A DNA stretch of 64,000 nt, taken from positions 248,001-312,000 of the forward strand of contig NZ_RCCK01000012.1 of assembly GCF_003664035.1 (NCBI RefSeq). Reading direction: 5' to 3'. Source of the DNA: Pedobacter alluvionis. GTDB lineage: Bacteria > Bacteroidota > Bacteroidia > Sphingobacteriales > Sphingobacteriaceae. This document shows positions 1 to 64,000 of this stretch, one piece after another (positions within the stretch are counted from its first letter, which is position 1; every line of letters starts with the position of its first letter). The translations under genes and the position numbers were made by a program. The notes below the pieces were generated by a model. That model worked only from the letters and a program-made list of their open reading frames with translations, made no database searches and was not told the DNA's origin.

Positions 1-111
1 AAGAAAAAAGGTAGAGGTGCTATAATCGGCGGATTAGTTGGAGCTGGTGGCGGTTATTTAATCGGTAGAGGCGAAGACAGAAAATCTGGTCGGGTACAGC
101 CTAAAAACTAA
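1..111 (+). CDS. C-terminal end of a glycine-zipper protein (partial)
   Basis: The window opens inside a reading frame whose last 36 residues are visible. They include a glycine-rich stretch (IIGGLVGAGGGYLIG) followed by a charged tail ending in QPKN. Alternating small residues of this kind are typical of glycine-zipper membrane or envelope proteins such as YMGG-like and OmpA-linked families. The gene start lies outside the window, so neither length nor signal peptide can be judged. A strong terminator follows 20 bases after the stop, so this is the end of a transcription unit. Confidence 0.6.
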   Translation, partial: KKKGRGAIIGGLVGAGGGYLIGRGEDRKSGRVQPKN

Positions 112-130
112 TCTTTTTTTAAAAGATTTG

Positions 131-160
131 AAAGTCCTGGTTTACATCAGGACTTTTTTT
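131..160 (+). terminator. Intrinsic terminator of the first, partial gene
   Basis: AAGTCCTG pairs with CAGGACTT around a short loop and is followed directly by a run of T. This is a classic Rho-independent terminator 20 bases after the stop of the partial gene. Confidence 0.85.
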
Positions 161-206
161 TATGTCTAATAAAAAATGATTAATATATTTAAAGAAAAAA
201 GAACCC

Positions 207-545
207 ATGACAGAAATCCCTACCGCTGATAAAGAACAGATTCAACACTTCGTAATGTTCTGGTTAAAACCTCAACTAACTAAAACTGAAATTGCAGATT
301 TCGCCAACTTCTTCGAAAGTTTAAAACCAATAAAATATATTAAAACATTAAGTTATGGACTAGCAGCTAATACGCCCGTACGCCCCGTAACCGATAACTC
401 TTTTACCTATTCGCTAACTATTACATTTGCAAATGTTGCGGATCATAATGCTTACCAGGAAGATAAAACACATTTAGATGCGGTTGAAAAATTCTCTCAA
501 AACTGGTATAGGGTAGTAGTACACGATACAGTGGTTTCTGTTTAA
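207..545 (+). CDS. Dabb (stress-responsive alpha/beta barrel) domain protein
   Basis: This 112-residue protein looks like a single Dabb domain of the dimeric ferredoxin-like fold. It opens with QHFVMFWLKPQLT, the usual start of the fold (H-x-V-x-F-x-L-K), and ends with a W-Y-R-x-x-V-x-D strand. The middle carries the expected ALT-F and Y-x-x-D-x-x-H features (NAYQEDKTHLDAV). Known members are small cytosolic dimers, some induced by stress and some enzymes, so the specific role is unknown. It stands alone between a terminator upstream and about 490 bases without a convincing gene downstream. The ATG at 207 is the only sensible start. Confidence 0.8.
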   Translation: MTEIPTADKEQIQHFVMFWLKPQLTKTEIADFANFFESLKPIKYIKTLSYGLAANTPVRPVTDNSFTYSLTITFANVADHNAYQEDKTHLDAVEKFSQNWYRVVVHDTVVSV

Positions 546-1037
546 ACCTTCATTTCCTTATTTCGGTCCCAGCCGATAAATTTACCAATTAACCACAGAT
601 GCGCACAGATAAACACAGATTTTATTTATGCGCAGCTTTGCTTATATCAAAAGGTATTGCTTAAAAAACAGAGGGGGTATGATGATAGGTACAGATCGAT
701 CGTCATTGCTGGAACGACAACACAACCTTAAAACGATACCTACTAGCGTGTACATTAAGATTGCTTCGCACCTCGCAATGACGATCTTTCTAATCCGATA
801 TTTACATATATTCATCCCAAAATCACTAAACCTCCCATTTATTTGGCTAAATCAAGTGTCGAAATTATATTTTGTATAATGATTCAAAGATCAATATATC
901 AATAACTTATATTACTTTATCTTAATAAAAGCTATCAATAGCACATCATTTTAGCGCCAAAAATATCCTTAAATTCAGAATATAATTTTATATACTAATA
1001 TAATATATTGTAAATCAGTTAATTAAATAGATTATTA
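546..1037. other. Intergenic stretch with two kinds of dispersed repeat, no convincing gene
   Basis: The first part (591-620) holds three tandem-like CACAGAT units (aaccacagat, gcgcacagat, aaacacagat), also seen near 22.4, 41.5 and 45.4 kb. A palindromic element follows at about 704-785. The remainder (790-1037) is very AT-rich. An 83-codon frame at 628-879 lies across the repeats, has no domain-like composition and was not accepted. The AT-rich end abuts the 3' end of the leftward gene at 1038. Confidence 0.6.
704..785. repeat. REP-like element, CGTCATTGC/GCAATGACG class
   Basis: CGTCATTGC on the left and GCAATGACG on the right are inverted copies. The right half reads AAGATTGCTTCG followed by TCGCAATGACG, the same pattern as the element at 14309-14386. 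It lies wholly between genes. Such elements are common in related genomes; their function is unknown. Confidence 0.55.
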
Positions 1038-1289
1038 CTAATATTGATGCCTGTTATACGCAGCCGTAAAATCAGCTCGCATAATTTTAAACTTAGCAAT
1101 AACAGTCTGTATAAATTCTTCATCCAAAATTTCGAATACATCATTTACGCCTCCTCCACTCAGGTCAAGCTCGGCCAATTTATAACTTTGCTCAAAAGTA
1201 CCTTGCTCAAATTTGATGATGAATTTCTGGTTCATCGAAAAAATGGTAATCTTACATTCCAGATGTGGAAGTTCTGCTACTACTCTCAT
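1038..1289 (-). CDS. Small conserved hypothetical protein
   Basis: This 83-residue protein has no signal peptide or membrane segment. It begins MRVVAELPHLECKITIFSMN, followed by KFIIKFEQGTFEQSYKLAELD and an alpha-helical C-terminus ending in A-Y-N-R-H-Q-Y. I recall similar short proteins in Sphingobacteriaceae and related Bacteroidota, but they have no assigned function. It lies 15 bases downstream of the CrtA-like gene on the same strand, so the two are probably co-transcribed. A 128-codon frame on the opposite strand (1044-1430) covers the same DNA but lacks protein-like character. Confidence 0.65.
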   Translation of the reverse strand: MRVVAELPHLECKITIFSMNQKFIIKFEQGTFEQSYKLAELDLSGGGVNDVFEILDEEFIQTVIAKFKIMRADFTAAYNRHQY

Positions 1290-1304
1290 TTATTTTATAT
1301 TTAT

Positions 1305-1994
1305 TTACAATTCAACAGATACTCCATTAAGTGTACCCCAACTATCCACAATAGCGAAACGGGCAAAGAGTTCTTCTTTGTACCATTGGCGCTCTCTGGT
1401 GAGTTTAATCACATCAGAATGGTCAAATGATTTATAAGCATAATTTTTCATGCTATCTGCATCTGTCCAGATGGAAAATGTAGCCTGATCAAAAAAAGGA
1501 TTTTCACCAACTCCGGCCGAAAGAACAAATCCAGGAGCATTTCTCATGGCATTCGCTGCCCGTTCTATATTCTGCCTAAACTCTTTTAATTTATTAAATT
1601 TAATAGCTGCGCGGGTTATCACTGCTATTTTACCCTGGTACTTAATCTTATTTTTTGAAGCTTTAAACGGCTCTATTCCTGACCATAAGCCATGACTGTA
1701 TAAAGGATCCAATAATATAGTTAAACTTTCAATTCCAAAAAAATTAAACCATTTTACAACAAAAGAATTATCGTAAAAACGATCACAATCGTTTCTATTA
1801 TCCCAGGCAGTAAGTACCGCCCAATGCTTATAATCTGGAGCAAGATCTACCTGAGCATCTTTTCCGCTTCCCATTAATTTCCAGAATCTACATGTTTTAT
1901 TTAGCCATAGCGGCAATCTTAAAACCGCCATGCCGATAAATGCAAAAGGAATGGTTAGGCGATGGAATTTCGTAATGGTTAAGGCTACAATCAT
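1305..1994 (-). CDS. Spheroidene monooxygenase (CrtA)-like protein
   Basis: The 229-residue protein matches the CrtA family in its fixed landmarks: WAVLTAWDNR in the first third, HGLWSGIEPF in the middle, then IAVITRAAIKF, APGFVLSAGVGENP, QATFSIWTD and a final WYKEELFARFA. CrtA of purple bacteria is a haem-type oxygenase that adds the C-2 keto group to the acyclic carotenoid spheroidene. Relatives occur in Bacteroidota. No carotenoid gene is visible nearby, so the real substrate is uncertain. The protein starts with a hydrophobic stretch and is near full family length. It is followed by the 83-residue gene in a likely two-gene unit. Confidence 0.75.
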   Translation of the reverse strand: MIVALTITKFHRLTIPFAFIGMAVLRLPLWLNKTCRFWKLMGSGKDAQVDLAPDYKHWAVLTAWDNRNDCDRFYDNSFVVKWFNFFGIESLTILLDPLYSHGLWSGIEPFKASKNKIKYQGKIAVITRAAIKFNKLKEFRQNIERAANAMRNAPGFVLSAGVGENPFFDQATFSIWTDADSMKNYAYKSFDHSDVIKLTRERQWYKEELFARFAIVDSWGTLNGVSVEL

Positions 1995-2076
1995 TAATTA
2001 AATTGATAAGGCTCAAAACTAATAATTTTAGAAATAGGTTGTCGTTCAAATTTTCGTCATTAAATCATCTTTACAG

Positions 2077-2105
2077 TTGCGTTTGGTAAATCATGATTAA
2101 CTTTG
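2077..2105 (+). promoter_or_regulatory. Bacteroidota-type promoter of the fRMsr gene
   Basis: TTG at 2077-2079 and TAACTTTG at 2098-2105 are 18 bases apart and fit the TTTG/TAnnTTTG pattern of Bacteroidota promoters. The -7 box overlaps an in-frame TTG at 2103, so translation more likely begins at the ATG at 2124. Confidence 0.45.
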
Positions 2106-2123
2106 GCTGTAAACGCAATAAAC

Positions 2124-2603
2124 ATGGCAGAAGATTTAACCATTACCCGGAACATATCAAAAGAAGAACAATATCAATCCATTATTCCTCAAATTGAGGC
2201 ACTATTATACGGTGAAACAGATTTAATAGCCAACCTGGCAAATGTTGCTGCTGCACTAAAAGAACAGTTTGGTTGGTTTTGGGTAGGTTTTTATCTGGTG
2301 AAACAGGATGAACTGGTATTGGGTCCGTTTCAGGGTCCGGTGGCCTGCACAAGGATTAAAAAAGGAAAAGGAGTGTGCGGGGCTTCATGGGAGCAGGCAG
2401 CAGCTATTATTGTTCCTGATGTTGATGCGTTTCCCGGACACATTGCCTGCGCATCTGCTTCGAAATCAGAAATTGTTTTGCCGCTAATTGTAAATGATGA
2501 AGTGATTGGTGTTTTAGATGTGGATAGTGAAGTGTTGAATAAATTTGATGAGACAGACCAGGCTTATTTAGACCAGGTTATTCATATTTTGTTAAATAGA
2601 TAA
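2124..2603 (+). CDS. msrC: Free methionine-(R)-sulfoxide reductase, GAF domain
   Basis: This 159-residue single-GAF-domain protein probably reduces free L-methionine-(R)-sulfoxide in the cytosol using thioredoxin. Three cysteines, Cys75 (ACTR), Cys85 (GVCGASW) and Cys109 (HIACAS), have exactly the 10- and 24-residue spacing of the E. coli enzyme (Cys84, 94, 118). The W-F-W-V-G-F-Y-L motif and the C-terminal IGVLDVDS-x(10)-D are also family hallmarks. The frame is open from a TTG at 2103, but that codon lies inside the promoter box, so the ATG at 2124 was chosen. The next gene begins 13 bases after the stop, suggesting co-transcription with the DNA glycosylase. Confidence 0.9.
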   Translation: MAEDLTITRNISKEEQYQSIIPQIEALLYGETDLIANLANVAAALKEQFGWFWVGFYLVKQDELVLGPFQGPVACTRIKKGKGVCGASWEQAAAIIVPDVDAFPGHIACASASKSEIVLPLIVNDEVIGVLDVDSEVLNKFDETDQAYLDQVIHILLNR

Positions 2604-2616
2604 TTTATATCTGATA

Positions 2617-3222
2617 TTGAAATTAAAACCTGAATATTACCTGAATGAGGATGTTGTAGGTCTTGCAAAAGATTTGCTGGGAAAGGTTTTGTATACTAAA
2701 ATTGGCGATGAAATTACTGCAGGAATTATTGTAGAAACAGAAGCCTATTTTGGAATAAAAGATAAAGCGTCTCATGCTTATGGCGGTCGCCGTACCAACC
2801 GCACCGAAACCATGTATGGCGCAGGTGGCATTGCCTACGTGTATCTCTGTTATGGTATGCATCATCTTTTTAATGTGGTTACCTCAATTGAAAATGATCC
2901 TCATGCCGTTTTGATCAGAGGTATAGAACCGCTGATCGGTATAGAAATTATTGAAGAACGGAGAAATATGCCACATACAAAAGGTGCTATTTCGGCTGGC
3001 CCCGGATCTGCGGCAAAAGCATTAGGGATCGATAAAGCCTTTAACGCAAAAAATCTTTCTGGTGGTGATATCTGGATCGAAGATCATGGTGTAAAATATA
3101 ATGAAGAAGATATTGCGGCTACACCGCGTGTAGGTATTGCTTATGCTAAAGAGCATGCTTTGCTGCCCTGGCGATTCTTTCTTAAAGGTAATAAATATGT
3201 AAGTAAACCAAATAAGGTTTAA
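2617..3222 (+). CDS. DNA-3-methyladenine glycosylase, AAG/MPG family
   Basis: The 201-residue protein is a full-length AAG-type glycosylase that removes alkylated purines such as 3-methyladenine at the start of base excision repair. Landmarks are IIVETEAYFG near residues 37-46 with the catalytic glutamate, ASHAYGGRRTNRTETMYG, GIAYVYLCYGMHHLFNVVT and PGSAAKALGI. The start is a TTG at 2617, since no ATG exists near the expected N-terminus and the sequence MKLKPEYYL fits the family. It lies 13 bases after the methionine sulfoxide reductase, pairing two damage-repair functions in one likely transcript. Confidence 0.92.
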   Translation: MKLKPEYYLNEDVVGLAKDLLGKVLYTKIGDEITAGIIVETEAYFGIKDKASHAYGGRRTNRTETMYGAGGIAYVYLCYGMHHLFNVVTSIENDPHAVLIRGIEPLIGIEIIEERRNMPHTKGAISAGPGSAAKALGIDKAFNAKNLSGGDIWIEDHGVKYNEEDIAATPRVGIAYAKEHALLPWRFFLKGNKYVSKPNKV

Positions 3223-3275
3223 TTACCAGAAACATTTTACCGCACTTCCTGTTGTCTTTATAAAACAAAATAAAG

Positions 3276-3764
3276 ATGAAAAACGAGAAAAATATAGCTA
3301 TCCTTAAAGAAATGGCCGAAAGTGTGAGAACGTGTATGTTTACCACATTTTCTTCATCAGATGAATTTGGAAGCAGACCAATGGGAACTGCGAAAATCGA
3401 AGACGATGGTAGTTTGTGGTTTTACACAAACGAATATTCGCTGAAATCAAAAGAAATTTCAAAAGAAAATAATGTATTGCTGGCCTACAGCGATCCATCC
3501 AATAATACATACCTTACCGTTAAGGGTAAAGCTGAGCTTGTAGATGATAAAGTTCGTAAAGAAGCGTATTTCTCACCATTTGTGAAAGCATGGTTTCCGG
3601 ATGGAGTCGAAGACCCAAGATTAATCCTGATTAAAGTTACTCCGGAAGAGGCAGAATACTGGGATGCTTCATCGTCTAAAATTGTTGTATTATTCAGCAT
3701 GTTAAAAGCAGTTGTTACTGGTGATACGCCAGACTTAGGTAAGCACGATACAATTAAATTTTAA
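3276..3764 (+). CDS. Pyridoxamine 5'-phosphate oxidase-like general stress protein
   Basis: This 162-residue flavin-binding split-barrel protein resembles the general stress protein 26 group of the PNPOx-like superfamily. Typical features are MFTTFSSSDEFGSRPMGT near residues 21-38, SLWFYTNEYSLKSKEI, and NTYLTVKGKAELVDD. Family members bind FMN or related cofactors, and the substrate is usually unknown. The gene follows the glycosylase by 53 bases and ends in its own terminator, so it may close a stress-response transcript with the two upstream genes. Confidence 0.85.
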   Translation: MKNEKNIAILKEMAESVRTCMFTTFSSSDEFGSRPMGTAKIEDDGSLWFYTNEYSLKSKEISKENNVLLAYSDPSNNTYLTVKGKAELVDDKVRKEAYFSPFVKAWFPDGVEDPRLILIKVTPEEAEYWDASSSKIVVLFSMLKAVVTGDTPDLGKHDTIKF

Positions 3765-3782
3765 AAGCATTAAATAAATCGA

Positions 3783-3816
3783 AAAGCAGGATTGGGAACA
3801 ATGCCTGCTTTTTTTG
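3783..3816 (+). terminator. Intrinsic terminator after the general stress protein gene
   Basis: AAGCAGG pairs with CCTGCTT around an ATTG/CAAT-bordered loop and runs into a T tract. The T tract touches the next promoter box at 3817, so termination and initiation elements are packed together. Confidence 0.8.
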
Positions 3817-3824
3817 TAGTTTTG
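3792..3824 (+). promoter_or_regulatory. Promoter of kynU, abutting the start codon
   Basis: TTG at 3792-3794 and TAGTTTTG at 3817-3824 are spaced 22 bases. The start codon at 3830 lies only five bases after the box, so the transcript would have almost no leader. The -33 element lies inside the upstream terminator hairpin. Confidence 0.4.
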
Positions 3825-3829
3825 AGCCA

Positions 3830-5140
3830 ATGAATTTCGAAAATAACCTATCATTCGCACAAAAACTTGATGAAGCTGATCAGCTCCGTCATTTCAGATC
3901 TCAGTTCTTATTTCCAAACTACAACGGAAAAGATTTTATTTATCTGTGTGGCAATTCATTAGGGCTTCAACCTAAAGTTGCATCTGAAGTTTTAAAAGGT
4001 CAGCTTGATAACTGGGCAAACTATGCTGTGGAAGGATGGTTTGATGGAAACGAACCCTGGATGTTCTACCATAAGGCACTTAAAAAGTTAATGGCCCCGA
4101 TTGTTGGGGCATTACCAGCTGAAGTTTGCCTGATGAATACTTTGACTGTAAATCTCCATTTGTTAATGGTTAGCTTTTATCAGCCCAAAGGCAAACGTTT
4201 CAAAATCATTATGGAAGGCGGAGCATTCCCGTCCGATCAGTATGCGATAGAAAGCCAGGTGAGGTTTCATGGTTTTGATCCAAAAGAAGCGATTATAGAG
4301 GTTTTTCCTAAAGAAGGTGAGGAAATACTCCATACCGAAGATATCTTAGCTAAAATCAAAGAAAATGCAGATGAGATCGCTTTGGTTTTATTTGGCGGGA
4401 TAAATTACTATACCGGCCAATGGTACGACATGGAAACCATTACCAAAGCAGGCCATGAAATCGGGGCAATTGTAGGCTGGGATCTGGCGCATGCCGCAGG
4501 TAATGTTCCTGTAAAATTGCACGATTGGGATGTTGATTTTGCCTGCTGGTGCTCATACAAATATCAAAATTCAGGTCCAGGGGGAATAAGCGGAATCTTT
4601 GTTCACGAAAAACATTTCAGCAATACTAAATTGAATCGCTTTGCAGGGTGGTGGGGCTATCAGGAAAACAAACGTTTTAAAATGGAAAAAGGCTTTATTC
4701 CGGAAGCAGGAGCTGATGGTTGGCAGGTGAGCTGTACACAGGTAATGCCAATGGCCTTGTACCATGCTTCGCTACAGATTTTCGAAAAAGCAGGTTTCAT
4801 AGCACCATTAAGAGAGAAAAGTATTACTTTAACTGGTTATCTCGAATTCATTATAAACGAAGTAAATAAGGATTTAGGATTTGAGCAATATAAAATTATC
4901 ACACCTAAGTTAGCTAAAGATAGAGGTGCACAGCTATCAATCATCGCTCAACGCAATGGTAAACAGATTTTTGATGGCTTAATGGCCAACCATATCCTTG
5001 GTGATTGGCGTGAACCTGATGTGATCCGATTGAGTGCTGTTCCACTTTATAACTCTTTCGAAGATGTTTTCATGGCCGGACAGGCGCTACTAAAAGTGAG
5101 TAAAGATATTTTAACGTCGAAAAGAATAAAAAATGATTAA
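3830..5140 (+). CDS. kynU: Kynureninase
   Basis: The 436-residue protein is a PLP enzyme that cleaves kynurenine or 3-hydroxykynurenine to (hydroxy)anthranilate and alanine. Family features are LCGNSLGLQP near residues 39-48, GWFDGNEPWMFYH, GWDLAHAAGNVP (aspartate contacting the PLP ring) and CWCSYKYQNSGPGG with the PLP lysine at 244. The length is typical. No other gene for the kynurenine route or for NAD synthesis from quinolinate is in the window, so the pathway partners must lie elsewhere. The bestrophin gene starts eight bases before its stop. Confidence 0.95.
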   Translation: MNFENNLSFAQKLDEADQLRHFRSQFLFPNYNGKDFIYLCGNSLGLQPKVASEVLKGQLDNWANYAVEGWFDGNEPWMFYHKALKKLMAPIVGALPAEVCLMNTLTVNLHLLMVSFYQPKGKRFKIIMEGGAFPSDQYAIESQVRFHGFDPKEAIIEVFPKEGEEILHTEDILAKIKENADEIALVLFGGINYYTGQWYDMETITKAGHEIGAIVGWDLAHAAGNVPVKLHDWDVDFACWCSYKYQNSGPGGISGIFVHEKHFSNTKLNRFAGWWGYQENKRFKMEKGFIPEAGADGWQVSCTQVMPMALYHASLQIFEKAGFIAPLREKSITLTGYLEFIINEVNKDLGFEQYKIITPKLAKDRGAQLSIIAQRNGKQIFDGLMANHILGDWREPDVIRLSAVPLYNSFEDVFMAGQALLKVSKDILTSKRIKND

Positions 5141-5993
5141 CTACAACCCTAAAGACTGGAGTACCTTCATTTTTCATATTGATAAAAGCGACACCTTTAG
5201 AAAGCTTTGGCCTTTAATGCTTGGGGTAGCTATATTTTCGGGGCTGGTTGCTTATGCTGAATTGAATTACTTTCAGCTTTCTAAAACTAGTAATGTAACC
5301 AATATTGGCATGATGCATAGCTTATTGGGCTTTGTTTTGTCTCTTTTGTTGGTTTTCAGAACTAATACGGCTTATGATAGGTGGTGGGAAGGCAGGAAAC
5401 TGCTTGGATCGTTAACCAATGTAAGCCGTAACCTGGCTTTAAAGATTAAAGCGCTTAAACTGACTGATGAGGATGTTCGCTTTTTTGAATACGGCATCCC
5501 TAAATATGCTTTTGCACTAAAAGAACATTTAAGAGAAAAAATGTATTTTGGGAAGAACAGCTTATTGATAGCAGTTAAAGAAGGCAAACATGTTCCAAAC
5601 CAGATAGCAGGTAGTTTAACCAACAGATTATACGGGTTGTTAGAAAAAGGTTCGATTTCGCAGGAACAGTTTATTGTTCTTTCCAGTGACTTTAATCAGT
5701 TTACCGATATCTGCGGCGCCTGTGAAAGGATTAAAAACACTCCAATCCCGTTTTCTTACAGCGCATTTATTAAAAAATTTATTTTTGTTTATGTGGTCAC
5801 TTTACCCTTTGGCTGGGTGTTCAGTTTAGGTTATTTTGTGGTGCCAATTGTTCCCTTTATCCTCTATGTATTAGCGAGTTTGGAGCTGATAGCTGAAGAA
5901 ATAGAAAACCCTTTTGGCTATGATGCGAATGATCTACCGGTAGATCAGATTTGTACCAATATCGAAAAACACGTAGGAGAGATTTTAGGCTAA
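5133..5993 (+). CDS. Bestrophin family (UPF0187) ion channel
   Basis: This 286-residue membrane protein carries the bestrophin signature RTNTAYDRWWEGRKLLG at about residues 76-92. Hydrophobic segments lie near residues 29-43, 59-74, 213-230 and 233-252, and the pore-side acidic patch ASLELIAEEIENPFG is present near the C-terminus. Bacterial homologues form pentameric cation or anion channels in the inner membrane. The ion carried cannot be read from sequence. It overlaps kynU by eight bases and the deacetylase gene by one, indicating translational coupling of three unrelated functions. Confidence 0.9.
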   Translation: MINYNPKDWSTFIFHIDKSDTFRKLWPLMLGVAIFSGLVAYAELNYFQLSKTSNVTNIGMMHSLLGFVLSLLLVFRTNTAYDRWWEGRKLLGSLTNVSRNLALKIKALKLTDEDVRFFEYGIPKYAFALKEHLREKMYFGKNSLLIAVKEGKHVPNQIAGSLTNRLYGLLEKGSISQEQFIVLSSDFNQFTDICGACERIKNTPIPFSYSAFIKKFIFVYVVTLPFGWVFSLGYFVVPIVPFILYVLASLELIAEEIENPFGYDANDLPVDQICTNIEKHVGEILG

Positions 5994-6895
5994 TGATCAA
6001 GATTGCCTGGCATCCGCTTTACGCACACCCTTTACCTGAAGGGCATCGTTTTCCGATGTTGAAATATGAATTGATACCTGAACAGCTTTTGCACGAGGGA
6101 ACTATAACATCGCATAATTTATTTAGCCCGGAGCCAGTTTCCGCAGATATTATACTCCTGTCTCACGAAAAAGCATACTGGGAACAGCTCAGGGATTTAA
6201 CACTTTCAGCTAAAGACCAAAGACGGATAGGTTTTCCTTTAAATGCGCAACTTTTAGAACGCGAACTGAGGATTACCCAAGGAACAATTGATGCTGCTCA
6301 TTTTGCAATAAGTAACGGCATTGCCTTTAATGTTGCAGGAGGTACACATCATGCCGGCAGTAACTGGGGCGAAGGTTTTTGTTTATTAAACGATCAGGCT
6401 ATTACTGCTAATTACTTGTTATCTAAAAAATTAGCCAATCGTATCTTAATTATTGATTTAGATGTTCATCAGGGAAATGGAACAGCAGAAATCTTTCAAA
6501 ATGAGACACGGGTATTTACTTTTTCGATGCATGGCGATAAAAATTTCCCTTTTAGAAAAGAAATTTCCAGTTTGGATATTCCTTTAGATGATGGCGTACA
6601 GGATGAAGAATACCTCTCTATTTTAAAAGTCAATCTAAAAAAGGCTTTCGAAAGAGCCAAACCTGATTTTGTGTTTTATTTATCAGGAGTGGATGTACTT
6701 TCTACCGATAAGTTGGGTAAACTTTCACTCAGCAAAGTCGCATGTAAGGAACGCGACAGGATGGTGCTGCAGGCCTGTCAAGATAAAAACTTGCCTTTAC
6801 AGGTTAGTATGGGCGGAGGGTATTCAGCAGATATTAAAGAAATCGTTGATGCGCATTGCAATACCTACCGATTGGCTTTTGATTTATTTACCTAG
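5993..6895 (+). CDS. Histone-deacetylase-like zinc amidohydrolase
   Basis: The 300-residue protein belongs to the arginase/deacetylase fold family that includes HDACs, AcuC and acetylpolyamine hydrolases. It shows NVAGGTHHAGSNWGEGFC with the paired histidines at 119-120, ILIIDLDVHQGNGT with zinc ligands Asp157 and His159, a later GVDVL and the GGGYS motif. The compact size fits the class IV-like bacterial group. The substrate is unknown; acetylated lysines or small acetylated amines are possible. The ATG at 5993 shares a base with the bestrophin stop (TAATG). A longer frame opening at 5951 is inside the previous gene and was rejected. Confidence 0.9.
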   Translation: MIKIAWHPLYAHPLPEGHRFPMLKYELIPEQLLHEGTITSHNLFSPEPVSADIILLSHEKAYWEQLRDLTLSAKDQRRIGFPLNAQLLERELRITQGTIDAAHFAISNGIAFNVAGGTHHAGSNWGEGFCLLNDQAITANYLLSKKLANRILIIDLDVHQGNGTAEIFQNETRVFTFSMHGDKNFPFRKEISSLDIPLDDGVQDEEYLSILKVNLKKAFERAKPDFVFYLSGVDVLSTDKLGKLSLSKVACKERDRMVLQACQDKNLPLQVSMGGGYSADIKEIVDAHCNTYRLAFDLFT

Positions 6896-6898
6896 GCC

Positions 6899-6930
6899 TT
6901 GATGCGAAAACTATAATATCCTTATCTTCG
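6899..6930 (+). promoter_or_regulatory. Possible promoter of the TruC-like gene
   Basis: TTG at 6899-6901 and TATCTTCG at 6923-6930, 21 bases apart, resemble the Bacteroidota promoter with one mismatch in the -7 box. The ATG at 6938 follows seven bases later. Confidence 0.3.
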
Positions 6931-6937
6931 CGGCAAT

Positions 6938-7621
6938 ATGTTGGAGATCATTTATCAGGACGAAAATTTAATTGCAATTAATAAACCCCACGGATTGTTG
7001 GTGCATCAATCATCAATTGCCAGAGATGCGACCGAATTTGCACTTCAGTTACTCAGAGATCAGGTGGGTAAACACGTTAGTCCGGTCCATCGTTTAGATA
7101 GAAAGACGAGTGGAATCCTATTATTTTCTTTTGATAAACCTTCTGAAATAGCTATGCATCAACAATTTATGAATGCAGAGACAGATAAGAAATACCTGGC
7201 TATTCTGCGTGGTTTCACGCCTGACACCATGGATATTGACTATCCATTAGCTAAAGAAAACGGAACGATGCAAGATGCTTTCACCTCGTTCAGAACACTT
7301 CAAAAAGCAGAGGTTGAAGTAGCTTTTGGCAAACATCCAACCTCACGTTATTCATTGGTAGAAGCTACCCCTAAAACCGGAAGAATGCACCAATTAAGAA
7401 GACACTTTAGCCATATCTTACATCCAATTATTGGCGACAGGACACACGGCTGCAACAAACAGAATAAGTTTTTTAAGGAGCAATGGGATATGACCACCAT
7501 GTTGCTGCATGCTTCTGAATTGGAGTTTATTCACCCCGTTACAAAGGAAAGAATCCATTTAAAAGCCGGTCTGCATGAGGAATTTAAAAGAGTGATGGAT
7601 TTCATGAAAATGGAACTTTAG
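6938..7621 (+). CDS. truC: RluA-family pseudouridine synthase, TruC-like
   Basis: This 227-residue enzyme isomerises uridine to pseudouridine in RNA. The catalytic motif VHRLDRKTSGILLF carries Asp54, the same position as in E. coli TruC, and there is no S4 RNA-binding domain before it, which also fits TruC (tRNA position 65) rather than RluC or RluD. KTGRMHQLRRHFSH and PIIGDRTHG are further family motifs. The start MLEIIYQDENLIAINKPHGLLVH is canonical. RNA specificity is inferred from architecture. It appears to have its own promoter. Confidence 0.88.
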   Translation: MLEIIYQDENLIAINKPHGLLVHQSSIARDATEFALQLLRDQVGKHVSPVHRLDRKTSGILLFSFDKPSEIAMHQQFMNAETDKKYLAILRGFTPDTMDIDYPLAKENGTMQDAFTSFRTLQKAEVEVAFGKHPTSRYSLVEATPKTGRMHQLRRHFSHILHPIIGDRTHGCNKQNKFFKEQWDMTTMLLHASELEFIHPVTKERIHLKAGLHEEFKRVMDFMKMEL

Positions 7622-7659
7622 CACAATTTTTAACACCAAAATCTGTTTATATAACATCT

Positions 7660-8394
7660 ATGATTAAATACTTACGTTTTACACTCCCCGTTTTAGTGCT
7701 TTTCGCAGCCAGTTGTTCTTCAGTTTATATGCCAAACGTTCCAAATACGCCTATGTTAAGTAAACAGGGTGAATTTAGTGGCGGTGCGCACATTTCTTTA
7801 AAAGGTAATACCAGTGTTAATGGTGCTTATGCCGTGTCAGACCATGTTGGTTTATTGTTTAGTGGCTCAAGAATGAACAGCGAAAGAAAAACCAAAGATT
7901 TTGGACATAAATTAATTGAGATTGGCGGTGGTTACTTTGATACTTTTGGACCAGACAATAACCGGATTATTGAGATTTATGCAGGAGTAGGAAAAGGTTG
8001 GAGCGATATTACTTTCCGCGATTTTAAGGATGACGTGCTGATTAGCAATGAGGTTCAGGATGTAGATTACAGAAAAACATTTTTACAGGTAAACTATAGT
8101 TCGAAAAAGAAAAATAACCTGCGTTTATTTGGAACCGATTTTCCGATCAATTATGGTACTGCACTGAGAATCAGTCATATTAAAATGGACCGTTTCTTTT
8201 TAAATGGAGTTGTTCAACCAAAAGAAGACAATATTTTCTTTGAGCCGGTTTTTTTTACGCGTATGGCGCTGAGCAAAACCTTTCAGTTACAATATACCAC
8301 GAGCAGTAATATCGGATTAAAGAACCGCAAATACATGTCAGCTGGTAATTCTATCTTTACCATTGGTGTTGTGGTGAATGTTGGAGGAAAGTAG
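7660..8394 (+). CDS. Putative outer-membrane lipoprotein of unknown function
   Basis: The 244-residue protein begins with a lipoprotein signal peptide; the lipobox reads FAAS-Cys with the cysteine at residue 19. The mature part is rich in alternating polar/hydrophobic strands (GGAHISLKGNTSVNGAYAVSDHVGLLFSGSR, then IEIYAGVGKGWSD) and ends with a strand-like SIFTIGVVVNVGG, suggesting a beta-barrel or beta-sandwich related to surface proteins. I do not recognise a named family. It follows the TruC-like gene by 38 bases. After its stop come long inverted repeats rather than a simple terminator. Confidence 0.7.
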   Translation: MIKYLRFTLPVLVLFAASCSSVYMPNVPNTPMLSKQGEFSGGAHISLKGNTSVNGAYAVSDHVGLLFSGSRMNSERKTKDFGHKLIEIGGGYFDTFGPDNNRIIEIYAGVGKGWSDITFRDFKDDVLISNEVQDVDYRKTFLQVNYSSKKKNNLRLFGTDFPINYGTALRISHIKMDRFFLNGVVQPKEDNIFFEPVFFTRMALSKTFQLQYTTSSNIGLKNRKYMSAGNSIFTIGVVVNVGGK

Positions 8395-8402
8395 CACTTG
8401 AT

Positions 8403-8531
8403 GTCATTCTGAGCGCAGCGAAGAATCTGTTTTGACTCAGCGTATATTAACTTCAATCTTCTGTTGAGCCTGGGGAAAGTCACAGGATCCACTCTCTTTG
8501 TTAAGGGATTCTTCGCTGCGCTCAGAATGAC
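8403..8531. repeat. Perfect 25-bp inverted repeat of the GTCATTCTGA class
   Basis: The 25 bases at 8403-8427 (starting GTCATTCTGAGCGCAGCG) recur as an exact reverse complement at 8507-8531, with 79 bases between. This is the best-preserved member of the dispersed palindromic family in the window. It lies between the convergent lipoprotein and MATE genes and may serve as a bidirectional terminator or REP element. Confidence 0.75.
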
Positions 8532-8572
8532 AATTAATAATCTTCAAATTTCTCGTTTTATTACTTAGTCAC

Positions 8573-8657
8573 ATCATTTCGACTGGAGCGAAGAAATGAA
8601 GAAATCTATCCATAAGAAATTCTGTTTGATAGATTTCTCCACTGCGGTCGAAACGAC
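8573..8657. repeat. Imperfect inverted repeat with AGAAATCTATC arms
   Basis: The left arm contains TTTCGACTGGAGCGAAG and GAAATCTATC; the right arm contains GATAGATTTCTCC and GCGGTCGAAACGAC in inverse order. It is a second, related palindromic element placed end to end with the previous one between convergent genes. Confidence 0.6.
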
Positions 8658-8665
8658 GAATTTAT

Positions 8666-10045
8666 CTAAGGACGCATCTGCTCCACCTTCAAACTTCTCG
8701 TTTTATTCTGAAACCTTAAAAACAATAGGATAGAGGCTGTTAGCAAACCTAGTGTTAACCCATACCAAATGCCATTAACGCCTAAGTTAAAATGAAATCC
8801 CAATACATAACCAATAGGGATTCCAACTACCCAATAGGCTAAAAAAGTAATAAAGGTTGGAATGTTGACATCGCCTATGCCACGTAAAACACCTAATCCC
8901 ACTACCTGGGTACCATCAAATAATTGAAAAAAGCCTGCAATAATTAATAGTTGTGCTGCAATAGGAATTACTGCTGCATCTTCGGTATAAATAAAGGGCA
9001 TCATCTTATTTGCCAATACAAAAATTACCGCTGTACAGCACATAAACAGTAAAATAACGTGATAACTGGCTATAGCAGATTTACGTAAATCGTCAAAATT
9101 TTTCTTTCCAAAGTTATTTCCAGTTTTAATGGTCGCTGCAGAAGCTACACCACTGGCAATCATATAAGTCATTGCGGCTAAACTAATCGCGATTTGATGT
9201 GCAGCCTGTTCTGTTGCACCAATCGTACCAATAAGGACTGCTGCTCCACTAAAAGCACTGATTTCGAAAGAGTATTGCATGGCAACCGGCATTCCGATCT
9301 TTGCAATTTTAATTGCCCTTATTTTATCAAAAAACGTGGCTTTAAAACTCGTCAGGTACTTTTTAAAATACTGCGAACGTAAAACGTAAAAACACATTAC
9401 TGTAGCCATTAAAACCCTGTCAATTAAAGTACTTAAACCAACACCGCTAACACCCATCGATTTGATACCGAACATACCTTTCACGAAAATAATTCCGAGG
9501 ATGATATTGAGCGCATTTCCCCAGATCGAAACGAACATCGCCTGTTTGGTAAAGCCTAAGCCTTCAGCAAACTGTTTAAAGGTCTGAAAAATCAATAATG
9601 GAATAATTGAAATTGATAAAAGATTCAGATAGGGTTTTGCGTAGCGTACTACTTCAGGAGTTTGTTCAAGTCGATCGATGACAAAAAATATCCCCAATTG
9701 AACCAGTACATATAAAAATATGCCTATACAGATATTAATGATTAAACTGTTTGACAGAAGTTTTCCGCATTCATCATAATTCTGCCTACCGTTTTCTTGT
9801 GCGATAAGTGGCGTTAAACCATAAGAAATACCTAATCCTATTACTAAAATAAGCATGAATATGCTATTAACCAGCGAAACAGCAGCCAATTGAATGGTAT
9901 CCGTAAAATGACCTACAATAATACTATCTGCCATATGAACCAAAGTATGACCAACCTGAGAACCTACTATTGGCAGCGCCAAGTGAAGATTTTCTTTATA
10001 ATAAGGTTTATACCTGGTGTAAATTTTAGAAAACATAGTTTGCAA
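8666..10045 (-). CDS. MATE family efflux transporter
   Basis: This 459-residue inner-membrane protein has about twelve hydrophobic segments and the two-fold repeat of MATE exporters. The N-terminal half opens with LALPIVGSQVGHTLVHMADSIIVGHF, a standard MATE start, and the second half contains KIGMPVAMQYSFEISAFSGAAVLIG. It resembles the NorM branch, which exports drugs and cationic metabolites in exchange for Na+ or H+. The substrate is unknown. It stands alone, with repeat-rich intergenic DNA on both sides. Confidence 0.92.
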   Translation of the reverse strand: MQTMFSKIYTRYKPYYKENLHLALPIVGSQVGHTLVHMADSIIVGHFTDTIQLAAVSLVNSIFMLILVIGLGISYGLTPLIAQENGRQNYDECGKLLSNSLIINICIGIFLYVLVQLGIFFVIDRLEQTPEVVRYAKPYLNLLSISIIPLLIFQTFKQFAEGLGFTKQAMFVSIWGNALNIILGIIFVKGMFGIKSMGVSGVGLSTLIDRVLMATVMCFYVLRSQYFKKYLTSFKATFFDKIRAIKIAKIGMPVAMQYSFEISAFSGAAVLIGTIGATEQAAHQIAISLAAMTYMIASGVASAATIKTGNNFGKKNFDDLRKSAIASYHVILLFMCCTAVIFVLANKMMPFIYTEDAAVIPIAAQLLIIAGFFQLFDGTQVVGLGVLRGIGDVNIPTFITFLAYWVVGIPIGYVLGFHFNLGVNGIWYGLTLGLLTASILLFLRFQNKTRSLKVEQMRP

Positions 10046-10099
10046 AGGTCGCTTTTTTAAAGCTCAAAAAGTAGAGATGTAGAAAAGTTAATGTATAGC

Positions 10100-10252
10100 A
10101 GCCCCTGAAACAAGTTCAGGTTGACCAATTCTTGGCAGCCAGTTTTCCTAGCAAGAGGCCCTCTCGTTCGTCATGCTTTCAGCATCTTTCCTACTAGCTT
10201 TGATATCACTATAATACGAGTAAAATAGATCCTGAAACAAGTTCAGGATGAC
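10100..10252. repeat. Pair of CCTGAAACAAGTTCAGG REP-like units
   Basis: Two copies of CCTGAAACAAGTTCAGG followed by (T/A)TGACC or ATGACGA lie at about 10106 and 10232. Each unit is a short palindrome (CCTGAA...TTCAGG). The same unit recurs near 47.8, 59.6 and 60.9 kb. The 227-base gap they occupy holds no gene. Confidence 0.6.
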
Positions 10253-10272
10253 GACCATCAAGAAAAAGCCCC

Positions 10273-10902
10273 TTACCTCACCGCTGTAAAATATTCTTCT
10301 TTTTCTGAAGTATGCGATTTGATTACATTGGTCAGGATTAAATTAACCAATACTTTTTGCGCTTTGCGGTACGAACTGCGTAATAGTTTGCTAAACTCTT
10401 TCAGTGTTATTTTTTCATTCTGCTCCAGGTATTCGAGCAGTTTTTTCTCGTTCTCCGAGTAAGAGATTAACACGCCGTCATTTTTATATTCCTGTTTAAG
10501 GACTTCAACAATAATCCGACTGGCTAAAACGCTTTTATCATCAATGCGGATATAAGCCCACCATTTTTTTTGATCATCAAGTGCATAATGCGGTTTGGTA
10601 TCACTTTCAGGAATATTAACTACCAGCACTAATTTATCGTCAACATAAATTTCCTCAAAGTAAGGTTCAATCGCAGGCTTACAGAACTGATGCGCAGAAG
10701 TTAAAATCATATATTTTTCTTCTTCTTCTGATTTCACACCTTTAATAGATCCATCATCGGCCACACCAATTAATAATTTACCACCTTTATTATTAGCAAA
10801 AGCAACCAGACTCTTGGCAATTTTCTCGGTATTGGTAATGGTTTTCTTAAAATCGAGCATAACGCCCTCACCCTGCAAAATTAAACTCTTAATACTCGGC
10901 AT
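10273..10902 (-). CDS. AlbA_2/Schlafen-type DNA-binding domain protein
   Basis: The 209-residue protein shows the AlbA_2 pattern EGVMLDFKKTITNTEKIAKSL followed by VAFANNKGGKLLIGVADDGSIKGV, where E/D and the GG-x-LLIGV strand are diagnostic. The C-terminal 60 residues (about 145-205) look like a winged helix: EKKLLEYLEQNEKITLKEFSKLLRSSYRKAQKVL. Proteins of this type are usually transcription regulators, and some act in defence or RNA processing. No partner gene reveals its job. It lies ten bases downstream of the DUF4442 gene on the same strand, so the pair is probably one transcript. Confidence 0.85.
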   Translation of the reverse strand: MPSIKSLILQGEGVMLDFKKTITNTEKIAKSLVAFANNKGGKLLIGVADDGSIKGVKSEEEEKYMILTSAHQFCKPAIEPYFEEIYVDDKLVLVVNIPESDTKPHYALDDQKKWWAYIRIDDKSVLASRIIVEVLKQEYKNDGVLISYSENEKKLLEYLEQNEKITLKEFSKLLRSSYRKAQKVLVNLILTNVIKSHTSEKEEYFTAVR

Positions 10903-10912
10903 AATCTAAAAA

Positions 10913-11398
10913 TTAGTAAGCAACTCTGGGCGTTTCGCCCTGATGCAGGTTTCGGATATATACTTCATTCATTACGGTCGCACACAGTTCACCATTCTTA
11001 TTGGTTATTTCCATGGGATAGGCTTTTACAAACTTTCCAATGGTTTTTAAGGCATGTTCAGCTTCAGCAAGCATGTCGTCAGTTACTGTTATAGTAAAAT
11101 ATAATGTAGAACGACCAGGTTTTAAATATTGTATAGAGGCGCTCTTTAACCAAACACGGACTTTAAATCCCCGACGTTGCATTAACTGATCAAATAACAA
11201 GGCATAAAACGGGTCAGTAGCTGCATAAATAGTGCCTCCAAAAATAGAACCGTTATAATTTTTATTCAGAAAACTCTTGCTAAGCTTAACTGTACAGCTT
11301 CTAAATTCATTTTCAAATCTCTGAACCCAAATGCGTTGAAAAAATAGGGGTGGGTAAAAACGCATTACCCATTTAAGGGTATTTTGAGAAATTATCAT
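10913..11398 (-). CDS. DUF4442 hot-dog-fold thioesterase-like protein
   Basis: This 161-residue protein fits the DUF4442 family of hot-dog-fold proteins related to acyl-CoA thioesterases. Recognisable parts are RWVMRFYPP-like N-terminal residues (MRFYPPLFFQRIWV), NYNGSIFGGTIYAATDPFYALLF in the position of the central hot-dog helix, and ATVMNEVYIR near the end. The enzymatic substrate is unknown. It is the upstream member of a two-gene unit with the AlbA_2 protein. Confidence 0.8.
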   Translation of the reverse strand: MIISQNTLKWVMRFYPPLFFQRIWVQRFENEFRSCTVKLSKSFLNKNYNGSIFGGTIYAATDPFYALLFDQLMQRRGFKVRVWLKSASIQYLKPGRSTLYFTITVTDDMLAEAEHALKTIGKFVKAYPMEITNKNGELCATVMNEVYIRNLHQGETPRVAY

Positions 11399-11721
11399 AC
11401 TTACTAATATCAGAAAGTTTTATCACCTTTTAAAGTTTTGGCCGTGTTGTTTTAGTAATATTTCAGTAATTTAGATCATGCATGTTATGATACCCTTAGC
11501 GACGCTTTAACAGATTTGGATAGTCGTGGTTATAATTTGATTTTAATTGAAAATATATCTCGAGGCTGCAGAATAAATTAAAGATCCATCACAGATAGTA
11601 GTTGTTTTCACTATAATCTCTTAACAATCAGTGTTATTTGTTGAAAAATGTCCTTTTTGAAGAAAAAAAATAAAACCAAATGATTAAAAGGTTGTTAGGA
11701 TGATAGATAACAATAAAAACT
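11399..11721. other. Intergenic region containing a probable gene relic
   Basis: The region separates the leftward DUF4442 gene from the rightward small lipoprotein gene and must hold both promoters, but no clear box was found. Around 11486-11581 the plus strand encodes a short protein-like stretch without a start codon (separate entry). The rest is AT-rich and featureless. Confidence 0.5.
11474..11581 (+). pseudogene. Relic of a small Bacteroidota protein (YDTLSDAL family)
   Basis: Codons from 11486 read YDTLSDALTDLDSRGYN and continue in frame for 15 more residues to a TAA ending at 11581. From memory, this matches the N-terminus of a roughly 100-residue Bacteroidota family, often labelled phosphoribosylpyrophosphate synthetase, that begins with a similar M-x-x-YDTLSEA pattern. 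No in-frame ATG precedes it and the frame stops early, so it looks like a decayed fragment. The assignment rests on remembered family sequence only. Confidence 0.4.
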
Positions 11722-11931
11722 ATGAAAAAAATAATCTTAAGTCTTGCTTTTGCGGGTTCTCTTATGATAGCCACATCAGCATGCAATTCGTCAAAAAATA
11801 TGGCTGGTTCTTCAGACAGCACTAAAACGGATTCGACAACTACGGCACCAATGGATACAACATCTAAAAAAATGCCAGACACGACAACAAAAATGCCAAC
11901 TGACACTACAAAAAAGAACCCTACTATGTAG
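11722..11931 (+). CDS. Small Thr/Asp-rich lipoprotein
   Basis: The 69-residue product starts with a signal peptide (MKKIILSLAFAGSLMIATSA) ending at a lipobox with Cys21. The remaining 48 residues are low-complexity, built from S, T, D, K, M and P, with repeated D-T-T-x-K and M-P-x-D-T units. It is probably a surface-anchored tail of unknown function. A clean terminator six bases after the stop supports it as a real gene. The opposite-strand 90-codon frame over the same DNA is a shadow. Confidence 0.75.
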   Translation: MKKIILSLAFAGSLMIATSACNSSKNMAGSSDSTKTDSTTTAPMDTTSKKMPDTTTKMPTDTTKKNPTM

Positions 11932-11937
11932 GATCTT

Positions 11938-11970
11938 AAAAGCCACTCTAACGCAGAGTGGCTTTTATTT
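11938..11970 (+). terminator. Intrinsic terminator of the small lipoprotein gene
   Basis: AAAAGCCACTCT pairs perfectly with AGAGTGGCTTTT around AACGC and is followed by ATTTT. The stem is 12 bp, one of the strongest in the window. Confidence 0.88.
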
Positions 11971-12033
11971 TGAAAAATCTATTTTAAATATTTGTGTTAT
12001 TGCGTACTTTCAGCGTTTAAACCAAATAATTAA

Positions 12034-13266
12034 ATGAACCCTCAAGCAAAAACCAACAGCAGTAATGTAATTTTCTTAGTTATTGTAGCTGCTCTGGGCT
12101 ATTTCGTCGATATTTACGATCTTGTTCTATTTTCTGTTGTAAGGGTAAAAAGTTTTACCGATATCGGTGTTTCTGCAGCACACATGCGTACCGAAGGGGA
12201 GTATGTAATCAATATGCAGATGTTCGGTTTATTGCTTGGTGGCTTGCTTTGGGGAATCATCGGTGATAAATTCGGCAGAATCAAAGTATTATTTGGATCA
12301 ATTTTAATGTATTCGTTAGCAAATTTAGCCAATGGTTTTGCTACGGATGTACACACTTATGCGATTATCAGGCTTATAGCGGGTATTGGTTTGGCAGGAG
12401 AGCTAGGAGCAGGAATTACCCTTGTTACCGAAACTATGGACAAAGAAAAACGTGGATACGGAACGATGGTGGTAGCTGGCATCGGTTTACTGGGAGCAGC
12501 AGCAGCAGCCACAATCGGCAAACATTTTACCTGGCAAACCTCTTATTTTGTAGGTGGCGGTATGGGCCTGCTTTTGTTGCTCTTACGTGTAGGTACTTTC
12601 GAATCGGGTATGTTTAAACATGCTGAGCAAAGTTCAGAAGTTTCCAAAGGCAACTTTTTTATGCTTTTTTCTAACCGGAAGCGGTTTTTAAAATACCTGG
12701 CCTGTATCTGTTTAGGGCTTCCTCTTTGGTTTATTGTAGGTATTCTGGTTACCCAATCGCCAGAAATAGGGAAAGCACTGGGCGCAAAAGATTTATTGAA
12801 TGCGGGTACCGGGATTATGTATACTTATTTTGGTATTGCTATTGGAGATGTGGTATGCGGCTTTTTGGCACAGGTATTAAAGTCCCGCAGAAAAACAGTA
12901 CTTATTTTTCAAAGTCTGTCTGTAATTACAGTAATTATTTATTTAACCAGTACAGGTTTAACCGAAAGTAGTTTTATCCTGATCTGCCTGTTTATGGGCT
13001 TTGCAGTTGGCTATTGGGCAACGTTTGTTACTATTGCCGCTGAACAGTTTGGTACTAACATCCGTTCGACCGTTACCACCACGGCGCCAAACTTTGTACG
13101 CGGGGCATTAATTCCAATTACATTTGCTTTCGAATTTTTTGTGCACCGTTATAACATAGTTTCGGCTGGTTTTATCGTTATGGGAATTGTTACCGTGATC
13201 GCCATGATTTCTGTGGTCTATTTAAAAGAAAGCTTTAATAAAGACCTTAATTATTTAGAATATTAG
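12034..13266 (+). CDS. MFS transporter, sugar/organic-acid type
   Basis: This 410-residue inner-membrane protein has about twelve predicted helices. The loop 2-3 signature GGLLWGIIGDKFGRIKVLF and the helix-4 motif RLIAGIGLAGELGAGITLVTE place it in the major facilitator superfamily near the metabolite:H+ symporters and sugar permeases. FFMLFSNRKRFLKYL forms the central cytoplasmic loop. The substrate cannot be read from sequence and the neighbours do not help. The ATG at 12034 gives a normal N-terminus. Confidence 0.88.
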   Translation: MNPQAKTNSSNVIFLVIVAALGYFVDIYDLVLFSVVRVKSFTDIGVSAAHMRTEGEYVINMQMFGLLLGGLLWGIIGDKFGRIKVLFGSILMYSLANLANGFATDVHTYAIIRLIAGIGLAGELGAGITLVTETMDKEKRGYGTMVVAGIGLLGAAAAATIGKHFTWQTSYFVGGGMGLLLLLLRVGTFESGMFKHAEQSSEVSKGNFFMLFSNRKRFLKYLACICLGLPLWFIVGILVTQSPEIGKALGAKDLLNAGTGIMYTYFGIAIGDVVCGFLAQVLKSRRKTVLIFQSLSVITVIIYLTSTGLTESSFILICLFMGFAVGYWATFVTIAAEQFGTNIRSTVTTTAPNFVRGALIPITFAFEFFVHRYNIVSAGFIVMGIVTVIAMISVVYLKESFNKDLNYLEY

Positions 13267-13352
13267 TTTTAGCACTCTGAACTAGGAACTAACCGCAATG
13301 TCAATAAAATGTACTATCTAAACATAAATCAATATAGCTGCTTTAATAGGCT

Positions 13353-13360
13353 TAAATTTG
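13353..13360 (+). promoter_or_regulatory. Probable -7 box of hemF
   Basis: TAAATTTG fits TAnnTTTG. It overlaps an in-frame TTG at 13358, supporting the ATG at 13382 as the start. No good -33 element was found. Confidence 0.35.
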
Positions 13361-13381
13361 TATAGAAATAGAAAAGCCGTC

Positions 13382-14275
13382 ATGTTTAAAGAAGAAGTAG
13401 CAGCGAGATATAAGCAAATTCAGGATGAAATTTGCCGTGGATTGGAAATTGCCGATGGCAAAGGAAAATTTGAAGAGGAACTGTGGGAGAGAAGCGGCGG
13501 GGGAGGCGGACGTACGCGGATTATGCAAAATGGTGCAATTATCGAAAAGGGTGGTGTAAATTTCTCTGCTGTACATGGAAAGCTTCCGGAAGCGGTAAAA
13601 AAAGCCTTTAATGTGACAGAAGATGATTTTTTTGCTACAGGCGTTTCAATTGTGATTCATCCAAATCATCCGCTGGTTCCAATTATTCATATGAATATCC
13701 GCTATTTTGAACTCAATGAAGAAACACGTTGGTTTGGTGGCGGTATCGATTTAACGCCGCATTATGTTTTCGAAAACGATGCCCGTTTCTTTCACCATAA
13801 GCTAAAACAGGCTTGTGACGATTTCGGTGCTGAATTTTATCCAAAATTCAAAACACACGCTGATGATTACTTTTTTATTAAACACCGTGAAGAAACCCGC
13901 GGTATTGGTGGTATTTTTTACGATCGCTTAAAACCTGAAAACACCAATTTATCCTGGGAACAGATTTTAGATTTCTCCATTAATATTGGTGAAACATTTT
14001 TGCCGATTTATACCGAATTAATCGACCGTAACCGGGATAAAGAATTTACTGAAGCTCAGAAAGAATGGCAATACCAACGCCGTAGCCGTTATGTAGAATT
14101 TAATTTAGTTTACGATTCCGGAACAAAATTTGGCTTAGAAACCAATGGACGGATTGAGTCTATTTTAATGAGTTTACCACCACAGGCCAACTGGGGTTAT
14201 AATGTTCAACCAGAAGTAGATTCGGATGAATATAAAACGTTGCAGTTGCTAAAAAAAGGGATTAACTGGGTTTAA
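13382..14275 (+). CDS. hemF: Oxygen-dependent coproporphyrinogen III oxidase
   Basis: The 297-residue enzyme converts coproporphyrinogen III to protoporphyrinogen IX in haem synthesis using O2, which points to an aerobic organism. Hallmarks are the glycine-rich GGGGGRTRIM, GVNFSAVHG, HPNHPLVPIIHMNIRYFEL, WFGGGIDLTPHY and EETRGIGGIFYDRL, then YVEFNLVYDSGTKFGLETNGRIESILMSLPP. The length matches the family. The reading frame is open eight codons further upstream to a TTG that lies in the promoter box, so the ATG was chosen. Confidence 0.96.
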   Translation: MFKEEVAARYKQIQDEICRGLEIADGKGKFEEELWERSGGGGGRTRIMQNGAIIEKGGVNFSAVHGKLPEAVKKAFNVTEDDFFATGVSIVIHPNHPLVPIIHMNIRYFELNEETRWFGGGIDLTPHYVFENDARFFHHKLKQACDDFGAEFYPKFKTHADDYFFIKHREETRGIGGIFYDRLKPENTNLSWEQILDFSINIGETFLPIYTELIDRNRDKEFTEAQKEWQYQRRSRYVEFNLVYDSGTKFGLETNGRIESILMSLPPQANWGYNVQPEVDSDEYKTLQLLKKGINWV

Positions 14276-14308
14276 AATTATATAGAACTGTCATCATTAT
14301 AAGGTATA

Positions 14309-14386
14309 CGAAGCAATCTTAAAGCACAAGCCTTAGCGAGCGTTGTAAGATTGCTTCGTCGGCTGAAAAAGCCTTCTCGCAATGAC
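14309..14386. repeat. REP-like element with a perfect 13-bp inverted repeat
   Basis: CGAAGCAATCTTA at 14309-14321 is the exact inverse of TAAGATTGCTTCG at 14346-14358, followed by TCTCGCAATGACG as in the 704-785 element. It lies between the convergent hemF and endonuclease V genes, whose 3' ends have no other terminator. Confidence 0.65.
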
Positions 14387-14395
14387 GACTGGCTT

Positions 14396-15097
14396 TTAAA
14401 ACAAAGTTAGCGGTGCTGATACCTCGTGAAAACCAGCTTTCAGTTTTCCAATTCTAAAATCATTTACAATATTGTGGGCCATGCGGGTTGGTTCGGGAAT
14501 GCGGTAATTTCCGACAGAGTTTTTTATGATCGCTAAGCTTTGATCAGCAGTAATTAAATGACCAGCGGATACATAAACAGGTGCGCAATTGATCTTTGTT
14601 TTCAATGCAAAACCAAGGAGTTCACCTAAATTATTTTTAATTTCTGTTGTGCTATATCTGACATTTTCTGGCTGATGATCTTTTCCGTGCAAGAGACTTT
14701 TTGCGCAGCCAATTGTAGCTTGATTAGCCAAAATACCAAAATGTGAAGCAACACCCATACGGCGTGGGTGCAAAATCCCATTGCCATCCAATACCACAAC
14801 ATCTGGTTTTTCGACTATCAATTCCCAAACTTTTAATAATGCCGGAACTTCCTTAAAACCCAAAAAACCTGCTTTGTATGGAAAACTAGTTTCATAAGTT
14901 TCTAAGGCGAATGATTTTAAAACCATTTCCGGGTAACTTAAGATTACAATTCCTGCATACATCGTGGTGCTGTTTTTATTAAAAGAAATATCAGCACCTG
15001 CGATGGTTTGAATTCTCTCAAGTTGATGAAATTTTAATTGTTTGGCGAGTTCAATCTGATAAGTGGCTGCATCTTCGAAGCTATAATGGTCGTACAT
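14396..15097 (-). CDS. nfi: Endonuclease V
   Basis: Endonuclease V nicks DNA (or RNA) beside deaminated bases, mainly inosine. The 233-residue form shows IAGADISF with the first catalytic aspartate, YKAGFLGFKEVPALL, VVLDGNGILHPRRMGVASHFG with the central aspartate, and a late PVYVSAGHLITADQSLAI. The frame is open to a further ATG at 15163, which would add 22 residues that look unlike the family. The ATG at 15097 gives the usual length and was chosen, without certainty. The gene converges on hemF. Confidence 0.9.
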   Translation of the reverse strand: MYDHYSFEDAATYQIELAKQLKFHQLERIQTIAGADISFNKNSTTMYAGIVILSYPEMVLKSFALETYETSFPYKAGFLGFKEVPALLKVWELIVEKPDVVVLDGNGILHPRRMGVASHFGILANQATIGCAKSLLHGKDHQPENVRYSTTEIKNNLGELLGFALKTKINCAPVYVSAGHLITADQSLAIIKNSVGNYRIPEPTRMAHNIVNDFRIGKLKAGFHEVSAPLTLF

Positions 15098-15241
15098 GGT
15101 TTTAGTACAAGTTAATGCTGTAAATTGTTTGATTAAACCTTGTCTGATCCTTAAATGAATCACTTTGGTGAAATGTACTCTTAAGATAAGGGATACGTTT
15201 CAAAATGATTCTGATTGTTTTGGTAATTGAATAAAAGGTAA

Positions 15242-15499
15242 TTAGCTAGTTATTGCAAATTTTCTGGTTAGAAAATTGTACATCATCAAAATTAAAGTTG
15301 TTGAATCGTCTCTAGAGCTAACCATGTCTTTGATGAATATCTTTTCATCAGGATTTGAATATTTTATAAATTTGATTTGACCATCTTTTATTTCATGATT
15401 ACCACTTGCATCTAAATGCAATTTGAGAAGGACGCCACCAGCCTTGTTTTCGTTTTGCATCTGTAGGAACTTTTGTATTGTTTTACCGACTTTGGCCAA
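15242..15499 (-). CDS. Hypothetical protein, possibly N-terminally truncated
   Basis: An 85-residue product is possible from a TTG at 15499. It begins MAKVGKTIQKFLQ and continues KAGGVLLKLHLDASGNHEI with mixed alpha/beta character and no signal peptide. I recognise no family. The same frame stays open upstream to 15577 and reads convincingly as protein (LAHFPYFATWDEIWIS), yet contains no ATG or GTG. This suggests a gene that has lost its start. Confidence 0.4.
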   Translation of the reverse strand: MAKVGKTIQKFLQMQNENKAGGVLLKLHLDASGNHEIKDGQIKFIKYSNPDEKIFIKDMVSSRDDSTTLILMMYNFLTRKFAITS

Positions 15500-15691
15500 T
15501 TTAGTCGCATGATTTTCACTTATCCAAATTTCATCCCAGGTAGCAAAGTATGGAAAGTGGGCAAGTACATTTCTAGATTATAGATTTACCAAATATAATT
15601 TTTTATATCTGATGACATTAAAAATTTATTTACCGGAATTGTTTTAGACACTATATTTTAAACTGATATTTAGCTTTTGTAATTACCGGTA

Positions 15692-15732
15692 TAACATAAT
15701 ATTAATTTTGTCTTATAATTAATATTATGTTA
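15692..15732. repeat. Perfect 16-bp AT-rich inverted repeat
   Basis: TAACATAATATTAATT at 15692-15707 is the exact reverse complement of 15717-15732, with nine bases between. It lies about 50 bases beyond the stop of the leftward TPR gene. There is no T tract, so it is not a typical terminator. An operator or recombination relic is possible. Confidence 0.7.
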
Positions 15733-15780
15733 AGTTGTGTTTTCGAACACTATCCTATCCTCTCTAGATTTCCTATAAAA

Positions 15781-16926
15781 TTACAGTTCCTGAAGTTTGC
15801 GGTTAAGTTCCTGTGCCTTATCTGTTGCGCCTTTTTTGTTATAGATATCAATCAGCAACTGTACAGTTTTCTTATCGTTTGGATTAATTTCGTTGGCACG
15901 TTGTAAAGCAAATTGTGCACGGTTAATTAGACCTTTATATTTTTCGGTTTTGTCCGCATCGCTTTTGCGCAAAGTTTCATTCGCAGTATTGATATAAGCT
16001 AAACTCAATTGGTACAAGGCATCGAAATAATTCTGGTCTGTGGTTAAAGCTTTATCGTAAGCTAAAATTGCTGTAGCATTATTTCCACCAACCTGTTGCA
16101 GGTAACCATATAGAAAATAAAGCAGTTTATTTCCTTTTTCCACTTTTAAATTATTTTCGATCAATCCCTGTGCTTTACTATAATTTTCTGTGTCAAGCAA
16201 AAGATTGATGTAATCGTTCGTTAAAAAACGGTTAAATGGATTTAAAACCAATCCATCTTCTAAAGTTTTGATAGCGGTTTCGTTTTCTGATTTCACTACG
16301 TACATCTGAGCCATTTTCTGAAAAACAGATGGATTTTTAATTCCATTTTCTTTTGCACGTTTAAAATAAGTTAAAGATTCATCGTAAGATTGAATATTTA
16401 ATGCGCAAATCGCGGTATTTAACGCCAGAGTAGTATCGGCAGGAAAATTATCTGAAACTTCTTTCAGGTCGGCAAATGCCTCTTTAAATTCGTTGTTAAA
16501 ATAAGCTTCATTACCCTTATCCTGCTTTTTGATTAAAATGTTGTGATCAGACGCTTTAATAAGTCCCCCATTATCATTGTAACGGTCTAATGCTTTTGCT
16601 TTGGCAACCGCCTCTACTGCGCTGTCATAAAATTTATTTGCATTGTTCGGGTCGGTATCAATCAGTGATGCAAATGAGGTAAGGTAAGATTTTATAGACC
16701 AGGTTTCTGTCCAGTTTTTGGTTTTATTATCTTTTTCAGCAGATTCTATCGATTTTAAGCCTTCTGTAATGATGCTTAACTGCTTTTTCTCATCTTCTTT
16801 GTTGGCTATAGATGCCTGAAGTTTGCCGACTGAATTTCTGGCAATCAGGATCTGACTTTTTTGGGCTACAGCATTAAAAGAGACGAAAATTAAAGCGGTT
16901 AAAGATATTTTAAGGCAATTCTGCAT
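15781..16926 (-). CDS. Secreted TPR-repeat protein, paralogue of the next gene
   Basis: The 381-residue protein carries a signal peptide ending near VAQKSQ, so the mature protein is exported. Several tetratricopeptide repeats follow from about residue 130 on (for example AYFNNEFKEAFADLKEVSD, SVFQKMAQMYVVKSENETAIKTLEDGL and KLLYFLYGYLQQVGGNNATAILAYDKAL). TPRs usually bind proteins; the partner is unknown. It is homologous along its length to the gene at 17024-18112 (same start AQKS, same T-x-x-W-S-x-(K/R)-(S/A) segment near residue 80) and separated from it by a strong terminator. Confidence 0.82.
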   Translation of the reverse strand: MQNCLKISLTALIFVSFNAVAQKSQILIARNSVGKLQASIANKEDEKKQLSIITEGLKSIESAEKDNKTKNWTETWSIKSYLTSFASLIDTDPNNANKFYDSAVEAVAKAKALDRYNDNGGLIKASDHNILIKKQDKGNEAYFNNEFKEAFADLKEVSDNFPADTTLALNTAICALNIQSYDESLTYFKRAKENGIKNPSVFQKMAQMYVVKSENETAIKTLEDGLVLNPFNRFLTNDYINLLLDTENYSKAQGLIENNLKVEKGNKLLYFLYGYLQQVGGNNATAILAYDKALTTDQNYFDALYQLSLAYINTANETLRKSDADKTEKYKGLINRAQFALQRANEINPNDKKTVQLLIDIYNKKGATDKAQELNRKLQEL

Positions 16927-16973
16927 AATGTATTGATGTGATAAAACCGTAATAAACCATAAAAATAAACATA

Positions 16974-17013
16974 AAAAAAAGAGCCCCGAAATTTCAGGGC
17001 TCTTTTTTTAAAT
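16974..17013 (-). terminator. Bidirectional intrinsic terminator between the TPR genes
   Basis: GAGCCC and GGGCTC frame GAAATTTC, with A runs on one side and T runs on the other, so it works on either strand. In the leftward direction it ends the gyrA-side transcript before the second TPR gene, which must then have its own promoter. Confidence 0.85.
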
Positions 17014-17023
17014 CGTATCAGAA

Positions 17024-18112
17024 TTATTGTTTAGGTAATGCATCTAAACGTTTCTTGACATCTTCGTAATTTTTAGTGTCATTTCTAAAAGCATAGATCG
17101 TTTTCAATGTTTCTAATGCACCCTGGTTTTTAGCATCAACTTCTAAAGCTTTTTTGTAAAATGGAAGTGATTTATCTAACAAAGCATTCATTTTACCGGT
17201 TACTTCGTTAAATTCTTTTACTTTTTTAGGATCGATTTTATTTCTATCGGCCTGTAGTTTTAAAGCCTGGCTGAAATAAATATTGCCTAATAATACCTGA
17301 TAGCTAGGGTTATTTGGCTCTTTTGCTGCTAAAGCAACCAACATTTGCTCAGATTTTGCTGCATCACCCCTATCAATATATATCTGGGTTTCAGTTTTAA
17401 TCCAGTCGGTATTTTCAGGGAATTTTGCACTTGCTTCTTTAATAACGGCCAAAGCAGCTGTAGTATCTTTCTGCTTGCTTAGAACAGCATTGATAATTTC
17501 AGAATATAAATCTTTAGACTGTGGTGAGTTTAAAGAGATCACTTTTTTAAACTGAGTAATCATACCGGGATAATCTTCAATATTTCTTGCTGCAATACCA
17601 GCATTTAAATACATCGCAGTATCTTGTGGGTTAATTACCGTTGCAGCAACAAATTTCTCGTAAGCTGTTTTGTAATCTTTTTTGTTGTAAGCAATTACAC
17701 CAGCGTTTCTAACTGCATTACTCACATTCGTTTCAGCTGAACTGATGTTGTCCTTTTCAGCACCTTTAGTATCCAGTTTTTTTGCTTCAACAATAGCTTC
17801 TTGTGCAATTTTCAAATTTGCATCAGCGTTTGCAGTACTGGTTGAATCTAAAATCGCTGCAGAAGAGGCAAATAGCGCACGGTAAGACCATGCTTCTGGC
17901 ATTACTTTAGATTTTTCATCCGCAATGGCTTTATCAGTATGGGCCAGGCCTTTAGCTAACGCTTCAAGTTTTTTTGCCAATGGAGTTGTAGCGCTTGAAG
18001 AAGTTAACTGGAATAAACCCCAGTCATTTTTTGCCGCGTTTACTTCACTTTTCTGAGCAAAAGCAGCGCTTACCGCACCTGCTAGAAATATACTTAGAAA
18101 TACTCTTTTCAT
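17024..18112 (-). CDS. Secreted TPR-repeat protein
   Basis: This 362-residue exported protein has a signal peptide (MKRVFLSIFLAGAVSAAFAQ) and TPR repeats from about residue 130 onwards (VIAYNKKDYKTAYEKFVAATVINPQDTAMYLNAGIAA and following). The repeated N-D-P-type turns and Y-x-x-A spacing are typical. It starts 26 bases downstream of gyrA on the same strand, so it may be co-transcribed with gyrA. It ends at the bidirectional terminator. The function is unknown; it is paralogous to the next leftward gene. Confidence 0.85.
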   Translation of the reverse strand: MKRVFLSIFLAGAVSAAFAQKSEVNAAKNDWGLFQLTSSSATTPLAKKLEALAKGLAHTDKAIADEKSKVMPEAWSYRALFASSAAILDSTSTANADANLKIAQEAIVEAKKLDTKGAEKDNISSAETNVSNAVRNAGVIAYNKKDYKTAYEKFVAATVINPQDTAMYLNAGIAARNIEDYPGMITQFKKVISLNSPQSKDLYSEIINAVLSKQKDTTAALAVIKEASAKFPENTDWIKTETQIYIDRGDAAKSEQMLVALAAKEPNNPSYQVLLGNIYFSQALKLQADRNKIDPKKVKEFNEVTGKMNALLDKSLPFYKKALEVDAKNQGALETLKTIYAFRNDTKNYEDVKKRLDALPKQ

Positions 18113-18138
18113 AATTTTTATTCTAATCTTAATTTTAG

Positions 18139-20730
18139 TTAATTTTCTTCTTCCGTTTCGTTATCTGATTCGCCCTCTTCTTCAGTATCATCAGCTTCCG
18201 GAGTAGTATCTGCTTCTATTTCTTCACCGTCTGTAACTACAACATCTGTTAAATCTACTGTTTCTTCTTCGTCTTCCTCGTGGTCAATTTTAGTAACCGA
18301 TGCAATCTCATCATCACCTTTTAACGATATTAAACGAACCCCTTGCGTGGCACGTCCCATTACCCTTAATGCTGATACCGGAATTCTGATTACAATGCCT
18401 GAACGGTTAATGATCATCAAATCTTCGCTATCAGTAACGTCTTTTATAGAAACTAATTGCCCTGTTTTTTCAGTAACGTTAATTGTTTTTACCCCTTTAC
18501 CGCCACGGTTGGTTACACGGTAATCTTCAATATCAGTACGTTTTCCGTAACCTTTTTCTGATACTACTAACACCGTAACTTCAGGATTGTTTACAGCAAT
18601 CATGCCAACAACTTCATCCTGATCGTGTGCAAGCCTTACACCACGTACACCAGTAGCTGTTCTACCCATCGGACGAACGGTTTTTTCATTGAAACGGATG
18701 GCTCTTCCTGAGCGTAAAGCCATTACAATTTCGCTTTCACCGTTGGTTAAACAAGCTTCTAATAAGATATCGCCTTCATTAATGTTAATGGCATTGATAC
18801 CGTTTACACGTGGACGTGAATACGCTTCAAGAGAAGTTTTCTTAATGGTACCTTTTTTAGTACACATGATGATGAAATTGTTCTCTAAATATTCCTGGTC
18901 TTTAAGGTTTTTAACTTTGATATAGGCCTTAATTTTCTCTTCTTTCGGAATGTTGATGATGTTTTGTATCGCTCTTCCTTTACTGGTTCTCGAACCTTCC
19001 GGAATTTCGTACACCCTCAACCAGAAACACCTTCCGGCTTCGGTAAAGAACAACATATAATTGTGGTTGGTAGCAACCAGCATGTGCTCAATAAAATCTT
19101 CATTTCTTGAGTTACTGCCTTTAGATCCTTTTCCGCCCCTTCCTTGCGCTTTAAATTCGCTTGCTGGCGTACGTTTAACATAACCCTCGTGAGAAATGGT
19201 GATCACAACTTCTTCATCGTCGATGAAATCTTCCATACTCATGTCTTCGGCTGAGTGAACGATTGTAGTTCTGCGTTCATCGCCAAATTTCTGTTTCACT
19301 TCTTCCAGTTCATCCTTGATAATCTGCATACGCAAACCTTCATCTGCTAAAATAGATTTCAAGTATTCGATGGTTTTCATTAATTCAGCGTATTCTTCTT
19401 TAATCTTATCACGCTCTAGTCCTGTTAAACGACGCAATGTCATATCCAGAATCGCACGTGCCTGAAGGTCGCTTAGCCCGAATTTCTCCATTAAGCCTAA
19501 ACGGGCTTCCTCTGGCGTTTCTGATGCACGGATTAATTTAATTACCTCATCTAAATGATCTAAAGCAATTAAATAACCTTCTAAAATGTGTGCACGTTTT
19601 TCAGCCTCTGCCAATTCGTATTTGGTACGACGAACAATTACATCATGACGGTGATCCACAAAGTGAACAATTAAATCTTTAAGATTCAACATCTGTGGAC
19701 GGCCTTTTACCAATGCAATGTTATTTACACTGAAAGAGGTTTGTAAAGCTGTATACTTATATAGGTTGTTTAAAACGATAGAAGCATTTGCATCACGTTT
19801 AATTTCATAAACGATGCGGATACCATCTTTGTTCGATTCGTCTTTGATGTTCGATATACCTTCCAGTTTTTTCTCGCCAACCAATTCAGCAGTACGCTCA
19901 ATCATTTGTGCTTTGTTTACCTGGTACGGAATTTCGGTAACAATAATTACTTCACGGTCTTTAATGTTTTCGATCTCTGCTTTTGCACGCATTACAATAC
20001 GTCCACGACCAGTTTCGAATGCTTCTTTTACACCGGTATAACCATAAATAATACCACCTGTAGGGAAATCGGGAGCTTTTACAAACTTCATTAATTCCTC
20101 TATCGTAATATCTCTATTGTCGATATAGTTTATCACACCATCAATTGCTTCAGTTAAGTTGTGTGGCGCCATGTTGGTGGCCATACCTACCGCAATACCA
20201 GAAGAACCGTTAACTAAAAGATTAGGTATTTTTGCGGGTAAAACCGTTGGCTCCTGCTCTGTATCATCAAAGTTTAATTGAAAATCTACTGTATCTTTAT
20301 TGATATCTGCAACCATTTCTTCGGCAAGTTTGCTAAAACGTGCCTCAGTATAACGCATTGCAGCCGGAGAGTCACCATCAATGTGACCAAAGTTACCCTG
20401 ACCATCTACCATTGGATAACGCAAACTCCAATCCTGAGCCATACGAACCATGGTAAAATATACCGATGCATCACCGTGTGGGTGGTACTTACCTAAAACC
20501 TCACCCACAATACGGGCAGATTTTTTATAAGGTTTTCCACTGGTTACACCTAAACCCAACATGCCGTAGAGCACACGGCGGTGAACTGGTTTTAATCCAT
20601 CACGTACATCAGGCAAAGCCCTCGATACGATTACCGACATTGAATAATCAATGTAAGCCGATTTCATCTGCTCTTCTATGTTAATTTGAATGATTTTGTC
20701 GTTCTGCTGATTTTCTAAATCTTCTGCCAT
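18139..20730 (-). CDS. gyrA: DNA gyrase subunit A
   Basis: The 863-residue protein is the cleavage-rejoining subunit of DNA gyrase. The N-terminal part shows [29 protein letters not shown]-type sequence, [19 protein letters not shown] and [13 protein letters not shown] with the DNA-linking Tyr127. The C-terminal domain has six beta-pinwheel blades and a GyrA-box-like QGRGGKG around residue 530, followed by a long acidic tail, which identifies GyrA rather than ParC. In the quinolone-resistance region the residue aligned to E. coli Ser83 is Ala88 and that aligned to Asp87 is Phe92. Two secreted TPR genes follow. Confidence 0.96.
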
Positions 20731-21166
20731 AAATTATTATTCTCGCTACTTAAAACGATATTAAAAAAGGGTATTACTATAACCTTGCGAATTTAACAAA
20801 ATTATGCCGAACTAAGGCATTGTGGAAAATTTTTGACCTTTGTTATAGGTTTTTCACTCCCAATGCAATTTTAAGTTATTAAAGGCCAATTTAAGAGTTT
20901 TTGATTCAGACCTGTTTAGATTTTAAAAAATGTAAGCTTTGTCAGATTGGATTGACATTTTTTTTGAAATGTAGGGTTCTATCTTAGTGGCGGTCTGCAG
21001 CCCTGCTACCGCTCCAAGTCCTCGCTCGTTGTGGGCTTTTCGCTATATCAGGTTTATAAACGAGGGTTCTTTATCAAACATTTCGGCTGAAACCTGATAG
21101 GTTTATAGAACTAAAATTTACATTCTTAGGTAATTCTAATACTTTTGCTTTTCAACTTTTTATAAA
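20731..21166. other. Divergent intergenic region between gyrA and the TetA-like gene
   Basis: The 436 bases hold the promoters of both divergent genes. A repeat-like stretch lies near 20995-21115: ATCAGGTTTATAAACGAG recurs as CTGATAGGTTTATAGAAC about 60 bases later, and a CTGCAGCCCTGCTACCGC segment looks like the non-coding repeats seen near 49.9 kb. No ORF of note is present. Confidence 0.5.
21140..21147 (+). promoter_or_regulatory. Probable -7 box of the TetA-like transporter gene
   Basis: TACTTTTG fits TAnnTTTG exactly and lies 19 bases before the ATG at 21167. A matching -33 element is not obvious. Confidence 0.35.
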
Positions 21167-22378
21167 ATGGCAACCGAAAAAAAATCTGCAATGAGTTTTA
21201 TTATGGTAACCCTCCTGATCGATTTTACAGGTTTTGGGATCATTATTCCGGTTTTACCTAAACTTATACAGGATTTTACCGGTGGCGGTTTCGGGTTGGC
21301 AGCAGAATATGGGGGCTGGCTGACCCTTGCTTACGCATCGGTGCAATTTATATTCTCTCCAATTATCGGTGCGATGAGCGATCGGTACGGAAGAAGGCCA
21401 GTATTATTAAGCTCTTTGTTCGGCTTAGGTATCGATTATATTTTTTTATCCTTCGCCCCTTCCATTACCTGGTTGTTTGTAGGAAGGATTATCGCAGGCA
21501 TTACCGGAGCGAGTTTTACTACTGCACAGGCCTATATTGCTGACGTTTCGTCGCCTGAGAAAAGAGCGCAGAATTTCGGTCTGGTTGGTGCTGCTTTTGG
21601 CGTAGGCTTTATTTTAGGTCCGGTTTTAGGTGGTGCATTCAGTCATTTTGGTACGCGTGTTCCTTTTATGGTTGCTGCAGGTTTATCTTTGATTAACTGG
21701 CTTTATGGCTATTTTATATTACCTGAGTCATTACCGGTTGAAAAACGCAGGGCTTTCGAATGGAAAAGAGCAAACCCCATAGGCTCATTGATTAGTATCG
21801 GTAAATATCCTGCTTTACTGGGGCTGATGATTACATTATTCTTATTGTACTTCGCAAGTCACTCGGTTCAATCGAATTGGACATTTTATACCATGGAAAA
21901 ATTCGACTGGGATGCGGCATGGGTTGGTTATTCGTTAGGTTTCGTGGGTTTGGTGATCGGAATTGTACAGGGAGGATTAATCAGGGTAATTTTGCCAAAA
22001 ATTGGAGAAAAGAAAGCGGTTTACTTTGGTCTTATTTTATATGTAATCGGCTTTACGGCCTTTGCTTTTGCGTCAAAAGGCTGGATGATGTTTGCCTTTA
22101 TGCTCCCTTACGGTTTGGCCGGAATCGGCGGACCAGCGATGCAGGGTTTAATATCTAATCAGATCCCATCCAATGCACAAGGCGAAATGCAAGGCGTTTT
22201 AACTGGTTTACAAAGTTTGGCTGCGATATTTGCACCATGGGTGATGACGCATATTTTCGCTTATTTTATAGAAGGCAAAGCACCTGTTTATTTTCCAGGA
22301 GCACCGTTTATATTGAGTGCTGTGTTAACGTTAATTGGGTTATTTATTTGTTTAAGAAGTTTGAAGAAATATCATTAA
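21167..22378 (+). CDS. TetA-like MFS drug exporter
   Basis: The 403-residue, twelve-helix protein resembles the tetracycline-exporter (DHA1/TCR) branch of MFS. It shows [19 protein letters not shown] in helix 1, [14 protein letters not shown] in loop 2-3 (motif A), [23 protein letters not shown] in helix 4 (motif B) and [12 protein letters not shown] in helix 5 (motif C of antiporters). Chromosomal members in Bacteroidota are often of unknown substrate, so resistance should not be assumed. A decayed partial copy of its 3' end lies 250 bases downstream. Confidence 0.88.
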
Positions 22379-22517
22379 TTAGTTCCCGCAGATTCGAGAA
22401 GATAAAAAACGCAGATTATACAGATCATATTTGGCAGCTAAAAGTTCCACACTAACATTTATAAAAATCCTCTTAAATCTGCGCACCTTTTCTGCGGAAT
22501 TTGTGGGAAACAAATCA
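22379..22517. repeat. Repeat-like spacer with CGCAGATT units
   Basis: Segments such as CCGCAGATTCG, ACGCAGATTATACAGATC and AATCTGCGCACCTTTTCTGCGG form an imperfect inverted arrangement. They resemble the CACAGAT repeats near 0.6, 41.5 and 45.4 kb. No gene is visible. Confidence 0.45.
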
Positions 22518-22621
22518 CTATAACAGTTCATTCGCTAATAGCTGCACTTCCCTTTCTGGAGGATAATATGGGCATAGAGCGGTCGGTTTTTCGCATTTTC
22601 AATCAAATAAGACGGTCCATT
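22518..22621 (-). pseudogene. Fossil 3' fragment of a phoH gene
   Basis: Read leftwards, this DNA encodes SNGPSYLIENAKNRPLYAHI, then ILQKG and, after a one-base deletion, EVQLLANELL and a stop. This matches the C-terminus of the intact PhoH at 23560-24912 (SNGLSYLIENAKNHPLYAHI, then TLQKGERSELANLANALL). The fragment is cut off at its upstream side exactly where the next fossil begins. Confidence 0.85.
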
Positions 22622-22738
22622 GCTCTATTTTATAGAAGGCAAATACCTTTGCTTTCCGGGAGCACCGTTATATTGAGTGCCATGTTAACATTAATTGGGT
22701 TGTTTATAGCGCTTAGGTCGTTAAGAAAATACCATTAA
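22622..22738 (+). pseudogene. Fossil 3' fragment of the TetA-like MFS gene
   Basis: The DNA matches 22260-22378, the end of the intact transporter gene, with scattered substitutions and small deletions. It encodes FIEGKYLCFPGAP, then after a one-base deletion [21 protein letters not shown] and a stop, against [21 protein letters not shown] in the intact copy. It is truncated at its 5' side, back to back with the phoH fossil. Confidence 0.87.
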
Positions 22739-22739
22739 G

Positions 22740-23507
22740 CTAAGCATTTAATACCCTGTATTCGTTATAAGCCATAACCACATTGTAAACCAAAAGAATT
22801 ATCCCCTGGATATTTACCAGCTTATCAATATCTAATTTAAGGATTGTAGCAGTCAAAAAAATGGCCAGGATTGATCCTGCCGATATAAAAAAGGAAAGCT
22901 TAAATGAGCGATAAAGCATTGATAACCTGAACAGAGTTTTTCTTTTAAAAAGTACCGGATCTTTAATCAGTTGAATGAGATTTCCGAATACAAAAAACAA
23001 AATTAAAAAGATTGCAATTCCTGATAGCACTCCTTGGTTCAGGTTTGGAATAACCAGATAACCTTTGTAAATAAAATAAGCAACTATCGCAATACAAAAA
23101 AACGCTTTCAATAGCTGCCAGTTCTTACTTACTAAAAGCCATTTCATCCATTCAAAATCAGTTTCAGAGGCTTTCTGTTCGAGTTTTGATCTTGTTTCAG
23201 GTGAAAAAGATATAAAAGGATTTATCAATCCAATGATCACAATCAGCATTGTACTTACAAACTGAAAAACACCATCAGCTATCAGGATTTTGATTCTTTC
23301 TGCATTTAAAATTCCTGGTGTGAAACATGAAATTAAAATCAATGCAATGATAACTAGATGAAAAACCAGAGGACTAAAATTCTCAATTTTATTAGTCCCG
23401 TTATTTGGGTTATCCATAACAGTTAATTTACCAGAATCTTTATCCAGATATTTATTCATTACCCGAATGGCAATAATGATGAAGAACAAAGAGAACATGG
23501 AGCCCAA
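22740..23507 (-). CDS. Integral membrane protein of unknown function
   Basis: This 255-residue protein has about six or seven hydrophobic segments (roughly residues 3-15, 46-66, 79-99, 131-151, 158-178, 203-222 and 233-248) and short polar loops. I recognise no family motif. Its stop lies directly after the transporter fossil and its start is 53 bases from the intact phoH stop on the same strand. It therefore sits exactly in the slot between the fossil pair and phoH, so it may have been gained after the duplication, or lost from the other copy. Confidence 0.65.
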   Translation of the reverse strand: MGSMFSLFFIIIAIRVMNKYLDKDSGKLTVMDNPNNGTNKIENFSPLVFHLVIIALILISCFTPGILNAERIKILIADGVFQFVSTMLIVIIGLINPFISFSPETRSKLEQKASETDFEWMKWLLVSKNWQLLKAFFCIAIVAYFIYKGYLVIPNLNQGVLSGIAIFLILFFVFGNLIQLIKDPVLFKRKTLFRLSMLYRSFKLSFFISAGSILAIFLTATILKLDIDKLVNIQGIILLVYNVVMAYNEYRVLNA

Positions 23508-23559
23508 TAGAATAGAATTTTTAGTGGTTAAGAAATATAAGTTTTGTATTTAGAATAAA

Positions 23560-24912
23560 CTAAAGTAAGGCATTCGCTAAATTCGCTAATTCACTCCTTT
23601 CGCCTTTTTGCAAAGTGATATGGGCATAAAGGGGATGATTTTTCGCGTTTTCGATTAAATAAGACAGGCCATTACTTTCTGAATCGAGGTATGGTGTATC
23701 AATCTGGTAGATATCGCCTGTAAAAACAATTTTAGTATGCTCTCCTGCCCTCGAAATGATTGTTTTAACTTCATGTGGCGTAAGATTTTGAGCTTCATCA
23801 ATGATAAAGAAAATTTTAGTCAGCGTTCTGCCTCTGATAAAGGCCAAAGGGGCAATGGCTATTTTTTCCGTCGTGATCAGCTCATCAATTTTTTCTGACA
23901 TTTTATCATCACCAATAAACTGTTCCTTAATAAAACGCAGGTTATCCCATATCGGTGCCATAAAAGGATCTGTTTTCGATTTTGCGTCGCCTGGGAGAAA
24001 GCCTATATCTTTGTTGCTCAATGAAACGATCGGCCGGGTAACATAAATTTGTCTGAAATTTTTACGCTGTTCTAAAGCGCTGGCTAGCGCCAATAAGGTT
24101 TTTCCGGTTCCTGCATTACCCTGGATGCTCACCAGCTTGATTTCGGGATCTAAAAGAGCATGAATGGCAAATGCCTGCTCTATATTTTTGGGTTTGATCT
24201 TAAAAATAGCATCTGTAGAAACGGTCGAAATCGTTTTTAAGCTATTATTGTAAAATACGTTGGCGGTTTTCCTTTTATTTTTAAGGATATAAAAGTGATT
24301 GGCATTTTTTGGCGGTAATCCCAATTCACCTGCATCTATAAAAGCATGTTTTTTTACCTCTTCTATCACTTCGATCGGGAAATCAACCAGCTCTGTTTTG
24401 CCCGCATAAAGCTCATCTACATTTTTAATCTTTCCTGTTTCGTAATCTTCTGCGTTTAAATCCAGGGCTTTTGCTTTTAACCTCAGGCAAATGTCTTTCG
24501 ATACCAGCACTACTTTTTTATCAGGATGCTCTTCTTTTAAGCTTAATGCAGCATTTAAAATTTTATGGTCTGTTTTTCCTTTTCCATAAATGTTCTCTGC
24601 ATCTACAATTAAAGGTTTCTCGTTCAGCACTACCCTAAATTTGCCCGAATCCGGACTTTTTAGCGAAATCCAGTCGCTGATCAGTTTTTGTTTTGAAGTT
24701 TCATCTATCAGACGGATAAAACTTCTGGCCTCGAAGTTCCGGGTGTCATTACCACTTTTGAAATTATCAAGTTCTTCTAAAACCTGGATGGGAATGGCTA
24801 CATCATGCTCATGGAAGTTATTTATCGCATCATGATCATATAAAATAACCGAGGTATCTAAAACGAATATCTTTTTTGATGGATTGGAGATTGATTTACC
24901 TTTTTTGGCCAT
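23560..24912 (-). CDS. PhoH family protein with N-terminal PIN domain
   Basis: The 450-residue protein joins a PIN nuclease-like domain (about residues 12-150; KIFVLDTSVILYDHDAI with Asp19, and a second acidic patch around VVLVSKDICLRLKAKAL) to a PhoH ATPase domain. Walker A is GNAGTGKT at about 265-272 and Walker B is FFIIDEAQNLTPHE. This PhoH2 (YlaK-like) architecture has been linked to ATP-dependent RNA unwinding and cleavage in other bacteria; here that is by family only. Fossil remains of a second copy lie downstream. Confidence 0.92.
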   Translation of the reverse strand: MAKKGKSISNPSKKIFVLDTSVILYDHDAINNFHEHDVAIPIQVLEELDNFKSGNDTRNFEARSFIRLIDETSKQKLISDWISLKSPDSGKFRVVLNEKPLIVDAENIYGKGKTDHKILNAALSLKEEHPDKKVVLVSKDICLRLKAKALDLNAEDYETGKIKNVDELYAGKTELVDFPIEVIEEVKKHAFIDAGELGLPPKNANHFYILKNKRKTANVFYNNSLKTISTVSTDAIFKIKPKNIEQAFAIHALLDPEIKLVSIQGNAGTGKTLLALASALEQRKNFRQIYVTRPIVSLSNKDIGFLPGDAKSKTDPFMAPIWDNLRFIKEQFIGDDKMSEKIDELITTEKIAIAPLAFIRGRTLTKIFFIIDEAQNLTPHEVKTIISRAGEHTKIVFTGDIYQIDTPYLDSESNGLSYLIENAKNHPLYAHITLQKGERSELANLANALL

Positions 24913-24994
24913 TTGGTAAATTTAATATTTTAAGAAGAATTAGCAGAAAAATTGACTATTCTTTTTTAGATCATTAGCCAAAATCCTGGACAAA

Positions 24995-25042
24995 ATAAAA
25001 ACGGGGAAGTCTTCTTTCGATTCTTTCCCCGTTTTAACTCTA
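24995..25042 (-). terminator. Strong intrinsic terminator
   Basis: ACGGGGAA and TTCCCCGT form a stem around an A/G-rich loop, flanked by T runs on both strands. No accepted gene ends immediately at it. For the leftward strand it would end the unassigned transcript-like region at 25043-25375. Confidence 0.75.
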
Positions 25043-25375
25043 AAAACAACCGTAGTCGTATTTTAAAGCATCTAATTCTTGTTACTTTGATTTTTCCGTT
25101 TTCGTTAGGTTTTGCAACTTTTGCGATCCGTGAAAATTTATTTCCAACTCTTCCGTCCGTAAACTTCTGAGTTTTCCATAAGCTCTGTTTGGGCCTGTTC
25201 GATTTTCTCATTCTCCAACCTTGCGGTGGTCATGTATATTCTTACTCGGTTAACCCTTTCTGAAATTAATCGTTTTCCCTGTAAACTATCCGAAACAATT
25301 CCCCTTTCGGTTCCTTATCTCTTTTGGATTGTTTTATCAGAATTCAAAGTACTTCGTATTTGATATGATCTAATT
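25043..25375 (-). ncRNA. Unassigned transcript-like region ending in a terminator
   Basis: About 330 bases between the divergent genes end, on the minus strand, in a strong terminator. The base composition is less AT-rich than the surrounding spacer. It does not look like RNase P RNA, tmRNA or SRP RNA by any motif I can see. Two overlapping short frames exist: a basic 81-codon one (24966-25211) that runs through the terminator, and a 31-codon one (25138-25233). An unknown structured RNA or a small-protein mRNA are both possible. Confidence 0.35.
25138..25233 (-). CDS. Candidate 31-residue small protein
   Basis: The frame reads MTTARLENEKIEQAQTELME and ends in YGRKSWK before a TAA, a composition typical of a real helical peptide. 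The same frame is open about 25 codons further upstream without another start. It lies inside the transcript-like region and stops about 95 bases before the terminator. Conservation has not been tested. Confidence 0.25.
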   Translation of the reverse strand: MTTARLENEKIEQAQTELMENSEVYGRKSWK

Positions 25376-25389
25376 TAGCACGAAAACAC

Positions 25390-25653
25390 ACTTTTGTCAA
25401 GAGAAAAATGAACGTTTTTATAAACAAAGTTATCCACTTAAAAATACTGGTTATCAACATGTTGAATTTTCATAATCGTTGTTTTTACTATAAAATTACA
25501 GCATCTTATAAGGTTATTAACAATAATAACAATTGAACTTATAAACATTGCTTATCAATTTATCAATCAGAGAGTTACCATTTTTCAGCTTAAAAATAAA
25601 AAAAAAGGCAAAAAACTTAATTTTATTCACAACAAAAAACTTCGCTATTATGT
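25390..25653. other. AT-rich region with DnaA-box-like motifs
   Basis: Near matches to the DnaA box TTATCCACA occur on the plus strand at 25430 (TTATCCACT), 25451 (TTATCAACA) and 25623 (TTATTCACA), with weaker ones at 25514 and 25552. A 12-bp palindrome TCAACATGTTGA lies at 25454-25465. The DNA is extremely AT-rich. This resembles a replication origin, but such motifs also occur by chance in AT-rich DNA. Confidence 0.3.
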
Positions 25654-25661
25654 TATTTTTG
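25654..25661 (+). promoter_or_regulatory. -7 box directly before the FUSC gene
   Basis: TATTTTTG fits TAnnTTTG and ends four bases before the ATG at 25666, implying a leaderless or nearly leaderless transcript. No clear -33 element is visible. Confidence 0.35.
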
Positions 25662-25665
25662 TAAC

Positions 25666-27825
25666 ATGCAGATTAGGCAACCCATTAGAAATATACAAGA
25701 CTTTTTATTGAGTACGTATTTTGCCGACGGTCTCCGAATTACCATCGGTGTTCTGCTCCCCTCTTTAATTTTTGCCCAGTTTGGCATGTTAAAGTACGGC
25801 ATGACTTTATCTTTAGGAGCTTTGTGTGTAAGCGTAGTTGATAGTCCGGGGCCTATGGTGCACCGGAGAAATGCCATGCTGATTACCACTGCACTCATAT
25901 TTACCTTTTCCATCATCACAGGTCTTACAAATAAGAACCATTATTTTATTGGCTTTCTACTGGCAGTATCAAGTTTTGTGTTTTCGATGTTTTACATCTA
26001 TGGGGTTAGGGCTGCATCAGTTGGTACTGCAGTTTTACTGATTATGGTATTGAGCATTGATGATATCCGTCCATGGCAAGAAGTATTATTATACGCTTTT
26101 ATGGTTATGGCTGGTGGACTTTGGTATACTGGTTTAAGCTATTTTGTGTATAGGTTACGTCCTTTCCGTTTGGTACAGCAATCGTTAAGTGATTCTATTT
26201 TAGAAGTTGCAGAATTTTTAAGGGAGAAGGCCAAATTTTACCATCAGAACAATAATTACGATAAAACCTATTCGGATTTATTACAACTCCAGGTCTCAGT
26301 TCATGAGAAACAGGATGCGGTAAGAGAATTACTATTTAGAACCCGCGAAATTGTAAGAGATTCTACTCCCGAGGGCAGATTTTTATTATTGGTATTTGTA
26401 GATATGGTCGATCTGTTCGAGCAGGTAATGTCTACCTATTATAATTACCAGCAGTTGCATGATCAGTTTGATAAAGCAGGTATATTATCAGACTATGAGA
26501 TGGCCATTAAACGGATCTCTTACGCTCTTGACGATATATCATTTGCATTAAAAAGTGGTGGAACACCTGTTGTTTCAAAACGTTTACTGATTGAGATTGA
26601 AAGGTTAAAGATTAAGATTAATAATCTGGAAAAGAACAATCAAAATCAGGAGTACAATACTTTGGGTATTATTGCCTTAAAAAACATTGAGGTGAACATT
26701 GAGAATATTCTATCGAGAGTTAAAACTATTTTTAGCTATTTTAAAATCAGAAACAGCAAAGATATTCGGCAAGCTGATGTAGATACAGAGAAATTTATCA
26801 CCAGACAAAAATTCGATTTTAAACTGTTTACAGAGAATCTAACCTATACTTCTTCTACTTTCAGGCATTCGTTACGGGTTACTGTGGTGATGCTTTTGGG
26901 TTTTATAGTAGCTCAAATTCTCGATTTCTCTCATAGCTACTGGATTCTGCTCACCATCCTGGTAATTTCGAAACCGGGTTTTAGTTTAACAAAAGAACGT
27001 AACTATCAACGTTTAATCGGCACCACAATTGGGGCGTTTATTGGTATGGCCGTAATAACTTACATTCACGATCGGAATACTTTATTCGTGATCCTTTTAA
27101 TCTGTATGATTGGCTGTTATAGTTTCCAAAGGAAAAATTATGTAGTGAGTGTTCTATTTATGACACCCTATATCTTAATCCTGTTTGATTTTCTGGGTAT
27201 GGGATCTATAGCGCTGGCTAGTGAGCGGATTTATGATACTTTTATAGGCTCTGGAATTGCGTTATTGGCCAGTTATTCTTTATTCCCAACCTGGGAGTAT
27301 GAAAAGCTCAAAGAGGCTATGATCAACATCCTAAAAGCAAATAAGGCTTATTATGAACAAGTGATTAAGTTGTATTTTGAGAAAAATTATAACAGAACGG
27401 AATATAAACTGGCTCGAAAAGAAGTGTATGTAAGCACGGCAAATTTGGCTTCCCTGTTTCAAAGAATGTTTTCTGAACCCAAAAGCAAACAGCTGTTTAT
27501 AAAAGAGGTGCATCAGTTTACAGCTTTAAGTCACTTATTGTCTTCTTATGTTGCCACACTTTCGCTCTACAATAAGGAGCACCAATTTATCTTCGAGAGT
27601 TTCGATAACCTAAAACCTATTGCCAATAACACCAATTATCTATTGGATACTTCTATTGATAATCTGGAAAAAGGTACCGATACCATTGATAATGTGCCAT
27701 TAATCAGGTTAAACGATAATGGTTTAGGGGTAAAAAAAGGAGAAGATTTAATTCCGGAGCAATTCGATCTGATCCAGAAAGTTGCTTACGACATCTATAA
27801 ACTATCGGTAAAAATAAAACTTTAG
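25666..27825 (+). CDS. FUSC family membrane protein (YccS/aromatic acid exporter-like)
   Basis: The 719-residue protein has two membrane blocks of about five to six helices (residues about 22-165 and 403-535), each followed by a cytoplasmic helical region, which is the layout of the FUSC/YccS/AaeB exporters. The second block holds the family motif ILLTILVISKPGFSLTKERNYQRLIGTTIGAFIGM. Some relatives export aromatic acids; the substrate here is unknown. The promoter box sits immediately before the start. No membrane-fusion partner gene is adjacent. Confidence 0.85.
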   Translation: MQIRQPIRNIQDFLLSTYFADGLRITIGVLLPSLIFAQFGMLKYGMTLSLGALCVSVVDSPGPMVHRRNAMLITTALIFTFSIITGLTNKNHYFIGFLLAVSSFVFSMFYIYGVRAASVGTAVLLIMVLSIDDIRPWQEVLLYAFMVMAGGLWYTGLSYFVYRLRPFRLVQQSLSDSILEVAEFLREKAKFYHQNNNYDKTYSDLLQLQVSVHEKQDAVRELLFRTREIVRDSTPEGRFLLLVFVDMVDLFEQVMSTYYNYQQLHDQFDKAGILSDYEMAIKRISYALDDISFALKSGGTPVVSKRLLIEIERLKIKINNLEKNNQNQEYNTLGIIALKNIEVNIENILSRVKTIFSYFKIRNSKDIRQADVDTEKFITRQKFDFKLFTENLTYTSSTFRHSLRVTVVMLLGFIVAQILDFSHSYWILLTILVISKPGFSLTKERNYQRLIGTTIGAFIGMAVITYIHDRNTLFVILLICMIGCYSFQRKNYVVSVLFMTPYILILFDFLGMGSIALASERIYDTFIGSGIALLASYSLFPTWEYEKLKEAMINILKANKAYYEQVIKLYFEKNYNRTEYKLARKEVYVSTANLASLFQRMFSEPKSKQLFIKEVHQFTALSHLLSSYVATLSLYNKEHQFIFESFDNLKPIANNTNYLLDTSIDNLEKGTDTIDNVPLIRLNDNGLGVKKGEDLIPEQFDLIQKVAYDIYKLSVKIKL

Positions 27826-28011
27826 TCAACAAAAAGCCGTCTTGCTTAGTGGTCACCTAAGCGCTTGCTGAAATGGAAAATTGCAAAGCAAATTATTCCA
27901 GATCTTTACAACATTTCTGATAGCTGCACCAACAATCCGCTTCATTAAGTTTTGTCTATCCGTGGCATTATGATTGTGCAGTCTTTATGGCTGTTAAAAA
28001 CAAAGACAAGT

Positions 28012-28045
28012 ATAATTTGTTAAACTTAATCAATTAACAAATTAT
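28012..28045 (+). promoter_or_regulatory. 12-bp inverted repeat overlapping the ohr start codon
   Basis: ATAATTTGTTAA at 28012-28023 is the exact reverse complement of TTAACAAATTAT at 28034-28045, spaced by ten bases. The right arm includes the first two bases of the ATG at 28044. It could be an operator for a MarR/OhrR-type repressor or an mRNA hairpin masking the start. Confidence 0.55.
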
Positions 28046-28457
28046 GATGGAAAAGCTATATACAGCTGAAGTTACAGCTACTGGAGGAAGAGACGGACAC
28101 ATTAAATCGAGTGATGGTATTTTAGATTTCGATTTAAGAAAACCAAAAGAACTTGGAGGACAAGGAGGTGCTACAAACCCCGAAGAGCTTTTTGCTGCTG
28201 CCTGGGGACCATGTTATCTGGGAGCCTTAGGCTCAGTTGCAGAACGTGAAGGTGTTGATATTAGCGAAGCAAATGTGAAAGTATTGGTTTCGTTTAATAA
28301 AGACGGAAACTCTTTTGTACTTTCTGCTGATCTGGATGTTCATATTCCGGGGATTTCTCATGAGGAAGCACAAGCTTTAGCTGATAAGGCACATCGTGCC
28401 TGCCCATATTCGAAAGCAACAAAAGGAAATATTGAAGTAAGGGTAACTGCGGTATAG
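28044..28457 (+). CDS. Organic hydroperoxide resistance protein (Ohr/OsmC family)
   Basis: This 137-residue protein is of the Ohr type, a thiol peroxidase that reduces organic hydroperoxides with lipoyl-linked electrons. The two reactive cysteines are Cys57 (AAWGPCYLGAL) and Cys120 (HRACPYSKAT), and GGQGGATNPEELFAAA precedes the first. Two ATG codons stand in tandem (28044 and 28047) and either may be used. The inverted repeat over the start suggests regulation, plausibly by peroxide stress. No OhrR gene is visible next to it. Confidence 0.9.
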   Translation: MMEKLYTAEVTATGGRDGHIKSSDGILDFDLRKPKELGGQGGATNPEELFAAAWGPCYLGALGSVAEREGVDISEANVKVLVSFNKDGNSFVLSADLDVHIPGISHEEAQALADKAHRACPYSKATKGNIEVRVTAV

Positions 28458-28483
28458 TAAAGCGCATCTTACTTAGGTGTGAG

Positions 28484-28547
28484 GTCAGGTGCTACCATCT
28501 GACTTTAACATAGGAGTTAACTTAATGTCAGATAGTAATATCTGACA
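28484..28547. repeat. Two TCAGAT-type palindromes
   Basis: An imperfect palindrome GTCAGGTGCTACCATCTGAC (28484-28503) is followed by TGTCAGATA-GTAA-TATCTGACA (28526-28547). A 22-bp relative lies at 42629-42650, and both share the flank CTGAC(A/T)CCACT. They form a third small dispersed repeat family in the window. Confidence 0.6.
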
Positions 28548-28572
28548 CCACTATTTATAAAAAAATAGTAAC

Positions 28573-28607
28573 AAAAAAGTCCCGGTTTTAGTCGGGACTT
28601 TTTTTGG
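28573..28607. terminator. Bidirectional terminator between ohr and bioB
   Basis: AAAAAGTCCCG and CGGGACTTTTT form a perfect stem around GTTTTAGT, with A and T runs on both sides. It can end the convergent ohr and bioB transcripts. Confidence 0.88.
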
Positions 28608-28621
28608 ATTATACTTTCTAG

Positions 28622-29623
28622 TTAAATAGCTTCTTGTTCAATCCTTGTATTTGCGGGTCTGCCATTTTTAAAGGCATCACGGGTTTTTAGACCTAATAGT
28701 TCAAACATGGCCATGTCATCTACAAAAGCAGGATTTGGCGTAGTTAATAATTTATCGCCTGCAAAAATAGAACTTGCACCGGCCATAAAGCAGAAAGCCT
28801 GTTCCAGCGTACTCATTTCATTTCTTCCAGCTGATAAGCGCACTACCGAATTTGGCATTACGATCCGTGCAGTAGCAATCATCCTCACCATATCCCAGAT
28901 TGGAACGCGTGGCTGATTTTCTAAAGGAGTACCTTTTACGGGCACCAAAGCATTAACGGGAACCGATTCAGGATGTTTTTCCATGTTTGATAAGGTCTGC
29001 AACATCGAAACGCGATCTTCTACTGTTTCACCTAAACCGATAATGCCACCACTACATACCGTTAATTTAGCTTTACGCACATTTTTAATGGTATTTAAAC
29101 GGTCATCGTAAGTTCTTGTAGAGATAATGCGTTTGTAATCATCTTCAGAAGTATCGATATTATGGTTATATGCATATAAACCAGCGTCGGCTAAACGTTG
29201 TGCCTGATTTTCGGTTAGCATACCTAATGTACAACAAACCTCCATATCCATATCATTCACAGCCTTAACCATTTCGATCACACGATCAAAATCGCGGTTA
29301 TCGCGTACTTCACGCCATGCAGCGCCCATGCATAAACGTGACGCCCCACCCTCTTTTGCTTTAACGGCAGCGCTAACTACCTGGCCAACCTGCATTAAAG
29401 GTTGTACTTCTAAATCGGTATGATAGCGGGCTGCCTGGGGGCAATAACTGCAGTCTTCTGCACAGCCACCCGTTTTGATCGAAATTAATGAACTTACCTG
29501 AACTTCATTGTAATCTTTATTCTCTCTGTGGATACTTGCAGCTTCGTAAACCAGATCTAAAAATGGCCTGTTATAAATGTCGTATATTTCTTCTTTTGTC
29601 CAATCGTGTCTTGTTGTTTGCAT
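28622..29623 (-). CDS. bioB: Biotin synthase
   Basis: The 333-residue radical SAM enzyme inserts sulfur into dethiobiotin, the last step of biotin synthesis. The radical SAM cluster motif lies in [20 protein letters not shown] (Cys54, Cys58, Cys61). [41 protein letters not shown] and RLSAGRNEM (arginine ligand of the second cluster) follow in order. The length is normal. Other bio genes are not in the window. It ends at a bidirectional terminator shared with ohr. Confidence 0.96.
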
Positions 29624-29732
29624 GTGGATCAGATTTTACAGATTTAATTTTATTCGTCTTAGTTAATTAACAGGCAGCCAATTCAGTCTTTCGGATAAAG
29701 ATACCGAACTCCTAAAATCAAGCAAATCCTGA

Positions 29733-31082
29733 TTATAGTAAAAGTTTGCTGGCCAATCCTAAAATTAATAGGAAGCCAAAAACATCGGTAAAAGTAGTAA
29801 TAATTATAGATGATGCAATGGCAGGATCAATACCTACGCGTTTTAAAATAAGTGGAATACCTGCACCAGTGATACCTGCAATAACCAGATTACCCGTCAT
29901 AGCCAGGAAGATAACCAAACCGAGCATTGGGTTCCCATCAAAAAAGAATGCAAAAATAAATACAATTAATCCGTTTGATGCCCCATTGATCAAGCCTACG
30001 GTAAACTCCTTTAAAACGGTTCTATAAGCTTGCTTATCTGTTAAATCGTACAACGAAATACGCCGTACGGTTACTGCAAGTGCCTGGGTAGCAGCATTTC
30101 CGCCCATCCCGGCAATAATGGTCATATAAGCTGCTAAGGAAGGAATCAGTTTAATGGTTGGATCGAAATATCGAACTACTGATGATGCCAGGAAGGCCGT
30201 GCCCAGGTTGATGATCAACCATGGTAAACGCGATTTTACCGCTTCTACCCAGTTACCACTCAATTCCTCATCTTCCGATACCCCTGAAATTTTTAAGATA
30301 TCTTCTGTACTTTCCGCTTCCATTACATCAATCACGTCATCAAAAGTTACCCTTCCCAATAATTTCTGATGATCATCTATTACCGGGATACTGGTTAAAT
30401 TATATTGAGAAATGAGGTTGGCTACTTCTTCCTGGTCGGTATCGGGATGCACGTAAACGGCATCTATTTTAACCAATTCAGTTATTTTGGCGTTATGTTT
30501 TGCCTTGATAATATCTTTTAACGAGACAATGCCTTTAAAAATCTCCTCGTCATCTACCACATAAATGGTATAAAACTCCTCCATTTCCTCACTTTGGCGA
30601 ATGATCTCGTCAATTGCATCTTTTTTGGTGAGGTTGATGTTTACACAGATCAGTTCTGTGTTCATCAAACCACCAGCGGTTTTTTCGTCGTAAGTTAAAA
30701 GGTTTCTGATTTCTGAAGCATGATCTTCGGTAAGATCTTCCAGAATTTCTTTCTGCTCGTGATCTTCCAGTTGCGAAATAATATCTGTCGCATCATCATA
30801 ATCCAGCTCCTCAACAATTTCGGTACGTTTATCGGGATGAAGCTCAAAAAGTAAATCTTCCGGATGAGATTCTTCATCCATTTCCGAAATAATCTCGGAA
30901 GCGATCTCGGTTGGAAGAAGGTTAATAATATGCCGTTGTTCAGATTTATCCAAACGTTCGAACAAAATCGCAATTTCTGAGGCATGATATTCCTCTAAAA
31001 CTATTTTTAATGTCTCATCACCAGCTAAAATTGCATTTTTAACTTTGAGTACGTCGCTTTTATCTATTTCGAATGACTGCAT
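29733..31082 (-). CDS. mgtE: Magnesium transporter MgtE
   Basis: The 449-residue protein has the three MgtE parts in order: an N-terminal superhelical domain of repeated E-x-x-x-I-L-x-L segments (about 20-125), two CBS domains (about 130-250; TAGGLMNTELICVN marks their start) and a five-helix membrane domain with RLPWLIINLG and GMGGNAATQALAVTVRR. It is a dimeric Mg2+ channel gated by cytoplasmic Mg2+ binding to the acidic N and CBS domains. CorA lies about 0.7 kb upstream. Confidence 0.95.
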   Translation of the reverse strand: MQSFEIDKSDVLKVKNAILAGDETLKIVLEEYHASEIAILFERLDKSEQRHIINLLPTEIASEIISEMDEESHPEDLLFELHPDKRTEIVEELDYDDATDIISQLEDHEQKEILEDLTEDHASEIRNLLTYDEKTAGGLMNTELICVNINLTKKDAIDEIIRQSEEMEEFYTIYVVDDEEIFKGIVSLKDIIKAKHNAKITELVKIDAVYVHPDTDQEEVANLISQYNLTSIPVIDDHQKLLGRVTFDDVIDVMEAESTEDILKISGVSEDEELSGNWVEAVKSRLPWLIINLGTAFLASSVVRYFDPTIKLIPSLAAYMTIIAGMGGNAATQALAVTVRRISLYDLTDKQAYRTVLKEFTVGLINGASNGLIVFIFAFFFDGNPMLGLVIFLAMTGNLVIAGITGAGIPLILKRVGIDPAIASSIIITTFTDVFGFLLILGLASKLLL

Positions 31083-31173
31083 CTATAACCTAACCAAAAA
31101 GCCCTAAAGCTACATATATTAAAAATTGTTTTTTACAATAAGTGACTTTTAATGTTAGTCATTTACAGTACAA

Positions 31174-31476
31174 TTAAAGTTCTGTCATTTTAGCTCCTAA
31201 ATCCATCTTAGCGTGTAAAATCCTAGCTATTTCGATTTCTCCATTATCAATTATCAGATAGAAAATGATATGTTCACCAGCTTTGAATCCTAATACATTT
31301 TGGCTTGTCTCCTTATAGTTTCTACCTATTTCAGGTTTCTTTGCAATCTGAATACAAAATCCAATCAGTAGCTTATAATATTTGTCTGCTTGATTTTCAG
31401 ACCAGACATCATAAGTGTAATCCCAAATTTCGCTTAAATCTTCAAGCGCTTTGTTACTAAGAGAGAACTTAGCCAT
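31174..31476 (-). CDS. parE: ParE/RelE-family toxin
   Basis: This 100-residue protein has the ParE toxin pattern: an N-terminal SNKALEDLSEIWDYTYDVWSENQADKYY helix pair, PEIGRNYKETSQNV and a C-terminal HIIFYLIIDNGEIEIARILHAKMD with the arginine typical of the family. ParE toxins generally poison DNA gyrase. Its start overlaps the antitoxin stop by eight bases, the usual coupling of antitoxin-first modules. Confidence 0.9.
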   Translation of the reverse strand: MAKFSLSNKALEDLSEIWDYTYDVWSENQADKYYKLLIGFCIQIAKKPEIGRNYKETSQNVLGFKAGEHIIFYLIIDNGEIEIARILHAKMDLGAKMTEL

Positions 31477-31720
31477 TTTTCCTCTTTTTGGCTTTCAACA
31501 TTTCAAGATGTTTTTTAGGATCAAAATCCTTAACCATTCCACTATCAATTCCCACCTGAAGTGCTTCTCTTAAAATTTTGATTTTGTTTTCTTGATCTTC
31601 CAATAATCTTAACCCTGCCCGAATAACCTCACTTGCATTTTTAAATCTTCCTTCGGAAATCCTTTCATCAACAAAATTTTCAAAATGATCTCCTAAAGCC
31701 ATAGATGTATTTCGTCCCAT
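31469..31720 (-). CDS. parD: ParD-like antitoxin (CopG/CC2985 type)
   Basis: The 83-residue protein begins MGRNTSMALGDHFENFVDERISEGRFKNASEVIRAGLRLLEDQE, in which the ribbon-helix-helix N-terminus and the F-x-N-A-S-E-V-I-R-x-G-L-R helix are hallmarks of ParD. The C-terminal part is basic and would wrap the toxin. An AT-rich palindrome directly upstream is a likely autoregulatory site. It forms a two-gene toxin-antitoxin unit with the ParE gene. Confidence 0.9.
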   Translation of the reverse strand: MGRNTSMALGDHFENFVDERISEGRFKNASEVIRAGLRLLEDQENKIKILREALQVGIDSGMVKDFDPKKHLEMLKAKKRKNG

Positions 31721-31725
31721 TGTTT

Positions 31726-31741
31726 TAATATTAAAATATTA
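31726..31741 (-). promoter_or_regulatory. Likely ParD operator palindrome
   Basis: TAATATT and AATATTA form 7-bp arms around two bases, six bases before the antitoxin start. ParD-type ribbon-helix-helix proteins bind short palindromes in this position. A TAACTTTA box just upstream may be the -7 promoter element. Confidence 0.4.
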
Positions 31742-31781
31742 TTAAAGTTACCAAAAACTGGTACATTTTAAAAATAAAGTT

Positions 31782-32903
31782 TTATTTAAACCAACCTTTA
31801 CGCCAAAAGTAAATTACCTGTATAACAGCTATCACTCCCATCACAATCCAGGTGTATAAATAACCATGTTCAGCATATAATTCCGGCATGTTATCTTTCA
31901 GTATTTTTCCGGTTGCGGGGTCTTCCCTGCTGAAGTTCATACCGTAAATCCCTGCAATAAAGGTTAATGGGATAAATATGGATGAAATAATGGTTAATAC
32001 CTTCATAATTTCGTTCATCCGATTACTGATGATCGATAAGTTCATATCAATATTGGCAGATGCAATCTCTTTTAAAGATTCTATAAAGTCTATAATCTGG
32101 ATGCAATGGTCGTAAGCATCTTTCATATAGGTTTTGGTCAGGTCAGATATTAAAGGGCTGTCTGTGCGAATAATATCATTCAATTTATCCCTTTCCGGCC
32201 AGGTTACTTTTCTAATGGTGATCAAAGATCTTTTTATGGCCTGTGTATCGTACATGATTCTTTTATCAGGATGATCATATAAGCGGTCTTCAATCGCATC
32301 TAATTCTTCGCCCCAAAAATTCAAAAGCGCAAAATAGTTATCTACAATCACATCCATGATGGCATACATTAAATAACTGCTGCCACCAATGCGGATGTTG
32401 CCCTTCCCTATTTCCAAACGTTTCCTTACCGGTTCAAAACAATCTGCATAAGTTTCCTGGAAGGTAATCAATGTCCGTTCCGATAAAATAAAGGAAATCT
32501 GATCATTGCAGAGTACATTATCCTCGCCTAAATATAAATGCCTGCTTACTGAAAAAATATACTTATCATTATCATATTCATCCAGTTTAGGCCGCTGATA
32601 AGAGCTCGTAATATCTTCAAGCACGAGCCTGCTAATGTCTAGTTTATCGTAGAGGGTTTCAAATATATTGGGATCAGCCAAACCTTTGATATCAAACCAG
32701 TAATAAAAATCTTTGTTCTCGATTAGTTTATCGATGTTATTGATGTTTTCCAGTTCGGTTTTCTTATAACTCTTATCATTATAAGTGTGCAATACAATGT
32801 GTGGCTTTAATGCATCTTCATCGATGGCGTACAAACCCGGACTGGTGCCAGGCGCTGGAACTTTATAGTGTTTATGACGGTTACGTGGCTTGCTTTTTCC
32901 CAT
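31782..32903 (-). CDS. corA: CorA-type magnesium/cobalt transporter
   Basis: The 373-residue protein has a large cytoplasmic N-terminal domain and two C-terminal membrane helices near residues 313-333 and 346-366. The diagnostic GMN motif occurs in IAGIYGMNFSRE at the end of the first helix. CorA forms a pentameric Mg2+ (Co2+, Ni2+) channel. It starts three bases after the WbqC gene stop, so the two are co-transcribed. MgtE follows beyond the toxin-antitoxin pair. Confidence 0.95.
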   Translation of the reverse strand: MGKSKPRNRHKHYKVPAPGTSPGLYAIDEDALKPHIVLHTYNDKSYKKTELENINNIDKLIENKDFYYWFDIKGLADPNIFETLYDKLDISRLVLEDITSSYQRPKLDEYDNDKYIFSVSRHLYLGEDNVLCNDQISFILSERTLITFQETYADCFEPVRKRLEIGKGNIRIGGSSYLMYAIMDVIVDNYFALLNFWGEELDAIEDRLYDHPDKRIMYDTQAIKRSLITIRKVTWPERDKLNDIIRTDSPLISDLTKTYMKDAYDHCIQIIDFIESLKEIASANIDMNLSIISNRMNEIMKVLTIISSIFIPLTFIAGIYGMNFSREDPATGKILKDNMPELYAEHGYLYTWIVMGVIAVIQVIYFWRKGWFK

Positions 32904-32906
32904 ATG

Positions 32907-33518
32907 TTACAAATATAGCCGGGCTTGGGGGCCCTGGTTAAATAACAGATCAACAATACTTAAGTTGGGTAAAAATTGATGTTTATCTTCAAAAACCTGA
33001 TAATAGGACTTATTGTTTACAATATCTTCCTGTTTTTTAGGATTCATGGCCGAACGGAAATCCAATTCTGGTTTGATGTCATCAAAATATTCTCCTGTTA
33101 CCTCAAAGCTCTTATTCAGCTTTAGTTTTTTGTTTAACCACTCTAAAAGTTCGAAGTTATAATCGAACAAAAATTCAAATTTGTTGGTATAAAAACGCGA
33201 GAGTTCATCTTCGTAAAACTCGAAATAAGCAGAACTCCGGTAACAGCTTTCTAAACTCAACCAATGCAAACGTTGCCAGTTAAAATCGTAACTGATCCGC
33301 ACATCCTTCATTTTCGTATGTGTTTTAGCACCTTTAACCACCGGAACGGTAATATCAAGTTTGCCATTGGGCGAATAAATACTGGCCCTGTTACGGTAAG
33401 TCTGCTTGGCTAAATGCTCATGTTTTTCAATTAAAAAATCCTCTCCCAGTTTTTGCAATAAACTAAAATAACCAACTGGCGGAAGATAAAATAATGGAAG
33501 TATAGCTGTATTCTGCAT
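32907..33518 (-). CDS. WbqC family protein
   Basis: The 203-residue protein matches the WbqC-like family: ILPLFYLPPVGYFSLLQK at the N-terminus, then QTYRNRASIYSPNGKLDITVPVVKGAKTHTKMKDVRISY and WQRLHWLSLESCYRSSAYFEFYEDEL. In other bacteria relatives occur in O-antigen or glycan clusters and the activity is not well established. Here it precedes corA. Divergent from it, 39 bases away, begins a lipid acyltransferase, so an envelope-related role is possible. Confidence 0.88.
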   Translation of the reverse strand: MQNTAILPLFYLPPVGYFSLLQKLGEDFLIEKHEHLAKQTYRNRASIYSPNGKLDITVPVVKGAKTHTKMKDVRISYDFNWQRLHWLSLESCYRSSAYFEFYEDELSRFYTNKFEFLFDYNFELLEWLNKKLKLNKSFEVTGEYFDDIKPELDFRSAMNPKKQEDIVNNKSYYQVFEDKHQFLPNLSIVDLLFNQGPQARLYL

Positions 33519-33527
33519 TTGAAAATT

Positions 33528-33535
33528 TATGTTTG
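33528..33535 (+). promoter_or_regulatory. Possible -7 box of the acyltransferase gene
   Basis: TATGTTTG fits TAnnTTTG and lies 22 bases before the ATG at 33558, inside the 39-base divergent gap. No convincing -33 element was found. Confidence 0.3.
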
Positions 33536-33557
33536 TAGCTGAAACGTTTTAAAAATA

Positions 33558-34430
33558 ATGATTAAAAGAGGGATTGCGCACGTTGGCGTATTTTTTTTGT
33601 ACCTGTTATCGCTGCTCCCCCTGCCTTTGCTGTTTTTTTTTGCAAGATTACTATATTATCTGCTTTATTACGTAATAGGCTATCGAAAAAAAGTTGTCAG
33701 ACAAAATTTAACCCAGTCTTTTCCCGAAAAATCTGCTGCTGAAATAAAAGCCATTGAGAAAAAATTCTTCCTGTACCTGGCCGAACTTATTTTTGAAATC
33801 ATCAAAATGACCAGTATTTCTAAAGCCGAAACTTTAAAAAGAGTAAAGTTTACCGGTTTGGAGCAACTGGAAAATCATTTTAAAAGAGGTGAAAGTGTAC
33901 TGGCCTGTACCGGACATTATGGCAACTGGGAATTAGGCACCTTAGCACTTGGATTGAGTATATCGGCCAAAACCATGGTGATTTTTAAACCCATCAAAAA
34001 TAAAATTTTCGAAACCTGGTTTGATCGTATGCGCACCAAGTATGGCAATGTTTTTATTGCTATGCGACAAACGCTACGTGGCATGGCCGCCTATAAAAAT
34101 GAACCTACACTTTTGTGTTTTGCAAGCGATCAATCTCCTACCAGAGAAGAAACCAAATATTTTGTAGATTTTTTAAATCAGCCTACTGCTGCACTTTTAG
34201 GTGTAGAAAAAATTGCAAAATCAACCAAAAGACCGATATATTACTTTAAGGTAAGTGTGGCTAAAAAAGGTTATTACCATGTAGAAGTGTTGCCCATGTG
34301 CCTCGAACCTGAAAAAATGGAAGAATTTGAGATTACTGACCTGCACTTTAAATTTTTAGAGAACATTATAAAAGAACAGCCTCAATACTGGCTCTGGAGC
34401 CATAAGCGCTGGAAATTTAAACCCGAATAA
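33558..34430 (+). CDS. LpxL/HtrB-type lipid A acyltransferase
   Basis: This 290-residue protein has one N-terminal membrane segment (about residues 10-40) and the catalytic H-x4-E motif in ACTGHYGNWELG, with His120 and Glu125. It belongs to the late lipid A acyltransferases, which add secondary acyl chains to lipid A at the inner membrane. In Bacteroidota some members instead make N-acyl amino lipids, so the exact acceptor is open. The glycosyltransferase follows after five bases. Confidence 0.88.
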   Translation: MIKRGIAHVGVFFLYLLSLLPLPLLFFFARLLYYLLYYVIGYRKKVVRQNLTQSFPEKSAAEIKAIEKKFFLYLAELIFEIIKMTSISKAETLKRVKFTGLEQLENHFKRGESVLACTGHYGNWELGTLALGLSISAKTMVIFKPIKNKIFETWFDRMRTKYGNVFIAMRQTLRGMAAYKNEPTLLCFASDQSPTREETKYFVDFLNQPTAALLGVEKIAKSTKRPIYYFKVSVAKKGYYHVEVLPMCLEPEKMEEFEITDLHFKFLENIIKEQPQYWLWSHKRWKFKPE

Positions 34431-34435
34431 AAAGA

Positions 34436-35449
34436 ATGAACCCATCAGTAGCCGTTGTAATTTTAAACTGGAATGGAAAAGCATATTTAAAGCAGTTTTT
34501 ACCCGGAATTTTGCTTTCCGAATATGATAACCTACAAATTGTTGTGGGCGATAATGCCTCAACAGATGATTCAGTTTCATTTTTACAAGAAAACTTCCCA
34601 ACTGTTAAAATTATCCAAAATGATCAGAACTATGGATTTGCAGGAGGCTACAATAAAGTTTTAGAACGTGTAGAAGCCGATTATTTTATTTTACTCAACT
34701 CGGATGTAGAAGTTGTTCCAAACTGGATTAAACCTATCATAAGCCTAATGGAAAGTGACGCACAGATTGCAGCAGCACAGCCCAAAATTAAATGGCAAAT
34801 GAACAAAAACCAGTTCGAATACGCAGGCGCTGCCGGAGGTTATCTGGACATTTATGCCTTTCCTTTCTGTCGCGGAAGGTTATTCAATGTCTATGAGTTA
34901 GACAATGGTCAGTACAATGATAAAACTGAGGTTTTTTGGGCCAGTGGGGCGGCATTTTTCATTAAAAGCAAATGCTGGAGAGAAGCTGGTGGATTGGACG
35001 CCGATCTTTTTGCGCACATGGAGGAAATAGACCTGTGCTGGCGTTTAAAGAACCTGAACTACAAAATTATGTATTGTCCGGATGCTGAAGTGTACCATGT
35101 TGGCGGCGGAACATTACAAACTGAAAATCCTTTTAAAACTTATCTCAATTTCAGGAATAACCTGATTATTATGCAAAAAAACCTACCTGCAGGTGATGCT
35201 ATTTTCAGGATTACTATTCGCATGTTTATCGATTTTATTGCGTGGTGGCATTTTCTGCTAACGGGAAAACCTAAATTCACCATGGCAGTAACCAAAGGAC
35301 ACTGGCATTTTCTTAAATCCTTGTCAAAAACAAATAAAAAAAGAAAATTGGTTCAAAAAGAGTACTCCAAACATACAGGAGTATACAACAATAGTGTTGT
35401 TTGGGCATTTTTTATTAAGAAAGTTAAATATTTTTCGAAGTTAAAATAG
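34436..35449 (+). CDS. Family 2 glycosyltransferase
   Basis: The 337-residue GT2 (GT-A fold) enzyme shows SVAVVILNWNGKAYL at the N-terminus, GDNASTDDSVSFL, ILLNSDVEVVPNW with the D-x-D-like metal site, and LFAHMEEIDLCWRL with the catalytic-base region. This layout is typical of rhamnosyl- or similar transferases for surface polysaccharide. A C-terminal amphipathic region (from about 255) may bind membrane. It is five bases behind the acyltransferase, suggesting shared envelope glycolipid work. Confidence 0.9.
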   Translation: MNPSVAVVILNWNGKAYLKQFLPGILLSEYDNLQIVVGDNASTDDSVSFLQENFPTVKIIQNDQNYGFAGGYNKVLERVEADYFILLNSDVEVVPNWIKPIISLMESDAQIAAAQPKIKWQMNKNQFEYAGAAGGYLDIYAFPFCRGRLFNVYELDNGQYNDKTEVFWASGAAFFIKSKCWREAGGLDADLFAHMEEIDLCWRLKNLNYKIMYCPDAEVYHVGGGTLQTENPFKTYLNFRNNLIIMQKNLPAGDAIFRITIRMFIDFIAWWHFLLTGKPKFTMAVTKGHWHFLKSLSKTNKKRKLVQKEYSKHTGVYNNSVVWAFFIKKVKYFSKLK

Positions 35450-35481
35450 ATCGAGAATAATCATGAGGCTGTATCTCACTT

Positions 35482-35561
35482 TGAATTTGTCACGTTGAGC
35501 CTGTCGAAACGCCTTGTAAGACATTTGAGACAGGTCCTTCGACAAGCTCAGGATGACAATA
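35482..35561. repeat. REP-like inverted repeat, TTGAGCCTGTCGAA class
   Basis: GTTGAGCCTGTCGAAACG and CCTTCGACAAGCTCAGGATGAC are imperfect inverted arms with a CCTTGTAAGACATTTGAGACAGG loop region. It lies between convergent genes and probably acts as their terminator or as a REP element. The right arm matches a sequence type very widespread in bacterial genomes. Confidence 0.6.
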
Positions 35562-35653
35562 TTTATAAGACAGCCTGCGGAAAAATTAGCATCCTTTTTA
35601 AAAGATTTCTCGACTACGTTATACACTGCTCGAGATCAAGGTCCTAGGGCAAA

Positions 35654-36370
35654 CTACTTCAAAGATTCATTGATTGATTTTTCTACCCAGTATATAGTAT
35701 TGGATGCCAAACCCAATGTACTAAAGGCGATATAACCTTTTTTATCAACCACAACATGGGTTGGATAACCTTTAACTCCATATTTATTGGCTATATACCT
35801 CCCACCATCCACAATGTTATAATCAAAGGCGGTCGATTTAAGAAAACTTTTCAGATCATATTTTTCATCCAAAGCAATGGCCAGGAAAACCACATCTTTA
35901 TTGTCTTTATATTTAGCTACCAGTTCATTTAACTGTGGAATTTCTCTTTTACATGGAGGACAATTGATAAACCAGAAATTAAGCACGAAAATTTTTCCTG
36001 TACTATCTCTTAAATCGTATTTATTACCATTCATATCGGTAATTTTTAAGCCATTAAACAAATCGCCTTCCCTAAAAGAATCGCTAGCTCTTGGTTTTGG
36101 GATCTTATCCATATAAGCTGATTTCTGCTCAGCCGATAACTCATAAATCAAATATTCTGGCTGACCGCTCTCGGTAACAGTTTTCCGGCTTTTAATGCCA
36201 TACTTGCCCGTTTGCATCAATTTTTTCCAGGCATTAAACGGATACACCAGACCGTCTTCTCCTCTTACAACAGATTGTTCGTTCAATACATTTTTCTTGA
36301 TGGGATTTTCTTGCGCATAACCAAAAAGAGCAGTAAATAAAAGAGCGATAAAGATTAGATTTTTGAACAT
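35654..36370 (-). CDS. TlpA-like periplasmic thioredoxin
   Basis: The 238-residue protein has a signal peptide ending near LFGYAQ and a thioredoxin fold from about residue 95. The active site is C-P-P-C in FINCPPCKREIPQLNELVAKY, followed by VVFLAIALDE and the cis-proline strand GVKGYPTHVVVDKKGYI. Such proteins reduce disulfides in the periplasm, for example in cytochrome c maturation. The first 70 mature residues are a non-thioredoxin extension. It lies 11 bases downstream of aroQ. Confidence 0.9.
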   Translation of the reverse strand: MFKNLIFIALLFTALFGYAQENPIKKNVLNEQSVVRGEDGLVYPFNAWKKLMQTGKYGIKSRKTVTESGQPEYLIYELSAEQKSAYMDKIPKPRASDSFREGDLFNGLKITDMNGNKYDLRDSTGKIFVLNFWFINCPPCKREIPQLNELVAKYKDNKDVVFLAIALDEKYDLKSFLKSTAFDYNIVDGGRYIANKYGVKGYPTHVVVDKKGYIAFSTLGLASNTIYWVEKSINESLK

Positions 36371-36381
36371 TTTAAGATAAT

Positions 36382-36798
36382 TTAAACCAACAAACTTTCG
36401 ATAGCCAGACGGTAACCTTTTATTCCAAACCCGGTTAAAACCCCCTGACAGTTTTTTCCAGTCAACGAAACATGGCGGTATTCTTCACGGGCATAGATAT
36501 TTGAAATATGCACTTCAACCACTGGCGTTTTAATAGCGGCAATGGCATCAGCAATGGCTACAGAAGTATGCGTATAACCACCAGCATTAAGCACTACCCC
36601 ATCATAACTGAAACCTACATCATGTAGTTTATTAATAATTTCGCCCTCCACATTACTTTGGTAGTATTCAATTTCGATTTCCGGATAAACTGATTTTAAT
36701 TCTTTAATGTAATCTTCAATGCTGGTATTTCCGTAGATAGATGGCTCACGAACGCCCAATAGATTTAAGTTTGGGCCATTAATAATTTGTATTTTCAT
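36382..36798 (-). CDS. aroQ: 3-dehydroquinate dehydratase, type II
   Basis: The 138-residue enzyme removes water from 3-dehydroquinate in the shikimate pathway. The start MKIQIINGPNLNLLGVREPSIYG is canonical and carries the catalytic tyrosine. NAGGYTHTSVAIADAI and VEVHISNIYAREEYRHVS with the catalytic histidine complete the site. The frame extends to 36915, but the extra residues are unlike the family and overlap the divergent xerD gene, so the ATG at 36798 was chosen. It probably shares a transcript with the thioredoxin gene. Confidence 0.96.
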   Translation of the reverse strand: MKIQIINGPNLNLLGVREPSIYGNTSIEDYIKELKSVYPEIEIEYYQSNVEGEIINKLHDVGFSYDGVVLNAGGYTHTSVAIADAIAAIKTPVVEVHISNIYAREEYRHVSLTGKNCQGVLTGFGIKGYRLAIESLLV

Positions 36799-36847
36799 AA
36801 TATAATGTTGTAACGTTGCAATGTTATAAAAAATCTCAAATAAAAGC

Positions 36848-37747
36848 ATGCTTTGGCCATCATATATTAAAGGATTTAAGTCGTACCTGAAGTTAGAGCG
36901 GTCGCTATCTGGCAATTCTATAGCAGCTTACCTCAATGATATTGATAAGTTGATCCAGTATTTCCAATCTTTAAATGAAGAACCCAAATTAAGCGACATT
37001 ACCATAATAGACCTAAAATCTTTCATTTCATGGTTAAATGAGCTTGGTATGCTCGCAAGTACACAGGCAAGGGTAATATCAGGATTAAAAGCTTTTTTCT
37101 CTTATCTAATGCTCGAAGATATAATCAGTAATGATCCTACTGCATTATTGGAAGCGCCCAAACTGAGCCGAAAATTACCTGACACGCTTAATATCCACGA
37201 AATTAATGAGTTGATTGCTGCAATAGATGCTTCAAAACCCGAAGGGATGCGGAACAAAGCCATCATGGAAGTATTATATGGCTGTGGCTTACGTGTTACT
37301 GAACTAACAGAACTTAGAATCTCCAGTCTTTTTCCGCAGATCGAATTTATTAAAGTACTTGGAAAGGGAAATAAAGAGCGTCTGGTACCCATTGGAGGTG
37401 TAGCCTTAAAACTGCTCGACATTTACATTAATGAAGTTCGGGTACATGCAAATATTAAAAAAGGGCATGAAGATTTTATCTTTTTAAACCGTTCTGGTGC
37501 TAAACTTTCTCGTATTTCGATTTTTAACCTGATCAAAAGCCTGGCAATTTCTACGGGATTAAAGAAAACGATCAGTCCACATACTTTAAGGCATTCATTC
37601 GCGACACATTTAATTGAAGGTGGCGCTGATTTGCGTGCAGTGCAGGAAATGCTGGGGCATTCGAGTATTACCACCACAGAAATTTATACGCACATTGATA
37701 GAGATTATTTGAGAGAGGTGATTACGCAATTTCATCCGAGGGCTTAA
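36848..37747 (+). CDS. xerD: Tyrosine recombinase XerD
   Basis: This 299-residue recombinase acts with a partner at dif to resolve chromosome dimers. The N-terminal SAM-like core-binding domain (about 1-95) contains YLKLERSLSGNSIAAYLNDI. The catalytic residues are Arg149 (GCGLRVTEL), a lysine in GKGNKER, His245 and Arg248 (HTLRHSFATHL), His271 and Tyr280 (LGHSSITTTEIYTHI). The length and the absence of an adjacent mobile element point to XerD rather than a phage integrase. It is divergent from aroQ with 49 bases between. Confidence 0.93.
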   Translation: MLWPSYIKGFKSYLKLERSLSGNSIAAYLNDIDKLIQYFQSLNEEPKLSDITIIDLKSFISWLNELGMLASTQARVISGLKAFFSYLMLEDIISNDPTALLEAPKLSRKLPDTLNIHEINELIAAIDASKPEGMRNKAIMEVLYGCGLRVTELTELRISSLFPQIEFIKVLGKGNKERLVPIGGVALKLLDIYINEVRVHANIKKGHEDFIFLNRSGAKLSRISIFNLIKSLAISTGLKKTISPHTLRHSFATHLIEGGADLRAVQEMLGHSSITTTEIYTHIDRDYLREVITQFHPRA

Positions 37748-38020
37748 GTGTTGATGGTTTTTAGATTATGGTGATGATTAAGGTGTATACCAAATACGGA
37801 TAATTTTCGGTGTATCCGTGGTTTTTTTTAACTACAAAGGCACAAAAGGCACAAAAGACACAAAAGTTTAATGTTTTGTTTTTCTATGGCCTAAATCTTT
37901 GGACTTTCGGACAGCTGATGTAGTAACATTTTCCTCACCATTAAGAAGTTAAGAATATTAAGGATTTAATAGTACATTATATCTTCGGACCTCCGACGTC
38001 AGACTCCCGACTATTTCTCA

Positions 38021-38890
38021 TCAAACCCCTGCTTTAACCATCCGATCTTTCCCTTGCATATCTTGTCTTAACTCGATATTAGTAAATCCCTTAGCAGCTA
38101 ACATTTCAATAGTTTCTTTACCTAAATATTCATTAATTTCAAAGAAAAGTTGTCCATTAGGTTTTAGATTGGTTTTAGCAAAATCAGCGATTGCTTTATA
38201 AAAAATTAAGGGGTTTTCGTCGCTCACAAATAAAGCCAGATGTGGTTCATATACTAACACGTTGTTATGCATATCTATTTTTTCTAAATCCCTGATGTAA
38301 GGTGGGTTACTTACGATAACATCAAATTTTTCTTCAGATTGAAATGTTAAAATATCTGCTGTAATAAAATTGATTTCAACACCGATTTGCCTGGCATTCT
38401 GTTTTGCAACTTCGATAGCATCGACAGATACGTCTAATGTAGCTACCTGAGTGTTTGGTAAGTGTTTTTTAAGGGTTATTGGTATACAACCAGATCCAGT
38501 TCCAATATCAAGCATATTTAGCCTTTTCGGTGACTCAAAACTGTTAACTGAAAACTGAGTATTGCAAACTGAAATGATCCAATCTACCAATTCTTCTGTT
38601 TCAGGCCTTGGAATAAGCACCTGTTCGTTAACCTTAAAAACAGAACCGTAAAAATGTGCTTCCTCCAGAATATGCTGAATAGGTTTTCCAATCTGCAGGT
38701 CGTTAAGAATGCTCAATAGTTTTTGCACATTGATAAAGCTGATGTCGATATCCTTTTGCATGATCAGTTTACCTGAAGATAGAGCTAAAACCTTCTCGGC
38801 TGCAATAGTAAATAATGCTTTTGCTTCATTACTATCATATAAAGCGCCAAGTTCCAGTTCATAATGTTCGGCTAATTCTCTTACCTTCAT
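38021..38890 (-). CDS. prmC: Peptide chain release factor N5-glutamine methyltransferase
   Basis: PrmC methylates the glutamine of the GGQ motif in release factors. The 289-residue form has an N-terminal helical substrate-binding domain and a Rossmann methyltransferase domain with MLDIGTGSGCIPITL (SAM-binding motif I), VIVSNPPYI (catalytic NPPY) and VLIPRPETEELVDWI before it. The frame is open to an ATG at 38944, but a TAnnTTTG box at 38896-38903 lies inside that extension, so the ATG at 38890 was chosen. It is divergent from ribD. Confidence 0.93.
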   Translation of the reverse strand: MKVRELAEHYELELGALYDSNEAKALFTIAAEKVLALSSGKLIMQKDIDISFINVQKLLSILNDLQIGKPIQHILEEAHFYGSVFKVNEQVLIPRPETEELVDWIISVCNTQFSVNSFESPKRLNMLDIGTGSGCIPITLKKHLPNTQVATLDVSVDAIEVAKQNARQIGVEINFITADILTFQSEEKFDVIVSNPPYIRDLEKIDMHNNVLVYEPHLALFVSDENPLIFYKAIADFAKTNLKPNGQLFFEINEYLGKETIEMLAAKGFTNIELRQDMQGKDRMVKAGV

Positions 38891-38895
38891 ACATA

Positions 38896-38903
38896 CAAAA
38901 TTA
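38896..38903 (-). promoter_or_regulatory. -7 box directly before prmC
   Basis: On the minus strand TAATTTTG fits TAnnTTTG and ends five bases before the ATG at 38890, implying a leaderless message. It decides the start choice. Confidence 0.4.
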
Positions 38904-38958
38904 CTTAATTGAGATGATAACAGCGCTCTTTTGATAAGAGCCATGACTCTTTTTTTAC

Positions 38959-38966
38959 TACTTTTG
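38959..38966 (+). promoter_or_regulatory. -7 box directly before ribD
   Basis: TACTTTTG fits TAnnTTTG and ends five bases before the ATG at 38972. Together with the prmC box it gives two near-leaderless, divergent starts within 80 bases. Confidence 0.4.
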
Positions 38967-38971
38967 CGCTA

Positions 38972-40027
38972 ATGAGCGATGAATTTTATATAAAACGTTG
39001 TCTTGACCTGGCGGCCTTAGCTTTGGGGAACGTTAGTCCGAACCCTATGGTTGGTTGTGTGATTGTTGTAGACGGCAAAATTATTGGAGAAGGATATCAT
39101 CAGGGATATGGAAAATCGCACGCCGAACCCAATGCCGTTAAAGCTGTATTTGATCAATATGGAGATGAGGCTGAGGCCATGCTAAAACAGGCAACAGCTT
39201 ACGTTAACCTGGAGCCCTGTGCACATTTTGGTAAAACGCCTCCATGTGCAGATTTATTGGTAAAACACCAGTTAAAGAAAGTAGTTATTGGCAATAGAGA
39301 TCCTTTTTCAAGCGTTGATGGCAAAGGAATCGAAAAACTTAAAAATGCTGGAATTGAAGTAGTAAGTGGAATTCTGGACGATGATTGCCGTTATTTCAAC
39401 AGAAGGTTTTTTACCAGGATCGAAAAACAAAGGCCTTACATCATTTTAAAATGGGCCGAAACAGCCAATGGTTATTTTGCAACTAAAGATGGCCACCAAA
39501 AGTGGATCAGCGGAGCTTTAGCCAAGCGATTAGCACACCAGTGGCGTACTGAAGAAGACGCAATCCTGATTGGCAAACAGACTGCGATTATGGATAACCC
39601 ACAGTTAACTTCTCGTGAGTGGCCTGGTAAAAACCCCATACGTCTCGTCATCGACAAAAACCTTCAGGTGCCACTAAGCAATCATATTTTTAATGCAGCG
39701 GCCAAAACCATTATCTTTAATGAGGTTAAAACAGATGTTGTTGACAATATCCATTATATCCAGATGGAAGATATGCACTTTTATTTAGCACAAAAAATTG
39801 CTTTTCAGCTTTACCTGATGGATATACAATCTGTAATTATTGAAGGGGGCGCCAATATTTTAAATCAATTTCTAAATACTAACTTATGGGATGAAGCGCG
39901 TATTTTTACTTCATCAACCAGCTGGAGTGATGGAGTTTCTTCTCCAAACATTAATGGAAGTCTGCAGGAAACCATACAAACCGGAAATGACGAACTCTCT
40001 ATCTATCTAAACGACATAAATAAATGA
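38972..40027 (+). CDS. ribD: Bifunctional riboflavin deaminase/reductase RibD
   Basis: The 351-residue enzyme carries out the deaminase and reductase steps of riboflavin synthesis. The N-terminal deaminase domain (about 1-145) shows NPMVGCVIV, the zinc motif SHAEPNAV and PCAHFGKTPPCADLL. The reductase domain follows (RPYIILKWAETANGYFA, WRTEEDAILIG, IIEGGANILNQFL). Length is normal. The DMT transporter gene overlaps its stop by four bases (ATGA). No other rib gene or FMN riboswitch is evident in the window. Confidence 0.95.
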   Translation: MSDEFYIKRCLDLAALALGNVSPNPMVGCVIVVDGKIIGEGYHQGYGKSHAEPNAVKAVFDQYGDEAEAMLKQATAYVNLEPCAHFGKTPPCADLLVKHQLKKVVIGNRDPFSSVDGKGIEKLKNAGIEVVSGILDDDCRYFNRRFFTRIEKQRPYIILKWAETANGYFATKDGHQKWISGALAKRLAHQWRTEEDAILIGKQTAIMDNPQLTSREWPGKNPIRLVIDKNLQVPLSNHIFNAAAKTIIFNEVKTDVVDNIHYIQMEDMHFYLAQKIAFQLYLMDIQSVIIEGGANILNQFLNTNLWDEARIFTSSTSWSDGVSSPNINGSLQETIQTGNDELSIYLNDINK

Positions 40028-40893
40028 TCTACATTATTTTAAGCATTTGCTGTAGCGTTACGGTTGCTATATTATTAAAGTTGGCCAAGCGGTATCAGAT
40101 CAGTATAATTCAGGCCGTTACCATTAATTATCTGGTTGCATTAAGCTTATGTTTTCTTTTTTTTAAGCCAGATGTTAAACTGATTAATTCTACCGCACCA
40201 TGGCCTATTTATATTGCGCTGGCTATTCTATTGCCGTCGATATTTTTATTCCTTGCTGCATCAGTAAAGAATCTTGGCATTGTTAAAACCGACATTGCAC
40301 AACGCTTGTCGCTATTTATTCCAATACTGGCGGCTTATTTTATTTTTAAAGAAGATTTCAATAATCTTAAAATTATTGGTCTTGCGCTAGGTTTCGTGGC
40401 TATTTTCTTAACTTTTTCACGAAAATCCGATCAGGAAAAAGGCAGCAAAGGAAGCTTGCTTTTCCCTATTATGGTTTTTGTCGGTTTTGGCGTAATCGAT
40501 GTCCTTTTTAAACAAATTGCATTATACAAAGAATTACCTTATACGACCTCACTTTTCACCGTTTTCAGCCTTTCATTCGTTGTATCGTTTCTAATTGTGA
40601 TCACTATGGTTATTTCGGGAAAAATAAAATTACAATTGGTTAATGTTGTTTGTGGACTGATTTTGGGCTTTTTTAACTTTGGCAACATTCTTTTTTACAT
40701 GAAAGCGCACAAAGCACTGGCAGAGAATCCCTCAACAGTTTTTGCAGCCATGAATTTAGGGGTAATTATTGCAGGTACCTTAATTGGCGTAATTGTATTT
40801 AAAGAAAAGCTGAACAAATTAAATTACGCAGGTATAATTTTGGCCATTGCCGCCGTTATCTTCATTACACTATCACAAAATGCTGTTCGATGA
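40024..40893 (+). CDS. DMT (EamA-like) membrane transporter
   Basis: This 289-residue protein has about ten short hydrophobic segments in two similar halves, as in the drug/metabolite transporter superfamily. The second half contains PIMVFVGFGVIDVLFKQIAL and VFAAMNLGVIIAGTLIGVIVFKEKLNKLNYAGIILAIAAVI, the typical EamA ending. The substrate is unknown. Its overlap with ribD invites the idea of flavin-related transport, but that is only contextual. The YigZ gene begins inside its last 14 bases. Confidence 0.85.
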   Translation: MIYIILSICCSVTVAILLKLAKRYQISIIQAVTINYLVALSLCFLFFKPDVKLINSTAPWPIYIALAILLPSIFLFLAASVKNLGIVKTDIAQRLSLFIPILAAYFIFKEDFNNLKIIGLALGFVAIFLTFSRKSDQEKGSKGSLLFPIMVFVGFGVIDVLFKQIALYKELPYTTSLFTVFSLSFVVSFLIVITMVISGKIKLQLVNVVCGLILGFFNFGNILFYMKAHKALAENPSTVFAAMNLGVIIAGTLIGVIVFKEKLNKLNYAGIILAIAAVIFITLSQNAVR

Positions 40894-41494
40894 TTCTTAT
40901 AAAACAATCGAAAATACCTCAGAAGGTATATTTCGAGATAAGGGTAGCAAATTCATTGCTTATGCTTATCCGATGCGCAGTGAGGCAGAATTGAAGCCGA
41001 TTATTGCTAAACTTCGCGCAGAAAATGTAAAAGCGAATCATTTTTGTTATGCTTACCGTTTAACGCCAGATCGGTCTGTTTATAGAACGAATGATGATGG
41101 AGAGCCTTCAGGTACGGCTGGCCGGCCTATCCTGAACTGTTTATTATCAGAAGACATTACCAATGTCTTAATTGTAGTTGTGCGTTATTTTGGAGGCACC
41201 TTACTAGGCGTTCCAGGTTTAATTAACGCGTATAAAAACGCTAGTATAGAAGCAATTAAAGCTTCAAAAATCATTAACAAAACGGTTAATGATGTGTATG
41301 AAGCCCATTTCGAATACCTACAGATGAATGATGTAATGAAATTGAGCAAGGAGGGAAATCTGCATATTTTAGCACAACAGTTTGACACCAATTGTATATT
41401 GAAATTTGAAGTGAGAAAAGCACAACTCAATCAGGTTTTGAGTAAATTTGATAAAATTGAAGGTGTTAAATTAAAATATCTCAGCACAATTTAA
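40880..41494 (+). CDS. YigZ/IMPACT family protein
   Basis: The 204-residue protein shows the YigZ pattern: KGSKFIAYAYPMRSEAELKPII, VKANHFCYAYRL, then NDDGEPSGTAGRPIL and VLIVVVRYFGGTLLGVPGLINAY, followed by a C-terminal ferredoxin-like DUF1949 domain. Eukaryotic IMPACT regulates the kinase GCN2; the bacterial role is unclear, possibly ribosome- or stress-related. A frame opening at 40847 adds 11 residues that overlap the transporter, so the ATG at 40880 was preferred. It ends the ribD run. Confidence 0.9.
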   Translation: MLFDDSYKTIENTSEGIFRDKGSKFIAYAYPMRSEAELKPIIAKLRAENVKANHFCYAYRLTPDRSVYRTNDDGEPSGTAGRPILNCLLSEDITNVLIVVVRYFGGTLLGVPGLINAYKNASIEAIKASKIINKTVNDVYEAHFEYLQMNDVMKLSKEGNLHILAQQFDTNCILKFEVRKAQLNQVLSKFDKIEGVKLKYLSTI

Positions 41495-41630
41495 TAACCA
41501 CAGACACTAGTTCTGCGTTGATTTGCGAAATCTGAGGGAACCAAAAAATGTATAAAGGGATTAGATTACGATTAGTAACCACAGATAAAAAGGATCAACA
41601 CAGATAAATCTGTTTTAGCCAAATCTGCTG
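41495..41630. repeat. CACAGAT-type repeat cluster
   Basis: Units such as AACCACAGAC, AACCACAGATAAAA and CAACACAGATAAATCTG are spread over about 130 bases between YigZ and the phosphorylase gene. The last forms an inverted pair around AGAT/ATCT. The same units occur at 591-620 and 45434-45456. Confidence 0.5.
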
Positions 41631-41648
41631 GGACAATATAAACCAAAT

Positions 41649-42509
41649 ATGAAAATATCCGAAAGCGACTTAATCATCAATCCTGATGGCAGTATATATC
41701 ACTTAAATCTTCTGCCTGGAGATATTGCAGATACCGTAATTACAGTTGGCGACCCAGACCGTGTTGGCGAAGTGAGTAAATATTTTGACCAGATAGAATT
41801 TAAAAAAGGAAAGCGGGAATTTATTACCCACACCGGTTTTATAGGTAAAAAAAGGGTAACTGTACTTTCAACGGGTATTGGTACAGATAACATTGATATC
41901 GTTTTTAATGAACTGGATGCGCTGGTAAACGTTAATTTCGATACCCGAGAGGTAAAAAAAGAGTTGACCTCACTGAATATTATCCGTGTAGGCACATCAG
42001 GAGCCGTTCAGCCGGATATCCCAATGGGAACCATTTTGGCTTCCTCACACGGCCTGGGCATGGATGCTTTAATGAATTATTACCTACAGCAACCGTCTGG
42101 TGAAGAGCAGCTTTTAATGGATGACATCAAGAGACATTTTGGTCATTTAAAAAACATCAACCCCTATTTAACAGCTGCAGATAAAGGCCTGTTGAATACC
42201 ATTGGTAAAGATATGTTTCATGGCATCACCATTACTGCTCCAGGTTTTTACGCTCCACAAGGCAGGATAGTACGGGCGAAAAATGCAGTTCCCGATTTCA
42301 TCGGACTTATCAATAGTTTTCAGAGCAATCAGTGCCGCATTACCAATTTAGAAATGGAAACAGCAGGGATTTATGCATTAGCAAAAGTTTTGGGGCATAA
42401 AGCACTTTCTGTAAATGCTATTTTGGCCAGTCGTGTGAAATTCGAATTCAGTAATGAGCCTGATAAAATTGTAGAACAGGCCATTAAAACGGTGTTGGAA
42501 AGGATTTAA
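41649..42509 (+). CDS. Nucleoside (uridine-type) phosphorylase
   Basis: The 286-residue enzyme belongs to the PNP/UDP phosphorylase superfamily that splits nucleosides with phosphate. VITVGDPDRVGEVSKYFDQIE with the phosphate-binding arginine, STGIGTDNIDIVFNEL, IIRVGTSGAVQPDI and ITNLEMETAGIYALAKVLGHKALSVNAILASR are family landmarks. The pattern is closest to uridine phosphorylase; exact base specificity is not certain. A palindrome lies about 120 bases after its stop. It stands alone on the plus strand. Confidence 0.87.
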   Translation: MKISESDLIINPDGSIYHLNLLPGDIADTVITVGDPDRVGEVSKYFDQIEFKKGKREFITHTGFIGKKRVTVLSTGIGTDNIDIVFNELDALVNVNFDTREVKKELTSLNIIRVGTSGAVQPDIPMGTILASSHGLGMDALMNYYLQQPSGEEQLLMDDIKRHFGHLKNINPYLTAADKGLLNTIGKDMFHGITITAPGFYAPQGRIVRAKNAVPDFIGLINSFQSNQCRITNLEMETAGIYALAKVLGHKALSVNAILASRVKFEFSNEPDKIVEQAIKTVLERI

Positions 42510-42628
42510 TTAAGGCTGATCAATCAACCAGTATAACCTCTAGTGCACAAAGATGTCTCAGGTGGTTAAAATAAACCATTAATAACCTATAAAGCACTAA
42601 AATTAACAACTTATCCAAAAAACTGAAA

Positions 42629-42650
42629 AGTCAGATGTTAACATCTGACT
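42629..42650. repeat. Perfect 22-bp palindrome of the TCAGAT family
   Basis: AGTCAGATGTT joined to AACATCTGACT is a perfect palindrome with no loop. It matches the pair at 28484-28547 and shares the flanking CCACT. It lies between convergent genes. Confidence 0.7.
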
Positions 42651-42720
42651 CCACTTAAATAAATCTTCTTAAAAGATCTCCACTACGTTTTACTTTGGTC
42701 AAGACGAAGATTGTAGAGAA

Positions 42721-42746
42721 ATAAAAAGGCCCGAAATTTCGGGCCT
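42721..42746 (-). terminator. Intrinsic terminator of the galM-DUF1398 transcript
   Basis: AGGCCCGAAATTTCGGGCCT is a perfect palindrome followed, on the minus strand, by a run of T. It lies seven bases beyond the DUF1398 stop. Confidence 0.85.
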
Positions 42747-42752
42747 CCATAT

Positions 42753-43148
42753 TTATGCTGTTCGTATCTTCTCTTTTACCAGTTCATTTCCTTCTGTATC
42801 CAGATAAGTGCAGGTCATCTCATCAAGATCAGTAACCCATTTTTCCACTCCCGCATCTGCCGCCTGTTTACAAAAGGTAATATAATCTGTTTCACCTTGT
42901 TGATGTACTTCTAAAGCGTGTTCCAATTTTCCGGCAGAAGATTCTTCATTAATAACCAAAGTTGGATATTCATCAGGACTCACCTGTTGTGCATTATCTT
43001 CGTCATCAAAATAGATCGATAAGCCATTGCTTACATAAACATCGTTCCGTTTCACACCCAATTCCTTAATTTCTTTTATAAACTGCGGGAAATCTGAACC
43101 AGTTTTAATTTTTGATTCTGCTGCCCGAATGTTTTCGATAGTGAACAT
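42753..43148 (-). CDS. DUF1398 family protein
   Basis: This 131-residue protein begins MFTIENIRAAESKIKTGSDFPQFI, continues with LGVKRNDVYVSNGLSIYFDD, and ends with AGVEKWVTDLDEMTCTYLDTEGNEL, the pattern of DUF1398 (E. coli YbcV-like). Function is unknown. It is two bases downstream of galM and ends at a strong terminator, so it is the last gene of a galM transcript. Confidence 0.88.
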   Translation of the reverse strand: MFTIENIRAAESKIKTGSDFPQFIKEIKELGVKRNDVYVSNGLSIYFDDEDNAQQVSPDEYPTLVINEESSAGKLEHALEVHQQGETDYITFCKQAADAGVEKWVTDLDEMTCTYLDTEGNELVKEKIRTA

Positions 43149-43150
43149 AA

Positions 43151-44200
43151 TTATTTGTTTAATGAAACTTTGTAAATGGTGGTTTGCGTGTAAAAATCTT
43201 CAGGTCTTAATATAGTACTTGGAAATTCAGGGATATTTACGGCATTGGGGTGATGCTGTGTTTCCACGCAAAAAGCACCGAAGCTGCCGTAATCTCTTCC
43301 GCCTTTACCATTTTTTACATCCAAATATTTTGAAGTATAAAGATGTGCTACCGGTTCTGTTGTATATACGCTTAAAACTAAACCACTTTCTTCTTCAATT
43401 GTTTTGGTTGCCAGCGATAAATCGCCATAGATTTTATCCAGAACGTAAGTTTGGTCGTAACCTTCTTCCTCATCCCAATCCTGCCCAATCGCTTTAGATT
43501 TTGTAAAATCCATGCGCGTACCTTCAACAGGGATCAATTTGCCTGTTACCGAATAATTACTGTCCTGCTCAAGGTAATTTGATGCAAAAATCTGCTGTTT
43601 GTGGTTTTTAATATTTCCACCATCTGGTGCCAGGTTAAAATAACCATGGTGTGTTAAATTAATTGCAGTAGCCTGATCAGCCTCTGCTTCATAACTTAAA
43701 ATCAATTCATCATTTTCGGTAAGTTCGAAAGTAAGGTCGATGATTAGGTTGCCCGGGAAATTCTCTTCGCCATCCACACTTTCATATTGTAAGGTAACCG
43801 ACGATTGTGGCCCTTCGCCCACTTCAACAATATCCCAAACTTTTTTATCAAAGCCTTCTATACCTCCGTGCAGCGTATCAGTACCAGCATTTTGTGCCAG
43901 TTGATAGTCTTCTCCATCAATGGTAAACCGGCCATTTTTGATGCGGTTAGCATAACGTCCCACAACAGCGCCCAGATATGGATACTTGTTTAGGTAATCC
44001 GGATTAAGGTATTCGTCGAAAGTATCAAAGCCCAATACAATATCCTGCATTTCGCCTTTGGCATTTTTAACGATGAATTTATTAATGATCGCACCATAAT
44101 TGAATATTTTAACATAAGTGCCTTTACTATTGGTTAGTTCGATTGCGATAACTTCTTCGCCATCAATAATTTTTCCGGTAGGTATTTGCTGAACGCTCAT
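43151..44200 (-). CDS. galM: Aldose 1-epimerase (galactose mutarotase)
   Basis: The 349-residue enzyme interconverts alpha- and beta-galactose for galactokinase. It shows IFNYGAIINKFIV, GRYANRIKNGRF, TLHGGIEGFDKKVW with a catalytic histidine, LTHHGYFNLAP with the second histidine, and a C-terminal FCVETQHHPNAVNIPEFP with the catalytic glutamate. No signal peptide is present, so it acts in the cytosol, which fits its divergent pairing with galK (76 bases apart). Confidence 0.95.
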   Translation of the reverse strand: MSVQQIPTGKIIDGEEVIAIELTNSKGTYVKIFNYGAIINKFIVKNAKGEMQDIVLGFDTFDEYLNPDYLNKYPYLGAVVGRYANRIKNGRFTIDGEDYQLAQNAGTDTLHGGIEGFDKKVWDIVEVGEGPQSSVTLQYESVDGEENFPGNLIIDLTFELTENDELILSYEAEADQATAINLTHHGYFNLAPDGGNIKNHKQQIFASNYLEQDSNYSVTGKLIPVEGTRMDFTKSKAIGQDWDEEEGYDQTYVLDKIYGDLSLATKTIEEESGLVLSVYTTEPVAHLYTSKYLDVKNGKGGRDYGSFGAFCVETQHHPNAVNIPEFPSTILRPEDFYTQTTIYKVSLNK

Positions 44201-44264
44201 AAATTGTAACTTAGGGCTTTTGTATCCTAAACAAACATACTACTATTAATGCTTTTAATAAATA

Positions 44265-44272
44265 TATTTTAG
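44265..44272 (+). promoter_or_regulatory. Possible -7 box before galK
   Basis: TATTTTAG differs from TAnnTTTG by one base and ends four bases before the ATG at 44277. It is weaker than the boxes before prmC and ribD. Confidence 0.25.
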
Positions 44273-44276
44273 CCAA

Positions 44277-45428
44277 ATGAATATTAACCTTGAGGAAAAA
44301 TTTGCAGCGCAATACCATAAAAAAGCCGATGCCATATATTTTACACCCGGTCGCGTTAACCTCATTGGCGAGCATATTGATTACAACGGCGGTCTGGTAA
44401 TGCCCTGTGCCATTACCCTGGGAACCTGGTTGGCCATTGCGCCTAATAATGAAAACAAATTTAGGTTTAAGAGCCTGAATTTCGAGATGGAAACGACTGT
44501 TGAAAGCAATGTTTTAAATGGAAAAGATGGTAGCCATTGGACCAATTATCCTATAGGTGTAATTAATGAAATGATCAAAGATGGAAAAGAGATCACCGGA
44601 CTGGATTTTCTTTTTTATGGAAATATCCCCATCGGATCAGGGCTATCTTCTTCTGCATCGATTGAAATCGCTACGGCTTATGCTTTAAACAGTTATTTTA
44701 ACCTGGGTTACGACCGATTAGATCTTGTTAAGATTGCAAAACGGGTGGAGAATGATTTTATTGGCTTAAACTCAGGCATAATGGATCAGTTTGCGGTTAC
44801 TTTCGGCGAAAAAAACAAAGCGATTGTTTTAGACTGTGAGACTTTAAAATATAAAATGGTTGATATTGATCTAGGCAACTATGTGCTGGCCATCATCAAT
44901 ACCAATAAACCGCGCGAACTGGCAGATTCTAAATATAATGAACGTGTTGCTGAATGTCAAACAGCCTTAAAGCTATTAAACGAAGAAATTACACTTCACT
45001 ATCTTTGTGAGCTTAACGCTGAAAAGTTTGCTTTACACAGCCATTTAATAACAGATGAAACTATTTTAAACCGTGCAACACATGTAGTTAAAGAAAATGA
45101 TCGGGTTCATTTGGCTGCTAAAGCATTAAACGGCGGAAACCTGGAAGAATTTGGCCGCCTGATGTATGCCTCACATGAATCGTTAAGAACACTATATGAA
45201 GTAAGCGGTAAAGAACTGGATACTGTAGTAGATTTCTGTACCAGCTATGACCATGTAATCGGTGCACGAATGACAGGCGCTGGCTTTGGTGGTTGTGCAA
45301 TTGCATTGCTGGAGAAAGGTTACGAAGAAGACTTTGCAAAACACTTAACAGATTATTACGTAGCTAATATCGGCTACCCTGCAGCAATTTATATTAGCGA
45401 AATTGGTAATGGTCCAATTAAGTTGTAA
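44277..45428 (+). CDS. galK: Galactokinase
   Basis: The 383-residue GHMP kinase phosphorylates galactose to galactose-1-phosphate, the first committed step of the Leloir pathway. It has the GalK signature TPGRVNLIGEHIDYNGGLVMP near residues 24-44, the ATP-binding NIPIGSGLSSSASIE, LNSGIMDQFAVTFG and the late GARMTGAGFGGCAIALL. Length is normal. It is divergent from galM, so both probably respond to the same control. GalT and GalE are not in the window. Confidence 0.96.
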   Translation: MNINLEEKFAAQYHKKADAIYFTPGRVNLIGEHIDYNGGLVMPCAITLGTWLAIAPNNENKFRFKSLNFEMETTVESNVLNGKDGSHWTNYPIGVINEMIKDGKEITGLDFLFYGNIPIGSGLSSSASIEIATAYALNSYFNLGYDRLDLVKIAKRVENDFIGLNSGIMDQFAVTFGEKNKAIVLDCETLKYKMVDIDLGNYVLAIINTNKPRELADSKYNERVAECQTALKLLNEEITLHYLCELNAEKFALHSHLITDETILNRATHVVKENDRVHLAAKALNGGNLEEFGRLMYASHESLRTLYEVSGKELDTVVDFCTSYDHVIGARMTGAGFGGCAIALLEKGYEEDFAKHLTDYYVANIGYPAAIYISEIGNGPIKL

Positions 45429-45433
45429 TATAT

Positions 45434-45456
45434 TAACCACAGATAACCACAGATTC
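45434..45456. repeat. Tandem AACCACAGAT units
   Basis: Two copies of AACCACAGAT stand in tandem just after galK, as in the clusters at 591-620 and 41495-41630. Confidence 0.5.
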
Positions 45457-45494
45457 GTAATTATACCTCATCGGTGTAATCACTTTAAAAAATA

Positions 45495-46025
45495 ATGAGA
45501 AAATTAAAATTAGACGAGTTAAACCGTCCGGATATTGAAGCTTTTAAAGCACAGGAAAAATTGCCTGTTGTAGTGGTTTTGGATAATGTGCGCAGTATGC
45601 ACAATGTTGGTTCAATATTCCGTACTGCTGATGGATTTGCTTTAGAAAAAGTAATACTTTGCGGCATTACAGCACAACCACCACATCGCGAAATTGAAAA
45701 AACGGCTCTGGGTGCTACTCAATCTGTAGATTGGATTCACTATACAGACACTTTACAGGCCGTTGATGCCCTTAGGGATTTAGGATATGAAATTATTGCC
45801 ATTGAACAGGCAGAGAATAGCACGATGCTAAATACTTTTACACCCGATCCCAATAAAAAATATGCGCTTATTTTCGGGAATGAAGTTGATGGTGTTAGCG
45901 ATGAGGTAATGGCTAAAATTGATGAATGCATCGAAATTCCGCAATTTGGAACCAAACATTCTTTTAACATCGTAATTTCTGCCGGAATAGTATTTTGGGA
46001 TTTCTTCGCTAAACTGAGGTTATAA
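45495..46025 (+). CDS. SpoU/TrmH-family RNA 2'-O-methyltransferase
   Basis: This 176-residue protein has the SPOUT fold signatures: VVVLDNVRSMHNVGSIFRTADGF (motif 1), YALIFGNEVDGVSDEVM (motif 2) and EIPQFGTKHSFNIVISAGIVFWDF (motif 3, knot). It methylates ribose in tRNA or rRNA using SAM; the target base is unknown. The short N-terminus without a separate RNA-binding domain resembles TrmH/TrmL-like enzymes. It stands alone behind galK with repeats between. Confidence 0.9.
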   Translation: MRKLKLDELNRPDIEAFKAQEKLPVVVVLDNVRSMHNVGSIFRTADGFALEKVILCGITAQPPHREIEKTALGATQSVDWIHYTDTLQAVDALRDLGYEIIAIEQAENSTMLNTFTPDPNKKYALIFGNEVDGVSDEVMAKIDECIEIPQFGTKHSFNIVISAGIVFWDFFAKLRL

Positions 46026-46334
46026 TTTATCAAACTTTTTTCACAGTGAAAAACAAAGAGATGTTATAGAGCAATAAGAAAAACCCAATTACACAAGTAG
46101 AATTTTAATGACTTCATAAACGACCTTTTTTAGGTTTTGTTCAGAATACTATACAAAAACTAACATAATTTCAGTTACATAGTAACATTTTTGTGAAATT
46201 AATTTACACCCGTAATCTTCTGATAACATGATATTTGTATAAAATATATGGTGTTTGGCAAGATTTTTTCTTAGACCATGCAAAACAGTACGATAAAAAA
46301 ACTGTTAAGACACTAATATTAAAAATAGAATAAC
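46026..46334. other. Upstream region of the ompA gene
   Basis: About 310 AT-rich bases separate the methylase from ompA and very likely form a long leader. A TTTTTG near 46189 and TAATCTTC near 46215 could be promoter elements, but the match is weak. No gene or clear hairpin is visible. Confidence 0.4.
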
Positions 46335-47675
46335 ATGAATACGAGAATTACAAAATCAACAATGTTGGTTGCATTATTGGGTTTATCATCACAATTGTTT
46401 GCCCAGGATACACCAACAACTACAAGCACAACTGGACGTTTCTCTCCTAAAGAGTTCCGTACCTGGTCAATAGGTGTACATGGAGGTTTGCTAACCCCAA
46501 GAACTATTTTTGGCAACTCTAATCACCAATTTCAAACTCCAGTAGAACACATCGGTTATGGTGGTTACATTAAAAAACAAATTTTACCTCAATTAGGCAT
46601 CCAAGCAGATTTCCTTGCAGGTAAAGTTGAAGAATTAAGAATTGCAAATGGTGTTGATGCTGCAGGAAATACTACTTATGCCGCAAACACAGGTTACAAA
46701 ACTAACATCCAATGGTCTGGAGCTTTATCAGCAGTTTGGAACGTTGCCAACATTAACATCAATAACGAAAATGCGGTAATAATCCCTTACTTAAAAGCCG
46801 GTGCTGGTTACATGTCATCTGGTGCTACAACTATGCCAGCTAACACACAAGATGCAGGTTATTACAGAGAAGGCTGGTTTGTACCAGTAGGTGCCGGTTT
46901 TAAATTGGGTGTTGCCAAAGGTATCAATGTAGATTTAGGTTACGATGTAAATTTTGTTAAATCTGCTAAGTTTGATGGAGTTAACAGTGGTACTAACGAC
47001 AGATTTGCTTATGCACACGCAGGTTTAGAATTTGCTTTAGGCAGTAAAGAAAAACCTCAGTTACAAAACTATAGCTCATTGGCTAACTTACGTCAGCAAA
47101 GTGCTGAAGAAAGTGCTGAATTAAGAAGAGCATTATCAACCGCTGAGCAAAATGCACAACGCGATAGAGAGCAATATGCCAAGGATCTTGGTGATGACGA
47201 TAATGACGGTGTAGCAAACAAATTCGACAAATGTCCAGGTACTGCATCAGGTACAGTTGTTGATGGTTCTGGTTGCCCAATCAAAGTTAAACGTGAAGTA
47301 ATTAAAGAAACCAGAGTAATTACTGAAGAAGATCGTAAAGTGGTTAAAGATGCGATTTCTAACTTAGAATTCGATTTGGGTAAATCAACTATCCGTTCTA
47401 AATCTTACACTACTTTAAACCGTGTTGCTGGTTTATTGGTAGACAAAAACTTCAGCTTAAAATTAGCTGGTCATACTGATAATACTGGTGGCAGAGAGTT
47501 AAACTTACGTTTATCTAAAGACAGAGCTGAATCAGTAAAAGCTTACTTAGTATCTCAAGGTGCAAATGCATCAAGAATTGAAGCTACAGGTTACGGACCT
47601 GACCAACCAATTGCAACAAACAAAACTGCAGCTGGCCGTCAACAAAACCGTCGTGTAGAGTTTACTTTATACTAA
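46335..47675 (+). CDS. OmpA-family outer-membrane protein with TSP3 repeat
   Basis: The 446-residue protein has a signal peptide (ending near SSQLFAQ), a probable eight-stranded beta-barrel to about residue 235 with GGYIKKQILPQLGIQADFLAG and GINVDLGYDVNFVKS, an alpha-helical linker rich in E and R, a thrombospondin type 3 calcium motif (DDDNDGVANKFDKCPGT) and an OmpA peptidoglycan-binding domain ending KLAGHTDNTGGRELNLRLSKDRAESVKAYL and NRRVEFTLY. It likely anchors the outer membrane to the cell wall. Codon use looks highly expressed (many AAC and GGT). Confidence 0.93.
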   Translation: MNTRITKSTMLVALLGLSSQLFAQDTPTTTSTTGRFSPKEFRTWSIGVHGGLLTPRTIFGNSNHQFQTPVEHIGYGGYIKKQILPQLGIQADFLAGKVEELRIANGVDAAGNTTYAANTGYKTNIQWSGALSAVWNVANININNENAVIIPYLKAGAGYMSSGATTMPANTQDAGYYREGWFVPVGAGFKLGVAKGINVDLGYDVNFVKSAKFDGVNSGTNDRFAYAHAGLEFALGSKEKPQLQNYSSLANLRQQSAEESAELRRALSTAEQNAQRDREQYAKDLGDDDNDGVANKFDKCPGTASGTVVDGSGCPIKVKREVIKETRVITEEDRKVVKDAISNLEFDLGKSTIRSKSYTTLNRVAGLLVDKNFSLKLAGHTDNTGGRELNLRLSKDRAESVKAYLVSQGANASRIEATGYGPDQPIATNKTAAGRQQNRRVEFTLY

Positions 47676-47694
47676 TCGTAAACAACAGTTAATG

Positions 47695-47732
47695 AAAAAG
47701 CTCCTCAGATTAATATCTGAGGAGCTTTTTTT
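47695..47732 (+). terminator. Intrinsic terminator of the ompA gene
   Basis: AAAAAGCTCCTCAGAT and ATCTGAGGAGCTTTTT form a 16-bp stem around TAAT, followed by further T residues. It is the strongest terminator in the window, as expected for a highly expressed gene. Confidence 0.93.
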
Positions 47733-47746
47733 ATATAGTAGAAATC

Positions 47747-47826
47747 GTCATACTGAACTTGTTTCAGGAACTTTATTGGCGGAATAGACCCTGAAATAAA
47801 TCCGATAGCTATCGGATCAGGGTGAC
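47747..47826. repeat. REP-like element with GAACTTGTTTCAGG arm
   Basis: GTCATACTGAACTTGTTTCAGG and, inverted, CCCTGAAATAAATCC ... GGATCAGGGTGACG form imperfect arms, with an internal CCGATAGCTATCGG palindrome. It lies between the convergent ompA and helicase-like genes. Confidence 0.6.
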
Positions 47827-47835
47827 GCCCAGTTG

Positions 47836-49134
47836 TTAAGACAATCCCTTTTTATTCTTATAAGTCATTTTGGCTTTAGTGCCTGCGCTATAATTGTAGT
47901 TTTTTAGGTTGCTGGCTTTCTTTTCATGAAATGCAGCGCCGCGCTCAGAAGATTCATCTTCTTCGGCACCCTTCTTTTTCTTCGGTTTATCAGCAGCATC
48001 AACCACTTTCAAATCTTCAGGTAATTCCATTACCTCCAGTTTCTGGCCTATAGCCTGCTCAATTTTTTTTACCTCAATCAATTCAATATCGGTAGAAAAA
48101 GTAATGGCCACTACATCTTCATCGCCATGTTTAACTATGCGCTGAGTTAGAGTTTCCTTCTGCTCTGGCAATTCAAAGTGCACGATAAAAGGAATTCCTT
48201 CAATATTAAGTTCGCCTAAATTCTCGTTGGCTACGATTAAAACTCTGGCTTCAGAATTATCTTTAAAGTCTTCAATATCATCATAACCTTTATCATCAAA
48301 AAACAGCGAGCGATAGATACTAATCTCACCTTCTTTATGCTGATTAAAGTTTTTATAAACTGTTTGTGCGGTTAAACGTGTATTTACAAAAACCACAACT
48401 TTATCAAAAATTTCAGTATCGCCCAATAATAAGGTTAACAGGTTTAGCTTTGTTCTGAAATTCGGTACCAGATAAAGCATCTGCTGATAAACTTCTGCTT
48501 GCTTTTCGCCTATTTCATCAACCTCAATGGTTGTGGTAGAATCTTTCATGAAAGGCGAAATCATGTGGTTCAATTTTTCGTGCATTACCTCGGTAAACAC
48601 CACATGCTGAGATTTATAAGCACTGTTTGCTAATTCTACAACTGGTAATTGCAGGCCTTTTTTAACGATAAGCTCTGCATTATCTACTATAAACAACTGG
48701 ATTTTATTCGTGTTTAATGCCAATTTAAGGTACAAGGCACGGGCGCGGTCTGGTACCGCTACAATAATATCGCAGCCATCTGTTATTTCATTCATTTGGG
48801 TATCAACAGCACCGCGGCTATCAATTCCCAAAATTCTAAATGTACTATTACGGTTTAATAATTTAAATTGTTCCAAAACATGATCTACATGTTCTGCATC
48901 TGGTACTAAAATTAAAGCCCTTGGTGCTTCCTCAAAAGCGTACTTCAACTTCATTAAAGTAGCTAAAACATAAGTTGTTGTTTTTCCCGAACCCTCTGGT
49001 CCCACCGCTATAACATCTTGTCCACCTAAAATACGCGACATTGTTCTGGACTGGATTTCTTTTGGAGTTAAAAATCCTGCATCAGTCATGGCCGCTACAA
49101 GTGGTTTGCTAAGTTTTAATTTATCTAAAGACAC
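47836..49134 (-). CDS. DEAD-box-helicase-like protein with degenerate motifs
   Basis: From a GTG at 49134 the protein has 432 residues and two RecA-like domains. The Q-motif region (KLKLSKPLVAAM, FLTPKEIQ with Gln28) and Walker A GPEGSGKT (45-52) are intact. Motif II reads VDNAE instead of DEAD, the SAT motif is absent, and motif VI reads QRIVKHGDE in place of HRxGRxxR. ATP may be bound but hydrolysis and unwinding are doubtful. The tail is basic, lysine-rich and low-complexity, as in RNA-binding helicases. The frame is open to 49257 but the extra N-terminus is unlike the family. Confidence 0.7.
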   Translation of the reverse strand: MSLDKLKLSKPLVAAMTDAGFLTPKEIQSRTMSRILGGQDVIAVGPEGSGKTTTYVLATLMKLKYAFEEAPRALILVPDAEHVDHVLEQFKLLNRNSTFRILGIDSRGAVDTQMNEITDGCDIIVAVPDRARALYLKLALNTNKIQLFIVDNAELIVKKGLQLPVVELANSAYKSQHVVFTEVMHEKLNHMISPFMKDSTTTIEVDEIGEKQAEVYQQMLYLVPNFRTKLNLLTLLLGDTEIFDKVVVFVNTRLTAQTVYKNFNQHKEGEISIYRSLFFDDKGYDDIEDFKDNSEARVLIVANENLGELNIEGIPFIVHFELPEQKETLTQRIVKHGDEDVVAITFSTDIELIEVKKIEQAIGQKLEVMELPEDLKVVDAADKPKKKKGAEEDESSERGAAFHEKKASNLKNYNYSAGTKAKMTYKNKKGLS

Positions 49135-49379
49135 AATTACTATTTTAATGTTTGAACTGCAAATATCCTTAAAATAATTAGCTTTTCTGAAATTGAATTT
49201 AAAGGCTTGAAAATAGATCAGAAGGAAAAATTGAACTATTCCTGATAGGGTTATCAACTTCAGCTCAATATTTCAATAAAATTGAACTGAAATAAAAATT
49301 ATTATGCTGAAAATGAGTTAGTTGGAATGTTTTTTTAACATAAAAACTACTAAATCTATAGATTTTATATACTTATTTT

Positions 49380-49387
49380 TATATTTG
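49380..49387 (+). promoter_or_regulatory. -7 box of the small-protein/tRNA-like unit
   Basis: TATATTTG fits TAnnTTTG, 52 bases before the small ORF at 49440. A 14-bp palindrome AAATCTATAGATTT lies at 49352-49365, around the -33 position, and could be an operator. Confidence 0.35.
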
Positions 49388-49439
49388 CTCATCATTAATC
49401 ATTAACAAAAAATATGTTGAACAATTAAACAATAAAATC

Positions 49440-49601
49440 ATGTCGATTTATTTTCAGTACCCAGCCATAGCTGAATATCCGAAACTCATTTATCCGTTGC
49501 AAACAGAAACTGAAGAACCGATAATTGTAACGGATGAAGATAGTTTAAATAAAGAACAAATTTTAGAGCTGAAAGATTATTTAGCACTAAAGCAGTTATA
49601 A
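49440..49601 (+). CDS. Small acidic protein (53 residues)
   Basis: The frame begins MSIYFQYPAIAEYPKLIYPL and continues with QTETEEPIIVTDEDSLNKEQ and a short helical end, LKDYLALKQL. The composition and the ATG fit a real small protein, and the frame is preceded by a promoter-like box. No signal peptide or membrane segment is present and I recognise no family. Six bases after its stop comes a tRNA-like sequence, and further hairpins follow, so it heads a mixed coding/structured transcript. Confidence 0.5.
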   Translation: MSIYFQYPAIAEYPKLIYPLQTETEEPIIVTDEDSLNKEQILELKDYLALKQL

Positions 49602-49607
49602 AAATAA

Positions 49608-49678
49608 GGCCAGTTGACCGATTGGAAGGTTAGAGTTTCATAAACTCTTTATAATGGTTCGAATCCATTACTAGGCCG
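49608..49678 (+). tRNA. tRNA-Met(CAT)-like gene with bulged acceptor stem
   Basis: The 71 bases fold as a cloverleaf. The anticodon stem AGAGT/ACTCT encloses TTCATAA (anticodon CAT at 49639-49641). The T arm is AATGG-TTCGAAT-CCATT, fully canonical. The D arm ACC/GGT is three pairs with GG in the loop. The acceptor GGCCAGT pairs with ACT and GGCC, but an extra A (49673) is bulged on the 3' side. The 3' end reads GCA, not CCA. It may be a true unusual tRNA, a decaying one, or a tRNA-like regulatory element; Met, fMet or lysidine-Ile cannot be told apart. Confidence 0.5.
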
Positions 49679-49758
49679 CAAAGTGTATCTCATAACACTT
49701 TATCCTGATTCTGCTCAATCAGGCAAGATTTGGTTATCTTATATTTGTTTTGTTGTTA

Positions 49759-49795
49759 GCAAAGGCTATCCGCGATGGGTAGCCTTTACCTTTTA
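49759..49795 (+). terminator. Terminator after the tRNA-like sequence
   Basis: AAAGGCTA(T)CC and GG(G)TAGCCTTT pair around GCGAT and run into ACCTTTT. Two further hairpins lie just before it (CCTGATT/AATCAGG near 49704-49724 and AAGTG/CACTT near 49680), making the region after the tRNA highly structured. Confidence 0.65.
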
Positions 49796-49799
49796 TGTA

Positions 49800-50161
49800 A
49801 ATGCCATGATCCTGAGCACTGCGAAGGATCTCCACCAAATATCCTAACTTTTTGATTATTTAGAAGCGCAGTTTCAGTGCCTATGGTCAGGGCTTGGTCC
49901 TGCTGTTCACTGCAATCTTTTTGGAAATGTATTCACAAATACAATATTGTGTAGCCAAAAAGTATTTCCGTTTCCATCAGGGCTATTTAGCAAATACAGT
50001 GATTCAGAAAAGTAAATGATCTCACAGAAAGTTCTTTCATGAACAAATAAATATTAGTGCTTTAATCTTTTTTCAAAATCTCAAAACATTTTATTTCATT
50101 CGTGGTTATTTATATAATTCACATTATACTAATCTTTTACAGATTAATTTGTTTGGTTTAA
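49800..50161. other. Repeat-rich intergenic region before ldcA
   Basis: A REP-like unit (ATCCTGAGCACTGCGAAGGATC near 49808-49830) is followed by CAGTGCCTATGGTCAGGGC, and an inverted CTTTTTGG/CCAAAAAG pair at about 49918 and 49958. The rest is AT-rich. A perfect terminator stem closes the region at 50162-50191, although no gene is visible before it, so an untranslated transcript is possible. Confidence 0.4.
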
Positions 50162-50191
50162 AAAAGGGATTTATGGATATAAATCCCTTTT
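50162..50191. terminator. Orphan terminator upstream of ldcA
   Basis: AAAAGGGATTTAT and ATAAATCCCTTTT form a perfect 13-bp stem around GGAT with T-rich flanks on both strands. It lies 60 bases before the ldcA ATG and upstream of its presumed promoter. Confidence 0.7.
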
Positions 50192-50218
50192 CTTTATGCA
50201 AGAATTTTAAATCATATA

Positions 50219-50251
50219 TTTGGCCATATCAATTCCACTATCCTATTTTAG
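50219..50251 (+). promoter_or_regulatory. Possible promoter of ldcA
   Basis: TTTG at 50219-50222 and TATTTTAG at 50244-50251 are 21 bases apart, near the Bacteroidota consensus. The -7 box touches the ATG at 50252, so any transcript would start at or inside the start codon region. The match is imperfect. Confidence 0.25.
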
Positions 50252-51274
50252 ATGAACAGAAAACATTTCCTTTCTTCATTTATAGCAGCTGCAACTGTAT
50301 TTCCTGCTTTTAAAACCTTGGCGAGTACAGTAGAAAATGAAAGTTCATCTTTTAAAATCCCACCATACTTGAAACCTGGCGATACTATTGGAATAACAAG
50401 TCCGGCGGGATACATTACCCTGGAACAGATTCAGCCTTCTGTTTTACAAATGCAAAGTTGGGGTTTTACCATAAAAATTGGCGATACCATTGGCAAACGC
50501 GATTTTACTTATGGCGGTACCGATGATGAAAGGCTAGCGGATTTTCAGCAAATGCTCGATGATCCAAATATAAATGCCATTATGTGTGCCCGTGGTGGTT
50601 ATGGTTTTGTACGGATAATCGATAAACTCGATTTCTCTTTATTCAAAAGAAAGCCAAAATGGATTATTGGCTTTAGTGATATCACTGTTTTACATTGCCA
50701 TTTGGCAAAAAATTACGGCATTGCCTCTATCCACTCCAAAATGTGCAATAGTTTTCCTGATGATTGGAGTAAAGCTGAACCCATACAGATTGAAACGATT
50801 TTATCCATAAAAAATGCTTTAAGTGGTGAGCAAATGGGTTACACCGCTCCTTCTAACATGAATAACCGGCAAGGAAAAGTTGATGGCATTTTAGTAGGCG
50901 GAAACCTGAGTATCATCGAAACACTTGCGGATAGCGATTCTGATTTAGATACAAAAGGTAAAATCCTTTTCATCGAAGATACTGGGGAATACCTCTACAG
51001 CATTGATAGAATGTTGTGGAACCTAAAACGAAGCGGCAAACTGAAAAACCTAAAGGGATTAATTGTTGGTGGTTTTAAAATCAAACCTGATGATGCGGGC
51101 GAAGAATTTGGCAAAACCATTTATGATATTGTGCTGGAAAAGGTCAAAGAGTATACCTACCCTATCGCATTCGATTTTCCGGTTGGTCACCAACGTAATA
51201 ATTTTGCATTGAAATGTGGTGTACGACATACTTTTATAGTGAATGAAACCGGGTCGGTATTACGAACGGTTTAA
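50252..51274 (+). CDS. LD-carboxypeptidase (peptidase family S66)
   Basis: The 340-residue serine peptidase cleaves the D-Ala from murein tetrapeptides during peptidoglycan recycling. It has an N-terminal signal or Tat-like region (NRKHFLSSFIAAATVFPAF), then PGDTIGITSPAGYI, ARGGYGFVRIID, WIIGFSDITVLH with the nucleophile serine, ILFIEDTGEYLYSIDRML with the catalytic glutamate, and FDFPVGHQRNNFAL with the histidine. A signal peptide suggests a periplasmic or envelope location, unlike the cytosolic E. coli enzyme. Flanked by repeats on both sides, it is transcribed alone. Confidence 0.92.
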   Translation: MNRKHFLSSFIAAATVFPAFKTLASTVENESSSFKIPPYLKPGDTIGITSPAGYITLEQIQPSVLQMQSWGFTIKIGDTIGKRDFTYGGTDDERLADFQQMLDDPNINAIMCARGGYGFVRIIDKLDFSLFKRKPKWIIGFSDITVLHCHLAKNYGIASIHSKMCNSFPDDWSKAEPIQIETILSIKNALSGEQMGYTAPSNMNNRQGKVDGILVGGNLSIIETLADSDSDLDTKGKILFIEDTGEYLYSIDRMLWNLKRSGKLKNLKGLIVGGFKIKPDDAGEEFGKTIYDIVLEKVKEYTYPIAFDFPVGHQRNNFALKCGVRHTFIVNETGSVLRTV

Positions 51275-51601
51275 CTTATTTTACCATTCGTATTTTCGTC
51301 ATCTCGCCTGAAACGTAGTGGAATGGAGAGATCTACCTCGATAGATTTAGCTTCGCTGAGCACTTACGTGGTTCTCGGCTGCGTTGCACCCGATAGCATC
51401 GGATCCGATCTAAATGACGAGCTTTATCATGGTCAAAATAACATACAAGCCTACTCTTTCTGTTAAAACTCAAAACTGACTAATCTCAAAGTTTTAACCT
51501 TTCGTCGCAGCATTTTCTGCATTGGTCTCAATTGTTAAAATGCGGCCTTAACCGGATATATTTTTGTGTTTAATAGTTCATAGACACAAAATTTATTCGC
51601 C
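51275..51601. other. Intergenic region with REP-like repeat before the efflux operon
   Basis: About 51297-51420 holds an imperfect inverted element (GTCATCTCGCCTGAAACGTAG ... CGATAGCATCGGATCCGATC, TAAATGACG). The later part leads to the TolC promoter. No gene is visible in the 327 bases. Confidence 0.5.
51559..51566 (+). promoter_or_regulatory. -7 box before the efflux operon
   Basis: TATTTTTG fits TAnnTTTG, 35 bases before the ATG at 51602. A TTG at 51532 could be the -33 element with a 24-base spacer, slightly long. Confidence 0.35.
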
Positions 51602-52897
51602 ATGAGCAGATACATTAAATATATTGTCGCACTCATTTTGCTTGGTGCGGGCTACAAAACCAGAGCTCAGGATATCCCACAGGTTTGGGATCTGAAAACG
51701 GCTATCGAGTATGCCAAAGAAAAAAACATCAACATCAATACCTTAAAGCTGAGTTCGCAAACTGCTGAGCAAAATTTAATTGCTTCAAAAGCCGCTGTAC
51801 TCCCAAATTTATCGGGAAATGTTTCACAAGCCATTACCAATTATAAATCCGGTTTGCAAAATACAAGTGGTTTTGGCTTAAGTTCAGATATGACGCTTTA
51901 CAATGGAAGTTATTTAAAAAACGACATTAAGGCCAAAGAACTCAGCCTGCAAACCGCAAATTTATCGGTAGAAGCAGCTAAAAACGATATTACCATCTCC
52001 ATCACCCAGGCCTATCTGAATATTTTATTGGCCAGAGAAAATATCACTTATTTAAAAGATCTGTTGACCACCAGCGAGGCCCAGGTTAAACAATCAGAAC
52101 AGCAATTTAAATTTGGAACCATAGCCAAAAAAGATTTATTGCAGTTGCAGGCCACTTATGCCAACGATAAATATACGTTGGTTACTGCAAAAAATACTTT
52201 ACAGCAAAATATTTTAACCTTAAAGCAACTGTTGCAAATTCCTACAAATACACCTTTCGAAGTAAGTACAACCGATACCGTTGCCGTTGCTCCAGCATTG
52301 GATAATTTAGCCTCGGCACAAGATCAAGCCTTGCGTACCCGTCCAGAAATTAAAAGCGGAGAATTGAATATCCAGCTTCAAAGCACCGAACTGGCCAAAG
52401 CAAAATCAACCTTACGCCCAACGCTGAGTTTAGGAGGATCGCTAAATACAGGCTATAACAATAATAATATCGGTGGTTATGGATACCAGTTAAATAATAG
52501 TTTTTATCAAAACTTAGGTTTAACACTTTCCATTCCGATTTTTGATAGAAAAGTAACCAAAACAAATGTGGCGAAAGCAAATATCGGCATTGAGCAGGCC
52601 CGTTTATCGCTTTTAGATGCCAAAACAACGTTGACTCAAAATGTAGAACGCGCTTACATTAACGTACAAAATGCAAACAGCCAATATGCCGCTGCGCAAG
52701 AGCAGTTTAAATATACAAGCGAGGCGTTAAGGATTTCTAACGCAGCTTTAAAAGAAGGTACCAATAACATTGTAGAAAACCTGCAACAGAAAAATTTATA
52801 TGTGCAGGCATTACAGGCCTTTGTTCAGGCAAAATATACAGCAAGCCTTTATACCAAAATCTATAACTTTTATACAGGAGTTCCTATTACTAACTAA
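51602..52897 (+). CDS. TolC-family outer-membrane efflux channel
   Basis: The 431-residue protein has a signal peptide ending near YKTRAQ and the repeated long helices of TolC proteins (for example NAEIKSGELNIQLQSTELAKAKSTLRPTLSLGG-type and SLLDAKTTLTQNVERAYINVQNANSQY segments). TolC trimers form the exit duct across the outer membrane. It starts the run tolC-macA-macB-macB-lytS-lytTR. The mature protein is somewhat shorter than E. coli TolC, as is usual for this branch. Confidence 0.92.
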   Translation: MSRYIKYIVALILLGAGYKTRAQDIPQVWDLKTAIEYAKEKNININTLKLSSQTAEQNLIASKAAVLPNLSGNVSQAITNYKSGLQNTSGFGLSSDMTLYNGSYLKNDIKAKELSLQTANLSVEAAKNDITISITQAYLNILLARENITYLKDLLTTSEAQVKQSEQQFKFGTIAKKDLLQLQATYANDKYTLVTAKNTLQQNILTLKQLLQIPTNTPFEVSTTDTVAVAPALDNLASAQDQALRTRPEIKSGELNIQLQSTELAKAKSTLRPTLSLGGSLNTGYNNNNIGGYGYQLNNSFYQNLGLTLSIPIFDRKVTKTNVAKANIGIEQARLSLLDAKTTLTQNVERAYINVQNANSQYAAAQEQFKYTSEALRISNAALKEGTNNIVENLQQKNLYVQALQAFVQAKYTASLYTKIYNFYTGVPITN

Positions 52898-52942
52898 AAT
52901 ACATGATGATGGCAACCGCCTAGTCTACTTAATATTTGAATC

Positions 52943-54136
52943 ATGAAAAAGAAAACAATATTTATTATCATCGGTATCGCAGTTGCATTATTTGCTGTTT
53001 GGTACTTCGCGCTGCGCAAAAAAGAACAGGTGGTTGTTCTCGAAACCGAAAAACCTAAAATGGGTTATATTTCAGAAAATGTTACAGCCACAGGAAAAGT
53101 GCAACCGGTAGACACGGTAGCTGTAGGTACCCAGGTTTCGGGAACCATTAAAACACTTTATGCAGACTTTAACTCGAAGGTTAAAAAAGGACAGTTATTG
53201 GCCGAATTGGATAAAACCCTGTTCGAAGCTACTGTAAATCAATATCAGGCTAATCTGGTAAGTGCTCAAAGTGCATTGGTTTACCAGCAGGGTAATTTCA
53301 GCCGGCAAAGCAACCTGTATAAGGTAGGTGCGGTGAGCAAAGCCGATTATGATAATGCACTATATACCTATAATGCTTCAAAAGCATCGGTTAATAGCAT
53401 TAAGGCTCAACTTGCTTCTGCTCAAAAGAATCTGTCACTGGCCAGCATTTATTCTCCCATTGATGGAACGGTGCTTTCAAGAAGTGTTAGTGAGGGAACA
53501 ACCGTAGCAGCCAGCTTCAGCACACCAACCATTTTCAGTATTGCTAAAGATCTGACTAAAATGCAGGTAGAAGCCTCTGTAGATGAAGCTGATGTAGGCG
53601 ACATCTCAAAGGGAGAAAGAGCAACATTTACTGTTGATGCCTTTTTAAACGATACCTTTAAGGGAATAATACAAGAAATCAGGTTAAGTCCGTCCATTTC
53701 CTCTAATGTGGTTACTTATAAAACCATCATCAATACTTCAAATGATGCGAATAAGTTAAAACCCGGTATGACAGCAAATATCACCATCTTCACTAAAGAG
53801 GTGAATAATGCGCTGCTTATTCCTACCAAAGCTATAAAGTTTGCTCCTGATTCAACTTTAGCGGGTAAATATCAAATGACCTGGGTTAATCCAGAAAGGA
53901 AACCTGCCGGAGCAGACGAGGCTTATGTTTGGGTACAAAAAAGTCCGAAAGAATTGGTGCAGAAGAAAATTAAAACCGGTATAAACGACAATACACATGT
54001 TGAAGTTTTATCAGGATTAGCAGCAGCAGATGTAGTGATTACAGGTTCACAGCGCACGGGTAAAAGTCAGGCGGCAGCACAAGGTCAATCTAGTCCTTTT
54101 ATGCCAAAACGCCCAGGCGGTAACAGAAGGAAATAA
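52943..54136 (+). CDS. MacA-like periplasmic adaptor
   Basis: The 397-residue protein has one N-terminal membrane anchor (about residues 4-22), a lipoyl/hairpin region (TGKVQPVDTVAVGTQVSGTIKTLYADFNSKVKKGQLLAELD) and a C-terminal beta-barrel and membrane-proximal domain. It fits the MacA branch of HlyD adaptors that link an ABC permease to TolC. A proline/glycine-rich tail ends the protein. Its stop overlaps the ATPase start by one base (TAATG). Confidence 0.92.
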   Translation: MKKKTIFIIIGIAVALFAVWYFALRKKEQVVVLETEKPKMGYISENVTATGKVQPVDTVAVGTQVSGTIKTLYADFNSKVKKGQLLAELDKTLFEATVNQYQANLVSAQSALVYQQGNFSRQSNLYKVGAVSKADYDNALYTYNASKASVNSIKAQLASAQKNLSLASIYSPIDGTVLSRSVSEGTTVAASFSTPTIFSIAKDLTKMQVEASVDEADVGDISKGERATFTVDAFLNDTFKGIIQEIRLSPSISSNVVTYKTIINTSNDANKLKPGMTANITIFTKEVNNALLIPTKAIKFAPDSTLAGKYQMTWVNPERKPAGADEAYVWVQKSPKELVQKKIKTGINDNTHVEVLSGLAAADVVITGSQRTGKSQAAAQGQSSPFMPKRPGGNRRK

Positions 54137-54882
54137 TGGAACAGAAGATATTAGATATACACGATTTAAAACGTGAGTTTGTAATGGGCGATCAAACCGT
54201 TAGGGCTTTAAAAGGAATCACTTTTGATATCAAGGCGGGTGAATTTGTAACCATTATGGGCAGTAGTGGCTCGGGTAAAACGACACTTTTAAACATTCTG
54301 GGTTGTTTAGACAAGCCTACTGAAGGCAGTTATCTGCTTGATGGTGTTGATGTGAAAAGCTTAAACCGTGACGAACTGGCTGGTTTGCGTAATACCAAGA
54401 TCGGCTTTGTTTTCCAGGCTTATAACCTGTTACCAAGAACATCGGCACTGGAGAATGTTGAATTGCCCTTATTTTACAACAAAACCATTACAGCGGAAGA
54501 ACGAAGAGAAAGAGCCATTAAATCACTCGAATCGGTAAAACTTGCAGAGCGTTTTGATCATACCCCAAGTCAGCTTTCTGGTGGTCAGCAGCAGCGTGTA
54601 GCCATTGCCAGGGCTTTGGTTAATCACCCGGTGATGATTTTGGCCGATGAGGCTACGGGAAACCTGGATACCCGAACCTCTTATGAGATTATGGCTTTGA
54701 TGCAGGAACTGAATGCAGAAGGAAAAACCATTGTTTTTGTAACGCATGAGCCTGATATCGCTGCTTTTAGTACCAGGACCATTATGCTTCGCGACGGAAA
54801 AATCCAAAAGGACAGCATTAACCAAAATCAACGTTCGGCCAAAGAGGCACTTGCTAATTTACCAGAATCGGATGATTACTAA
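54136..54882 (+). CDS. MacB-type ABC transporter ATPase
   Basis: The 248-residue ATPase is of the MacB/LolD type. It has Walker A GSSGSGKTTLLN near residues 44-55, Q-loop FQAYNLLP, the ABC signature LSGGQQQRVAIARAL, Walker B ILADEATGNLD and the switch histidine in FVTHEPD. It is a separate polypeptide from the membrane part, which is the next gene. Together with MacA and TolC it likely exports peptides, lipopeptides or drugs; the substrate is unknown. Confidence 0.95.
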   Translation: MEQKILDIHDLKREFVMGDQTVRALKGITFDIKAGEFVTIMGSSGSGKTTLLNILGCLDKPTEGSYLLDGVDVKSLNRDELAGLRNTKIGFVFQAYNLLPRTSALENVELPLFYNKTITAEERRERAIKSLESVKLAERFDHTPSQLSGGQQQRVAIARALVNHPVMILADEATGNLDTRTSYEIMALMQELNAEGKTIVFVTHEPDIAAFSTRTIMLRDGKIQKDSINQNQRSAKEALANLPESDDY

Positions 54883-54894
54883 TTTGAAAAGATC

Positions 54895-56118
54895 ATGAGC
54901 ATTATAAATTTATTAAAGATTGCCTTTAGGGCATTAAAAAGAAATAAGCTACGTGCTTTTTTAACTATGCTTGGCATCATTATAGGTGTGGCCGCAGTAA
55001 TTGCCATGATGGCCATTGGTGAAGGTTCGAAACAAAGTATCAGGTCTTCATTATCAGGAATGGGTTCGAACATGATTACCATCATGCCCCAAAGCAATGA
55101 ACCTGGCGGTGTACGTTTGCAGGGAAGCAGCATCCAGACTTTAAAACTGGAAGATATTATAGCGATTCAAAAATTACAATCTAAAAATATAAATGGTTTA
55201 TCGCCTGTGGTTTCTGCCAGCGGACAGGCCATTAAAGGTGGTTATAACTGGCCAACCACCATTACAGGGGTGAGTCCGGATTATCTGAACATCCGCCAAT
55301 TAAAACTTCAGGATGGTATTCTTTTTTCTGAAAATGATGTGAAAAGCTTTGCCAAGGTTTGCTTGTTGGGTAAAACCGTAATCGATAACCTATTTCCTGA
55401 CGGAAGCAACCCAATCGGGCAGATCATCAGGTTTAAAAATATTCCTTTTCAGGTAATTGGTATTTTAGAACCTAAAGGACAGAGTAATTTTGGCCAGGAT
55501 CAGGATGATATTATCCTTGCCCCTTTTACTACTGTACAAAAGAGAATTACGGCAACCAATTACCTACAGAGTATTTATGCTTCTGCCACTACCGAAGCTT
55601 CGAGCGCAGCTGCTACAACCGAAATTTCGGATGCTATAAGAGAAAGCCACAGGTTAACTGTGGCAGAAACCGACGATTTCCAAGTCCGTACACAGGCCGA
55701 GTTAATTAGCACCATCAGTTCAACCAGCAGCATGCTTACCGTACTTTTAACCGCTATTGCAGGTATTTCACTGTTTATCGGTGGTATTGGGATTATGAAT
55801 ATTATGTATGTTTCGGTTACCGAACGTACCCGCGAAATCGGTCTGCGCATGTCTATCGGGGCTCGTGGACAAGATGTTTTGATGCAATTTTTAATTGAGG
55901 CTATATTAATTAGTATTACCGGTGGAATTATCGGGGTAATTTTGGGTGTAAGTTCAGCATACCTCATCTCCTATTTCTTAAACTGGCCGATTTTAATCGC
56001 AGAATCTTCAATTATCATTTCCTTTGTTGTATGTGCCATTACTGGTGTTTTCTTCGGCTATTATCCAGCAAAAAAAGCCTCTAATTTAGATCCGATTGAT
56101 GCATTAAGATACGAATAG
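54895..56118 (+). CDS. MacB-type permease (FtsX family)
   Basis: The 407-residue protein has one N-terminal membrane helix (about 22-44), a large periplasmic MacB-PCD domain with AFRALKRNKLRAFLTMLGIIIGVAAVIAMMAIGEG before it, and three C-terminal helices of the FtsX domain, with ERTREIGLRMSIGARGQDVLMQFLIEAILIS between the second and third. This is the MacB fold split into separate ATPase and permease polypeptides. It sits 12 bases after the ATPase gene. Confidence 0.93.
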   Translation: MSIINLLKIAFRALKRNKLRAFLTMLGIIIGVAAVIAMMAIGEGSKQSIRSSLSGMGSNMITIMPQSNEPGGVRLQGSSIQTLKLEDIIAIQKLQSKNINGLSPVVSASGQAIKGGYNWPTTITGVSPDYLNIRQLKLQDGILFSENDVKSFAKVCLLGKTVIDNLFPDGSNPIGQIIRFKNIPFQVIGILEPKGQSNFGQDQDDIILAPFTTVQKRITATNYLQSIYASATTEASSAAATTEISDAIRESHRLTVAETDDFQVRTQAELISTISSTSSMLTVLLTAIAGISLFIGGIGIMNIMYVSVTERTREIGLRMSIGARGQDVLMQFLIEAILISITGGIIGVILGVSSAYLISYFLNWPILIAESSIIISFVVCAITGVFFGYYPAKKASNLDPIDALRYE

Positions 56119-56179
56119 CGATAAGCACTAATGCTAACGCCATCCCCGCACAAGCGTGGATCTTAAAGCATTTTAACAT

Positions 56180-56208
56180 AATCCCTGAAATAAATTCAGC
56201 GTGACAAA
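56180..56208. repeat. CCCTGAAATAAATTCAGCGTGAC REP-like unit
   Basis: CCTGAAATAAATTCAGCGTGAC lies in the 82-base gap between the permease and the kinase gene. The GTG inside it can open the kinase frame but is most likely just part of the repeat. Confidence 0.5.
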
Positions 56209-56263
56209 GCGTAAAAACATAATAAATAATAACTTAGCGATGCAAAGCGCCAAAGCAAAAATA

Positions 56264-57307
56264 ATGACAATTAATTTCTCCAAAAAGTGGATAAAAATTA
56301 CCCTTCATATTCTGGTATGGGTGGTTTTGATCACTTTACCTTATATAATTAATGTTAACCGTAGCCGTCCCCCTCACCCGCTAAGCAGTTATGAAGAAAA
56401 CCAGTTCCTGCGCTTAAATTTCATCAGTTACTTTTACTGGATTGCTATATTTTATTTAAATAATAAGGTTTTAATTCCATCATTTTTTTATAGAAAGAAA
56501 TATTTGTGGTATGGCTTATCGTTTGTTGGCTGTTTACTTTTGGCCATTACCATTCACTCTATATTATTCAGGATTTTACTGCCTGATTTTGATTTCAACC
56601 TTGGCCGTACACTTTGGTTTAATACACCAACATTTTTGTTGACTATTGCAGCCAGTGCGGCTTTTACCATGATTTCTGACCGGATTAACGAAGAGAAAAG
56701 AGCTTTGCAGCGCGAACAAGAGAACATGAAAACTGAACTTTCATTTTTACGTTCGCAGATCAGCCCACACTTTATTTTTAATGTTTTAAACAACATTGTG
56801 GCGCTGGTAAGACTAAAAAGTAACGAATTGGAGCCAACGGTGATGAAATTATCCGGTTTGATGCAATATATGCTTTATGAAACCGATGAAGAAAAAGTAT
56901 CCATCAAAACGGAAACCGAATACCTGAAGGCTTATATCGATCTGCAAAAACAACGTTTCGGCAAAAAAATAGTTATAGAAACAAACATTGATATAGAAAG
57001 AGAGTTTGATGAAATTGAACCTATGTTACTGATCCCGTTTATTGAAAATGCTTTTAAACATGGCGTTGGCATGATCGAAAAACCGCAGATTTTTGTTGAT
57101 TTAAAAACAGAAAACGAACTTTTGACGTTTACTGTCCGGAATAAATTTAGCGAAGATGATACTGAGGTAAAAGATGCTGCATCGGGCATTGGCCTTGCAA
57201 ATGTAAGCAGAAGGTTAAATTTACTTTATGGTAAAGAGCATCAGCTGGAAATTGAGAAAAAAAATGGCTGGTTTAATGTTTGCCTCACTTTAAAATTAAC
57301 AGTATGA
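56264..57307 (+). CDS. LytS-type sensor histidine kinase
   Basis: From the ATG at 56264 the protein has 347 residues: four membrane helices in the first 135 residues, a short linker, and a His_kinase/HATPase region. The phosphoacceptor lies in LRSQISPHFIFNVLNNI, and the ATP-binding N box is IPFIENAFKHGVG. This is the LytS/YehU-like kinase group that partners LytTR regulators. The frame is open upstream to a GTG at 56201 inside a REP-like unit, and an ATG at 56240 is also possible, so the exact start is uncertain. It overlaps the response regulator by four bases. Confidence 0.9.
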   Translation: MTINFSKKWIKITLHILVWVVLITLPYIINVNRSRPPHPLSSYEENQFLRLNFISYFYWIAIFYLNNKVLIPSFFYRKKYLWYGLSFVGCLLLAITIHSILFRILLPDFDFNLGRTLWFNTPTFLLTIAASAAFTMISDRINEEKRALQREQENMKTELSFLRSQISPHFIFNVLNNIVALVRLKSNELEPTVMKLSGLMQYMLYETDEEKVSIKTETEYLKAYIDLQKQRFGKKIVIETNIDIEREFDEIEPMLLIPFIENAFKHGVGMIEKPQIFVDLKTENELLTFTVRNKFSEDDTEVKDAASGIGLANVSRRLNLLYGKEHQLEIEKKNGWFNVCLTLKLTV

Positions 57308-58002
57308 TAAAATGTTTAGCCATTGATGATGAGCCTTTAGCCCTGCAATTACTGGCTGACAACATCAGCCGTATTCCTTTTTTAGAATTAGTGGCCAGTT
57401 GTGATGATGCTTTTGCTGCCAATAAAATCATGCAGGAACAATCGATAGATCTCATTTTTATCGATATCCAGATGCCGGGTATTACCGGCTTACAGTTTAT
57501 CCAGAGCTTGGTTAAAAAGCCAATGGTAATTATTGTTACAGCCTATAAACAGTATGCTTTGGACGGCTTTGCACTTGATGTGGTGGATTATTTAATGAAA
57601 CCGGTATCGCTCGATCGTTTTATGAAAGCCTGCAATAAAGCTAAAGACCTGTACGAACTCAAACAATCGGCAGAACATAACAACTTACCCAAACAGGATT
57701 ATATGTTTGTAAATGTTGGCTACAGTTTAATGAAAATTAGTTTTAATGAGATTACCTACATAGAAGGGCTCAAAGATTATATCCAGATCCATACCTCTAC
57801 AAGTCCAAAAGCCGCAGTGGTGCGTATGAGTATGAAAAGTATAGAAGAACAATTGCCAGCTTATTTAGAAAGGATCCACAAATCATTTATTGTAAATATT
57901 AATCAAATAACATCAATTAGAAAAAATGCTTTGTTTATTGATGATAAGGAATTGCCGGTAAGCGATAGTTATAAGCAGGTAATTGAAAAGTTGATTAAAT
58001 AA
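57304..58002 (+). CDS. LytTR response regulator
   Basis: The 232-residue protein has a receiver domain (about 1-118) with acidic pair DD at 8-9, the phosphorylation site Asp54 in IFIDIQMPG and lysine in YLMKPVSLD, and a LytTR DNA-binding domain (about 130-232) with KISFNEITYIEGLKDYIQIHT and RIHKSFIVNINQI. The ATG at 57304 overlaps the kinase stop (ATGA), so the pair is translationally coupled. It probably controls the efflux genes upstream, which lie in the same direction. Confidence 0.93.
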   Translation: MIKCLAIDDEPLALQLLADNISRIPFLELVASCDDAFAANKIMQEQSIDLIFIDIQMPGITGLQFIQSLVKKPMVIIVTAYKQYALDGFALDVVDYLMKPVSLDRFMKACNKAKDLYELKQSAEHNNLPKQDYMFVNVGYSLMKISFNEITYIEGLKDYIQIHTSTSPKAAVVRMSMKSIEEQLPAYLERIHKSFIVNINQITSIRKNALFIDDKELPVSDSYKQVIEKLIK

Positions 58003-58018
58003 TTTAATTAGCGCAACT

Positions 58019-58156
58019 TGTCATTCTGAACGTAGTGAAGAATCTGTAAACGATAAATACACATTTTCCTGATAACCCACAAGTCTAAAAGCAAGCAGTG
58101 GAAAAGCTTAAATTTTTACAAATAGCTTAGAGATTCTTCGTTCCTCAGAATGACAG
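58019..58156. repeat. GTCATTCTGAACG-class inverted repeat
   Basis: GTCATTCTGAACGTAGTGAAGAATCTG at the left and AGAGATTCTTCGTTCCTCAGAATGACA at the right are imperfect inverted arms separated by about 85 bases, like the perfect pair at 8403-8531. It lies between convergent genes. Confidence 0.65.
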
Positions 58157-58165
58157 CATGTAGCT

Positions 58166-59482
58166 CTAAACTGTTTTTACTTCATCCTCACTATAATCCT
58201 TAATATCAGTAATATATCCGTTTATCAAAAGAAAATCAAACAAGGGTTTAGCTTCAGGTGTTATTGGCATATTGGCTGTAGTAATTACCTGATTGGTCTT
58301 TTTATCCAGGAAAGGGTAAGCAAATAACCGCACATTAGTATTAAACATATCGTTTACGTAACTCAATAACTGGCCAGAGTAGTTTTCGCCGGTGAAGTTT
58401 TTAGAATTGAACACGAATTTTAAGTTATTGATGTTTGTTGCCAATCCCACACTCTTAGGCTTGCACCTTGCCAAATATTTCGCCAAACGGTTTTGGCGGG
58501 TAAAGTTAGATACGATTACGATGTTACCCGTATCGCACATTTCCTGTGCTCTTTTAGCCACTGTTTCCAGGTCAATATTATCAGGGGTTTCTTGTTCATC
58601 CGTTAAAACGTTGGTTAACAAAACCTCAATCATTACCGCTAAGTTCCCCTCTTCTACTTTATTGGTACGTTTAAACTGATCAGTAGCTTTATTGAATAAA
58701 TTAAAGTTAGGCAATGATTTCTGACCATATTTGGTCCTCAAAATCATGATATCCTTTTTATACAAAAGATCTTTAGCCTGACGAGGATGTGCGTCAGCGT
58801 CGAAAATGGCAGCGGCCGAGAAATCTTTCATAATCATATACAGATTAAGCAGGATATTATCTACGCCTGGAAAAGCAGGTCCTTTAACTGAAATTAAATC
58901 GATTTCTACCGATCCGATGGTTAAGTTATCAGCCAGCGATTCTACCATCATTTTAGGATCCTGATAATAGTAAAAAGCCGCGTAAAGTAAGTTTACACCA
59001 ATAATACCGAGCACACGCTGTTGCATATTTACGTCAGTATCCAACAAACGGACGTGAAAGAATATTTCATTTGGTAAACCACCCGGCTCATTTTGGAAAC
59101 GGATTCCAACCCAACCATGTGGTTCATTGGTGCGTTTGTAATTTAGCGTTGTTACAGTATCAGCAAAGGCAAAAAAAGTACGGCTTTCGTATTTCTCGCC
59201 TGATAAACGCTCGTTGAGTAAGCCAAATTCATGATCAAGCATCTGTAAAAGCCGGTTCTGACTTACATAACGGCCATTGGTTTCTGCTCCGTAAATGGCA
59301 TCGCTAAAAGTCATATCGTAAGCCGACATGGTTTTGGCAACTGTTCCAGATGCTGCGCCAGCATTAAAAAAGTTTCGTGAAACTTCCTGTCCAGCTCCTA
59401 TCTCGGCAAAAGTGCCGTAAATTCGTGGGTCAAGATTTATTTTTAGTGCTTTACGCTTTGTATCCAGAATTTCTCTCTCCAT
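58166..59482 (-). CDS. Conserved protein of unknown function
   Basis: This 438-residue soluble protein begins MEREILDTKRKALKINLDPR and contains GTFAEIGAGQEVSRNFFNAG followed by AASGTVAKTMSAYDMTFSDAIYG, a very conserved run. It has no signal peptide and no membrane helices. I recall full-length homologues across Bacteroidota and other phyla, often misnamed as TonB-dependent receptor or nucleotidyltransferase, but I cannot assign a function. Its start is 25 bases from the left edge of a 340-base intergenic stretch. Confidence 0.75.
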   Translation of the reverse strand: MEREILDTKRKALKINLDPRIYGTFAEIGAGQEVSRNFFNAGAASGTVAKTMSAYDMTFSDAIYGAETNGRYVSQNRLLQMLDHEFGLLNERLSGEKYESRTFFAFADTVTTLNYKRTNEPHGWVGIRFQNEPGGLPNEIFFHVRLLDTDVNMQQRVLGIIGVNLLYAAFYYYQDPKMMVESLADNLTIGSVEIDLISVKGPAFPGVDNILLNLYMIMKDFSAAAIFDADAHPRQAKDLLYKKDIMILRTKYGQKSLPNFNLFNKATDQFKRTNKVEEGNLAVMIEVLLTNVLTDEQETPDNIDLETVAKRAQEMCDTGNIVIVSNFTRQNRLAKYLARCKPKSVGLATNINNLKFVFNSKNFTGENYSGQLLSYVNDMFNTNVRLFAYPFLDKKTNQVITTANMPITPEAKPLFDFLLINGYITDIKDYSEDEVKTV

Positions 59483-59822
59483 GCCGCAAAAGTACGAAAA
59501 ATGAGATTAACGTGATTTTAAGAATGTAACTTAAAATCAATCTAAATACTACTGCTGGGATTCGTAATCCTGTCTCGATTTTTACATGGGATAAGGTTCT
59601 GTTTTGCAGAAAAGATGCTGAAATAAATTCAGCATGACGATATGAGCAAAAAAAATAAGGTTAATGCCATCCAGCATTAACCTTATAAAACCTAAACTTA
59701 AACCTATTATGAAACCTGCGTCAGTTATCCATCGCATCTGTATCAAATTCACCTGATGCAAGCTTCATAATCTTTGAAAAAACTAAACTATTATGAAAAA
59801 CCCTCTTTCGAGAATATTTTTA
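59483..59822. other. Intergenic region with terminator-like hairpin
   Basis: A REP-like unit (ATGCTGAAATAAATTCAGCATGACG) lies at 59616-59641 and a strong hairpin at 59653-59690. Two similar CTATTATGAAA segments (about 59705 and 59790) flank the rest. It separates the leftward unknown-function gene from the leftward hsp20 gene. No ORF above 20 codons looks real. Confidence 0.5.
59653..59690 (-). terminator. Intrinsic terminator downstream of hsp20
   Basis: TAAGGTTAATGC and GCATTAACCTTA form a 12-bp perfect stem around CATCCA; on the minus strand it is followed by TTTTTTTT. It lies about 135 bases beyond the hsp20 stop. Confidence 0.75.
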
Positions 59823-60257
59823 TTACGATACTATAATTTCTTTGTGCTGTAATTTAGCATCGTCTTTTTTGCTGATGTTAATTGATAAGATCCCGTCTTT
59901 ATATTCAGCAGTAATATTATCACCATCAGCACTGTCTGGTAAATTAAATGATCTTGCAAATGAGCTGTAATCAAATTCTTTACGCGTAAAATCTTTAGTT
60001 ACCTGGGTTTCGTCTTTTTTAACTTCTGCCCAAACAGAAAGTGTGTCTTTTTTTAAATTGATCTGGAAATCTTCTTTCTTCAAACCTGGAGCAGCCAGTT
60101 CAATTACATAAGCAGTTTCATTTTCATAAATGTTTACATTTGGTGATTTATCAACCAATTTGTTTTTACTTACTGCATCGCTAAACAATGAATCAAAAAC
60201 ATTGTTAAAGTAAGGAGCTGTGTTACGGGTTCTGTTGTTAAAATTTACTAGTGTCAT
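59823..60257 (-). CDS. Hsp20/alpha-crystallin small heat-shock protein
   Basis: The 144-residue chaperone has a short N-terminus, the crystallin domain from about residue 43 (NVNIYENETAYVIELAAPGLKKEDFQINL) and the C-terminal anchoring region. The conserved FARSFNLPDSADGDNITAEYKDGILSI motif is present, with GIL in the last strand. It binds unfolding proteins as an oligomer and is normally heat-induced; no CIRCE or sigma-32-like site is evident. A terminator lies downstream. Confidence 0.92.
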   Translation of the reverse strand: MTLVNFNNRTRNTAPYFNNVFDSLFSDAVSKNKLVDKSPNVNIYENETAYVIELAAPGLKKEDFQINLKKDTLSVWAEVKKDETQVTKDFTRKEFDYSSFARSFNLPDSADGDNITAEYKDGILSINISKKDDAKLQHKEIIVS

Positions 60258-60333
60258 ATCGCTTATCCTTTATTTTTTTAATTTTTAAATTGATAATACA
60301 CCATATTCAACTTATATACCAAACCAAAAATTT

Positions 60334-60819
60334 ATGATTTTAAAGACATTTTGGCAAAATAAACCTAAATCAAAAGACAAATTGACAGATATCAGGGCTT
60401 TTTCAGACGAATTCAACTATAAAACCAATATCCATTTGCGCTTTATTGATTTCGATATGATGGGGCACGTAAACAATTCCATTTACTTTACCTATTTAGA
60501 AATTGCCAGATCCAAATATTGGGAAGAAATTATAAAATGGAACTGGAAGAAAACCGGAATCGTGATTGCCCATGCAGAACTGGATTACATTTTACCTATT
60601 GTTTTGAATGATAAAATCGCCATACATGTAAAAACATCGAGGATTGGTAATACCAGTTTTGACCTGGATTACCAGATTGTGAAACTAAAAGGGACTGAAG
60701 AAGTAATTTGCAGTAAAGGTAAAACCGTTTGCATTGCAGTTAATTATACTACAGGCAAACCTACAGCTATCCCGGATGAAGAAAAGCAGAAAATGCTGGC
60801 TTTTGAGCAGTTAAAATAA
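60334..60819 (+). CDS. Acyl-CoA thioesterase (hot-dog fold)
   Basis: The 161-residue protein matches the 4HBT/YbgC-type thioesterases: HLRFIDFDMMGHVNNSIYFTYLEIARSKYWEEI carries the active-site aspartate and the H-V-N-N region. It hydrolyses acyl-CoA thioesters; chain length is unknown. It is divergent from hsp20 and followed by a REP-like element before the convergent dehydrogenase. Confidence 0.9.
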   Translation: MILKTFWQNKPKSKDKLTDIRAFSDEFNYKTNIHLRFIDFDMMGHVNNSIYFTYLEIARSKYWEEIIKWNWKKTGIVIAHAELDYILPIVLNDKIAIHVKTSRIGNTSFDLDYQIVKLKGTEEVICSKGKTVCIAVNYTTGKPTAIPDEEKQKMLAFEQLK

Positions 60820-60831
60820 TTGAATAGAACT

Positions 60832-60906
60832 CGTTATGCTGAACTTGTTTCAGCATCTTAATATACTGGTTACTATTAAGACCCTGAAACAAGTTCAGGG
60901 TGACGA
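60832..60906. repeat. Paired CTGAACTTGTTTCAG/CCTGAAACAAGTTCAGG REP element
   Basis: GCTGAACTTGTTTCAGC and CCCTGAAACAAGTTCAGGG are inverted relatives 40 bases apart, ending in TGACG. It lies between the convergent thioesterase and dehydrogenase genes, the usual place for this family. Confidence 0.6.
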
Positions 60907-60912
60907 ATAAAA

Positions 60913-62316
60913 TTAATCAGGCATAATCTTCCCAGGATTTAATATTCCATTCGGATCGAAAACATTTTTAATACCGCGCATTAAATTAAGGTGGATTTCT
61001 GAATACTTAATTGGCATAAATTCTTTTTGTACCAGGCCAATTCCATGTTCGCCAGACAGTGTCCCACCTAAAGTCGTGGTTAATTCGAATATTTCGGCAA
61101 TACCGGATTTGAGTTTGTTCTTCCAGTCTTCATCACTCATGCCTGCTTTAATGATGTTTACATGTAGATTTCCATCACCGGCGTGACCATAACAAACACT
61201 TTCGAAACCGTATTTTGTGCCAATTTCTTTTATTCCATTAATGAGTTGAGGTAAAGCTGCCCGCGGCACAACAGTATCTTCCTCTTTGTATACAGAATTG
61301 GATTTTACCGATTCGGCCATGGTTCTTCTCATCCGCCACAATTCTTCCTTTTGAGCTGCAGTATCTGCAAATAATACTTCTGTACAGTTGTGTTCTTCTA
61401 AAACCACATTTGTTTTCTCGCAGTTTTTGAAAATATCATCTAAATCATCACCATCAAACTCAATCATTAATAGAGCGGCCACGCCATCTTTTAAATCAAA
61501 TTTGATGTCGTCGAATTTGATTACCCACTCCACTCCTTTCCGTTCCATAAATTCCAGGGCCGATGGCGTAACGCCAGCTCTAAAAATTGCCGAAACCGCC
61601 GCACAGGCATCTTCATTTGTGCTGAAAGCGCCCATCATTAAAACCGACTGGGTAGGCTTTGGCAATAACTTGGTCACAATTTTTGTTACCACTCCCAAAG
61701 TACCTTCCGAACCGATCATTAACTGTGTTAAATTATAGCCTGATGCATACTTCAAAGTATTTGCGCCTGTCCAGATGATATCGCCATTAGGCAAAACCAC
61801 TTCAAGATTTAAGATATACTCGCGTATGGTGCCATATTTTACTACCCTTGGTCCACCTGAACCATGAGCCACATTACCACCAATAAAACAAGAGCCTTTA
61901 CTGCTTGGATCAACCGGATACAAAAGACCTTTCCCGGCTACTGCATTAATAAACTCTTCAGTAATCACACCTGGTTCAACAGTTGCCTGTAAGTTTTCGG
62001 TATCAATATCGATGATAGATTTAAATTTTTCCATTGATAGGGAAACACCACCATAAATCGGCAGAGCAGCTCCACTTAAACCCGTACCACCACCGCGGGG
62101 CGTAACCGGAACATGGTGGGCATTACAGATTTTCAATACAGCAGAAACTTCTTCAGGCGAAGTTGGCTTTACCACCAACTCTGGTTGGTAACGCAAATCC
62201 TCCGTTTCGTCATGACTATAATTTTCTAAACTTTCCGCATCAGTAAAAACTTTATCTGCTCCAATGGCAGCTTTAATTTCTGCTAAAATTTCAGCATTTA
62301 TCTTCGTAAAATTCAT
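60913..62316 (-). CDS. GlcD-type FAD-dependent 2-hydroxy acid dehydrogenase
   Basis: From the ATG at 62316 the protein has 467 residues. It has the FAD-binding PCMH fold (VPVTPRGGGTGLSGAALPIYGGVSL near residues 70-94 and DPSSKGSCFIGGNVAHGSGGPR) and the C-terminal oxidase domain with CYGHAGDGNLHVNI and GTLSGEHGIGLVQKEFM. This is the glycolate oxidase subunit D / D-lactate dehydrogenase group. Subunits GlcE and GlcF are not seen nearby, so a single-chain D-lactate- or D-2-hydroxy-acid dehydrogenase is more likely. It starts one base beyond the folB stop. Confidence 0.9.
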   Translation of the reverse strand: MNFTKINAEILAEIKAAIGADKVFTDAESLENYSHDETEDLRYQPELVVKPTSPEEVSAVLKICNAHHVPVTPRGGGTGLSGAALPIYGGVSLSMEKFKSIIDIDTENLQATVEPGVITEEFINAVAGKGLLYPVDPSSKGSCFIGGNVAHGSGGPRVVKYGTIREYILNLEVVLPNGDIIWTGANTLKYASGYNLTQLMIGSEGTLGVVTKIVTKLLPKPTQSVLMMGAFSTNEDACAAVSAIFRAGVTPSALEFMERKGVEWVIKFDDIKFDLKDGVAALLMIEFDGDDLDDIFKNCEKTNVVLEEHNCTEVLFADTAAQKEELWRMRRTMAESVKSNSVYKEEDTVVPRAALPQLINGIKEIGTKYGFESVCYGHAGDGNLHVNIIKAGMSDEDWKNKLKSGIAEIFELTTTLGGTLSGEHGIGLVQKEFMPIKYSEIHLNLMRGIKNVFDPNGILNPGKIMPD

Positions 62317-62317
62317 T

Positions 62318-62686
62318 TTAATTGGCTGATTTGTAAGTAAGCTTAACAAAGGAATGCCCGATCTGGCCAGGCATTGGTGGGTTTAATTTCTTCATACTCA
62401 CCTGTACAGTTTCAACAAAGGGATACAATTCAATCACTTTCGAAATGATATTCTTCAAAACGCTTTCTAAAAGCTTTTGTGTATGTTTCATTTCTTCAAG
62501 GATGATGTGATTCAAATCCTCGTAATTAACGGTTTGTACCAGTTCGTCATCAAAACCCTGTGGTGTAAATTCTGTTTCTAAATCTACAACAAAATGATTT
62601 CCAATCAGTTGCTCTTCCGGATAATAACCATGCAGGGCGAAACATTTTACATCTTTTAAAGCTACTGTTTGTTTGAAATGGTTCAT
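62318..62686 (-). CDS. folB: Dihydroneopterin aldolase
   Basis: The 122-residue FolB cleaves dihydroneopterin in folate synthesis. It shows VALKDVKCFALHGYYPEEQLIGNHFVVDLETEF with the conserved HGYYPEE, and TVNYEDLNHIILEEM, then VSMKKLNPPMPGQIGHSFV at the C-terminus with the catalytic lysine. It is directly upstream of the dehydrogenase gene on the same strand, so the two are co-transcribed. It is divergent from the acyl-CoA dehydrogenase (113 bases). Confidence 0.94.
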   Translation of the reverse strand: MNHFKQTVALKDVKCFALHGYYPEEQLIGNHFVVDLETEFTPQGFDDELVQTVNYEDLNHIILEEMKHTQKLLESVLKNIISKVIELYPFVETVQVSMKKLNPPMPGQIGHSFVKLTYKSAN

Positions 62687-62799
62687 GTATGTTCTATAAG
62701 TTGCAAAATTAAATTTTTATTCATGAATATAATGCCCCTTGCCGTAAATTGTTACCTTTGAAATGAACGCGGTTTCTTAACCAGATAATACAAAATTAC

Positions 62800-63990
62800 A
62801 TGAGCAAATCAGTAAAAAAAGACCTGTACGAGGCGCCAGACTATTATTTATTAGATGAATTATTAACCGATGAGCACAAATTAATCCGTGCTACGGCCAG
62901 AGATTGGGTAAAAAAAGAAGTGAGCCCAATTATTGAAGATTACGCACAAAAAGCAGAATTTCCGAAACATTTAATAAAAGGCCTGGCCGATATTGGTGCT
63001 TTTGGTCCTACCATTCCGGTTGAGTATGGCGGTGCCGGATTAGACTATACGGCTTATGGAATTTTGATGCAGGAAATAGAACGTGGCGATTCAGGTATTC
63101 GCTCTACGGCATCTGTTCAGGGTTCATTGGTGATGTACCCAATTTATGCCTATGGAACCGAAGAACAGCGTAAAAAATATCTTCCTAAATTAGCCAGCGG
63201 CGAAATGATGGGTTGTTTCGGTTTAACAGAACCTGATCATGGCTCCAATCCGGGGGGCATGGTAACCAACATTAAAGATGCCGGGAGCCATTATATTCTA
63301 AATGGAGCAAAGATGTGGATCAGCAATGCACCCTTTGCTGATATTGCTGTGGTTTGGGCAAAAGATGAAGCTGGAAAAATCAGGGGCTTGATTGTAGAGC
63401 GAGGAATGGAGGGATTTTCTACACCCGAAACGCACAACAAATGGAGCTTACGTGCATCGGCAACTGGTGAATTGGTTTTTGACAATGTTAAAGTTCCAAA
63501 AGAAAATATTTTTCCCGAAATCAGCGGATTAAAAGGACCATTGGGTTGCTTAAATCAGGCGCGTTATGGGATTGCATGGGGCGCTTTAGGCGCAGCAATG
63601 GACTGTTACGATACCGCTTTGCGTTACTCAAAAGAGCGTGTTCAGTTCGGAAAACCAATTGGCGGTTTTCAGCTTCAACAAAAGAAACTGGCCGAAATGG
63701 TGACTGAAATTACTAAAGGTCAGTTATTGGTTTGGCGTCTTGGCGTATTGAAAAGTGAAAACAGGGCGTCGGCTGAACAAATATCAATGGCCAAAAGAAA
63801 TAGTGTAGAAATTGCACTGGATATTGCGCGTAATGCCCGCCAAATGCTTGGCGGAATGGGTATAACGGGGGAATACTCGATTATGCGACACATGATGAAC
63901 TTAGAATCGGTGGTTACCTACGAAGGGACACATGATATACATTTACTGATTACGGGAATGGATGTGACCGGATTAAACGCTTTTAAATAG
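62800..63990 (+). CDS. Acyl-CoA dehydrogenase, glutaryl-CoA dehydrogenase-like
   Basis: The 396-residue FAD enzyme has the acyl-CoA dehydrogenase motifs CFGLTEPDHGSNPGGMVTN near residues 133-151, MWISNAPFADI and YGIAWGALGAAMDCYDTALRYSKERVQFGKPIG. The catalytic glutamate falls at Glu375 in VVTYEGTHDIH, the same context as in glutaryl-CoA dehydrogenase. The sequence resembles glutaryl-CoA dehydrogenase more than straight-chain enzymes, so lysine or tryptophan breakdown is plausible but not proven. It ends ten bases before the window end. Confidence 0.9.
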   Translation: MSKSVKKDLYEAPDYYLLDELLTDEHKLIRATARDWVKKEVSPIIEDYAQKAEFPKHLIKGLADIGAFGPTIPVEYGGAGLDYTAYGILMQEIERGDSGIRSTASVQGSLVMYPIYAYGTEEQRKKYLPKLASGEMMGCFGLTEPDHGSNPGGMVTNIKDAGSHYILNGAKMWISNAPFADIAVVWAKDEAGKIRGLIVERGMEGFSTPETHNKWSLRASATGELVFDNVKVPKENIFPEISGLKGPLGCLNQARYGIAWGALGAAMDCYDTALRYSKERVQFGKPIGGFQLQQKKLAEMVTEITKGQLLVWRLGVLKSENRASAEQISMAKRNSVEIALDIARNARQMLGGMGITGEYSIMRHMMNLESVVTYEGTHDIHLLITGMDVTGLNAFK

Positions 63991-64000
63991 ATATGATAAA

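Follow-up and report, generated by a model that had tools for sequence, protein, structure and literature searches.

The window, by which we mean the whole stretch of 64,000 nucleotides that was analysed, carries a gene for a 53-residue protein and, six bases beyond it, a tRNA-like cloverleaf followed by three hairpins and an intrinsic terminator (Table 1). A preliminary description of this DNA had placed a cloverleaf with a CAT anticodon here, behind the small open reading frame (ORF) at this distance, and both the cloverleaf and the spacing are borne out. ARAGORN reports a single tRNA in the 64-kb window, at 49608-49677 on the + strand with a CAT anticodon, and the Rfam tRNA model (RF00005) gives the cloverleaf 43.3 bits against a cut-off of 29 bits. 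This is the second lowest score among the 48 tRNA matches of the genome, which range from 29.5 to 75.7 bits. The weakest match, at G000:C6:159844-159906, is 63 nt long and scores 29.5 bits.

Direct reading agrees with the preliminary description on the arms of the cloverleaf. The anticodon and T stems contain no mismatch, the T loop is TTCGAAT, and the acceptor strands of the window copy, GGCCAGT (49608-49614) and ACT-A-GGCC (49670-49677), pair fully only if A49673 is bulged. The cloverleaf is followed by GCA, not CCA, so the CCA end is not encoded. The minimum-energy fold of the 71-nt cloverleaf (z -2.84; 2/200 shuffles equally stable) has four arms and the bulge, yet its D stem is longer and its anticodon loop has three bases. 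In the covariation alignments, the window-type RNA has a T stem of five pairs and a 7-bp acceptor with the bulge.

Table 1. Features of the unit, in coordinates of the window
Feature	Position	Strand	Detail	Basis
-7-type promoter box TATATTTG	49380..49387	+		TAnnTTTG match
53-aa ORF MSIYFQYPAIAEYP...DYLALKQL	49440..49601	+		selection, homologues
Cloverleaf, apparently tRNA-Cys-derived	49608..49678	+	CAT anticodon 49639-49641, discriminator G49678	ARAGORN, Rfam, R1, fold
Bulged A, acceptor 3' strand	49673..49673	+	between pairs 4:69 and 5:68	read directly
Hairpin 1	49681..49700	+	CTCAT in loop	fold of 183-nt RNA
Hairpin 2	49704..49723	+	CTGCTC loop	fold of 183-nt RNA
Hairpin 3	49725..49740	+	AAGAT-TTGGTT-ATCTT	fold, RNAalifold, covariation
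ATATTTGTTTTGTTGTTAGC	49741..49760	+	links hairpin 3 to terminator	alignment A1
Intrinsic terminator hairpin	49761..49787	+	AAAGGCTATCC-GCGAT-GGGTAGCCTTT	fold, RNAalifold, covariation

The 183-nt RNA as a whole folds into the cloverleaf, the three hairpins and the terminator (z -3.27; none of 200 shuffles as stable), as had been claimed for the region behind the cloverleaf. The promoter-like box that had been proposed ahead of the ORF is also supported: TAnnTTTG, the promoter consensus of the host's phylum, occurs within 90 nt upstream of the ORF's ATG in 39/40 loci, mostly at about 60 nt, against 5/320 control windows.

A tRNA-like module next to other hairpins is also what would be expected of a bacterial Y RNA, which imitates a tRNA and is the ligand of a Ro protein. 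The genome has no match to TROVE (PF05731), which matched in one of 14 control genomes, and no Rfam Y RNA family matched; we rejected this reading, the least credible of those considered. We also rejected tmRNA: the element is not among the genome's eight RF00023 matches, and a normal tmRNA is encoded elsewhere. Directly downstream of the unit, at 49892-49988 on the - strand of the window, lies a match to Flavo-1 RNA (RF01705, 61.4 bits).

The unit and its conservation in Pedobacter

No Pfam family matched the 53-aa ORF. Its median dN/dS, from comparisons with the window ORF, is 0.14 (in the 25 of 35 comparisons that have a finite dS). Homologues were found in 31 loci, every one of them in Pedobacter, and a profile search of 399 genomes of the family matched 64, of which 63 are within the genus and the single outsider is weak (E 0.001). 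An ORF of 52-56 codons is present in 39/42 loci read; it is absent from L055 and L107 by the reading rule used, and in L105 it has 24 codons. In the ORF-bearing loci, the gap between the stop codon and the cloverleaf is 5-10 nt. By these measures, the ORF genuinely encodes a protein and is under purifying selection.

The protein is nearly free of sulfur. Among the 2287 residues of 44 distinct ORF proteins there is no Cys, and there are 14 internal Met; 34/44 proteins have neither, against 76/295 background segments taken from the window's larger ORFs, counts that are not independent since the 44 proteins are kin. Twelve weaker ORF matches in the genus (L191-L200, L202 and L203) are mostly MSIYLEFPSIEDYPVY-like with variable ends, and no tRNA was found beside these relatives, which lie in other Pedobacter genomes.

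A BLAST search with a 191-base query (E 0.01) gave matches in 66/145 genomes of the genus. In 59 of the 145 the match extends over the cloverleaf wholly or for the most part (in 53 together with the tail, in six without it), and seven genomes have partial matches: G163 (two pieces), G008 (part), and G004, G123, G165, G086, G035 (tail). With R1, a covariance model built from 22 sequences, 58/145 genus genomes reach at least 74 bits and 87/145 fall below, where ordinary tRNA-Cys scores about 62-65. In all 30 loci compared for synteny, on named Pedobacter contigs, the neighbouring gene, transcribed divergently from the unit, is the same DEAD-type helicase; downstream of the unit, 27 of these loci share one gene family, which we take to be LD-carboxypeptidase; L107 was excluded from this count because its ORF is broken. 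The ORF and the RNA appear to form an independent transcription unit. Plasmids gave no DNA match to the unit and phages no protein match; in viral contigs, protein alignment of eight pattern hits gave no relatives, and a single 22-base pattern had no match. We rejected a phage or plasmid origin on the strength of these searches.

To assess the fold, we used alignment A1, built from 42 loci; without two duplicates these give 40 distinct sequences, and loci repeating one contig under another handle had been removed beforehand. With this structure 95.8% of the cells are paired and 17 pairs are changed on both sides; neither value is reached in any of 500 shuffles, and sliding the structure by one column leaves four or 10 such pairs instead of 17. 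In 22 more diverse sequences, 10 pairs are changed on both sides (0/500 shuffles as high), and one of five covariation measures is not above the shuffles. Covariation is seen in the acceptor, anticodon and T stems; in the D stem, A1 shows no pair that has changed on both sides. RNAalifold's own consensus for A1 contains the cloverleaf, hairpin 3 and the terminator, with a covariation term of just -1.61. Hairpins 1 and 2 are missing from this consensus. Changes on both sides are seen in no pair of hairpin 1, five of hairpin 2 and one of hairpin 3.

The T loop and the GG of the D loop are conserved in A1, and the bulged A occupies the identical place in 37/40 rows. It stays put in L101, L151, L201 and L204 despite changes in neighbouring pairs, and is one pair off in L104 of A1 and in L148 and L150, which lie outside it. 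Two copies, L105 and L107, are damaged or decaying. Taken together, the alignments show both the RNA fold and the protein to be under selection, at the level of sequence comparison. An Rfam score above the cut-off and conserved stems are the opposite of the absent score and unconserved stems on which the preliminary description's reading would have fallen.

That description had left three options: a functional odd tRNA, a decaying tRNA, or a tRNA-like element used to regulate the small gene. A decaying, functionless tRNA gene could account for an Rfam score that is low for a tRNA and for the damage in L105 and L107; it does not fit the covariation, the helicase neighbour in 30/30 loci, the kept bulge or the purifying selection on the ORF. 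We rejected it for the typical copy, whose stems covary, whose bulge survives pair changes and whose unit and synteny are kept, and regard it as hardly credible. The odd tRNA and the regulatory element both stay compatible with the data because the anticodon is mostly, not always, kept (35/40). The tRNA-Cys ancestry, the status of the ORF as a protein gene and the relatives' bulged tRNA-Cys copies near sulfur genes go beyond what that description could draw on.

In the tail, positions 49741-49759, ATATTTGTTTTGTTGTTAG, are identical in all 40 rows of A1; 16 of these 19 bases were demanded by the extraction pattern, which excluded none of the 42 loci. A stretch resembling ATATTTGTTTTGTTGTTAG precedes another terminator of the same genome (L002).

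Seven further genomes, read as a second Pedobacter group, carry more diverged forms. Six of the seven have a diverged MSIYLEFP-type ORF ahead of the cloverleaf, at other genomic sites; in L151 (G094), no such ORF was found. The anticodon is CAT in L146-L151. The ORF-cloverleaf pair lies upstream of a tRNA-Cys gene in L146, L147 and L152, while L149 (G130) has the order tRNA-Cys, metN, metI, metQ, ORF and CAT cloverleaf, with MetI and MetQ over the NCBIfam cut-off and MetN slightly under it. The stretch from metQ to this ORF contains a hairpin resembling a terminator and a box resembling a promoter. In L152 (4329-4472 of the locus, G163), an insert of about 68 nt splits the anticodon loop of the window-type RNA. 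In G165, the ORF reads into the RNA and stops inside the anticodon loop. Another tRNA-Cys-like CAT gene occurs in L234 (G067) and L235 (G013), with an A1-G72 mismatch by reading and an acceptor without the bulge; no window-type ORF was found with it.

The cloverleaf might be a processing element, at which RNase P and 3' processing would release a short mRNA and an active 3' small RNA made of the hairpins and the 19-base motif. The invariance of these bases ahead of the terminator in A1, the short distance of 5-10 nt from stop codon to cloverleaf, and G004, in which much of the tail is retained with neither ORF nor cloverleaf, all fit this reading. It sits poorly with the second group, whose tails differ and in which L146, L147 and L152 have no invariant motif (by reading), and the similar stretch in L002 suggests that the motif may be a general 3'-end feature. 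Moreover, it leaves the mostly kept CAU loop unexplained, and we hold it to be rather unlikely.

Ancestry of the RNA and the bulged tRNA-Cys genes of relatives

When R1 is applied to the tRNAs of the window's own genome (35 of 47 tRNA loci), tRNA-Cys scores best with 61.5 bits and the runner-up has 41.6. Pairwise scores of the window copy against 33 distinct own-genome tRNAs are ambiguous, at 54 for tRNA-Cys and 51 for the next. L151, L201 and L204 score 76, 68 and 84 against the tRNA-Cys of their own genomes and 48, 50 and 53 against the next tRNA; L104 and L148 score nearest to tRNAs other than tRNA-Cys. On these comparisons, the RNA looks like the descendant of a duplicated tRNA-Cys, in which the body is apparently that of tRNA-Cys and the anticodon has changed from GCA (Cys) to CAU (Met). 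The anticodon loop is TTCATAA in 35/40 rows of A1 and altered in 5/40. The discriminator is G73 in 36/40 window-type sequences; the tRNA-Met species of the window's genome have A73. That genome holds one full copy of the element and, at another site, a 52-base stretch that matches part of the tail. It also encodes a normal tRNA-Cys, and CAT occurs in three further tRNA species.

Extra tRNA-Cys genes with the bulge were found in relatives. Among the matches listed when 399 family genomes were searched with R1, there are at least 30 non-Pedobacter copies of 77-78 nt, and our bulged set takes in all that were listed, 30 in 28 genomes (genera g37 and g25), together with two Pedobacter copies (L287 and L288, in G008 and G143). 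All 32 copies, among the matches listed, have an unpaired A between 4:69 and 5:68, a GCA anticodon and U73, picking copies by length being a choice that favours bulged forms.

Many of these copies lie near sulfur-related genes. A sulfur-related gene is found within 1.5 kb in 18/33 and within 3 kb in 19/33 bulged loci (the 32 plus L332), a count that is partly circular because the sulfur reference proteins were chosen from the bulged loci themselves, and in which many loci are orthologues and the PIG-L and TlpA-type genes are loosely sulfur-related. Leaving out loci with a PIG-L hit alone gives 17/33. The corresponding counts are 0/28 for ordinary straight tRNA-Cys loci (flanks of about 0.7-1.5 kb; one locus is included twice, as L241 and L312, and half come from other families), 3/32 for distant 3-kb tiles of the bulged loci and 1/21 for tiles of the window. 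The ordinary tRNA-Cys of the family occupies one conserved genomic place. The immediate neighbour belongs to the sulfur set in 12/32 bulged copies; twelve to fourteen adjoin other genes, e.g. peptidase-like and dehydrogenase-like ones by reading, and 14/33 loci have no sulfur hit within 3 kb. Neighbours above the NCBIfam cut-off are MetN and MetQ, and those below it are a NifS-type cysteine desulfurase, a serine O-acetyltransferase, and CymR-like and SfnG-like (monooxygenase) proteins; sulfatase, FGE and PIG-L are above the Pfam cut-off.

These gene neighbourhoods show that the relatives' extra tRNA-Cys genes with the same bulge are often near genes for sulfur acquisition. No sulfur gene was found near the 31 window-type units at the helicase site (about 3 kb per side; short contigs entire), nor near L146-L148 and L150-L152, so that L149 is the sole case. 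The sulfur connection is a clear pattern, if a partly circular one, among the relatives with GCA; at the window copy it is thin.

How the two types are related is less certain. Mean identity of the window type is 0.63 to the bulged and 0.57 to the straight copies, and a tree built before genus g39 was added separates window-type, bulged and straight copies into three clades. In a tree of 73 nt, a length that carries little phylogenetic signal, eight straight tRNA-Cys(GCA) of g39 nest within the window type, the joint clade having a support of 0.995. Given this nesting, the bulge may have had two separate origins, or a single one followed by its loss in g39. The nesting copies are L265 and L333-L339. 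In L265, the tRNA-Cys gene lies between aminotransferase-like and cytochrome-oxidase-like genes, by reading.

We also searched 395 genomes of the class with a second model, R2, which represents the bulged type, and stricter filters, reading the 20 returned loci and other 77-nt matches among the matches listed. The model separates the forms poorly: straight tRNA-Cys scores 83-92, and the bulged copy of G180, a member of the family, scores 90.7. Of the 25 loci read, 24 are straight, and 19 of these lie beyond the family; the single bulged locus is L314, in G180. Among the matches listed, the 19 extra-family loci read include no bulged copy, and such copies may still occur there. In G323, L291 (13110-13186) is a second match to R2 in the same contig piece, at 101.2 bits.

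Possible roles of the RNA

ARAGORN labels the element a plain tRNA-Met, and one role would be that of an accessory decoding tRNA, i.e. an extra tRNA-Met or a lysidine-type tRNA-Ile on a tRNA-Cys body, perhaps aminoacylated and put to use on ribosomes under a condition such as sulfur limitation. The TTCATAA loop of 35/40 copies, the CAT of L146-L151 and the conserved T loop and D-loop GG would suit such a tRNA, and the bulged relatives retain GCA and U73, which form the Cys identity set (PMC9976931). A plain tRNA would have no need of the conserved tail and ORF, however, and the window's genome already has three other CAT tRNA species. Furthermore, 87/145 genus genomes stay below 74 bits, and where the loop is altered (5/40) or split (L152) the remainder persists. 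We consider a decoding role unlikely; it and the processing element are the chief competitors of the explanation favoured below.

A second possibility draws on the small protein. In peptide aminoacyl-tRNA ligation (PEARL), the 50-residue TglA receives Cys from Cys-tRNA at its C-terminus (PMC9016710), and the 53-aa peptide could likewise be a scaffold with the tRNA as donor. Two genes of the genome match Lant_dehydr_N; one of them belongs to an apparent lanthipeptide cluster, and no ligase-like ORF was noticed beside the unit in the ORF list or the context clusters, or in the family search of the ORF and the helicase. Such a carrier role is very improbable. The sole Lant_dehydr_N gene of the unit's contig lies about 22 kb from the unit (L232, G000 C3:310000-329000) and adjoins putative precursor, cyclase-like and transporter-like ORFs, which read as a lanthipeptide cluster.

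We tentatively favour, while holding it somewhat more apt to be wrong than right, a tRNA-derived RNA that is tied to the supply of Cys and Met, with methionyl-tRNA synthetase (MetRS) as its likely partner and the 53-aa protein co-expressed. The sulfur link, the charging and the mechanism are what we infer for the window copy, and the points that follow run from the safest to the least safe. First, ordinary decoding would not depend on the RNA, since a normal tRNA-Cys and three other CAT tRNA species are encoded in the genome. Second, the CAU loop would make the RNA a ligand or substrate of MetRS. According to PMC9976931, a tRNA-Val variant bearing CAU is charged by E. coli MetRS, as tRNA-Met is, and the thrS mRNA comes under MetRS control once its anticodon-like sequence is replaced with the Met one. 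Third, the bulge may distort the acceptor/T-arm helix, the part read by EF-Tu, and so bar the RNA from normal EF-Tu-dependent elongation. Fourth, if MetRS binds the RNA and elongation excludes it, it would follow that the RNA could act as a charging-status reporter or decoy coupling Met/Cys supply to gene expression. As co-expressed partner it would have the 53-aa protein, which is nearly free of sulfur.

A wider form of this explanation, which we regard as doubtful, takes in the relatives. The Sphingobacteriaceae-type bulged tRNA-Cys-derived RNAs would be non-housekeeping sensors or effectors of sulfur amino-acid supply, located in or beside sulfur-acquisition operons, and the Pedobacter RNA would have been re-aimed from Cys to Met when its anticodon GCA became CAU, and would have gained the nearly sulfur-free 53-aa protein as a partner.

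We know of no use of T-boxes in the host's bacterial group. If the explanation is true, gene expression would here be coupled to Cys and Met supply through a tRNA-shaped RNA, and an anticodon change would have switched that RNA from one sulfur amino acid to the other. Should the sulfur link not hold, a bulge kept alongside U73 and GCA would offer a test case for the tolerance of synthetases and EF-Tu.

Relation to known systems

A search of the open-licence PMC literature, covering titles and the starts of abstracts, found no description of the element. Its T loop and anticodon-loop cloverleaf are shared with canonical elongator tRNAs, which have an unbulged 7-bp acceptor whereas the window element has A49673 bulged. 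Among the tRNAs of its genome, canonical tRNA-Cys (GCA, U73) is the best-fitting body, both with R1 and in the comparisons of the less derived copies; the element differs from it in the CAT anticodon, the bulged acceptor, the hairpin tail, the upstream ORF and a discriminator that is mostly G. As in tmRNA, a tRNA-like part and an ORF are joined in one unit, although tmRNA has no anticodon arm. The bulged tRNA-Cys of relatives shares with the window element the unpaired A between 68 and 69 and the 7-bp acceptor.

Among control elements, those of the thrS type likewise have a tRNA-like fold joined to an mRNA, and CAU can direct MetRS to them (PMC9976931). Here, in contrast, no synthetase gene is recognised alongside, and a full cloverleaf stands 3' of the ORF. 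The allo-tRNAs (8/4 and 9/3), as reviewed in PMC7609411, also have a non-canonical acceptor domain, whereas the window element is 7/5 with a bulge and apparently tRNA-Cys-derived.

The nearest described structure that we found is the selC* tRNA-Cys with a T-stem A bulge, whose 8/4 isoacceptors carry A51a bulged in a 4-bp T stem (Mukai et al. 2017, reviewed in PMC7609411). Each is a minor variety of tRNA-Cys in which a single A of the acceptor/T domain stays unpaired, and each has anticodon variants. They differ in the place of the bulge and in architecture: in selC* tRNA-Cys, as the review describes it, the A lies in the 4-bp T stem beside an 8-bp acceptor, whereas here the acceptor has 7 bp, the A lies between 68 and 69 and the T stem has 5 bp. 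The selC* tRNA-Cys combines U73 with GCA or UCA, the window element has G73 with CAT, and the bulged relatives have U73 with GCA in 32/32 copies. Set beside these systems, and judged by its sequence, the element is a real, selected, tRNA-Cys-derived RNA that shares one unit with a small protein gene.
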